Shown: piece by piece, positions 1-39,124 of the stretch
Numbering within the stretch: the first letter of the stretch is position 1
Layout: the number at the start of each line of letters is the position of its first letter
NCBI GenBank assembly: GCA_905612515.1
Contig: CAJQSI010000059.1
Coordinates: forward strand, 1 to 39,124
Direction of reading: 5' to 3'
Length of the DNA stretch: 39,124 nt
Origin: an uncultured Opitutales bacterium
GTDB lineage: Bacteria > Verrucomicrobiota > Verrucomicrobiia > Opitutales > Seribacteraceae
Position numbers and translations under genes: made by a program
The notes under the pieces: generated by a model
Databases searched by the model: none
What the model saw: the letters and a program-made list of their open reading frames with translations, nothing else
What the model was told of the DNA's origin: nothing

Positions 1-6
1 TTTCAA

Positions 7-1434
7 GTGGAGGTTAACGATAAAAGAGAAGTTCATCCGGGGCGTCTGCTCGGTTGCATTGCCATAGGTGCGGCGATTTGGCTGTCTCCTACGCCCGAGC
101 AACTTGATGCACAGGCATGGCAATGCTTCGCCGTGTTCGCCGCCACGATTGTCGCCTTGCTGATCAAGCCCATGCCTATGGGACCCTCGGTGCTTTGCGG
201 GCTTGTCGTACTGGCGGCGGGAAACGTTCTGGGCGAAACATCGAAAGAATCCCTTGCCGCCGCCCTAAGCGGCTATGGCGACACGACGACTTGGTTGGTG
301 GTGTCGGCCTTTCTACTGGGGAGCGCGATGGTGAGGTCCGGGCTCGGTCGACGCATTGCTTTGGGTCTGGCGGTGCTGCTTGGTCGAACGGTACTCGGGC
401 TCGCATATGCCATAGCGGCAGCCGAGTTCGTACTTGGTACGATGATACCATCGAACACGGCGCGGGGCGGAGGCGTGATGGCCCCGATCGTGAACTCACT
501 CTCGCATGCCCTCGGTTCTCGAGCCGACAACCGACCCCGTCGGGCAGGTGAATATTTATGCCTCTGCGGAGCTCATCTCAACTTGGTGGCAGCCGCCACC
601 TTTCTCACGGGCATGGCCGCGAATCCTCTGATCGCCAAGGAAACGGGAATCGATTTCGATTGGGGCACTTGGTTGCTCGGCAGTATAGTCCCCGCACTCG
701 TATCCTTTCTCGTCCTTCCTCTGTTCCTGTTGAAATTGGCTCCGCCTGAGCTTACGGATGCACAAGGTGCTCGCAGCCAAGCCCGATCCGATCTCGCCGA
801 GATGGGTCCGTGGACGCGTACGGAAAAGACCATGCTCGGCGTATTCGTGCTCATGGTCGGATTGTGGGCGAGCAAGCCGCTGCATGGTCTGCACACGACC
901 ACGGTGGCCCTTGCGGGCGTAGGCATCCTGCTGGTCACCGGAGCGGAAAAGTGGAAGGACATGAAAGGCAATGCCGCGGCTTGGGATGCCCTGATTTGGC
1001 TGGGTGGGCTTATTTCGATGGCGGACGCTCTGCGAAATCTTGGATTCATATCCTGGTTCGCCGAGACAATGAAGGACGAGGTCGTGGGCATGGATCCGCT
1101 CGCCGCTCTCTTGGCTCTTGTCCTTGTCTATTTTTACTCGATGTACGGTTTCTCGATGCTGACGGGACACATAAAGGCGATGGTAGCGGCTTTCTTTCTG
1201 GTTGCTGTAGGAGCAGGAGCTCCGCCCATGCTCACGGTCGCCCTGCTGGCTTATTTTTCGAACCTCTGCGGTTGCCTGACCAATTACTCGACGGGACCCG
1301 TCGTCATTTATTTCGGTCTCGGTTACGTGGAGTCGGCCCGCTGGTTTCGCATCGGCTTTCTCGTATCGCTCCTCCACATCGCCATATGGCTGGGCGTTGG
1401 GCTACCGTGGTGGAAGTTTCTGGGATGGTGGTAG
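7..1434 (+). CDS. DASS/SLC13-family anion (dicarboxylate-type) transporter
   Basis: Inner-membrane secondary transporter of the divalent anion:sodium symporter family, which takes up dicarboxylates, citrate, sulfate or related anions. The product is very hydrophobic, with about 11-12 membrane segments. It carries two SNT/TNYSTG-type signatures: IPSNTARGGGVMAPI near residues 148-162 and a CLTNYSTGPVVIYFG stretch near 424-438. Both match the substrate and sodium-binding hairpins of the family. About 475 residues is the normal family length. The start used is GTG at base 7, but the frame is open to the window edge, so the true start may lie upstream. It converges on the phzF-like gene with 10 bp between stops. 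The substrate cannot be read from sequence. Confidence 0.85.
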   Translation: MEVNDKREVHPGRLLGCIAIGAAIWLSPTPEQLDAQAWQCFAVFAATIVALLIKPMPMGPSVLCGLVVLAAGNVLGETSKESLAAALSGYGDTTTWLVVSAFLLGSAMVRSGLGRRIALGLAVLLGRTVLGLAYAIAAAEFVLGTMIPSNTARGGGVMAPIVNSLSHALGSRADNRPRRAGEYLCLCGAHLNLVAAATFLTGMAANPLIAKETGIDFDWGTWLLGSIVPALVSFLVLPLFLLKLAPPELTDAQGARSQARSDLAEMGPWTRTEKTMLGVFVLMVGLWASKPLHGLHTTTVALAGVGILLVTGAEKWKDMKGNAAAWDALIWLGGLISMADALRNLGFISWFAETMKDEVVGMDPLAALLALVLVYFYSMYGFSMLTGHIKAMVAAFFLVAVGAGAPPMLTVALLAYFSNLCGCLTNYSTGPVVIYFGLGYVESARWFRIGFLVSLLHIAIWLGVGLPWWKFLGWW

Positions 1435-1444
1435 CGCCTGCACC

Positions 1445-2242
1445 CTATCCGATTTCGGCCTCGCCACGCAAATAAGTCACGGCAGTGCCTTCGAGCCACA
1501 CTCGATCTCCCCTGACCTCGCAGACAATCCTTCCTCCACGAACGGAAATTTGGCGAGCCTCCATGCGGTTCTTGCCCAAACGCCTTGACCAATAGGGAGC
1601 GAGAATGCAATGAGAGGAACCAGTGACGGGATCTTCGTCAATACCTGCTGAGGGAGCGAAAAAACGGGAAACGAAATCCACCTTGCGGCTATCCGCGGGA
1701 GCCGTAGCGATAATGCCGCGAAAAGGAAGACGGGCTAAGAGACGGAAGTCGGGCTGAAGCTCCCGAACGATTTCCTCGGCATCAAAAATGCACAGACAAT
1801 CCACGCCCACCCGAATCTCGGAAGGATACCCGCCAAGCCCTTCCAACAGAAGAGGAGAAACGGCGGCCTTACGGGTCGCAACACTAGGAAAGTCCATACC
1901 GAGTCCTGTACCATCCAAGGGAGAAACCTTCAATTCCCCTGATCGAGAAGTAAAGACAAGCTCTTCGGCTGCTTCACCACGTTCCACGTATAAGACGTGA
2001 GCGGCGGCCAAGGTCGCGTGACCGCACAGATCCACCTCCATCTTAGGCGTAAACCACCGGATGGCCCATTTACCGCGCTTGCCGGGCATTACGAAGGCCG
2101 TCTCGGACAGGTTGTTTTCAGCTGCGATACGTTGGAGACGATTCGTGCCCGGCCAAGCATCGAGCAAGCAAACGGCAGCAGGATTCCCGGAAAAAAGGGA
2201 ATCCGCAAACGCATCAACTTGATAGAATGGCACTTTAATCAC
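1445..2242 (-). CDS. PhzF-family isomerase-like protein
   Basis: Member of the PhzF/YddE family, which have a diaminopimelate-epimerase-like double fold and catalyse isomerisations such as the PhzF step in phenazine synthesis; most members have unknown substrates. The N-terminal half has GNPAAVC (19-25), the catalytic-Glu motif NNLSETAF (Glu47) and the CGHATLAAAH motif. The C-terminal half has EDPVTGSSHC, the second conserved active-site loop. The length of 265 residues is normal. There are no phenazine genes around it, so a phenazine role is not supported. It is probably transcribed alone or after the secreted protein gene to its right, with a 116-bp gap between them. Confidence 0.85.
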   Translation of the reverse strand: MIKVPFYQVDAFADSLFSGNPAAVCLLDAWPGTNRLQRIAAENNLSETAFVMPGKRGKWAIRWFTPKMEVDLCGHATLAAAHVLYVERGEAAEELVFTSRSGELKVSPLDGTGLGMDFPSVATRKAAVSPLLLEGLGGYPSEIRVGVDCLCIFDAEEIVRELQPDFRLLARLPFRGIIATAPADSRKVDFVSRFFAPSAGIDEDPVTGSSHCILAPYWSRRLGKNRMEARQISVRGGRIVCEVRGDRVWLEGTAVTYLRGEAEIG

Positions 2243-2358
2243 AAGAAAACAAAAAGGTTCGCTGAAGAACGATCAACGCAATTTTGCGTAAACCCGTGCG
2301 ATTTAAACCGCTGCTTTTACGACCGGAAAGACGGGCTAAAGCCGAATGGGCTTAGATT

Positions 2359-3099
2359 TCATTTGCGACCTTCGACAAAGGGATCCCCAGCCTTGCTTTT
2401 GCGGGACTCGGGAGAATAGAGACGAATATTGCGGACGCGTCCCGTGTCATCGAAACTGCCGAAACCGACTCGCCCCCAGTCGAATGTCTTGTCGATGGCT
2501 CGCATGATGGGCTTCTTCATGTCGTTGACGTAGACCTCTATTTTACCCGAGGCATGTTCGCGAACGAGTCTAACATCATGCCAGTCCCTGGCGCTCCACT
2601 TGTGCCCCTTGGTCGTTTCGTGGGAGATTTTCGTCCGCGGCTTGTCGTCAACAATGAAACAGTTGTGAGCGTGAGCATCCGTCACGCTTGCAATATGGGT
2701 ATAATAGAAGTGGGAGCGATCCTGGAAATTATAGAAAATGCACATGTCACGATGTCCGTACTCCTTGCCCGTTTGCTGAAGCTGAGCCTCTAGCACAAAG
2801 TCCTTCACCTCTACCTCCTTGACCAACCCGATGGTGTAGGGAGATCGCACATTGTACTTGTAGTTGTGCCCTTTGCTCTGGAACTCAATAAAGCTCTTGC
2901 CTCTCACTGCCGGCACTTTCCAATTGGCGGGATTGGTGAACCAGAACCGGCTTTTCTCTTTGGCCTCATTCCCCTCGAAATCTTGAGAGTAGACAAGCTC
3001 GTAACCGGCGGGAACACCTTCAGAAAGTGGCACTTTCTTCTCCGAGAAAAGAACGCCGGGCAGAAGTCCGAGTAAGAGGAGAAAGAGAATAGTTTTCAT
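2359..3099 (-). CDS. Secreted DUF1080/concanavalin-like beta-sandwich protein
   Basis: The first ~19 residues (Met-Lys, then a Leu/Phe-rich core ending near LFSEKK) are a signal peptide, so the protein is exported. The rest is rich in aromatic beta strands (VYSQDFEG, FVLEAQLQQ, WHDVRLVRE, KIEVYVNDMKKP, GRVGFGSFDDTG). This is the pattern of the DUF1080 / LamG-like jelly-roll fold, common in Planctomycetes and Verrucomicrobia and often tied to carbohydrate binding or 3-keto-sugar hydrolysis. I cannot assign a catalytic residue set or a substrate. The gene ends 33 bp before the O-methyltransferase stop region and reads in the same direction, so it may be the first or second gene of a short unit. 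Confidence 0.7.
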   Translation of the reverse strand: MKTILFLLLLGLLPGVLFSEKKVPLSEGVPAGYELVYSQDFEGNEAKEKSRFWFTNPANWKVPAVRGKSFIEFQSKGHNYKYNVRSPYTIGLVKEVEVKDFVLEAQLQQTGKEYGHRDMCIFYNFQDRSHFYYTHIASVTDAHAHNCFIVDDKPRTKISHETTKGHKWSARDWHDVRLVREHASGKIEVYVNDMKKPIMRAIDKTFDWGRVGFGSFDDTGRVRNIRLYSPESRKSKAGDPFVEGRK

Positions 3100-3132
3100 G
3101 GTTGGCGGCGTTTAGTTTTTCGTGGAAAGGAT

Positions 3133-3798
3133 TCAACGTTTACGGCAAAACTGGATGCCGTCGGCGATAGGGAGCAAGACGCACTCGATGCGCGAATCAA
3201 TCGCCAGCTTGGCGTTAAGCTCTCGGATGGCCTTGGCATTCTCATGGTCTGACGCACCCTCGAGAACGCGCCCGCCCCAGAGCATGTTGTCAAACAGAAT
3301 GAGACCGTTCGGACGGATGAGTGGCAAGATGCGCTCGTAGTAGGAGTCGTACTCGGTCTTGTCGGCATCGATGAAGGCGAAGTCAAAGGAGGCGTCGGGA
3401 TCGAGTTTGTCGAGAGTTGCAATTGCAGGGCCAAGGCAAAGTTCAACCTTATCGGCAACACCGGCAAGTTCCCAGTACTTGCGGGCAATGGAAGTCCATT
3501 CATCGTCGATGTCTAGGCAAAGAAGTTTCCCGTCGTGGGGGAGAGCCCGTGCAACGCACAAGGCACTGTACCCCGTAAAGGTACCCACTTCGATTGCCCT
3601 ACGGGCCCCGATTAGCTGGGCGAGAATGTATAAAAACTGCCCCTGCTCCTCGCTAATCTGCATACGGGCGTCTTCGCCGAGGGTCGCCGTCTCCTCACGC
3701 AGGGCAGTAAGAATCGGGTCACTCAGACCGCTTCGATGGGAACGAGCATATTCATAGAGTTCATCGTTGAGCGGAAGGTATTTGAGATAATCGCTCAC
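3133..3798 (-). CDS. Class I SAM-dependent O-methyltransferase (CCoAOMT-like)
   Basis: Cytoplasmic methyltransferase of the catechol/caffeoyl-CoA O-methyltransferase type. The SAM site is clear: EVGTFTGYSALCVARALP (motif I), then LCLDIDDEW (acidic residue binding the ribose), FDFAFIDADKTEYDSYYE (metal-binding Asp region) and LILFDNMLWGGRVLE. The last has the DN metal-ligand pair typical of the Mg-dependent subgroup. Its 221 residues match the bacterial members. The substrate is unknown; bacterial relatives act on catechols or are involved in tRNA hydroxyuridine methylation (TrmR), and that alternative cannot be excluded. It lies 35 bp downstream of the CysJ-like reductase and could be cotranscribed with it. 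Confidence 0.85.
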   Translation of the reverse strand: MSDYLKYLPLNDELYEYARSHRSGLSDPILTALREETATLGEDARMQISEEQGQFLYILAQLIGARRAIEVGTFTGYSALCVARALPHDGKLLCLDIDDEWTSIARKYWELAGVADKVELCLGPAIATLDKLDPDASFDFAFIDADKTEYDSYYERILPLIRPNGLILFDNMLWGGRVLEGASDHENAKAIRELNAKLAIDSRIECVLLPIADGIQFCRKR

Positions 3799-3833
3799 AG
3801 GGGGGGGAAACAGGGACGAGTGGAAGAATGCTC

Positions 3834-4976
3834 TTAATATACGTCTCGCAAATAACGCTTTTCCTTTTGCATAGCTTTTACGTAAGCAGCGGCGCTTTCT
3901 TCATCCATACCGCCTTCCTTGGCGGTGATCTCCTTAAGAGCTTGGTCGACGTCCTTGGCCATCCGATTGGCATCCCCGCACACGTAGAAAAGAGCTCCGT
4001 CTTGCAGCCAGTCCCAAAGCTGTTTGGACTTTTCCAACATCTTGTGCTGAACGTAAACTTTGTCTTGTTGGTCTCGAGACCATGCAAGATCCAAATCGGC
4101 CAAGACACCGTCCTCCTTGTACTTGGTCAATTCGTCGCCATACAGGTAATCGGTTTTCGCGGATCGGTCCCCAAAGAACAGCCAGTTGCGTCCCTTGGCT
4201 CCAGTTGCAACTCGCTCTTCAACAAACGCCCGAAATGGAGCGATGCCCGTCCCGGGTCCTACCATGACAATCGGGACATCAGGGTCTTCAGGTAGTTTGA
4301 AATTTTTATTCGGATGAAAATAGCAAGGAATTTTGCCCTCGATGCGCTCTGCCAAATAAGTCGAGCAAACTCCCTTGCGTGAGCGTCCATTAGATTCGTA
4401 CGTCACCATGGCCACGGTTAAATGAACTTCCTCGGGATGAGCTTTGAGGCTGGAAGCAATGGAATACAGGCGCGGAGGCATAGCACGGAGAAAGCCGATC
4501 AAGTCATTGGCAGAAAGTTCGGCGGCAGGAAAATCCTCCAACAAGTCTACAAGCTCCCGACCCCACAAGTATTCCTGCAATTGTTCCTTGTTCTCAATTA
4601 CTAGCAATCGTTCGAGCTCTGAAGATTTGGCAAAGGCGTTGTACTTCTTCAGTAAAATTTTGGTAATCCCGGTACATGCATAGTCGTAGACCAAGGCTTC
4701 CCGAAGAGACTTTTGCTCCTCATCGGAAACATTGACGATTTCATCTCCCGTAAACCCACTTGCACTCAAAAGCTCCGCCACGACATTCGGACAATTCGAG
4801 GGAATCACCCCAAGTGAATCACCGGGATCATACCCTGCCTCAATGCCTTTCAATGAAATCTCGAAATGACGAGTTTCCTTACCCGACCCCTCTCCACTCA
4901 AGTTTACATTGATGGACAGGGGGGCAAAAAAAGGATTGTCTTTGGTGAAACCACCATGCTCATCGCTAACGCTCAT
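3834..4976 (-). CDS. CysJ-type NADPH:sulfite reductase flavoprotein lacking the flavodoxin domain
   Basis: FAD/NADPH oxidoreductase of the cytochrome P450 reductase / sulfite reductase alpha group. The FAD domain shows YDPGDSLGVIP (49-59), RLYSIASS (169-176, FAD) and GVCSTYLAE (202-210). The NADP domain shows GPGTGIAPFRAF (240-251), then FFGDR, FYVCGDANRMAKDV and a C-terminal aromatic, KRYLRDVY. At 380 residues it starts directly at the FAD module, without the N-terminal FMN/flavodoxin domain of E. coli CysJ; such short forms are common outside the enterics and probably use a ferredoxin- or flavodoxin-like partner. No hemoprotein CysI gene is in the window. An AAAGAG-like ribosome site precedes ATG at 4976. 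Confidence 0.88.
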   Translation of the reverse strand: MSVSDEHGGFTKDNPFFAPLSINVNLSGEGSGKETRHFEISLKGIEAGYDPGDSLGVIPSNCPNVVAELLSASGFTGDEIVNVSDEEQKSLREALVYDYACTGITKILLKKYNAFAKSSELERLLVIENKEQLQEYLWGRELVDLLEDFPAAELSANDLIGFLRAMPPRLYSIASSLKAHPEEVHLTVAMVTYESNGRSRKGVCSTYLAERIEGKIPCYFHPNKNFKLPEDPDVPIVMVGPGTGIAPFRAFVEERVATGAKGRNWLFFGDRSAKTDYLYGDELTKYKEDGVLADLDLAWSRDQQDKVYVQHKMLEKSKQLWDWLQDGALFYVCGDANRMAKDVDQALKEITAKEGGMDEESAAAYVKAMQKEKRYLRDVY

Positions 4977-5103
4977 AGTAACTCTTTTTCAGTTAAAGGA
5001 AACAAACTAGATTTCGGAAAGATAACTTGGTAAAGCTAGACGGCGAGGCGAAAAACAGATGAAAAGAGTTTCCGTTTTCTGAATTAAAGACATCGTAGCC
5101 TTT

Positions 5104-5379
5104 ATGTTATTTCCAAAAGCAGAACTCAGTTCTCAAGAGTGGCTTATTGCCATCGACGCATCATCCTTTGGTCCGGAAGAATGGGAAGAAGCTGCGTCCC
5201 ATCTCCTTGAAAAACTGAATTCGGGAAAACTACAAGCAACATTCCCCGAGATCAGGGAGTATTTGTCCTGCTGCGCTCAAGCCGCAATCGGGAGTTATCC
5301 GCTGCCACCTTTCACAGAACTAGTCACAGAGTTTTACGACCAATACGGATTGGACTCGGCAAAGCCCTTGGGCGACTAA
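5104..5379 (+). CDS. Small acidic hypothetical protein
   Basis: I do not recognise this 91-residue protein. It is soluble, acidic and mostly helical by eye (EEWEEAASHLLEKLNSGKL), with a CC pair near 84% of the helical part (YLSCCAQAA) and no signal peptide or membrane segment. It is transcribed divergently from the CysJ-like gene across 127 bp. Its stop shares bases with the opposing gamma-carbonic anhydrase stop: TAA on the plus strand and TAG on the minus strand overlap in CTAA at 5376-5379. Codon use resembles the neighbours. The shared stop and sensible amino-acid pattern support a real gene; no function is proposed. Confidence 0.6.
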   Translation: MLFPKAELSSQEWLIAIDASSFGPEEWEEAASHLLEKLNSGKLQATFPEIREYLSCCAQAAIGSYPLPPFTELVTEFYDQYGLDSAKPLGD

Positions 5380-5903
5380 CCTACGCGGGCATCATGAGCT
5401 GCCGCGACGGCGACGTACTTTTCCGCCCAAGACTTCAGCGAGGATTGCTCATTGTCGCCAAGTGTTCTCTTCATTTTGGCGGGAACACCGGCAACCAAGC
5501 TACCCGGCGGGACCTGCATACCTTGGGGCACGAGTGAACCGGCAGCCACTATGGAACGAGAACCGATCACTGCTCCGTCAAGAATCGTCGAGTTCATGCC
5601 GATCAGGCACTCATCCTCCACCACGCAGGCGTGAACGACTGCGGCGTGACCGACAGTAACGTAGTCGCCGATGAGGACCGGGAAATCGTCGGCAAGATGA
5701 ATGACGGTCCCATCCTGAACGTTTGTGGCTTCTCCAATTTGTATGAAATTGATGTCTCCACGAAGCACGCATCCGTACCACACACTGCTTCGAGCACCCA
5801 AACGGACATCGCCAATGACTGTAGCTCCGCGGGCAATAAAAACATCCTCCGCCAACTGCGGTTCCTTGGACAGGAAAAGGTCGAGTCGTTCCTGAATGGT
5901 CAT
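5376..5903 (-). CDS. Gamma-carbonic anhydrase family left-handed beta-helix protein
   Basis: Hexapeptide-repeat protein of the gamma-CA/YrdA/PaaY group: trimeric left-handed beta-helix enzymes binding Zn or Fe, some of which hydrate CO2. The repeat pattern runs through GARSSVWYGCVLRGDINFIQIGE and onward, and the three metal His are in VIHLAD and VGHAAVVHAC. The C-terminal helix (SSLKSWAEKYVAVAA) is also typical. I chose ATG at 5903 (MTIQERLDLFL), giving 175 residues, because the upstream GTG at 5951 adds 16 residues that family members lack. The frame does remain open to 5951. True carbonic anhydrase activity is not certain in this family. Confidence 0.85.
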   Translation of the reverse strand: MTIQERLDLFLSKEPQLAEDVFIARGATVIGDVRLGARSSVWYGCVLRGDINFIQIGEATNVQDGTVIHLADDFPVLIGDYVTVGHAAVVHACVVEDECLIGMNSTILDGAVIGSRSIVAAGSLVPQGMQVPPGSLVAGVPAKMKRTLGDNEQSSLKSWAEKYVAVAAAHDARVG

Positions 5904-5996
5904 CTTACAAAAGGAGAATCCGGTTCGGCTTGGATTTGGGACCAGCGCCACAAGTGATGCTGGCGAGTGGCTGGTTTGGGAATTTGAGTTTCGAGT

Positions 5997-6323
5997 TCAT
6001 AGCTCTTCCAAAGTGATCGTCAAAGGCCATGAACTCGGGACTTCAACTCGGACCGACCTATATCCGTTCTTGGAAACGTCAACCCAATGGGTTCCCTGAA
6101 TATTGGATGGTACTCGCGCCTCTCCTCTAGCATCTGTTTTCGCCGGACCGATGTCCATGGAAAGTGACACCGAGTAAATGAGAGCTTCGGGTATGGGGTT
6201 GCCCAGCACATCCATCACAACAACTTTTAGTGAAGCACACCCTACAAGGAAAAGTAAAAAAGCAGGGGCGAGAAGAGGAACGAAATAACGCACTACATTC
6301 CTTTTCTTGTCAAACTGTCGCAA
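5997..6323 (-). CDS. Small lipoprotein with carboxypeptidase-regulatory-like domain
   Basis: The N-terminus is basic (KKRNVVR), followed by a hydrophobic stretch ending in a lipobox, LVGC with Cys29, so the product should be lipidated and anchored on the periplasmic side of a membrane. The mature part (VVVMDVLGNPIPEALIYS, then TDARGEARVPS and a closing KNGYRSVRVEVP) has the strand and glycine pattern of a single CarboxypepD-regulatory/transthyretin-like Ig fold. In other proteins this fold acts as a surface or adhesion module. It sits 26 bp downstream of the nrdA stop and could be read through from that operon, but no functional link is evident. Confidence 0.7.
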   Translation of the reverse strand: MRQFDKKRNVVRYFVPLLAPAFLLFLVGCASLKVVVMDVLGNPIPEALIYSVSLSMDIGPAKTDARGEARVPSNIQGTHWVDVSKNGYRSVRVEVPSSWPLTITLEEL

Positions 6324-6349
6324 ATAATCGACAGTCCATTAAGTGTTAC

Positions 6350-9300
6350 CTACTGACAAGCTTCGCACTCTTCGCCATTGAGCATTGCTTCAATGCTGCA
6401 GGCTTTGGCTTCCGCGTCGGTGGACGACTTCTTTGCCGTAGGTTCATCTGAAACAGTATTGGTTTTGGGGTCATTCTGCTTTAGATCAACAGTCGCCTTC
6501 TCGATGTTGGAAGCACTGAGCGTGCGCAAGTAATAGGTAGTTTTGAGACCGTGTCGCCAAGCAGCACGGTACATGTGTGAGAGAGTCTTCATTTCGGGTG
6601 ACCCCAGAAAGAGATTCACGGACTGGGACTGATCTATCCACTTCTGACGCCGACCTGCTGCTGCAATTACGTATTCGTACGGGACGTCAAACGCAGTCAA
6701 GTACTTCTGCTTAAGATCCTCGGGAACGGCTTCTATATCCTTAACCTCGCCGTCGAAATACTTGAGGTGGTCGCTCATCTCCTTCCCCCATAAGCCTTTA
6801 GCCTTCAGGTCGCGAACGAGATACTGATTGAGAACCATGAAGTCGCCCGACAAGTTGCTCTTGACGAAAAGGTTTTTGTAAGTGGGTTCGATACATGGAG
6901 ATGAGCCCATGATATTGGAAATTGTAGCAGTCGGAGCAATGGCGATAACATTGCTGTTTCGCATACCATTCTTGCTAATCTTTTCTCGAACCGGATCCCA
7001 ATCCATTCTACCACCTTTGGGAACCTCAACATCCTGACCTCGTTCCTTTTCGAGCAAAGATATTGAATCCTGGGGCAATATGCCACGATCCCATTTAGAT
7101 CCCTTGAAACTCGCATAAGAACCTCGTTCAGCTGCGAGATCACTGGAAGCTTCATATGTGTAGTAGGCAATAGCCTCCATGAATTCGTCGTTGAACTCAA
7201 CGGCTTGATCAGATGCAAAAGCTATGCCTTTGGCATATAGAGCGTTTTGTAAACCCATGACTCCCAGACCAATGGGACGGTGACGATTGTTCGAAGTCTT
7301 CGCCGCCTCAGTTGGGTAAAAGTTTACGTCGATCACATTGTCGAGTGCCCTCACGGCGATTCGTATGGTCTCTCGCATCTTTTTGTGATCGAGGGAACCG
7401 TCGGGTTTGAGGTGAGAATCCAGAACAATCGAGCCTAGATTGCACACGGCAGTCTCATCGTGACCGGTATTAAGAGTTATTTCCGTGCAAAGATTCGAAC
7501 TGTGTATGACCCCAACATGATCCTGAGGACTGCGAATGTTACAAGTGTCCTTGAAGGTGATCCATGGATGCCCCGTCTCGAAAAGTACCTTGAGCATTTG
7601 CTTCCAAAGATCGATCGCCGGAATCTGCTCGCTCCAGATGTCACCACTTTCAGCCTTTGCTTCATACTCGATGTACTTTTTCTCAAACTCCCGTCCGTAA
7701 ATCTCGTGGAGATCGGGCACCTCGTTGCTTCGAAACAGGGTCCACTTTTCTCGAGACTCCATCCGCTTCATGAACAGATCGGGAATCCAATTGGCAGTGT
7801 TCATGTCGTGAGTACGACGACGATCATCCCCGGTATTCCGACGAAGTTCGAGAAACTCCAAGATGTCGTTGTGCCATGTTTCAAGATAGGCGCACCCCGA
7901 TCCCTTGCGCTTGCCGCCTTGGTTTACCGCACAGAGTTGATCGTTGTGCAATTTGAGAAAGGGAATGACTCCCTGGCTATCCCCATTCGTGCCTTGAATG
8001 TAGCTGCCTGTACCGCGAACGGCTGTCCAACTGCCACCCAATCCCCCGGCCCACTTTGAAAGAAATGCGTTTTCCGCAATCCCTCGATACATTATAGACT
8101 CAATCGTGTCGTCTACCTTGTAGAGATAGCAGGAAGAGAGCTGCGAATGCAGGGTGCCGGAGTTAAAAAGAGTCGGTGTCGACGAGCAGAAACGACGACT
8201 TTTGTACAAGTTGTATAGATCGATGGCTTTTTGCTCAGCATTTTCTTCCTCGTGAGCAAAAATACCCATGGCCACGCGCATCCAGAAGAACTGAGGACTC
8301 TCCAAGCGACGAGGAGTGGCAGAGGTCTTGTCGACAATTAGGTAACGATCGTAAAGGGTTTGGATGCCAAGATAATCAAAATCCAAGTCGGCAGAAGGAT
8401 CTAAGGCCTTTGCCATTTTTTTCAGATCGTAATTGCAGAGCTTTGGATCCAAGCGTTCTATTTCAACACCTCTCTTAAGGTACTTCTTGAATGCTCGCTG
8501 ATGAAATGTCTTCAGTTGTTCATGGGTGTTGTCCGCCACATTCCAACCCAAGACTTCCTCGTAAACATAGCTCAGGAGGATTCGCGCGGCAAACTTGGCA
8601 AAATCCGCATCTCGCTCGATGAGAACCTTTGAGTTGAGAATAATGGTAGTCTTAAGATCGCCCTCCTCGATTTCCGAGAAAACGGAACGACGAAGTTCTT
8701 CCTCAATCTGGTCGGGAGTCAGACAAAGATTTAGCCCAATGGAAGCAAATTCGATTCGTTTCTTCAGGTCGACGCCATCCCAGAAGAAAGTGCTGCCGTC
8801 GGCCTTTTGGACCACGATCATGGAATCCTGCTTGATCTCGGGAAAAGGATTCCGTGAATCTCTTTCCACCCGGCGACGGGCTCGATAGAGGATATATGCT
8901 TCGGCCACCTTGAAGTGTCCCATCCGCATCAGTTCCTCTTGAACGAGATCCTGAACGTCTTCGATATTGATGTAGTTTTGTCCTGTGGACAAAGCCTTGC
9001 GAGTAACCTCCGCTGAAACCTTAACGGCAGATTCGGAATCAAAACGAAGTGAAAGAAAAGCCTTTCGGACGGCTACTTCAATCTTGCTGAGATTCCACGG
9101 TACGACTTGACCGTTCCGCCGGATAAGGCGGAGCGCGGGTGCGGCGGCACCTGAATCAGTTCCGCCGCTACCCGACTTGCTCCCCCCCGCATTGGAACGA
9201 GAAAAAACGAGGCTTTTGGCCACATCGTAAGCGTCGTTCTCCACGAGTACCTTCTCGATAAGTCGATACAGTTCCTCGTAGGTCACACGATCCGAATCGT

Positions 9301-9691
9301 TATTCTCGTCGTCTATTGTGCGCTCGACCAAACGATCAGCGACACTCCGGGTCGACTCCACCACGAGTTCCCGGTTCTTTTCGGTGTATATATCTTCTTC
9401 TTCCCGTGAGATCATCAGGTCGGTCAACGCCTCCCCGATAACCTCAGCCACCTCCGCGATCTCAAAATCGCGATCACCCGCACCGTCATCAATTCGTACC
9501 TTCGGCACCTCGAAACGATTATCGCCCAGCGCTCCGGCCCAATCGAAACTAGGCTTTTGCTCTCGAGGTATTTCGGAAATTTTTTCCAGGACACGATCTT
9601 CTTCGAAGGTTAAGTTACGCATAAGACTCCACTCTCCCAATTTGTTGTATGTTTCAGTCCGTGGGATTGCCATCGCGTCAGAGCTCGTCAT
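6350..9691 (-). CDS. nrdA: Class I ribonucleoside-diphosphate reductase alpha subunit with extended multi-ATP-cone N-terminus
   Basis: Large catalytic subunit that reduces ribonucleotides to deoxyribonucleotides with NrdB. Catalytic residues are present: Cys521 (SSCYLY) and Cys750 (AVCNLGS) as the redox pair, Asn733-Leu-Cys735-Thr-Glu737 as the thiyl site, Tyr1053-Tyr1054 for radical transfer, and a C-terminal CEACQ (Cys1109, Cys1112) thiol shuttle. At 1113 residues it is far longer than E. coli NrdA (about 760). Two ATP-cone domains are visible, near 186-275 (LIRRNGQVVPWNLSKI start) and 289-380 (VVQKADGSTFFWDG start). A third, degenerate one may occupy about 75-165. Long NrdA of this kind occurs in chlamydiae. 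The ATG at 9691 overlaps the nrdB end by 14 bp; Met7 (9673) is an alternative start. Confidence 0.95.
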   Translation of the reverse strand: MTSSDAMAIPRTETYNKLGEWSLMRNLTFEEDRVLEKISEIPREQKPSFDWAGALGDNRFEVPKVRIDDGAGDRDFEIAEVAEVIGEALTDLMISREEEDIYTEKNRELVVESTRSVADRLVERTIDDENNDSDRVTYEELYRLIEKVLVENDAYDVAKSLVFSRSNAGGSKSGSGGTDSGAAAPALRLIRRNGQVVPWNLSKIEVAVRKAFLSLRFDSESAVKVSAEVTRKALSTGQNYINIEDVQDLVQEELMRMGHFKVAEAYILYRARRRVERDSRNPFPEIKQDSMIVVQKADGSTFFWDGVDLKKRIEFASIGLNLCLTPDQIEEELRRSVFSEIEEGDLKTTIILNSKVLIERDADFAKFAARILLSYVYEEVLGWNVADNTHEQLKTFHQRAFKKYLKRGVEIERLDPKLCNYDLKKMAKALDPSADLDFDYLGIQTLYDRYLIVDKTSATPRRLESPQFFWMRVAMGIFAHEEENAEQKAIDLYNLYKSRRFCSSTPTLFNSGTLHSQLSSCYLYKVDDTIESIMYRGIAENAFLSKWAGGLGGSWTAVRGTGSYIQGTNGDSQGVIPFLKLHNDQLCAVNQGGKRKGSGCAYLETWHNDILEFLELRRNTGDDRRRTHDMNTANWIPDLFMKRMESREKWTLFRSNEVPDLHEIYGREFEKKYIEYEAKAESGDIWSEQIPAIDLWKQMLKVLFETGHPWITFKDTCNIRSPQDHVGVIHSSNLCTEITLNTGHDETAVCNLGSIVLDSHLKPDGSLDHKKMRETIRIAVRALDNVIDVNFYPTEAAKTSNNRHRPIGLGVMGLQNALYAKGIAFASDQAVEFNDEFMEAIAYYTYEASSDLAAERGSYASFKGSKWDRGILPQDSISLLEKERGQDVEVPKGGRMDWDPVREKISKNGMRNSNVIAIAPTATISNIMGSSPCIEPTYKNLFVKSNLSGDFMVLNQYLVRDLKAKGLWGKEMSDHLKYFDGEVKDIEAVPEDLKQKYLTAFDVPYEYVIAAAGRRQKWIDQSQSVNLFLGSPEMKTLSHMYRAAWRHGLKTTYYLRTLSASNIEKATVDLKQNDPKTNTVSDEPTAKKSSTDAEAKACSIEAMLNGEECEACQ

Positions 9692-10763
9692 CGGAAACTT
9701 CGCTCAACGATGATCTTTTCTGATAATCCGTCACCGTACCCTCAAAGAAATTTTGCTCCTTCTGAACATCCATCATCTCAGCCAACCAAGGGAATGGATT
9801 AGACGCCGATGGGTTCAAAGGTTCCAAACCAACACCGTTGAGTCGACGATCCGCAATAAAGTCTATATACAAGCAAAATTCTTCGGAACTGAGACCAACG
9901 GAATTCACTGGTAGACAATCCTTTATGAAATCCTTTTCCAGTGCCACGGCCTCTATCATCAGACCAGTCAATTCTTTTTGAAAATCAGGAGTCCAAATCT
10001 CTGGATTTTCATCAATCAAGGCTCGAAACAAATTACGTAAATTTTCGATATGATTGGACTCGTCTCGCAAAGTGTAACGAAACATCTGTCCAATTCCAGG
10101 AAACTTGTTCTGCCGGTAGAGACTGAGAATCATGCCGAAGAGGCCATAAAACTGGGTGCCTTCCATGCATTGACCGAAGACGAATACATTTTTCGCAAAC
10201 TCTTTTTTCTCAGAAGTTTGCGTCAAATCCATATCTCTACGCAAACCTTTAGATACTTTGGTTACGAAATCATTCTTTCGATGAATACTTTCGACCTGCT
10301 CGAACATCGCCTCGCATTCGTGAGGGTTGATACCCAACGAACTAATCATGTACAATAGACTATCCGCATGTATGTTCTCCTCATGGGCGTGACGCCCAAG
10401 CACTAGTTTGAGTTCGGGAGCAGTCACCAATTCGCGAATCACATGCTGGATGTTGTCGCCCACGATTCCTTCTGCCGCTGAGAAGTAACCTATGCCCATC
10501 ATAATTATCCAACGCTCGCCTTCGCTAAGCTCAAACTGGCTTTTCCATTGTTCGACATCCTTTTGCATTGGTATGTCCTCAGGTTCCCAGTGGTTTGCCT
10601 TCATCTTACGATAGAGATCGTACGCCCATTGATACTTAAGAGGTAGTAAATTGAATGCCATGGTGTCGCGGCCATTTATCACTTTCTTACCTTCGTAGGC
10701 CGCGATGGCCTTTTGTTCATCTAAGACAAAAACTTTTTCTCCGATTTTATAGGTCTTTTCCAT
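9678..10763 (-). CDS. nrdB: Chlamydial-type (class Ic-like) ribonucleotide reductase small subunit with Leu at the radical site
   Basis: Small subunit that generates the oxidant used by NrdA. Metal ligands by alignment to chlamydial R2: Glu98 (SAAEGIVG, where Fe2-Tyr R2 proteins have Asp), Glu129 and His132 (HEENIHADSLLYM), Glu201 (CMEGTQF), Glu235 and His238 (RDESNHIE). The usual radical tyrosine, four residues after His132, is Leu136 (codon CTA at 10358-10356). Tyr138, Trp59, Tyr230 and the C-terminal Tyr (VTDYQK) match residues of the chlamydial electron-transfer path. This argues for a metal-centred, probably Mn/Fe, cofactor instead of a tyrosyl radical. It is first gene of the nrdBA operon, behind a leader of roughly 200 nt. 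Confidence 0.93.
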   Translation of the reverse strand: MEKTYKIGEKVFVLDEQKAIAAYEGKKVINGRDTMAFNLLPLKYQWAYDLYRKMKANHWEPEDIPMQKDVEQWKSQFELSEGERWIIMMGIGYFSAAEGIVGDNIQHVIRELVTAPELKLVLGRHAHEENIHADSLLYMISSLGINPHECEAMFEQVESIHRKNDFVTKVSKGLRRDMDLTQTSEKKEFAKNVFVFGQCMEGTQFYGLFGMILSLYRQNKFPGIGQMFRYTLRDESNHIENLRNLFRALIDENPEIWTPDFQKELTGLMIEAVALEKDFIKDCLPVNSVGLSSEEFCLYIDFIADRRLNGVGLEPLNPSASNPFPWLAEMMDVQKEQNFFEGTVTDYQKRSSLSEVSDDEL

Positions 10764-10812
10764 GGCTTTATTTCTCTATGTATCGGTGGATTTGACTACT
10801 AATTCCACCATT

Positions 10813-10902
10813 TCAATCAATTTCCGCATTAATTCTAAGCAAGTTCTGTCGAATGTCATGCGATAGATTCGCAGACAATTCGCCGTAAGGAAATTTCACC
10901 AT
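10813..10902 (-). CDS. Possible 29-residue leader ORF upstream of nrdB
   Basis: Short frame starting at ATG 10902, beginning MVKFPYGELSANLSHD and ending in a TGA 50 bp before the nrdB start. Its composition looks protein-like (amphipathic helix in the second half). No purine-rich ribosome site precedes it; instead a long pyrimidine tract does. It falls inside the inferred nrdB 5' leader. It may be chance. Confidence 0.25.
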   Translation of the reverse strand: MVKFPYGELSANLSHDIRQNLLRINAEID

Positions 10903-10963
10903 GAGTTGGCAAGAAGGAAAAGAAAAGGAAAAAATTAAAAAAATATGAAGTTCGGTGCGAATC

Positions 10964-10979
10964 CCACAATATAGAGGGC
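10964..10979. promoter_or_regulatory. NrdR-box-like site, proximal
   Basis: CCACAATATAGAGGGC matches about 12 of 16 positions of the NrdR consensus acaCwAtATaTwGtgt. It overlaps the candidate -10 hexamer of nrdBA and starts exactly 32 bp from a second such site, the spacing usual for paired NrdR boxes (about three helical turns). Confidence 0.55.
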
Positions 10980-10996
10980 CTGACCCTTGTCGTGAA
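10968..10996 (-). promoter_or_regulatory. Candidate sigma-70 promoter of nrdBA
   Basis: On the minus strand a TTCACG (-35, 10996-10991) and a TATATT (-10, 10973-10968) are separated by exactly 17 bp. Transcription would start near 10961, giving a leader of about 200 nt before the nrdB ATG. The -10 lies inside one NrdR-like box and the -35 abuts the other. Confidence 0.5.
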
Positions 10997-11011
10997 TACT
11001 GCATATAGTCT
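10996..11011. promoter_or_regulatory. NrdR-box-like site, distal
   Basis: ATACTGCATATAGTCT matches about 12 of 16 positions of the NrdR consensus. It lies at the upstream edge of the candidate -35 element, with 16 bp between it and the proximal box. Confidence 0.55.
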
Positions 11012-11233
11012 TGTGAATAACTTTTTAATAATTTCGGAAAAAGAAAAACATTGAAATCAAGGTCCTTTTTAAGGCAACTTAGTCAAGTCTTTTTATTGAC
11101 CCTTTCGCAAGAAAAAGTTGTTCCAAATTGTCCCCGCCTTCTCCCGGAGTTGTTCACATCCGGCTTTTCGGGGGTCAATGTTGCGAAACAAGTGCCTCTC
11201 GCAGGCAAAACAAACTTAAATCACAACGGATAT
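11012..11233. other. Remainder of the 470-bp gap between folC and nrdB
   Basis: This stretch has no convincing gene; the frames crossing it have no family resemblance. The part near nrdB is AT-rich. The only structure seen is a pair of 8-bp words repeated in swapped order on the opposite strand (11095-11110 and 11172-11188). No clear folC terminator was found. Confidence 0.5.
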
Positions 11234-12547
11234 TCAGACCCAGTCCTGCAATGGAGCAAGTGGACTTTGGCAATTATTTCCCTCGTTCCTCGCTAAAACT
11301 TCTCCGAGAAGGTAAATCGATCCGGTAACGACAAACGGAACCTCGTCAGCTTCCACAGATTCTGAGCGAGGGAACTCGCGTACAACTGTAGAGCGGGAAA
11401 CTTTTCCGGAAAACCCTTTGGGTATCGCTTCCTCCAAGATTTCGTAGGTACAGGCGCGGGGTTGATTAGGGACAAGTAGACGAATTTCTCGAGCATAGCG
11501 GGCAACCACCTCCATCAGATCCTTGGCTCGATCTTCGCCTAAGGTTCCGACCAGGACCACGGGCTTTTCTCCCAAACCCCGAAGATGTTCGTCCAGGCAC
11601 CGGCAACCCTCGGCATTATGGGTGGCATCAAGAATAACCGTCCTCCCGCATACCTCTATTTCTTGCCAGCGCCCAGGCCATTGGACTTCTAAAAGTGCAT
11701 TGCGGCATTTCGACATTTGCAAAGTAAAACGATCGCGGAGTAATTCGCAGGTAGCAATGGTCACAGCGCCATTTCTTCTTTGAAAAGACCCTGCCAGAGA
11801 AGTCTTGGGCAATTCCATGCCCTGAAGCCGAGAAGTCATGATCACCCGGCATTCGAGATCCGCGGCGATTTCACGCACAACGGCTTCCGCTTCCTCGGGC
11901 AACCATCCCAGAACCACTGGTTTGCCCATTTTTAGAATTCCGGCTTTTTCGCGAGCGATGGAAGCGATGTCATGACCTAGAATATCGCAATGGTCCAACC
12001 CTATCGAAGTGATTACGGACACGACCGGTTCCACGATATTGGTCGCATCCAGTCTTCCCCCCAAACCTGTTTCCACAATAGCGACGTCCACCTGATCACG
12101 GGCAAAGACGTGAAAGGCCATTGCCGCGACAAACTCAAAAAAGGAGGGATATAATTCATGCGAACTAGGCAAAGCTTGATCAGCGAGCGAACGCATCCAA
12201 TCGACGCAATCAACGATTTCTTGATCAGAAATGGCTTGGCCGTCGACCCGAATGCGTTCTCCAAGTCGTACCAAGTGAGGAGAAGTGAAAAGACCTGTCT
12301 TAAACCCGTTCGCTCGAAAACATGCTTCAAGCATAGCGCAAACGGAGCCTTTGCCGTTAGTTCCTGCAACGTGGATGACCGGATATTGTCGTTCCGGATG
12401 CCCCAAGAGTCGGGCAAAGACCTTCATCCGATCAATCCCAAAAGTAGGCCCGCGATTTCGCAGGCCAAACAAAAAGCTTACGGCGTCCTCGATCGAGGTA
12501 GACAATCTAGGAACCGGCTCGCCGGCTTCGCGATGGATTCTTCCCAT
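11234..12547 (-). CDS. folC: Folylpolyglutamate synthase / dihydrofolate synthase
   Basis: ATP-dependent Mur-ligase-family enzyme that adds glutamate to dihydropteroate and/or tetrahydrofolate in the cytoplasm. The P-loop is [13 protein letters not shown], the substrate loop is [17 protein letters not shown], and the central-domain motifs [29 protein letters not shown] and AREKAGILK are all intact. [10 protein letters not shown] marks the C-terminal domain. The length of 437 residues is normal. The ATG at 12547 overlaps the accD end by 41 bp; a TTG at 12505, directly after the accD TAG (TAGATTG), is an alternative start that removes 14 non-conserved residues. It is last gene of the manC-ruvX-truA-comF-accD-folC run. 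Confidence 0.93.
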
Positions 12548-13481
12548 TCTTAGAGGCAGAAACTTTGGCGGTGGACTTGGTTTTGGCGGCCGAACGTTTC
12601 TTCGCTACGGGTTTGGGTTTAGCAGAAGACTTTTTTTGCGTGCCACAAAATAGGTTCAGCAAGTTACAGATACGTCCACGAAGTTCATGTCGTGAAACAA
12701 TTTGGTCGAGGAGACCTCGTTCTAGTAAAAATTCTGCGGTCTGGAAGCCCTCCGGTAAATCAGCTTGAGTGGTTTCCTTGATTACTCGACGACCAGCAAA
12801 ACCTACGAGAGCTCCGGGTTCGGAAATAATAACGTCTCCCAAAGAAGCAAAGCTGGCCATAACTCCGGCCATGGTGGGATTAGTAAGCACCGAGACGTAA
12901 GGTAATTTGGCTTTGGCAAGCTTGGAAAGCGCAGCACTGGTCTTAGCCATTTGCATGAGGCTCAGAATACCCTCATACATACGAGCCCCTCCCGAGGCAG
13001 AAACGATTATCACGGGCATACCCCCCTCGAGTCCGCGTTCGATTGCGCGCGTAATTTTTTCCCCCACGACAGAACCCATGCTGCCACCAAGAAAACGAAA
13101 GTCCATAACGGCCAAGCTCACCTCGCGGCCGTTCATTTTACCCACGCCACAAAGTACGGCATCCGGCATGCCGGTTTTCTTAATGTTTGCCTCAAGTTTA
13201 TCTTTATAGGAAGCCGCTCCTGTGAAATTCAGGGGATCCTTGGAGGAAACGCCGGCGTCACACTCGACGAAAGTATCCTTGTCCAAGAGCGATTCCACTC
13301 GGTCAGGTGCGTGCAAGGGGAAATGATAGCCACTGGCGGGAACGACCATTAGGTTTTTCTTGAGATCCTTGACGTAGACCATTTCCCCGGAGCTGGGACA
13401 TTTGGTCCACATGCCCTTGGGAATGCTGTCTCTGGATCTGGCCTTTACCGTAGAATATTGAGGTTTTGAAAAAATCGCCAT
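12507..13481 (-). CDS. accD: Acetyl-CoA carboxylase carboxyltransferase beta subunit with degenerate zinc ribbon
   Basis: Beta half of the carboxyltransferase that, with AccA, moves CO2 from biotin to acetyl-CoA for fatty-acid synthesis. The crotonase-like core is intact: [53 protein letters not shown] and GFAGRRVI. The N-terminal zinc ribbon, normally Cys4, is eroded: [10 protein letters not shown] keeps Cys28 but has Ser31, and VVPASGYH has Val47 and Ser50 where Cys is expected. The C-terminus is a Lys/Ser/Ala-rich basic tail of about 45 residues. I start at ATG 13481 ([10 protein letters not shown]); the frame extends 30 codons upstream into comF, with non-family sequence. It lies in the housekeeping operon between comF and folC. 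Confidence 0.92.
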
Positions 13482-13504
13482 GATTCGAAGTTCGTTACTG
13501 GATT

Positions 13505-14245
13505 TTAACCGTGACCGAGAGTTGCAACGTCTACCTGCTCCAATCCGGCCTCGAGAAGGGCTCCGGCGCAAGCGTCAAGAGTTGAGCCTGTAGTGAAAAC
13601 ATCATCAACAACCACATATCTTCTGCTCTTATCCAAGCGCGTTCTTGGTTTAAGAGCAAAGGCATTTTTGACGTTTGTCATACGAGCTTCTCGACTTAGA
13701 CGAGTTTGAGTACGAGTATTACGGGTTCGGACAAGGACTTGCTCGACCTTCAAACGTATATCAAAGCACGCAGAAAGAGCTTCCGCAATCCAAGCGCTTT
13801 GGTTGTAGCCACGTTCTCGCAAGCGTCGCCGATGCAAAGGTACGGGCACCAAGACCGCGTCTTCCAAGTGATTGAGAAAGTCGGGACTGTGTTGTAAAAG
13901 TGCCGGCAAATCACCCAAAAGCGAACGATCGCCATGATATTTGACGTCATGAATGAAACTCCTTCCTACTCCCGTCGAAAGAAACAGGGCCCGACCCTTG
14001 CCGAAAGAGGGTTGCAAATCCCTGCAGTGGCGACAGTGGCGAGCGACCATGTCCACGCCGGGCGAAGGCAAACCGCAACGATCACAAAATGGGCGACGTA
14101 TCCAGTCGATGTTTCCGGCGCACAATTCGCAAACTCGCCGAAAAGGGCCGTCCTCGACAGGTTCCCCGCATCCGGGGCAATCCCCCGGCATCAATATCTC
14201 GAGCAGGGCTTGGCCCGTCTGAAGAGCAAACTTTGGGAAATTCAT
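13505..14245 (-). CDS. comF: ComF-family phosphoribosyltransferase-like protein
   Basis: Cytoplasmic protein of the ComF/GntX family, required for natural transformation in some bacteria and of unclear biochemical role. Two CxxC-type zinc sites are at the N-terminus (CPGCGE...CELC and CDRCG...CRHC). They are followed by [18 protein letters not shown] and the PRPP-binding loop [18 protein letters not shown]. The length of 246 residues is typical. Its ATG overlaps the truA stop by 4 bp (ATGA at 14242-14245), implying translational coupling. No other competence gene is in the window, so a DNA-uptake role is inferred from family only. Confidence 0.88.
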
Positions 14246-15018
14246 ACTTTTGGCCTTCGGTAGTACACTTTTTCCAAGCTAAGTCCTCGGGCTGGAGCGG
14301 TTTTTACCATTCGCGTTCGCTCACGGCTCTCAAGCAGGTCGCGAATATCATCCGGTTCAAGTTTACCAATCCCTACGTCGAACAAGGCTCCGACTATGCT
14401 GCGGACCATCTTATATAAGAAGCCACCGCCCAATGCCTTGATCTTTACGCGCCTTCCCGACCTAACGACCTCTAGTCGCCATAATTCTTTTATTGGACTC
14501 TCTTTTTCGCCACTGCCGCGAGAAGCTGCAAAGGAAGAGAAATCATGACGCCCGACAAGGTGATCAGCGCCTTTGCGCATGGATGCAACGTCCAGCGATC
14601 TATTCTTCAACGAGTGAACATAGCGCATTTCCAAGGGCAAAGCATGTCCCTCCACGGCACGATAAACGTAATACTTGCCTTTGGCGGAACAAAGGGCGTG
14701 AAAGCTCGATGGAACCTCAACCAGTTCGAGAGGTTGAATGTCCTCGGGAAGTCGAACTCGCAACGCATTTAGAAGCTTGTCCGAACCGTGCCGCCATGCC
14801 GCGTCGAAATGGAAAACTTGACCGAGTGCGTGAACACCTGCGTCCGTTCGTCCTGCCCCTATTGTTTTTGTTTTTTTGGTGAAAGTCTGTTGCAGGGCTT
14901 GCTCGATACAGCCTTGGACGGACTGCCCGTTGGGCTGTTTTTGCCAACCACGGTAATTAGTTCCGTCGTAGGAGCAGAGACACCTCCATCGACTGGGTAC
15001 GGCATTCGCCTCACTCAA
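14242..15018 (-). CDS. truA: tRNA pseudouridine(38-40) synthase TruA
   Basis: Isomerises uridines 38-40 in the tRNA anticodon stem. It shows CSYDGTNYRGWQKQPNGQSV at the N-terminus, the catalytic-Asp motif GAGRTDAGVHALGQV, the ALRVRLPEDI segment, the YYVYRAVEG strand, and FLYKMVRSIVGAL near the C-terminus. The length of 258 residues is usual. Its ATG overlaps the ruvX stop by 4 bp, and its stop overlaps the comF start by 4 bp, so three genes are read as a coupled unit. Confidence 0.93.
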   Translation of the reverse strand: MSEANAVPSRWRCLCSYDGTNYRGWQKQPNGQSVQGCIEQALQQTFTKKTKTIGAGRTDAGVHALGQVFHFDAAWRHGSDKLLNALRVRLPEDIQPLELVEVPSSFHALCSAKGKYYVYRAVEGHALPLEMRYVHSLKNRSLDVASMRKGADHLVGRHDFSSFAASRGSGEKESPIKELWRLEVVRSGRRVKIKALGGGFLYKMVRSIVGALFDVGIGKLEPDDIRDLLESRERTRMVKTAPARGLSLEKVYYRRPKV

Positions 15019-15473
15019 GATTCAAGCTCCGTATAATCCTCGGGATCGGGCAAAAGAAATGGATGCCGTTCCTCTAAAAAGTCTCTCAAGATCAATGTAG
15101 CAGCGGCGGAATCCAACTCACCTGTTTCTTTTCCGGGCATTCGTTTTCGCGATGCCTTCAAGTCTTCCGAAGCGGCGTGCGTGGTTAGTCGCTCGTCGAC
15201 TTTCCGAACAGGTAGCCCGAAGCGTTTCTCAAGCTCTACGACGTAAGCGTCGACCTCCCGAACCCTCGTACCCGGAGTGCCATCCATATTCAAGGGATAA
15301 CCAACAACGAGTTCTTCCACCTGACGGATTCTTACTACATTGTCAAGTTGCTCGAAGCTGCCCTCCAATTCAACTCCGGGAATTGCGGATATGGGAATGG
15401 CAACGCCAAGCTCATCGGCAAAAGCTAATCCAATCCGCTTGCGGCCGTAGTCGATTCCAAGATAATTGGTCAT
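15015..15473 (-). CDS. ruvX: YqgF/RuvX-family pre-16S rRNA nuclease / putative Holliday junction resolvase
   Basis: RNase H-fold nuclease, implicated in maturation of the 16S rRNA 5' end and earlier predicted to resolve Holliday junctions. Motifs are YLGIDYGRKRIGLAFAD (first catalytic Asp), VVGYPLNMDGTPGTR and KVDERLTTHAA (second acidic motif). An LDSAAATLILRDFLE helix near the end supplies the third acid. ATG at 15473 was chosen (152 residues); the longer frame begins with TTG at 15500 and adds nine residues with no family counterpart. It lies 23 bp after manC. Confidence 0.9.
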   Translation of the reverse strand: MTNYLGIDYGRKRIGLAFADELGVAIPISAIPGVELEGSFEQLDNVVRIRQVEELVVGYPLNMDGTPGTRVREVDAYVVELEKRFGLPVRKVDERLTTHAASEDLKASRKRMPGKETGELDSAAATLILRDFLEERHPFLLPDPEDYTELES

Positions 15474-15496
15474 GGGACAGGAACTAGCAAAACGCG

Positions 15497-16585
15497 TCAA
15501 ACGAGCTTTTCGCCATCTTTGACTTCAACTACCTTTCGAGTAAGGTCCTTTATGTCTTGGGCCATATCCTTCCGGCAGACCAAAGTAGCGTCGGCGGACT
15601 GCACGACGATTAGATCATCCACACCGAGCAAAGCCACCAAATGTCCGTCCTCGGCATAGGTCACGTTGCCCTTGGACTCCAAGGCGAGACCTGCCCCTCG
15701 AAAGACGTTTCCCATTTCATCCGCAGGGAAGTGACGCTCGATCGCGGGCCACTCGCCCACGTCGTCCCAGTCGAAAGCGGATTCCAGCACCGCCACGTTC
15801 TCGGCCTTTTCCATAACGGCAAAATCCACGGATATCTTGGTCAACGTAGGGTAAACGGACTGCATGGCTTCGTCTAGAGAAGCCTCTTCGGTCCAAGCAT
15901 CGTCGAGTTCGTTGATACCCGAGGCAAGGTCGGGAGCGTGGCTCGCAATGGCTTTCAAGATCACCTCGGGACGCCAGACGAACATGCCGGCATTCCAAAG
16001 ATAATCGCCTGAAGCAACGTAACTCTCGGCGGTCTCGCGATCAGGCTTCTCAACGAAGCGAACGGCATTGTAGAGAGTTCGCCCGCCGGGTTCACCGCAA
16101 GGTTCCCCACGCTGTATGTAGCCGTAACCAGTGGCAGGTTCGGTTGGTCGAATACCTATCGTTACAAGTAAATCCTGAGTTTCGGCCGCCTCGAAAGCCG
16201 AATCGAGAATTGTTCGAAAACCTGCGTTGTCCTCGATAACGTGATCCGCGGGTAACATCGCAAAAGCGGCGGTGGAATTCTCTCGCTGAACAAGCAGAGC
16301 CGAAAGAGCAACGGCTGCGGCGGTGTCTCTACCCTCCGGCTCTCCAACTACCCGCTCGGGCAAAAGATTCGGACAAGTTTCAAGAACTGCATCCCGTTGC
16401 TCGGAGTTCGTGACCACGAAAACGTTTTCGACTGGAACCAAGCCGTCAAGACGATTCACGGTCTGCACGAGCATGGGTTCGTCTCCCACGATGGGCAAGA
16501 GATGCTTGGGACGACGCAAACGGCTTTGGGGCCAAAAACGTTCTCCGCGACCACCTGCCATAATTACCACGTATCGGTTGTTCAT
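15497..16585 (-). CDS. manC: Mannose-1-phosphate guanylyltransferase
   Basis: Makes GDP-mannose from mannose-1-phosphate and GTP. The nucleotide-binding signature VIMAGGRGERFWPQSR is near the N-terminus, followed by PKHLLPIVGDEPML, FVVTN, FAMLPADHVI, GIRPTEPATGYGYI, VRFVEKPDRETA, YLWNAGMFVWRP and FDWDDVGEW. At 362 residues it is the short form, without the C-terminal phosphomannose-isomerase domain of bifunctional ManC. ATG 16585 (MNNRYVVIM) was preferred to the upstream GTG at 16612. It is first gene of the housekeeping operon. GDP-mannose would be needed if the cluster at 28-34 kb makes mannosylglucosylglycerate. Confidence 0.92.
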   Translation of the reverse strand: MNNRYVVIMAGGRGERFWPQSRLRRPKHLLPIVGDEPMLVQTVNRLDGLVPVENVFVVTNSEQRDAVLETCPNLLPERVVGEPEGRDTAAAVALSALLVQRENSTAAFAMLPADHVIEDNAGFRTILDSAFEAAETQDLLVTIGIRPTEPATGYGYIQRGEPCGEPGGRTLYNAVRFVEKPDRETAESYVASGDYLWNAGMFVWRPEVILKAIASHAPDLASGINELDDAWTEEASLDEAMQSVYPTLTKISVDFAVMEKAENVAVLESAFDWDDVGEWPAIERHFPADEMGNVFRGAGLALESKGNVTYAEDGHLVALLGVDDLIVVQSADATLVCRKDMAQDIKDLTRKVVEVKDGEKLV

Positions 16586-16756
16586 ATTCTCAGAAGCAAC
16601 GAATGAATGCACTCTTTGGCGAGAAAAAAGGCCAACTAGGAAAACTCGAGCATCCCCAATTGCAGTCCTCCTTCGAAAAAATCAAATCCGGCATCGCGCT
16701 TGCCATGCCGCTCGCTTTCTACATGATGCCAAGGCTTTTCCATATTTCAAGGAACT

Positions 16757-18544
16757 ATGAAACGCACCCATCACTGCAACGAACTCCGCAAAGCCGACGC
16801 CGGATCCCCCGCCAACATCGCAGGATGGATCGACTCCGTACGAGATCATGGAGGAATTCTCTTCATCGACCTCAGAGATCGCGAAGGCAAAACCCAGCTC
16901 GTGCTGGATCCCGAGAACTCAGAACTCGCAAAGGTTTTCGGGGAGCTTAAGCCAGAAAGCGTAATCCAAGCCTCCGGTGAAGTTCGCGAACGAGATGGGG
17001 ATACCGCAAACGCCAACCTCCCCACGGGAGAAGTGGAGATCCACGTCGCCGAGTTGATGATCCACAATCAGTCCAAGACGCCTCCTTTCCCCATGGACGA
17101 CGAGGCAGACCGGGTAGGCGAGGAGTTGCGACTCGCCCATCGCTACTTGGATCTTCGAAGGCCCAAAAACCTCGAGACCCTCAAACTTCGCCACAAGGCG
17201 AGCAAAGCCATCCGCGACTATTTCGACGCTAATGGCTTTCTCGACGTTGAAACGCCCATGCTATTCAAGAGCACCCCGGAAGGAGCTCGCGAATTCCTCG
17301 CCCCCAGTCGCCTCAACCCGGGCAAGTTCTATGCCCTCCCCCAGTCGCCTCAGCAATACAAGCAAATGTTAATGGTCGCGGGCGTGGAGCGCTACTACCA
17401 GTTGGCGCGCTGCTTTCGAGACGAGGATCTGCGGGCAGACCGTCAACCCGAGTTCACCCAGGTGGATGTCGAGATGTCGTTCATCGACCGCGAAGACATG
17501 TACGCCTTGATAGAGGGATTGTTGAAAAAAGTTTGGCAAGAAACTCTGGGAACTGAAATAGAGGCTCCCTTTCTTCGCATGCCCTTTGAGGAAGCCATGA
17601 ACCGCTTCGGTTCCGACAAGCCCGATATGCGTTTCGGCCTAGAAATAAAAGACTTTTCCGAAACATTTCGGGAATCTGATTTCAAAGTCTTCTCCGGAAC
17701 GATCGCAAACGGTGGCTCGGTAAAGGCATTCAATGCCAAAGGGTTGGCCGACCTCACGCAAGGAGAACTCAAGCACCTTGAGGAAACCGCCAAGTCTCTT
17801 GGAGCCAAAGGTTTGGCATTCATCAAGTCTGAAAACGGTGAATGGAAATCGCCCATCCTCAAATTCCTCTCGCAGTCCGAGCAAGACAAGCTTCGAGAAG
17901 ACCTGACCGTAGAAGACGGGGACATAATTTTCTTCGCGGCAGGCGATTGGGAAAGCTCCTGCAACATTCTAGGCCGCGTTCGATTGGAGTCCGCCACCCT
18001 GTTGGAAAAACGAGAAAAGATCGAACGATCTCCGACGGACTGGAAATTCCTATGGGTGATCGACTTTCCTCTCATGAGCCATGACGAGGAACAAGGCCGC
18101 TACGTAGCCACCCACCATCCTTTCACTTCTCCGGTGCCTGAAGACATCGAACTGCTGGAGTCGGAACCCAAGAAGGTTAGAGGCCAACACTACGATATAG
18201 TTCTGAACGGAGTCGAACTTGGTGGTGGATCCATTCGGATTCACCAACCCGACTTACAAAAGAAAGTTTTCGAAGAAATTCTCGCCATACCTGCCGACAT
18301 CGTAAAAAGCCGGTTCGGCTATATGCTGGAAGCCTTTACCTTTGGCGCGCCTCCTCATGGCGGGATTGCACTTGGGTTAGATCGCCTCGTCGCCATTCTG
18401 GCAGGGAGAGATAGTATCCGAGACGTTATAGCTTTCCCAAAGACTCAGAAAGGTCAGGATCTAATGACGGACAGCCCAAGCGCTGCAACCGACAAACAAC
18501 TCCGAGACCTTCACATCCGTTCGGTTCTCCCCGAAAGCGATTAA
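16757..18544 (+). CDS. aspS: Aspartyl-tRNA synthetase, bacterial type
   Basis: Class II synthetase charging tRNA-Asp, and perhaps tRNA-Asn if non-discriminating. It has the N-terminal OB-fold anticodon domain (GWIDSVRDHGGILFIDLRD), motif 1 region LDVETPMLF, the QSPQQYKQMLMVAG flipping loop and motif 2 CFRDEDLRADRQPEFTQVD. The GAD insertion lies in the middle and motif 3 is GIALGLDRLVAIL. The length of 595 residues is normal. The His in RDHGG resembles the residue associated with non-discriminating enzymes in P. aeruginosa, a weak hint only. ATG is preceded by AAGGA. It is divergent from manC. Confidence 0.95.
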   Translation: MKRTHHCNELRKADAGSPANIAGWIDSVRDHGGILFIDLRDREGKTQLVLDPENSELAKVFGELKPESVIQASGEVRERDGDTANANLPTGEVEIHVAELMIHNQSKTPPFPMDDEADRVGEELRLAHRYLDLRRPKNLETLKLRHKASKAIRDYFDANGFLDVETPMLFKSTPEGAREFLAPSRLNPGKFYALPQSPQQYKQMLMVAGVERYYQLARCFRDEDLRADRQPEFTQVDVEMSFIDREDMYALIEGLLKKVWQETLGTEIEAPFLRMPFEEAMNRFGSDKPDMRFGLEIKDFSETFRESDFKVFSGTIANGGSVKAFNAKGLADLTQGELKHLEETAKSLGAKGLAFIKSENGEWKSPILKFLSQSEQDKLREDLTVEDGDIIFFAAGDWESSCNILGRVRLESATLLEKREKIERSPTDWKFLWVIDFPLMSHDEEQGRYVATHHPFTSPVPEDIELLESEPKKVRGQHYDIVLNGVELGGGSIRIHQPDLQKKVFEEILAIPADIVKSRFGYMLEAFTFGAPPHGGIALGLDRLVAILAGRDSIRDVIAFPKTQKGQDLMTDSPSAATDKQLRDLHIRSVLPESD

Positions 18545-18574
18545 CGGATACTCGTCTTTCAGAACCAAAACCTC

Positions 18575-18604
18575 TCCGGGACAATACAAATCCGGACAAT
18601 ACAA
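18575..18604. repeat. Imperfect 14/15-bp tandem direct repeat
   Basis: TCCGGGACAATACAA (18575-18589) is followed after one base by TCCGGACAATACAA (18591-18604), identical apart from one extra G. It lies just after the aspS stop and looks like a slipped duplication. Confidence 0.7.
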
Positions 18605-18605
18605 G

Positions 18606-18624
18606 TTTCGGGATCAGCCCGAAA
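18606..18624 (+). terminator. Hairpin after aspS, weak terminator candidate
   Basis: TTTCGGG / CCCGAAA form a perfect 7-bp stem with a 5-base loop, 61 bp after the aspS stop. There is no good T-run after it, so intrinsic termination is uncertain. Confidence 0.35.
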
Positions 18625-18799
18625 TACGAATAGCATGGCATCGTTCGCTGTTGGAGAACTCGCGAAAGCCGTCTTGGTTGTATTTCATTCGTTCCGAGTT
18701 CAAATCGAAAGCGCGAACTTAATGCTCGGGAAATGAGTAATTATGAAAAAAAATCATTTTCTGACATATTTTTAGTCAATTTTGATTCTGAGGAACAGT
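18625..18799. other. Gap between aspS and amtB, no gene seen
   Basis: The aspS-amtB gap is 340 bp (18545-18884). Besides the direct repeat, hairpin and sigma-54 promoter listed separately, this portion contains no supported gene. It is AT-rich from about 18730 and could hold activator sites for the sigma-54 promoter, but I found no clear NtrC-type palindrome. Confidence 0.5.
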
Positions 18800-18815
18800 T
18801 GGCGCGGTAGTTGCA
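18800..18815 (+). promoter_or_regulatory. Sigma-54 (-24/-12) promoter of the first amtB-glnK unit
   Basis: TGGCGCGGTAGTTGCA matches the consensus TGGCACG-N4-TTGCA with one mismatch. The invariant GG (18801-18802) and GC (18813-18814) are exactly 10 bp apart. Transcription would begin near 18826, about 59 bp before the amtB ATG. Sigma-54 control of ammonium transport under nitrogen limitation is well established in proteobacteria. Confidence 0.8.
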
Positions 18816-18817
18816 AA

Positions 18818-18835
18818 ATCCTAATTGAATAGGAT
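18818..18835. promoter_or_regulatory. Inverted repeat at the predicted amtB start site
   Basis: ATCCTA-N6-TAGGAT lies directly after the -12 element and spans the expected transcription start. It could be an operator or a short 5' hairpin. Confidence 0.3.
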
Positions 18836-18884
18836 CAATCCATCCACAAACCACTCAACTACGAACTGATAAGAAAGATAAACC

Positions 18885-20664
<1,780 letters not shown>

Positions 20665-20681
20665 GCGGAATGTTATTCTTT

Positions 20682-20700
20682 GACCGCACCTAATGCGGTC
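20682..20700 (+). terminator. Small hairpin preceding the main glnK1 terminator
   Basis: GACCGCA and TGCGGTC form a perfect 7-bp stem around a 5-base loop, 17 bp after the glnK stop. There is no T-run, so it is probably an accessory 3'-end structure. Confidence 0.4.
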
Positions 20701-20707
20701 GATTGTC

Positions 20708-20739
20708 AAGGGCCGATCCTTTCGAGGGTCGGCCCTTTT
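20708..20739 (+). terminator. Strong intrinsic terminator of amtB-glnK copy 1
   Basis: A 13-bp stem (20708-20720 with 20725-20737, one G-T wobble) is closed by a TTCG tetraloop and runs into TTTT. It separates the two tandem amtB-glnK units, so copy 2 needs its own promoter. Confidence 0.88.
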
Positions 20740-20781
20740 CCATTAAGCAAAAGGGACTCTAAGAAGTCTCGGGATGGAGGG

Positions 20782-20803
20782 AATTCATCACAAATCATGA
20801 ATT
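20782..20803. promoter_or_regulatory. Inverted repeat upstream of amtB copy 2
   Basis: AATTCAT-N8-ATGAATT, with a related AATTCCATTCAT further on (20822-20833), lies about 110-130 bp before the second amtB. It is a possible operator. No sigma-54 site as good as that of copy 1 is seen; a TTGGCTG near 20850 lacks a TTGCA partner. Confidence 0.3.
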
Positions 20804-20913
20804 ATTTTATGTTTTGTCTTGAATTCCATTCATAGACTAATACGAGGTTGGCTGTGATATTATGATTAGAAGCTAAAATACACGAAGAAAGAAAACCCAA
20901 AGGAGCAAAAGAC

Positions 20914-22320
20914 ATGAAGGTATTCAAACATCTGACACTATTTAGCGTATGGCTACGAACGATAACCTTACTCCCATGCATCATACTTCTGACTTTGCCG
21001 ATTGCCGCCCAAGAAGAAAATGCAACGGATGTGAATGCAGTTACGATTGAATCTGTTGCAAGCGACGAACTACAATCAAACAGTGCTCCCACCGCTTCAA
21101 AGAGTCCTGATAGCGGAAACACTGCTTGGATGCTAACTGCGACTGCCCTTGTGCTTTTTATGACTCTTCCCGGCCTCGCATTATTTTACGGTGGTCTCGT
21201 CCAATCTAAAAACGTGCTCTCCGTGCTCATGCACTGTTTCACCATTGCCTGTCTAGCCTCGATAATATGGGTAGCTTGCGGATACAGCTTGGCTCTGACT
21301 GAAGGAAGTGAGTGGATAGGAGGTACGGAAAGGGTTTTTCTAAATGGTCTTACTGCGGAATCTCTGAACAGTGACTTCCCCGAATCAGTTTGGGTCATTT
21401 TCCAAATGACCTTCGCAATCATTACTCCGAGTCTAATCGTAGGAGCCTTTGTCGAAAGAATCAAATTCTCCGCCATGATGATTTTCAGCGGGCTTTGGCT
21501 TTTAGCTGTGTACGTACCCACCTGTTATTGGGTATGGGGAGGCGGATGGCTAGCCGAAGCAGGTGTCATCGATTTTGCTGGGGGCATCGTAGTGCATGCC
21601 ACCGCAGGGGCTTCCGCACTTACAATCGCCGCAATGCTTGGTAGACGACAAGGTTTTCCAAAGAACCTTCGACCTCCACATAGCCCGGGGCTAGTGATGA
21701 TAGGTGCGGCGATGCTTTGGGTGGGATGGTTTGGATTTAATGCAGGTAGTGCCGCAGCTGCCGACGGTAGCGCGGGGATGGCTATGCTCGTAACTCACAT
21801 TTCAGCTGCGACAGCGAGCCTTGTGTGGATGTTCGTCGAGTGGAAGCAAACAGGTAAACCGGGTCTTGTCGGCATAGTCACCGGCATGGTGGCCGGCTTG
21901 GCAACGATAACCCCGGCGTCAGGAAACGTCGGTCCCATGGGTGCTGTAATCATTGGAGCGACTGCAGGAATCGTATGCTACTTCGCGTGTGGAATCGTTA
22001 AAGAGAAGCTGAATATTGATGATTCTCTAGACGTCGCTGCCGTTCATGGCATTGGAGGTGTCTTGGGCACTCTAATGGTAGCTTTTTTGGGTGTTGAGGG
22101 GACGCTTGGAGGTCGAGGGATCAATCTGGATAGCGCTGGAGATCAATTCCTCGTTCAAGCTAAAGGCTGTCTTGCAGCAGTCGCGCTATCGGTAGTCGCC
22201 ACCTATATTATCGTAAAAATCACTTCGGCTCTAACCGGAGGTATTCGAGTATCCCAAGATGAAGAAACGAAGGGGCTTGACCAAGCATCACATGGGGAGA
22301 ATGGTTATAGTATTCAATAA
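20914..22320 (+). CDS. amtB: Ammonium transporter AmtB, copy 2
   Basis: Second Amt channel, clearly related to copy 1 but diverged. It begins with its own signal peptide (core LLPCIILLTLPIAAQ) and an acidic/serine linker to about residue 68. The pore residues are kept: FQMTFAIITPSLIVGAFVER, GGIVVHATAGASAL (first His), WFGFNAGSAAAADGSAG and DVAAVHGIGGVLG (second His). The loop equivalent to the HMxW motif reads YVPTCYWVWGGG, so the periplasmic vestibule differs from copy 1. It precedes glnK copy 2 by 30 bp. An AAAGGAG ribosome site lies before its ATG. Different vestibule residues and a different upstream region suggest a separate expression range or a sensory role. Confidence 0.94.
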   Translation: MKVFKHLTLFSVWLRTITLLPCIILLTLPIAAQEENATDVNAVTIESVASDELQSNSAPTASKSPDSGNTAWMLTATALVLFMTLPGLALFYGGLVQSKNVLSVLMHCFTIACLASIIWVACGYSLALTEGSEWIGGTERVFLNGLTAESLNSDFPESVWVIFQMTFAIITPSLIVGAFVERIKFSAMMIFSGLWLLAVYVPTCYWVWGGGWLAEAGVIDFAGGIVVHATAGASALTIAAMLGRRQGFPKNLRPPHSPGLVMIGAAMLWVGWFGFNAGSAAAADGSAGMAMLVTHISAATASLVWMFVEWKQTGKPGLVGIVTGMVAGLATITPASGNVGPMGAVIIGATAGIVCYFACGIVKEKLNIDDSLDVAAVHGIGGVLGTLMVAFLGVEGTLGGRGINLDSAGDQFLVQAKGCLAAVALSVVATYIIVKITSALTGGIRVSQDEETKGLDQASHGENGYSIQ

Positions 22321-22326
22321 TTTTAA

Positions 22327-22689
<363 letters not shown>

Positions 22690-22700
22690 TTCTTTGTTAC

Positions 22701-24077
22701 CTAGCCTAGCTGAGCAGACAAGTTCCAGACGAGCCAGACGACCGTGGCGTAAATAGGAAAGGCCATCCCCTGCTTAAAGGATTCCATCCAAGCTCCCGGC
22801 TTGGGTAAACGACTTATCCAGTTCGGCATCAAGGATAAGAGCAGATAGGGAAAGGCCAATCCCAATCCGACACAGGTAAAAACGGCAATGGCAGGCAACC
22901 ACGCCATCGCCAAGGCCGCTCCCACGGCGACACCAAGAAAAGGCGCCATACAGGGCGTGGCAACCACCACCGCAAGTACGCCCGAAAAGAAGGAACCCGC
23001 ATAACCCGATTGCCCAGCAAGCTTGGATCCTGTCCCAGTAAGAGATAGCCCTATCTCGAAAACACCGCTCAGACTCAAGGCAAAGATCAAGAGCACAAGC
23101 GCCAACACAAAGACGAAACCTGGTTCCTGCAATTGAAAGCCCCAACCCAATTCCTGCTTCATCGTATTACGCAACCACAGAAGAACACCTACTAAAAGCC
23201 AAAAGGAAATCAATACACCTGCCGTAAAGATGAAACCGTGACGAGCAATCTTCTTCCTATCTTCTCCCGCCTGTTTGACAAACCCCATGATTTTCAGTCC
23301 AAGCACGGGAAATACGCACGGCATCAAATTTAGGATTAGACCTCCGAGAAAGGCAAATCCAAGTATAGCGACAAACCCTTGCTCACCCGGTTCCAAGTAA
23401 GGTTTACCCGTCTCAAGAACATCCAACACCATGGCCTCCGTCAAGGCTTCCGGCATCAGAATGGGCGGGGAAGGCAATGTGTCTGGGTCGTGAGCCTTGT
23501 GATAGATATTTAGAGGAACGCCCCCGCGCTCATAGCTTTGCAATGCATTAAGAATGACAGCATTTTTATCCGTCCAATCCGCCTTGAGTAGCACAATATC
23601 CAATTCCCGTATTTTACGGATTACGTCTTCGTAATAAAAAACGCGCTTGTTAACTTGACAGCTCCAACACCACTTAGCCGTATAATCAACGTAAACAGCC
23701 TTTCCTGCTTCCAACAGTTCACGCTCGCGGGCAGGAGTCCATTTCTCCCATTGAAGTGTGTTCAGATCCTCCTCGTCCGTAGGATAACCAAGCCAAACGC
23801 CGCTAGCCAACAAAGAGAAGGACACGAACCAAGCCTTCCGACGAGTTGGAGAGGACATCCCAAGACCTCCCCAACGGCCATACACCCAGGTTGCCATAGA
23901 TGCCAAAACCAAACCTAGAAGTACCCATAACGTCGAATAGTCGTCTGTGATTACTTCGGGAGTGGTAGAAACTTTGCTATCGGTATCTGAAAAAGCAATC
24001 GCTGCCATTCCACACAACAGGCTTCCGAGAAAAAGAAGTCTACGGGAGACCCGTATCGGCACGGAAAGCATCCTCAT
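22701..24077 (-). CDS. DsbD-like thiol:disulfide interchange protein with circularly permuted domain order
   Basis: Predicted inner-membrane electron carrier moving reducing power from cytoplasmic thioredoxin to the periplasm. From the N-terminus: a signal-like segment (about 1-30), two membrane segments (about 48-69, ending ATWVYGR, and 81-99), and a periplasmic thioredoxin domain with CWSC (137-140) and LLKADWTDKN. Six membrane segments follow, carrying NLMPCVFPVLG (Cys254) and VATPCMAPFLG (Cys376). In canonical DsbD the segment ending AFPIYATVVWLVW continues into the two helices and thioredoxin domain that here come first. All redox cysteines are present, so it is probably functional. ATG 24077 was chosen; a GTG at 24083 is also in frame. 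Confidence 0.82.
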   Translation of the reverse strand: MRMLSVPIRVSRRLLFLGSLLCGMAAIAFSDTDSKVSTTPEVITDDYSTLWVLLGLVLASMATWVYGRWGGLGMSSPTRRKAWFVSFSLLASGVWLGYPTDEEDLNTLQWEKWTPARERELLEAGKAVYVDYTAKWCWSCQVNKRVFYYEDVIRKIRELDIVLLKADWTDKNAVILNALQSYERGGVPLNIYHKAHDPDTLPSPPILMPEALTEAMVLDVLETGKPYLEPGEQGFVAILGFAFLGGLILNLMPCVFPVLGLKIMGFVKQAGEDRKKIARHGFIFTAGVLISFWLLVGVLLWLRNTMKQELGWGFQLQEPGFVFVLALVLLIFALSLSGVFEIGLSLTGTGSKLAGQSGYAGSFFSGVLAVVVATPCMAPFLGVAVGAALAMAWLPAIAVFTCVGLGLAFPYLLLSLMPNWISRLPKPGAWMESFKQGMAFPIYATVVWLVWNLSAQLG

Positions 24078-24092
24078 CAACACGAAACCGAA

Positions 24093-25565
24093 TCAGGGCG
24101 TGGTCGCGTTGATGAACATTAGCTGCCCTTTGGCCATACGTGCAAACTCGCCCGTAGTCTCCGTTAAATCAGCAGGCCAAGTCACGCCCTCGGGTAAAGC
24201 CACAACGAAATGAACGATCGGCAGGTGGGTTTCTTCCTCGTTCAAGGCGACACGAAACTTCTCATAAACATCGCGCCAAGGCCATGAACCACCGGATGAC
24301 ACCCTAGGTTTGGGCGGCAAGGTCATTTGAAGACGGGCCAAAGCAAGAAGTTCCAATTCGTCTTGAGTTGCGGGGGTCACCTCAGCATCCTTCATGGAAG
24401 CTAGCAACCATTTGACGGCAGTGAGACGAAGAGTCTTTGTCTGTTGCTCCCATTTCTTTAAATCTCCGGGATCGTTTGCTTCCTTCAAACCAGATTGATC
24501 GGACTCAACGACCGAAAAATCCTGAGGACGCATCGAAGAGCATTCTCCTGTCAAAACAAAGACTGCATCAGGCTCATAGTTTTTTATCGCACAGTAAAGA
24601 GCATACCAGGGACCTACGGTGCCTGGAGGTGGTTTTTCCACGATGTCACTATCATTGGGCCGCCGAATTGAAGCTGCTTGCTTATTCTCGTAAGGTTCTC
24701 CAATTTCCTTAATCCACTTTATGGCCATACTCTTGTTGGTGAAATCGGCCGGAAGAATGGTTTTTCCGAACATTTCAACTTCCCGCAAGTTACGAAAGAT
24801 CAAGAGGTTAAAGTAAGACTTTGCAGAAAGTCCGGAGATTGCCAATTGCAACTTATTTTTCAATTCGCGAAACCGTCCGACTCGATTACCTCGGGTCATG
24901 TAGTCGCTTGCGTCCAAGGCAAAAACGACTTGGCGGCCGGGGGTGCGGACTCCGAAAGCATCGATCTCGTAGGTTGGTCGAGCTCTTCCGGGCAATCCGG
25001 AAAACAACGGCGCTTTCGTAGACGAGGGGACTGAGACCGTACCAACCGGCATCGCGGAAGAATCTATCCGCGTGCTCGAACCAGAAGAAGTTAAAGCATC
25101 CTGTTTAGCAGTAGAAGATTTTGCCGGAAGCAACAGTGACTCCAATGTTTCGCCTCCCTTCCGGTCGGTCCCGGGCATGGTAGCAGATGGATGCCGCGAA
25201 ACGGGAGGAGATGATGGTTCGGCTGTAGATGCCACCCCATGTGCCGGCAAATAGCTTCCAAAATCGATCCATTTCATTTGCCATGCAAGTGCAGCGCTCG
25301 CGACCGCAAGATTCGCCAAGATGCTGAGAGTAAGGACGAGCTTCGAAAACCATCCACCGCCTGAAGATTTGTTCGATTTCGTAGCGACAACACCGTACCC
25401 AGGCTCGAAAACTTTCCCGCCATTTGTAACAAGATGTTCTCGCCATTCATCGAAATCCGTTTCCGAGCACTCGTATTTCTTGCATTGCTCGTCCTTGGAT
25501 ATGCTGCGGATAATCGATTCCAGTACGATCCGCAGTTTTTCTTCTCCACTAAAATGCTTTGCCAT
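24093..25565 (-). CDS. Membrane protein joining a transposase-type HTH to a degenerate VWA-like domain
   Basis: I do not know a named family for the whole protein. Residues 1-48 (FSGEEKLRIVLESI, then CKKYECSETDFDEWREHL) resemble the helix-turn-helix of IS3/IS911 OrfA-type transposases. A single hydrophobic segment (about 73-97) follows, then a Ser/Pro-rich linker (about 105-195). From 210 the pattern is VWA-like: RQVVFALDASDYM, an amphipathic helix, YFNLLIFRN and DAVFVLTGECSS. The metal site is altered: the third position of DxSxS is Tyr222, and the usual TDG-type Asp is absent (TGE). Topology would put the HTH in the cytoplasm and the VWA region outside. It lies 15 bp upstream of the DsbD-like gene on the same strand, probably cotranscribed. 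Confidence 0.72.
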   Translation of the reverse strand: MAKHFSGEEKLRIVLESIIRSISKDEQCKKYECSETDFDEWREHLVTNGGKVFEPGYGVVATKSNKSSGGGWFSKLVLTLSILANLAVASAALAWQMKWIDFGSYLPAHGVASTAEPSSPPVSRHPSATMPGTDRKGGETLESLLLPAKSSTAKQDALTSSGSSTRIDSSAMPVGTVSVPSSTKAPLFSGLPGRARPTYEIDAFGVRTPGRQVVFALDASDYMTRGNRVGRFRELKNKLQLAISGLSAKSYFNLLIFRNLREVEMFGKTILPADFTNKSMAIKWIKEIGEPYENKQAASIRRPNDSDIVEKPPPGTVGPWYALYCAIKNYEPDAVFVLTGECSSMRPQDFSVVESDQSGLKEANDPGDLKKWEQQTKTLRLTAVKWLLASMKDAEVTPATQDELELLALARLQMTLPPKPRVSSGGSWPWRDVYEKFRVALNEEETHLPIVHFVVALPEGVTWPADLTETTGEFARMAKGQLMFINATTP

Positions 25566-25591
25566 TAGAAATCAGTTTACAACAAATATAC

Positions 25592-26329
25592 TTAAACGCC
25601 AAATTTTTCGCATGCAACTGCCAATGCGCAAATAGCCGCCGTCTCTACTTTCATTGTATAAGGGCCCAAGCGGACGGGAACAAACCCTGCATCCTCCGCA
25701 AGTTTTTGCTCCGCTTCGGAAAATCCCCCTTCCGGTCCGATCGCAAAAGCAATGTCCGTTTCGGAACTCTTGGGCAGCGAAGAAACGGAAACTGCATTAA
25801 CTCCAAGACAACCAATCAATCGAACACCACCGTCTGGTAATTCTTGCAACCACTGATCGAAAGAGCGAGGTTTTCGGATCACGGGCAGCCATGGATTCCC
25901 CGACTGCTTGCAAGCCTCTGTCGCAATTCGCGACCACTTCCCCATCTTTGCATCTACCCTATGCTCCACATTCGCAACCTCGCCATGTTCCGAAAATAGC
26001 GGACTAATAAACGAAACTCCAAGTTCAGTGAGTTGGCGAACTATATCATCCATTCTTCCACCCTTTGGTAGAGAGACCCCGAGATCGAAAGCCGCTTGAG
26101 GTTTCTCGACCTGAACGGATTCAAGATTTTTCAGGACAACAACCCTTCCGTCCACGTCAACGACCTCAGTCCGAAAAATTGACCCGCGACCGTCCAACAC
26201 CTCGACCGCATGTCCCACTCCAACCCGTAAAACCCTGGAAAGATGACGACTTTCCTCTCCATGCAGGTGAAACATGCCTTCCTCCGATGGAAGGTCATCC
26301 GGTGCAAAGACTCGGTAGGTCCGGCTCAT
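25592..26329 (-). CDS. rsmE: 16S rRNA m3U1498 methyltransferase RsmE, paralog 1
   Basis: SPOUT-fold methyltransferase expected to methylate U1498 of 16S rRNA. It has the N-terminal PUA-like part (RTYRVFAPDDL...HLSRVLRVGVGHAVEVLDG), then LGVSLPKGGRMDDIVRQLTELG and the knotted SAM site IGPEGGFSEAEQKL with VRLGPYTMKVETA. ATG 26329 (MSRTYRVF) gives 245 residues, the normal length; the frame is open to 26437, but the extra sequence spans a terminator-like hairpin and is unlike the family. It lies 26 bp before the HTH-VWA gene on the same strand and is divergent from rsmD. Confidence 0.92.
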   Translation of the reverse strand: MSRTYRVFAPDDLPSEEGMFHLHGEESRHLSRVLRVGVGHAVEVLDGRGSIFRTEVVDVDGRVVVLKNLESVQVEKPQAAFDLGVSLPKGGRMDDIVRQLTELGVSFISPLFSEHGEVANVEHRVDAKMGKWSRIATEACKQSGNPWLPVIRKPRSFDQWLQELPDGGVRLIGCLGVNAVSVSSLPKSSETDIAFAIGPEGGFSEAEQKLAEDAGFVPVRLGPYTMKVETAAICALAVACEKFGV

Positions 26330-26381
26330 TTTTTGTCGAATGCGATTGACCATTCCTGTAGGAATCTGACAACGAGTACAA

Positions 26382-26408
26382 CAAAAAGCACCGTCCAAAG
26401 ACGGTGCT
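26382..26408 (-). terminator. Terminator-like hairpin in the rsmE leader
   Basis: On the minus strand a perfect 9-bp stem (AGCACCGTC / GACGGTGCT) with a 4-base loop is followed by TTTTTGT. It lies about 58 nt upstream of the rsmE ATG with no complete minus-strand gene before it, so it could be an attenuator or the end of a short RNA. Confidence 0.6.
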
Positions 26409-26514
26409 CTTGTAACCAAACAATGATATGAAGTCATTCAGTACTTCAGTACCATGAAAACGCAATTAATAAGACCGGCAGTTCACTTCGGCGTTCAATA
26501 AAGCTTCTAATCAG

Positions 26515-27087
26515 ATGAGAATTTCAGGAGGGAAAGCTAAAGGCATAAAACTGAGGATACCAAAAGGCAGTCCCTTGCGACCTGCTGCAGAACCAGTTCG
26601 CGAACGTTTATTTTCCTCATTGGGAGATCTCGTGTCAGGTGCGAAATTCCTCGATCTCTTTGCAGGGACAGGTTCCTATGGATTGGAAGCACTCAGTCGT
26701 GGAGCCGAAAGCGGGGCCTTCATCGAGCAAGACGTCAACACGGTATCATGCCTTCGAAACAATCTGACCGCCGTATGTAAAAGCGCCAATGTTTCTTCGG
26801 AAAGTTTTGAAGTCATAAGTGGCGATGCCCTCCGAACCACACCTCGGCAATCAGGATCTTTCGACCTAATATTCGCCGACCCCCCCTACGCCATTCTCAT
26901 GAAAATTGCTCCAAAGCTCTTTGCTCGGATACTTGGAGACGGTCTGGCAAACAAAAGTTCCCTGCTCATTTTAGAATTACCCGGTGAGGTGGAGCTAGAT
27001 GCGGAAGGCTGGCAATGCGAGCGCCGACTGGGAAAAGCACGCAAGGGAGCACCAATCCTAGCTCTTTTTCGCCCGACTTCCGCCTAA
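26515..27087 (+). CDS. rsmD: 16S rRNA (guanine966-N2)-methyltransferase
   Basis: Methylates G966 of 16S rRNA using SAM. It starts MRISGGKAKGIKL, the usual RsmD N-terminus, followed by RPAAEPVRERLFSSLGDLV and SAM motif I FLDLFAGTGSYGLEALSRGA. The catalytic N-methyltransferase motif is FADPPYAI. Its 190 residues are normal. It is transcribed alone, convergent with RsmE paralog 2 with only 4 bp between stops, and divergent from RsmE paralog 1. Three small-subunit rRNA methyltransferase-type genes therefore sit side by side. Confidence 0.92.
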   Translation: MRISGGKAKGIKLRIPKGSPLRPAAEPVRERLFSSLGDLVSGAKFLDLFAGTGSYGLEALSRGAESGAFIEQDVNTVSCLRNNLTAVCKSANVSSESFEVISGDALRTTPRQSGSFDLIFADPPYAILMKIAPKLFARILGDGLANKSSLLILELPGEVELDAEGWQCERRLGKARKGAPILALFRPTSA

Positions 27088-27091
27088 CCCT

Positions 27092-27811
27092 TCACCAGTA
27101 CCCGGACGAAAGTATTCCCAGAGCGACAACGCAGGCAGTTTCTTCCCGAAGTACACGGGGACCAAGGTGGCGAAATTCGAATTCCGATTCTCTCAGCAGG
27201 TCACGTTCTCGGGCGGACCAACCGCGTTCAGAGCCAACGGCGAGCTGGCACGGAGTCCGCGGAAGTGCCGAATCAGTAAAAGCCAGCGGTGAAGCGGCTT
27301 CGTATACGTCGAGGGCGAAACGGCTACCGGAACGAGGTAATTCGGCAAGAGCGGCTTCGATATTAGGATGACGATTCACGACGGGAAGAAAGGAAGAGAA
27401 AGCTTGTTCGACTCCACGAAGGAGATGGCGACGCCACTCGTCGGAACTCCACAGTTTGCTGTCGGCATAGGAAGGCTCGCCTTTGTCGGTTCCCAAAAAA
27501 TCCATTGCCTCGACGCCTAAACTGGCTGCCTGCCGAAGAATTTTCCGAGCAGTCTGTGGTCTGGGAAGACCGACGAGAAGACGAATGGGAATTCGATCGT
27601 CCTCAATGCTGTCTTGCCAAAGAAAGGAAAGGCGCAATCCGGCGGTACCGTCCTCCAAGATAGTCGCCTTACCCTTGGGACCATTTACGACGGCAACGTC
27701 GAAGTCGTCTCCAGGCAGACGCCTCAAGACATCTCTGACATGTGCGACCCGAGGATCTCCAATAGGCAAAAGAATCTCGTTTGCCTGATCTTCAAAGAGT
27801 AAAAGGTTCAA
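27092..27811 (-). CDS. RsmE-family rRNA methyltransferase, paralog 2
   Basis: Second SPOUT methyltransferase of the RsmE type, only distantly similar to the one 1 kb away. It has LLLFEDQANE at the N-terminus, HVRDVLRRLPGDDFDVAVVNG (PUA-like part), VGLPRPQTARKILRQAASLGV, and the SAM knot as LAVGSERGWSARERDLL with HLGPRVLREETACVVAL. The GSERGW form is a recognised variant of the GPEGGF loop. I chose TTG at 27811, which overlaps the upstream phosphorylase stop as TTGA and gives the family N-terminus; the longest frame starts at TTG 27826. Which paralog modifies U1498, and whether this one has another rRNA target, is open. Confidence 0.85.
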   Translation of the reverse strand: MNLLLFEDQANEILLPIGDPRVAHVRDVLRRLPGDDFDVAVVNGPKGKATILEDGTAGLRLSFLWQDSIEDDRIPIRLLVGLPRPQTARKILRQAASLGVEAMDFLGTDKGEPSYADSKLWSSDEWRRHLLRGVEQAFSSFLPVVNRHPNIEAALAELPRSGSRFALDVYEAASPLAFTDSALPRTPCQLAVGSERGWSARERDLLRESEFEFRHLGPRVLREETACVVALGILSSGYW

Positions 27812-29562
27812 AGCGGAGCAAGCCAAAGAGTCTGGTAAGGTCTCAGAACAACACCCTCCGGATCAATGGCGATATCGGAACCGCCTGCAAAATCACGAAA
27901 CTTTCCATCGGGAAAAAGTTCCTCGATGTGGATTGCTGCGGGAATAGGAACAGGAGCATTCGTGAAATTGAAGAGACAAATAACAGTTTGGGAACCATCG
28001 AGAGAAGTGCGCTCGACGGCAAACAAATCGGGACCGTATTCCTTAATGACCTGAGGGGCATCGGGATGAAAAGCAGGGCAGGATGCCCGACGACGCAGCA
28101 GACGCGCCAACCAGTCGAAAACCCGAGCACCCAGACATTCGGCATCATCGAGAACTTCCGTAAGTTCACCGTGCTCCCATTTTCGGCGGTTGATACTCCG
28201 GTTGTGGCCGGTTTCCTCAACCCCTTGAATATGGTTGGGTGTTGCGGTGAGAGAATGGAAATAAATAGCGGGAATCCCTTGCATGGCAAGAGCCACCGCT
28301 TGGGAACAAAGGAAACGAGCTTCTCCAACTGCATCGTCTTCCGGTTCGGCAAGGGCGCCGAAGTAGGTGGCGTTTAATTCGTAGGGAACCTCGGAACCGT
28401 CTTCAAGCGACCTCATGGAGACAAGCCCCCCACGCGCCTCGACCTTTTCGGCAAGCGCAAGGATTTCTTCCTGTGAAAGTATGCCTTCGAGAGGGCGAAC
28501 TCCGATTCCGTCGTGACTGGCGGTAAAGTTGAGGAAAGAGCAACCGCGGGGCGGAGGCGCCAAGTGGCTCGCCCATTCAGTGAGATGAGCGGCAGTGCCG
28601 TTGAGCAAACCGTGCAAGACAAGGGGAGGTAGAGCGAACTGATAAACCATGTGAGCCTCGTCACCTCGACCAAAATAACTTATGTTTTCATCATGAGGAA
28701 CATTGGTTTCCGTCAAGATAATGACGTCGGGGGCAATGACTTCCAGAAAGTTTCGCAAGAGCTTAACCACCTCGTGGGTCTTAGGCAGATGCAAGCAGTT
28801 CGTTCCGATTTCTTTCCAAAGAAAAGCCACCGCATCCAGTCGCAAAACCCGGCTACCTTCGGAAACGTATTTCATTATAATGTCAAGAAACTCGAAGAGC
28901 AGATCGGGAGAACGCCAGTCAAGGTCGACTTGATCGGAGCTGAAAGTGGTCCATACGTGGCGTTCACCATCGCGGGTGGAGGTGGGAGTCAGAAGAGGAG
29001 AAGAACGGGGTCTGACGACAGCCGTAAGATCGGCCTCCGGGTCTTCTTCTCGAATATAGTTGAGAGCAGGTTCAATTCCGGAGACATAATCGAGAAACCA
29101 GTCACTCCCTGCGGAACAGTGATTGAGCACGAGATCGAACATTAAATCGAACTCACCCGAAAAGCTCCGAACATGCTCCCAATCCCCGTAGCGCTCGTCC
29201 ACCTCACGATAATCGATGACGGAAAAACCATCGTCGGAAGACCAAGGGTAAAAAGGCAAAAGATGTACTATGGAAAAGACGCCTTTCAAACGCTCACTGC
29301 AAAAGTGGCGAAGAGTCTCAAGGGGAACCTCGCCTTTTTGGTAAACCATGTCGGCATAGGAAATAAGAACGGCGTCCTTCTCGCTCCAGAAACGCTCAGT
29401 CTGATGAGCATCGATTCCCACTCCATAGCGACCGAGAGTGTGATAAAAACGCTCAAGCAGTTGGTCCGCGACGGTAGCTCCGTATAGCTTTTGAAAGCGA
29501 CGGCGAATAGTCTTCAATTTAGAGTTGGAGACATGCTTCACGATGGAAGATATGCTGTTCAT
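27808..29562 (-). CDS. GH13_18 sugar phosphorylase, probable glucosylglycerate phosphorylase
   Basis: Retaining alpha-glucoside phosphorylase of the sucrose-phosphorylase subfamily. It shows LLPFYPWSSDDGFSVIDYR, LMFDLVLNHCSAGSDWF, the nucleophile motif RVLRLDAVAFLWKEIGT, the acid/base motif ILTETNVPHDENISYFG and the third acid in TASHDGIGVRPLEG. A late HNRSINRRKW also fits. At 584 residues it is longer than classical sucrose phosphorylase (about 490-505) and fits the glucosylglycerate or sucrose-6-phosphate phosphorylase types. Adjacency to gpgS and an MggS-like gene favours glucosylglycerate; that assignment is inference. It lies 9 bp after the GT4 gene and overlaps RsmE paralog 2 by 4 bp. 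Confidence 0.85.
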   Translation of the reverse strand: MNSISSIVKHVSNSKLKTIRRRFQKLYGATVADQLLERFYHTLGRYGVGIDAHQTERFWSEKDAVLISYADMVYQKGEVPLETLRHFCSERLKGVFSIVHLLPFYPWSSDDGFSVIDYREVDERYGDWEHVRSFSGEFDLMFDLVLNHCSAGSDWFLDYVSGIEPALNYIREEDPEADLTAVVRPRSSPLLTPTSTRDGERHVWTTFSSDQVDLDWRSPDLLFEFLDIIMKYVSEGSRVLRLDAVAFLWKEIGTNCLHLPKTHEVVKLLRNFLEVIAPDVIILTETNVPHDENISYFGRGDEAHMVYQFALPPLVLHGLLNGTAAHLTEWASHLAPPPRGCSFLNFTASHDGIGVRPLEGILSQEEILALAEKVEARGGLVSMRSLEDGSEVPYELNATYFGALAEPEDDAVGEARFLCSQAVALAMQGIPAIYFHSLTATPNHIQGVEETGHNRSINRRKWEHGELTEVLDDAECLGARVFDWLARLLRRRASCPAFHPDAPQVIKEYGPDLFAVERTSLDGSQTVICLFNFTNAPVPIPAAIHIEELFPDGKFRDFAGGSDIAIDPEGVVLRPYQTLWLAPL

Positions 29563-29571
29563 TTCAAACGA

Positions 29572-30828
29572 CTAATAGCCAGTGAGACTGGAGATAAAGG
29601 CTCGCAGATTACTGCGGACGACAGAGTAGGAGTAAAATTGCCTAGCAATCTCGTAGTTGTGATTCACCATTTCGTCTCTGTAAGATTCGTTGTGGAGAAC
29701 TTGTCGGACATGGTCGGCAAGGGATGGAGAAACGAAACCGTCCATTGTTAGCAGGCGAAAGCCTTTGGGTTCGATGTCGCGGACAAAGATGGAATAGCGG
29801 TTGATCAGGACAGGTTTGCGGAAATAAACCGCCTCAAGAAGAGCATTGCCAAAGCCTTCGTATATGCTCGGGTAAGTAACGAAGTCCGCGTGAGGATAAA
29901 GGTCCCAAAGGGTGTACACCTTTCGACCCTTCGAATCACGCTGCCGCACCTCGCCCACCCGGTCGGCGACCAAGCGGAGGTCTACGCCTTCTTCTTTGGC
30001 GAGTTGCTCGAGCATCCCGTAATACTCGTAACCCTCGTCACCTGCTTCATGAGAAATGACCAGTTTGCACTTTGGGTTTTTGAGAAGACTCACCAATTTG
30101 ATTGATTGCTCGATCCCTTTGCGAGGGACAACCCGAGTTGGCTGAAGAATGAAAAAGTCATCGGGATCCAACCCCAACTCCTGCCGCACGTCGGCGGCGT
30201 AGTCGTCGGGAGGCGCGGGTGGGTTGTCGAAATCAAAGACATTGGGAATCACCAAAGAAGAAATGCCCTTGCGTAGGGCCAGTTGCTCCTGAGCTTCCTG
30301 ATTAATTACCACGTCGCGCATATTCGCAAGATCAGGGGGGAAGGACATATCTAGATATTCGGGCACTGCATTCACGGAGAACCGCGTGCGCTCCCAGTAG
30401 AAATCATGGTGGTGGGCAATAGCCGGCATGCGGGTCTCGGAGAGAAACTCCGTTAGGGCAATCCCCAAGGGAACATGCATCGGAATAGCCAGCACGTTTT
30501 GAGGAATCAGAATGTCTATCTCGAACTTCTCTACGAATTGATAAAGGGTACCCTTTAAGTATTCCGAAAGATCCCTGATTCGTTCGGTCAGTAGACGACT
30601 GCGACGCTCGGATCCCCATATCCGTTCGTTTATCCACTCGTTCTCGGAAAATCCGAAGTAAGCCTCGGGCACGACATGACTGATGTCAGCTTCACGATCA
30701 CTTCTACCACTGTACCAAAAGCTGACGTGTCGATCTTCCCAAAGAACTTCCGCCCATTTAGCGCTCTCGAGAGAAACCCCGTCCTGCCCCGCAAAACGAG
30801 TAGAGACAAATCCGATTTTTTTTGACAT
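29572..30828 (-). CDS. GT4 glycosyltransferase, MggS-like (mannosylglucosylglycerate synthase candidate)
   Basis: GT-B-fold retaining glycosyltransferase. It begins KIGFVSTRFAGQDGVSLESA, has IAHHHDFYWERTRF in the N-terminal domain, LQPTRVVPRKGIEQSI at the donor site, and the E-x7-E motif YEGFGNALLEAV followed by FRKPVLINRY. Length is 418 residues. N-terminal wording and length resemble MggS of Petrotoga, which adds mannose from GDP-mannose to glucosylglycerate; this is recollection, not a search. Position in a divergent pair with the gpgS arm and directly before a GH13_18 phosphorylase supports a role in glucosylglycerate metabolism. An ordinary exopolysaccharide glycosyltransferase is the alternative. 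Confidence 0.75.
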   Translation of the reverse strand: MSKKIGFVSTRFAGQDGVSLESAKWAEVLWEDRHVSFWYSGRSDREADISHVVPEAYFGFSENEWINERIWGSERRSRLLTERIRDLSEYLKGTLYQFVEKFEIDILIPQNVLAIPMHVPLGIALTEFLSETRMPAIAHHHDFYWERTRFSVNAVPEYLDMSFPPDLANMRDVVINQEAQEQLALRKGISSLVIPNVFDFDNPPAPPDDYAADVRQELGLDPDDFFILQPTRVVPRKGIEQSIKLVSLLKNPKCKLVISHEAGDEGYEYYGMLEQLAKEEGVDLRLVADRVGEVRQRDSKGRKVYTLWDLYPHADFVTYPSIYEGFGNALLEAVYFRKPVLINRYSIFVRDIEPKGFRLLTMDGFVSPSLADHVRQVLHNESYRDEMVNHNYEIARQFYSYSVVRSNLRAFISSLTGY

Positions 30829-30884
30829 GAGATGCTACAAAAATCGCTCTTGCAGCGACTTGAGTAAACCCATGTCCAAATGAC

Positions 30885-30921
30885 CAAAGTTTTCAACAAC
30901 AAAGACCTCTCGAAAACTTTG
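30885..30921. promoter_or_regulatory. Perfect 10-bp inverted repeat in the divergent solute-cluster promoter region
   Basis: CAAAGTTTTC (30885-30894) and its exact complement GAAAACTTTG (30912-30921) are 17 bp apart in the 134-bp gap between the two divergent arms of the cluster. Half-site centres are 27 bp apart. It is a good candidate for a shared operator; a stem-loop in the leader is the alternative. Confidence 0.5.
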
Positions 30922-30962
30922 ACGTGGCCGGTTAGGCTCCTTTTTCCTAAAGGCAAAGAAAC

Positions 30963-32150
30963 ATGGAGAGCAAACTTATCAACGGCGAAGACACTCTTGC
31001 CAAACTCTTGGCGGAAATTCCCGGACAAGTCGAAAGACTAAGTGAAGTGCGAGAAGAACTTCTCGCGAACGCAGTTCTGTTAGGCGAAATCCCCGCCCCT
31101 ACCTTTGGCGAGGGAGACAGGATACGCTTCGTAATCGATCGATTTCGGGAGAACGACTTAGTTGCACCTGCCATCGATGATTGCGGAAACGCCTCGGCCC
31201 TTCTCCCCGGTTCCGAGGGAGAAAACACCATTCTCGTCATGGCTCACGCCGACAACGTCTTTGATCACGAAACCAATCACGCAATGTGCGTGGGTTCAGA
31301 CAGAATCACAGGTCCGGGCATCGCGGACAATGCCATCGGCCTCTCCTCCATTCTCACCCTCCCGGCACTCCTCGACTCACTTGGACTCAAGCTTAAAGAC
31401 GACCTGCTTCTTCTCGCCAACGTCAAAAGCCTCGGTCGGGGAAATCTCGAAGGTGCCCATCACTTTCTGGAAACCACCCAACGGCCGTTTCGAGCCGGTA
31501 TCTGCGTGGAAGGGGCGACACAAGGACGCTTGAGCTACTCCGGTCTAGGTGCCTTGCGATGCGAGATCAGCTTGCGAATCCCAGGCGATTACGACTGGAA
31601 TCGATTCGGAGCTTCCGGTGCCATCGCCCACCTTTCTCGCTTAGTCGGGCGAATCATGGAAATACCGGTGCCTCGCGAGCCAAAGACAAGTGTCGTTTTT
31701 GGCGGACTCCGTTGCGGCTCCACCTACAACACCGTTCCCAAACGCGGCTCGCTTCGCTTCGAAATCACTAGCGAGGCCGACACCGTAGTGACCGATCTGG
31801 AGAGCCAAGTCCGAGATCTCTCCGAAGAATTCTCCTTGGAATCCGGCACGGAAGTAAAACTTGAAATCGTGGCCCGACGCCCCAACTGCGGTATTCTCTT
31901 CTCCCATCCATTGGTCAAGACTACCCGTGCAATCATGGACTCCCTCGCAATCACTCCCAAGGTGGACCCAAGTACGGGAGACCTAAACGCAATCGTCCAA
32001 GCAGGTCACCCCGGCGTGACCCTCGGGCTCACCACTGCCGAAAACCTTCGCGACGAAAACGAAACCGTACTTCTGGAACCACTTTTCAAGGGTCTCGCTC
32101 AGCTGATTGCACTCTTGAGAGCTATCGATGAGGGACTTTGCGACGCATGA
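30963..32150 (+). CDS. M20-peptidase-like protein with disrupted active site
   Basis: The fold-level features of an M20/M28-type metallopeptidase are present: VMAHADNVFD (His95, Asp97), GPGIADNAIGLSS (Asp122), a dimerisation-like middle domain (GALRCEISLRIPGDY, YNTVPKRGSLRFEI) and a C-terminal GVTLGLTTAENL segment. The normal catalytic Glu-Glu pair after the central strand is replaced by Lys155-Ser156 (LLANVKSLGRGNLEGA). The last metal His expected in the NxHxxNE region appears as Arg (ENLRDENET). Hydrolysis is therefore doubtful. Its stop overlaps the gpgS ATG by 4 bp (ATGA), so it is made with GpgS. It might be a partner, binding or scaffold protein for the solute pathway. Confidence 0.75.
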   Translation: MESKLINGEDTLAKLLAEIPGQVERLSEVREELLANAVLLGEIPAPTFGEGDRIRFVIDRFRENDLVAPAIDDCGNASALLPGSEGENTILVMAHADNVFDHETNHAMCVGSDRITGPGIADNAIGLSSILTLPALLDSLGLKLKDDLLLLANVKSLGRGNLEGAHHFLETTQRPFRAGICVEGATQGRLSYSGLGALRCEISLRIPGDYDWNRFGASGAIAHLSRLVGRIMEIPVPREPKTSVVFGGLRCGSTYNTVPKRGSLRFEITSEADTVVTDLESQVRDLSEEFSLESGTEVKLEIVARRPNCGILFSHPLVKTTRAIMDSLAITPKVDPSTGDLNAIVQAGHPGVTLGLTTAENLRDENETVLLEPLFKGLAQLIALLRAIDEGLCDA

Positions 32151-33136
32151 CGAACGACATAAACAGCTGGCTGGAACAAAACACCTTCCACCACAGCGAC
32201 TTCTGGGATCTCCGCAAGCTAGTCGAGGAAAAGGAGCGGAAGGGCCTTACCATCTCTCTCTGCATACCGACTCTCAACGAGGAAAAAACCATCGGAAAAG
32301 AAGTCCTTATTCTCCGCTCGGAATTAATGGAGCGATACGGATTGGTGGACGAGTTTGCCGTTATCGATTCAGGATCGGACGACCGTACGAGAGAGGTGGC
32401 GTCCGCTTACGGCGCCGACGTTTACCTTGCCTCCGATATTCTTCCGGAAATGGGCAACAAACGCGGCAAGGGCGAGAATCTGTGGAAAGCCATCTATCAG
32501 CTAAAGGGAGACGTCATCTGCTACGTCGATGCCGACATATCCAACATTCACCCTCGCTTCGTCTACGGTCTAGTGGCACCGCTGATCCAATGTGACGAAA
32601 TAAAATACGCAAAAGCCTTTTATGACCGACCGCTAAACTACTCCTCCGGTCTGCGACCCAGTGGTGGCGGACGCGTCACGGAAATTCTGATACGCCCTCT
32701 CTTTTCCTTGTTCTACCCCGAGTTGACCAACGTCATCCAACCCTTGTCGGGAGAATACGCCGCCCGGCGAGAAGTATTGGAGCGCATCCCCTTTCCCATC
32801 GGCTACGGCGTTGAAACCGCTCATCTACTGGACCTCTATCAAGAATACGGGATTGAAGCGTTTGCCCAGACGGATCTCGATCGCCGGGTACACCGGAATC
32901 AGACAACCAACGCGCTTGGCAAAATGAGCTTCGGGATCCTTCAGACCTTTCTCAATCGCTTGCGATCTCATGGTCGCATCGATCAACTGCCGGACATGGA
33001 GACCATCTACAGGCAGTTCGAAGTCGAGGAAGGTCACTATCGACAACTCACTCACAAAGTAGTGGAAGAGGAACGCCCACCAATGATCGAAATAGAAGCC
33101 TACCTTGCTCGACGCAAGCTATCCAAACAACCGTAG
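32147..33136 (+). CDS. gpgS: Glucosyl-3-phosphoglycerate synthase (GT81)
   Basis: Transfers glucose from an NDP-glucose to 3-phosphoglycerate, first step of glucosylglycerate-type compatible solutes. It has FHHSDFWDLRKLVEEKERKG, the GT-A nucleotide site SLCIPTLNEEKTIGKE, AVIDSGSDDRT, the metal motif CYVDADISNIHPRF, YAKAFYDRPL, SGGGRVTEILIRPLFSLFYP and NVIQPLSGEYAARREVLE. A C-terminal DRRVHRNQ supplies the last His. These follow the characterised GpgS proteins closely along the whole length (329 residues). ATG 32147 overlaps the upstream stop; a TTG at 32138 is the longest frame. No GpgP phosphatase is in the window. Confidence 0.93.
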   Translation: MTNDINSWLEQNTFHHSDFWDLRKLVEEKERKGLTISLCIPTLNEEKTIGKEVLILRSELMERYGLVDEFAVIDSGSDDRTREVASAYGADVYLASDILPEMGNKRGKGENLWKAIYQLKGDVICYVDADISNIHPRFVYGLVAPLIQCDEIKYAKAFYDRPLNYSSGLRPSGGGRVTEILIRPLFSLFYPELTNVIQPLSGEYAARREVLERIPFPIGYGVETAHLLDLYQEYGIEAFAQTDLDRRVHRNQTTNALGKMSFGILQTFLNRLRSHGRIDQLPDMETIYRQFEVEEGHYRQLTHKVVEEERPPMIEIEAYLARRKLSKQP

Positions 33137-33153
33137 AGTCAAACACCGACACC

Positions 33154-34584
33154 TTGAAGATTGCCGTCGTCCATTATCATCTTGAACCCGGCGGTGTAAC
33201 CCGAGTCATCGAAAACACCTTTGACGCTTTCGAGAAATCTCCGGAAAGGCCTCACTTCGTAGTTCTTTCGGGTCGTCCTTATTTCGGCCAAAAAATAAAA
33301 GACATAGCCGTTATCGAAGGACTCGATTACAGCAATCCCTCACAAGTTACGGACCCAACCCACCTGCGAGAAAGTCTCGAAAAGGCCGCAAGGGAAAGTC
33401 TGGGAACGGCACCCGACCTGTGGCACGTGCACAACCACTCTCTCGGGAAAAACCCCGCCTTGACCGAAGCCATTTACCAGCTGGCCGAACGCGGACATCC
33501 GCTACTGCTTCACATTCACGACTTCGCGGAGGACGGGCGACCGGGAAACTATCGCGCACTATCAGCAGTTCGCAATCGCCTCTATCCTGCGGGTTCTCAT
33601 ATTCGATACGCCGCGCTCAATCGACGTGACCACCATTTCTTAGCAGATCTGACTTCCGGCCATCCTCCCCCACTCCTCCTCCCAAATGCCATTCCCGAAC
33701 CCGTGCATGCTAAGTCGACTTGTGAGAAAGTCGATCTTCCCGAACAGTTGCACCTTTACCCCGTGCGAGCGGTTCGACGAAAAAACCTCGGCGAACTCGC
33801 ACTCCTAGCCACCGCCCATTCCGATCTTCATTTCGCGAATAGTCTCGGGCCAACAAATCCTGAATTCCGTCCTAAATACGAAAGATGGAAGGCCTTTTCC
33901 GTCGAACGGAATCTGCCTCTCACTTTTGGCATTGGCGAAAATTCAGACCTTTCCTTCTCCGAAGTAGTAAACGCCTCACAGGCTCTCGTCACCACAAGTG
34001 TAGCAGAGGGTTTCGGATTGGGATTTCTCGAGCCTTGGACCTTTGGGAAAAACCTGTTCGGGCGAAACATTCCCGAAGTCACGGAAGACTTTGCCACCCT
34101 GGGTCTGGAACTCGGTCATCTTTACTCCCGCATGGAGCTCCCCCTCGACCTTCTCCCTGGACAAGAAATTGAAAGCCGAATCGCCTCGGCACTAAAGAAG
34201 CTTTACGTCGACTACGAACGACCGCTCCCGGAAAAAGCCTTGGATCTGGCAAAAAGCTCCATTTGCCAGAATGGAAAAATCGACTTTGGTCGTCTCGATG
34301 AACCCTTTCAGGAAATTCTGATTTCCATCGTCGCCGACAGCCCCGACCTCGCCAGTGGAATCCGAGCTCAAGCCAACCTCGGGAACCTTTCGAACAAAAC
34401 ACTGAAAGCGAACTTTTCCGCAGTTCGCAAAAACTTCTCTCAGCATGCTTATGCCGAGCGTTTATGGACCGTCTACAAAGAACTGGCGTCCTCTAAACAT
34501 GATCCCGTGGATAATCTGGACGGGCATGTTCTTCTAAAACATTTTCTAAACCCCGCACGAATAAATCTCCTCCGGACAGAGTGA
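33154..34584 (+). CDS. GT4-like glycosyltransferase of the solute cluster
   Basis: GT-B-fold glycosyltransferase starting at TTG 33154 (reads KIAVVHYHLEPGGVTRVIE), with no nearby ATG, so a TTG start is likely. The N-terminal domain has DLWHVHNHSLGKNPALTEA and LLHIHDFAEDGRPGNY. The donor-side domain has YPVRAVRRKNLGEL and the E-x7-E motif AEGFGLGFLEPW. The last ~120 residues are a helical extension without a recognised domain, which makes it longer (476) than the usual GT4. It follows gpgS by 17 bp, third gene of the plus-strand arm. It could add another sugar to the glucosylglycerate product; the acceptor is unknown. Confidence 0.75.
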   Translation: MKIAVVHYHLEPGGVTRVIENTFDAFEKSPERPHFVVLSGRPYFGQKIKDIAVIEGLDYSNPSQVTDPTHLRESLEKAARESLGTAPDLWHVHNHSLGKNPALTEAIYQLAERGHPLLLHIHDFAEDGRPGNYRALSAVRNRLYPAGSHIRYAALNRRDHHFLADLTSGHPPPLLLPNAIPEPVHAKSTCEKVDLPEQLHLYPVRAVRRKNLGELALLATAHSDLHFANSLGPTNPEFRPKYERWKAFSVERNLPLTFGIGENSDLSFSEVVNASQALVTTSVAEGFGLGFLEPWTFGKNLFGRNIPEVTEDFATLGLELGHLYSRMELPLDLLPGQEIESRIASALKKLYVDYERPLPEKALDLAKSSICQNGKIDFGRLDEPFQEILISIVADSPDLASGIRAQANLGNLSNKTLKANFSAVRKNFSQHAYAERLWTVYKELASSKHDPVDNLDGHVLLKHFLNPARINLLRTE

Positions 34585-34604
34585 AGACCAAGACATCACC
34601 AGCT

Positions 34605-37600
34605 TTATGGCGCCAAGCCCAAACCGGATGCGAGCAAGCGGATGAGATTAACGAAATCGGGTTCTCGCCAAGTTCCTTCAACGACAATCGGCTCAATCTT
34701 CAATAACCGATACCCCAGATCCTGCTTGCCTTCCGATAGCATGCCGGCTGCATCCAAGATTAAGCCGAGGTTTCCTTTCGCCCCAATTGTCAGTGAAAGC
34801 TTTTGTTTGCCAGTCTTAAACACTTCGCCAGCACCTCGAACAAAAAAATCGTCGGCGAGAAGAAATAATTCCTGAATCTCTACTTTGCCTTCGATGGTAC
34901 GCCGGGTACGTAGTCTAGCCTCCGCGACATTAAACTCGGCAGGCAAAAGACACAAACGACTTAGAATTTCACTCTTGTCATTAGCCAAAATGGGTTCGGC
35001 TCCCAATACTCGAGCGAAACTCTCACGCAAACTGTCCATCCGAGCTGAACTGTTTGCATCGGTCAAGGTAGTCAGAGAACAAGCCTTTACCACGACATCG
35101 ACCTCACCCACAAAACCGGATTCAGGAACAAAAGATCCGTTAGCATCCCAATCCAGCAATCCATTCAATCGAAAAAACGAATCCTCGAACAAACCGACTC
35201 GGCTTGCGTTCCAATCTCTTCCGGAAATCAGCAAATTGTCCACAACCGGACTTAACGCATCATCATCACTCCATTCCAAGCGACCTCTACACATGACGTT
35301 TCCTCCCCCGGTTTCACCCTCAATCCGGATGTCGAAGACACCCGAATCAGAGGCATTCGCCTCTCCAGTCACTTTGGCTATAGATAGATTGTCACCAAGG
35401 TTAAGGAACCCGAGGTTCAGTTGCCAATTTCCCGAAATCATCCCGATGAATTCTCCCAAGTTCCTTGGTGAACCTTCAGCGTCTTCAGGAGAAAAGCAAA
35501 GTAAGAAAGAAGCCAAGTCGAGGGCGACCAAGTTCTCTCCCGTTAGTTTGGCAGAAGGAGAATCAGGAGCAAAATCGACTTCCAATTTGGTTGCTGCGGA
35601 TCGCCCCTCCAACCGTAGTCCGACCCACTTGGAAAAATCGTGCAAACGCCCTTCCCCGGTGAAGCGAAGTCCGGCCTTGAAGGACGGTGCCTTACCTCCT
35701 TCATTCAGAAGAGCCCCTCGACCCGAAAGAAATCCGTCCATCTCGATTGATAGCTTTTCTCCGGAACGCACTTTGAGATTGTTTGTTCGTAATCGCCCCT
35801 CCGAAAGATTCCGAAATGCGGGTAAGCCGATTGTTGCCAATTGAGTCAAGTCCGCATCAAAGTTGGCGGACTGCCACCGGGTTACCACACTAGCGTTTGC
35901 TTCTTCGTCCCTGGCTAGGGTCAACGCAATGTCGCCCGTCGCTATTTCAGTTCCCTCGACAAGTAAGTGCAAGTTCGACAATTCCAGTTCACCTCCACCT
36001 TCGGGTAGAGAAAGAAATTTGAGGACTGTGCGCAAGTTCAGGTTTTCCCCCACCATCTTTGAATTTTGAAAGACGCGGACATGATCCACTTCGACCCGAT
36101 CCGAACGGAATCCAAGTCTACCGTCCTCGAAAAGAACCGTGCCGTTCCCTTCAAACAGGTCCCCTTGGAACCAACCGCTCCGCCAATTGAGCAAACCGTC
36201 CACGGGAAATTTCTTGACCGAAAGCTGTAAGAGCTCGGCATCTTTTCCCTCTACTGCAGCAAGTCTCGGTTTCCCATTGTGAAAGGACACTCTCAAAGGA
36301 CCTAACCCTTGAGCATGGAGCTGACGCTCTCCCGAGGTGCTGGAAAGGCTTCCCTCAAAGACATTCAACTCCAGTGCCCCCCTTTTCCAACCGCCTGCCA
36401 ACTCAACTTTGCCTTGGGCGCCTAATTGCCCGAAGACTTCCCCGAAACCGCCGGACGGGAAAAGATTCCCAAGCATTTCCGGTCCCAGTTCACATTCAAG
36501 GGAAAAGGACACAGGGATCTCTTCGTCATAAGAAAAGATTCCCTCGAGCATTCCCGAAACCTTCGCCCAGTCTTCTCCTTCTCGCCTCAAATCGACATGA
36601 GTAAATCGAGACAAAACGCCATCGGCATCGAACTCGGCATCGAATTCACCGGAGAAGGAAACCGCGGGGGGAAAATAGGTTGAAAATCTACCAAGGCGAA
36701 ATCCATCAGCGACAACACGCATTAACGCTTTTTCCCGCCCAACTTCCCAAGGTTGCATAGATTGAAGTTGAAGTCTTTCACCTAATTGATCCGACACTTC
36801 CGCTGATATTTCAAGAATACTCAAAGTATCGTTTGAATCCAACAAGAAGCGCGCCGTTGCATCAGTCTTAACAACGCCTTCGTCGCGAAACAGAAAAGAC
36901 GACACTTCCGACGACAAGGCAGCATCGCCCTCGATGAAGTTAGTCGACGGGTGCCAAACAATCTCGCCACCGACTGAAGCTTGGGCGTTAAACAACGCTA
37001 TAGCGGGAAAATAAGGGACGAGATCAGCTCCAACCATAGAAGCATTCCAGTCCCCTGAAAATACAGTTTCTCCAAGAAGACGTTTCACTTCAAGATTTAG
37101 TAAAGGGATTTCTCTGTCCCCTACACGCAAGGAAAAACCCTGAGAAGCAGAAGAAGCAAAAGCTTGTAGCTGAGCACTTTCCGAAAACGATATGTCCAGA
37201 TTCAAATTGCCTGAGTCTCCAATTCCGGACCTTTTCCAAAGGAATGTTCCGCTTAGTTTTTCTCTCGTGGGCAAACTCAAAGGAAGCAATTGCCCAGTGG
37301 CGTTTGCATCGATCGAAAAAGAAAGACGGGCCGCACCCCCGAAGTCCGGCAAACGTCCCTGGAGCTCAAAGGGAAAAAGTGCTCCGGCAAACTCGAACTG
37401 GCCTTCTACCGAAAGGGATTCAAGAGCTGAAAGCTCATCATCCTTGCGATTCGCCTCCATCCACTTCCAAAATGCCTCAGCGGATCGCTTCCCTTCAACA
37501 GCCTTAATCCGCAAGTTTGTTACCTGAAGAATCTTGATCGAGGAAGACTTTCCGAACCACCACTCCATCGGAAAATAAGAGAAGTATACTCTTGGAGACT

Positions 37601-37814
37601 CTGCCTCAATAAATGGTCCTGAAAGGTGGATAGAACGAATCTCCCCCTCACCCCAGGTAAGGTCCATATCGTCAATCTCTACATCTATCTCGCCAAAATA
37701 AATGCGAATCGAATCTTCTACACGCGAAGGCAACCAATATCCAAACACCACCCACCAGACAAGGCATCCAAGCAAGATGGAACAAAGTCCCAGTTTTAAG
37801 TGGATAGCTCTCAT
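34605..37814 (-). CDS. Large AsmA/TamB-superfamily-like inner-membrane-anchored protein
   Basis: About 1069 residues from ATG 37814 (a TTG at 37826 is in frame). One N-terminal membrane anchor (LGLCSILLGCLVWWVVFGYW) is followed by a very long periplasmic region made almost wholly of amphipathic beta strands with repeated phrases such as LEVKRLLGETVFSGDWNAS, VRVFQNSKMVGENLNL and LNNLKVRSG-like units. It ends in IVVEGTWREPDFVNLIRLL, as AsmA-like proteins do. The architecture fits the AsmA/TamB/YdbH bridge-like proteins that form a hydrophobic groove between the membranes for lipid transport. The subfamily cannot be fixed by eye. It is convergent with the GT4 gene (20 bp apart) and follows rplS on the minus strand. 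Confidence 0.7.
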   Translation of the reverse strand: MRAIHLKLGLCSILLGCLVWWVVFGYWLPSRVEDSIRIYFGEIDVEIDDMDLTWGEGEIRSIHLSGPFIEAESPRVYFSYFPMEWWFGKSSSIKILQVTNLRIKAVEGKRSAEAFWKWMEANRKDDELSALESLSVEGQFEFAGALFPFELQGRLPDFGGAARLSFSIDANATGQLLPLSLPTREKLSGTFLWKRSGIGDSGNLNLDISFSESAQLQAFASSASQGFSLRVGDREIPLLNLEVKRLLGETVFSGDWNASMVGADLVPYFPAIALFNAQASVGGEIVWHPSTNFIEGDAALSSEVSSFLFRDEGVVKTDATARFLLDSNDTLSILEISAEVSDQLGERLQLQSMQPWEVGREKALMRVVADGFRLGRFSTYFPPAVSFSGEFDAEFDADGVLSRFTHVDLRREGEDWAKVSGMLEGIFSYDEEIPVSFSLECELGPEMLGNLFPSGGFGEVFGQLGAQGKVELAGGWKRGALELNVFEGSLSSTSGERQLHAQGLGPLRVSFHNGKPRLAAVEGKDAELLQLSVKKFPVDGLLNWRSGWFQGDLFEGNGTVLFEDGRLGFRSDRVEVDHVRVFQNSKMVGENLNLRTVLKFLSLPEGGGELELSNLHLLVEGTEIATGDIALTLARDEEANASVVTRWQSANFDADLTQLATIGLPAFRNLSEGRLRTNNLKVRSGEKLSIEMDGFLSGRGALLNEGGKAPSFKAGLRFTGEGRLHDFSKWVGLRLEGRSAATKLEVDFAPDSPSAKLTGENLVALDLASFLLCFSPEDAEGSPRNLGEFIGMISGNWQLNLGFLNLGDNLSIAKVTGEANASDSGVFDIRIEGETGGGNVMCRGRLEWSDDDALSPVVDNLLISGRDWNASRVGLFEDSFFRLNGLLDWDANGSFVPESGFVGEVDVVVKACSLTTLTDANSSARMDSLRESFARVLGAEPILANDKSEILSRLCLLPAEFNVAEARLRTRRTIEGKVEIQELFLLADDFFVRGAGEVFKTGKQKLSLTIGAKGNLGLILDAAGMLSEGKQDLGYRLLKIEPIVVEGTWREPDFVNLIRLLASGLGLAP

Positions 37815-37917
37815 AATACGCTTCAACGCCTAGTAGGCGCTAGCGTTTGGCTTCACAAGTTAATTCGGAAAGACAGATAAACTCAAGTCAATGACGAATG
37901 CATATATATTTAACGCA

Positions 37918-38289
37918 TTACTTCCGGGTCTGCTCGTGGAAACGCTTCTCCTTGACCTTGGTGGCTTGCTTTCCAACGCGATCGCGTAAATAGTAAATGC
38001 GGGCACGCATGGTAACGCTTTCACGGTCCACCTCAACCTTGTCGATAAGAGGTGAATGCACAGGAAAAACACGCTCCACACCAACGCCCGAGGCAATCCG
38101 ACGCACCGTAAAGGTTTCGTGAATCCCGCCACCCTTGCGGGCAAGAACAATACCGGCGAAAATTTGAATACGTTCCTTTTCACCTTCCCGTACACGTACA
38201 TGCACCTTTACGCCGTCGCCCACCTTAAAGTGATCTCGACCTTCCTTGAGTTGTTCTTTTGTGATTTCTTCGATTATGCTATCGCTCAT
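37918..38289 (-). CDS. rplS: 50S ribosomal protein L19
   Basis: Ribosomal protein at the interface of the two subunits. Family features are FKVGDGVKVHVRVREGEKERIQIFAG style wording through the first half (VHVRVREGEKERIQIF), GGGIHETFTVRRIASGVGVERVFPVHSP and a basic end (RARIYYLRDRVGKQATKVKEKR). Its length of 123 residues is normal. It lies 13 bp after trmD, the usual bacterial order. Confidence 0.95.
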   Translation of the reverse strand: MSDSIIEEITKEQLKEGRDHFKVGDGVKVHVRVREGEKERIQIFAGIVLARKGGGIHETFTVRRIASGVGVERVFPVHSPLIDKVEVDRESVTMRARIYYLRDRVGKQATKVKEKRFHEQTRK

Positions 38290-38302
38290 TATAATTCCTC
38301 TG

Positions 38303-38995
38303 TTAATTTAAAAGATCTGGCCTACGCACTCGGGTCTTTTCCGTCATTCGCTCCTCTCGCCAGCTGGCGATCGCTCCATGATCTCCCGACAACAAGACTT
38401 CCGGAACCTTCATCCCGCGAAAATCGGCAGGACGAGTATATTGAGGAAAACTAAGACGCCCTCCCGTAAAACTATCTTGAGAAAGGGAACCCTCTTCCCC
38501 CAAGACTCCGGGAACAAAACGAGAAACGGAGTCAATTAAAGTGGCGGCAGCCAAGGCTCCATTGGTAAGAACAAAATCGCCAACGCTGATTTCACGATCG
38601 ACAAGTTCGTCTCTAACACGCTGATCAACTCCTTCGTAATGCCCGCTTAGAATAATCAAATGACTTTCCTCAGCCAACTCTTGGCACACTTCACGACAAA
38701 GTGATTCTCCGTCAGGAGCCATGTACAAGACCTTGGAATCAGGGCTACGAAGTTCCTCGACTGCGGCAAAAATCGGTTCGGGCTTCAACACCATGCCGGC
38801 ACCACCCCCAAATGGTCGATCGTCCGTTACTCTGTGACGACCCTCGGCCCAGTTGCGAAGATCAAGCGACTGAACGTCAATCAGACCGTGCTCGCAGGCT
38901 CTTCCTATGATGCTCTCGCTGGTAAAACCATTCAAGGTTTCGGGAAAGAGCGACAACACGTCGAATCGCAAAGGCTCGTACATCACGCGAATCAT
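38303..38995 (-). CDS. trmD: tRNA (guanine37-N1)-methyltransferase TrmD
   Basis: SPOUT-class enzyme that makes m1G37 and so prevents frameshifting. It shows FDVLSLFPETLNGFTSESIIGRA-type opening (LSLFPETLNGF), HRVTDDRPFGGGAGMVLKPEP, ILSGHYEGVDQRV, EISVGDFVLTNGALAA, and the C-terminal ESLSQDSF-like SQDSFTGGRLSFPQYTRP. The length of 230 residues is normal. ATG 38995 was taken; Met5 (38983) is also possible. It lies between the probable rpsP gene and rplS; a rimM gene, often present in this operon, is absent at this position. Confidence 0.95.
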   Translation of the reverse strand: MIRVMYEPLRFDVLSLFPETLNGFTSESIIGRACEHGLIDVQSLDLRNWAEGRHRVTDDRPFGGGAGMVLKPEPIFAAVEELRSPDSKVLYMAPDGESLCREVCQELAEESHLIILSGHYEGVDQRVRDELVDREISVGDFVLTNGALAAATLIDSVSRFVPGVLGEEGSLSQDSFTGGRLSFPQYTRPADFRGMKVPEVLLSGDHGAIASWREERMTEKTRVRRPDLLN

Positions 38996-39044
38996 TGGAT
39001 CGTAATAACATTCTTGCTATGATCAGTGCGCAGAAAAAGCCGAA

Positions 39045-39122
39045 TCAGTCTTTGGACTTTTCTTCCTCGCCTCCGCCATCGCTTTCTTCTTCGGCAGCGG
39101 TTTCATCTTCAGTCGATGCCTC
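39045..39122 (-). CDS. C-terminal end of a gene upstream of trmD, probably rpsP (S16)
   Basis: Only 25 codons and the TGA stop are inside the window. The visible tail is strongly acidic (EASTEDETAAEEESDGGG, then EEEKSKD). Position directly before trmD-rplS suggests ribosomal protein S16, which often has a charged C-terminal extension, but nothing of the conserved S16 body is visible. The gene continues beyond base 39124. Confidence 0.5.
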   Translation of the reverse strand, partial: EASTEDETAAEEESDGGGEEEKSKD

Positions 39123-39124
39123 CT

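Follow-up and report, generated by a model that had tools for sequence, protein, structure and literature searches.

In the window (the whole stretch of 39,124 nucleotides analysed here), the minus-strand ORF 24093-25565 is a real gene encoding a protein of 490 amino acids. It has an ATG start, and the frame upstream of this ATG is closed after two codons, making an earlier start impossible. The protein is composed of a helix-turn-helix (HTH) head, a transmembrane (TM) helix, a linker, and a vWA-like domain. An RsmE-type 16S rRNA methyltransferase gene (25592-26437, minus strand) ends 26 bp upstream of the ORF, and the gene of a DsbD homolog (22701-24083, minus strand), which has a thioredoxin-like domain N-terminal to DsbD_TM, starts 9 bp downstream. 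Since the three genes lie on one strand with such short gaps, they are probably co-transcribed.

Is this gene order conserved? The order rsmE-[gene] was found in all ten neighbourhoods compared, and dsbD comes next in eight of them, the two exceptions being both loci of genus g3. Beyond rsmE, these loci contain rsmD, a second RsmE-like gene, an amylase-type gene, and a glycosyltransferase gene. No motor gene (tolQ/exbB or tolR/exbD) lies beside the gene in the compared neighbourhoods. A preliminary description of this DNA had pointed to a neighbouring periplasmic thiol exchanger. Among the ten loci compared, the adjacency is lost in genus g3 alone, but it does not establish a joint function of the two proteins. 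An ancestral version without the head was also sought at the rsmE-dsbD site of sister families, and none was found beside dsbD in 26 loci.

Some features of the neighbouring genes were observed separately. The DsbD homolog of the window is domain-permuted; in nearly all other members of the order that were checked, the TM part comes first, while the homolog at one locus (L191, family f19) has the same contiguous domain order as the window protein. In the genus of the window, the homolog is 460 residues long and lacks the N-terminal ~250 residues seen in the ~710-residue versions of sister genera. Two RsmE-type genes (27092-27826 and 25592-26437, both on the minus strand) have an rsmD-type gene of the other orientation between them, and this arrangement is kept across the family loci compared. 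At 18885-22689 on the plus strand, there are two ammonium-transporter genes in succession, each followed by a 112-residue GlnK/PII-like gene; these pairs are kept in most of the family loci compared.

The N-terminal helix-turn-helix head

The head (residues 1-54; 25404-25565, minus strand) resembles HTH_Tnp_1 and is the most conserved segment of the protein. AlphaFold predicted helices at residues 7-19, 24-31, and 35-48, with pLDDT mostly 85-87, and the model has three helices only, without a wing. The full-length protein matches almost nothing in Pfam, with DUF1153 at 0.047; there is no match to Trans_reg_C. The top Pfam matches of the head alone are HTH_Tnp_1, DUF1153, and HTH_28. The 56-residue head of the window scores 14.6 bits against HTH_Tnp_1, under the cut-off of 24.1, while two ortholog heads pass it with 24.5 and 26.0 bits. 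The nearest matches outside the family are transposase-type ORFs. A family profile of the head matched these ORFs at E values of 2e-13 to 6e-11, within a small set of preselected loci, and a model of the whole protein matched one at 1.2e-10 (one genome). With the head alone, Foldseek gave nothing in the PDB with an E value below 0.001; its top match was 2jrt, a protein of R. sphaeroides (E 0.12, probability 0.99), and the top ten include 2rn7 (TnpE of Shigella flexneri). A profile search of PDB sequences returned 2jrt again, weakly (0.088). The head also weakly resembles SciP/DUF1153. It shares the trihelical structure and the KLRIVLE...W...G pattern with IS3-family OrfA/HTH_Tnp_1 (PF01527) and SciP/DUF1153, and Pfam cut-offs are passed by some orthologs. 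Unlike IS3 OrfA, the protein is a membrane-protein fusion with an acidic head, and there is no Pfam match to a transposase catalytic (DDE) domain or OrfB and no inverted repeat of at least 14 bases in 23900-26600. The proposal of a domesticated IS3 OrfA-type head, made from the sequence alone, is supported, although the window copy itself falls below the cut-off; the reported lack of a catalytic domain and of inverted repeats is likewise borne out.

I examined the distribution of the head. A first search found orthologs in nearly all genomes of the GTDB family of the window (f1). The head profile matched 33 of 42 genomes of this family, always as a single copy; paralogs with the same head, whose existence had been raised as a question, are absent from all 42. 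Among good-quality genomes (completeness of 90% or more, contamination of 5% or less), 13 of 14 have head-bearing orthologs, and the head is present in all four genera of the family. A scan of contigs gave matches in two congeners only. In a sample of 286 genomes of the class, the remaining head matches examined are transposase-type ORFs. Thus, the head-TM-linker-vWA architecture appears to be limited to this family among the sampled genomes. The head of genus g3 looks more transposase-like; the tree of the body places this genus with the rest of the family, while the head tree (62 columns) cannot decide the origin of the g3 head.

The head is part of the translated protein, and no other segment of it is under such strong purifying selection. 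All 27 near-complete orthologs keep its frame, length, and sequence, with no frameshifts. On average, the majority residue has a share of 0.77 at head positions, 0.69-0.74 within the vWA core, and 0.30 at linker positions. In three pairs within the genus, the dN/dS of residues 1-56 is 0.013-0.062; the one pair of these with equal length has values of 0.292 in the vWA part (residues 197-490) and 0.533 in the linker. A chance HMM match is ruled out by the family-wide conservation and the matches to transposase-type ORFs. A late start codon, such as the start after residue 60 that would leave the head untranslated, is ruled out by the kept frame and the dN/dS. A recent IS insertion was also rejected, as inverted repeats are lacking and all four genera share the head.

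The head is acidic, with a net charge of -2.2 on average in the family (range -6 to 0), while the mean of the closest transposase heads is on the basic side (+1.9). The recognition helix (helix 3) has a charge of -2.7 in the family versus +0.3 in the transposase heads. Therefore, DNA binding by the head is disfavoured, and protein docking or dimerisation is favoured, although this argument from acidity is indirect; an acidic overall charge occurs in some DNA-binding HTHs.

The membrane span, linker, and vWA-like domain

The juxtamembrane segment (residues 55-74; 25344-25403, minus strand) is generally basic in the family, in accordance with the positive-inside rule, and is followed by a single TM helix (residues about 75-95; 25281-25343, minus strand), modelled by AlphaFold as a helix at residues 72-98. 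Counted over 22 residues, the net charge is +4.8 on the N-terminal side of the span versus -2.2 on the C-terminal side. By these charges the span is N-in, which should place the head in the cytoplasm and the vWA domain in the periplasm. Thus, of the cytoplasmic DNA-binding-type head described earlier, the location agrees with the charges, but the DNA binding is disfavoured by the acidity of the head and its helix 3. The only invariant residues of the span are S81 and N85 (25311-25325, minus strand; 27 of 27 proteins). In headless relatives and in TonB/TolA, the aligned positions form the motor-binding motif Ser-x3-His, which is replaced by Ser-x3-Asn in the whole set of 27.

The linker (residues 96-196; 24978-25280, minus strand) is of low complexity and fast-evolving. 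In the AlphaFold model, residues 106-196 are disordered, and no strand is predicted in residues 99-199. No motor box is recognisable: a motor-box-like pattern was found in none of the 27 family proteins and in 26 of 48 headless relatives, with a rough, home-made pattern that was drawn up after viewing the headless sequences and misses nearly half of them.

The vWA-like periplasmic domain occupies residues 197-490 (24096-24977, minus strand), and its Rossmann fold begins at residue 200 in the AlphaFold model. The best Foldseek matches in the PDB are mostly vWA domains, including the inter-alpha-inhibitor heavy chain (7e-6) and BatB (9e-4). The MIDAS loop is degenerate, D218-A-S-D-Y222 (24900-24914, minus strand) in place of the canonical DxSxS, and D218 is the sole residue of this site that is invariant within the family. 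In most relatives the loop is DxGxY. TGE stands where TDG is usual, so the full set of DxSxS with the loop Thr and Asp is absent. The architecture proposed at the outset is supported: a three-helix head, one span, a low-complexity linker, and a VWA-like domain with an altered metal site.

Headless relatives in motor operons

Elsewhere in the phylum, the family HMM matched relatives only from about the span onward; their ORFs begin with the span and have no head. Among them are TM-linker-vWA proteins of motor operons, at E values of about 1e-5 to 1e-27. About half of the headless relatives adjoin exbB-exbD-exbD and carry the Ser-x3-His of TonB/TolA. Among the 47 headless relatives scored for the motif, an exbD gene lies at most 6.5 kb away on the strand of the vWA gene in 24, and each of these 24 has a His aligned with N85 (22 Ser-x3-His and 2 Ala-x3-His). 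The unlinked relatives have His at this position in 13 of 23 cases (Fisher p=2e-4 versus the linked ones, with phylogenetically non-independent rows). A tree of the post-span parts separated the 27 family proteins from ten headless ones with a support of 100/100, subject to a long-branch warning. Thus, vWA proteins of ExbBD/TolQR-type motor operons are the ancestors of the body of the protein, and the initial view of this body as an ordinary sensor or adhesin is not supported. The architecture, family-wide conservation, and ancestry of the protein are well supported.

Williams-Jones et al. 2025 proposed vWA force transducers for Verrucomicrobia and other phyla; they have an SHLS-type helix, a linker with a motor box, and a vWA end domain, their function is unknown, and their genes adjoin tolQ-like and paired tolR-like genes (PMC12204202). 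The headless relatives match these force transducers. The family protein shares with them the single N-terminal TM helix, the disordered linker of ~100 residues, and the vWA end domain, and its headless relatives show the exbB-exbD-exbD neighbourhood and Ser-x3-His. In contrast, it has an HTH head, Asn for His, and no detected motor box, and its gene lies beside rsmE/dsbD, away from motor genes. Since three features of the class (the His motif, the motor box, and the motor-gene neighbours) are lacking, the protein is regarded as related to the class and is not placed in it as a functional member. Headless vWA force transducers have already been described; the HTH-headed protein is the newly found variant.

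Two groups of relatives were observed apart from this. Seven headless relatives without exbBD nearby (L049, L050, L052, L053, L054, L151, and L170) have Gln at the His position, which suggests another decoupled subgroup. Relatives in family f76 (L147, L174, and the first protein of L149) are 764-796 residues long, and the L147 protein has two vWA-like segments in succession.

Possible roles of the headed protein

I tentatively prefer, at a little under an even chance, to read the protein as a descendant of the force transducers that would have been turned into a membrane-bound adaptor docking through its head; a sensor that binds DNA is less favoured. A protein of the vWA force-transducer lineage, with its TonB/TolA-like anchor, disordered linker, and vWA end domain, acquired an IS3 OrfA-type HTH at its N-terminus in the ancestor of one GTDB family, and the gene was relocated beside rsmE (mostly dsbD too) in the same ancestor. 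At present, it may act as a bitopic adaptor in the inner membrane, with reduced coupling to a motor. On the periplasmic side, it would contact an envelope partner through the vWA domain, with no metal in the MIDAS. The span would bind a further helix through its Ser/Asn face, the partner being an ExbB/TolQ-type subunit or another copy of the protein. The head would dock a cytoplasmic protein or dimerise, as the RodZ HTH does with MreB rather than DNA. Since Asn within a membrane helix can drive oligomerisation, S81 and N85 may hold a homodimer together rather than contact a motor. RodZ has the same layout of a cytoplasmic HTH head, a basic juxtamembrane region, one span, a linker, and a periplasmic domain. 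This is a likeness of layout, not homology: the RodZ head is XRE-type, XRE/HTH_25 is not among the best Pfam matches of the family head, and the RodZ periplasmic domain is not a vWA domain. The cytoplasmic HTH of RodZ binds MreB, not DNA (PMC6946637).

The several ExbD copies of the family genomes speak against the adaptor reading by making a motor partner available, and the protein could still be a vWA force transducer driven by the proton motive force (PMF). Its Ser-x3-Asn would then bind an ExbB/TolQ-type motor encoded elsewhere, the head would dock or localise the motor, and force would be transmitted to the periplasmic vWA domain. This is possible but rather unlikely. The ancestry within ExbBD operons is consistent with it, as is ExbD itself, which was found in every family genome searched, usually in several copies (up to 11 each). 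Like TonB/TolA, the protein has an N-in anchor, a conserved polar i,i+4 pair near the cytoplasmic side, and a disordered linker. Cryo-EM structures showed that Ser16/His20 of TonB and Ser18/His22 of TolA, with which the invariant S81 and N85 align, contact ExbB/TolQ (PMC12215075). The His has been lost, and a motor-box-like strand is missing in 27 of 27 proteins by the rough pattern; no motor gene adjoins the gene in the loci compared, and the end domain and HTH head also differ from TonB/TolA. Nevertheless, Asn can reportedly replace His20 of TonB fully, going by the title of a 2011 paper of Swayne and Postle that is cited in PMC8928145, so the change from His to Asn, with Ser/Asn kept, could preserve full motor coupling.

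A one-component regulator of the ToxR/CadC kind, in which the vWA domain would detect a ligand or protein in the periplasm while the HTH head binds DNA from the membrane, is unlikely. The HTH fold and HTH_Tnp_1 homology of the head, its extreme constraint, its weak likeness to SciP/DUF1153, a transcription-control protein, and the single N-in span are consistent with it, and ToxR/CadC also have a cytoplasmic HTH, one span, and a periplasmic domain. However, the head of ToxR/CadC is a winged HTH, while the family head is homeodomain-like, wingless, and acidic down to its recognition helix, and the lack of inverted repeats noted above leaves no obvious local operator. A PMF-powered envelope transducer whose domesticated transposase head still holds DNA, so that a periplasmic vWA partner, an ExbBD-type motor of the inner membrane, and the chromosome would be physically linked through one protein, is very unlikely. 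The head might even be a recent or neutral by-product of IS insertion without function, or untranslated, as its best outside homologs are transposase-type ORFs. This is hardly credible, since the head begins at an unambiguous ATG, is free of frameshifts, occurs in all four genera, and is the most constrained segment, with a dN/dS of 0.01-0.06 that contradicts such a by-product.

An HTH of the mobile-element type has been recruited onto the cytoplasmic face of an envelope force-transducer descendant, not into a soluble regulator, and has become the most constrained part of the protein. The vWA-transducer class thereby gains a natural variant in which motor features (the His, the motor box, and the operon) are lost or changed and a cytoplasmic module is gained. 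This variant makes the features needed for motor coupling testable.
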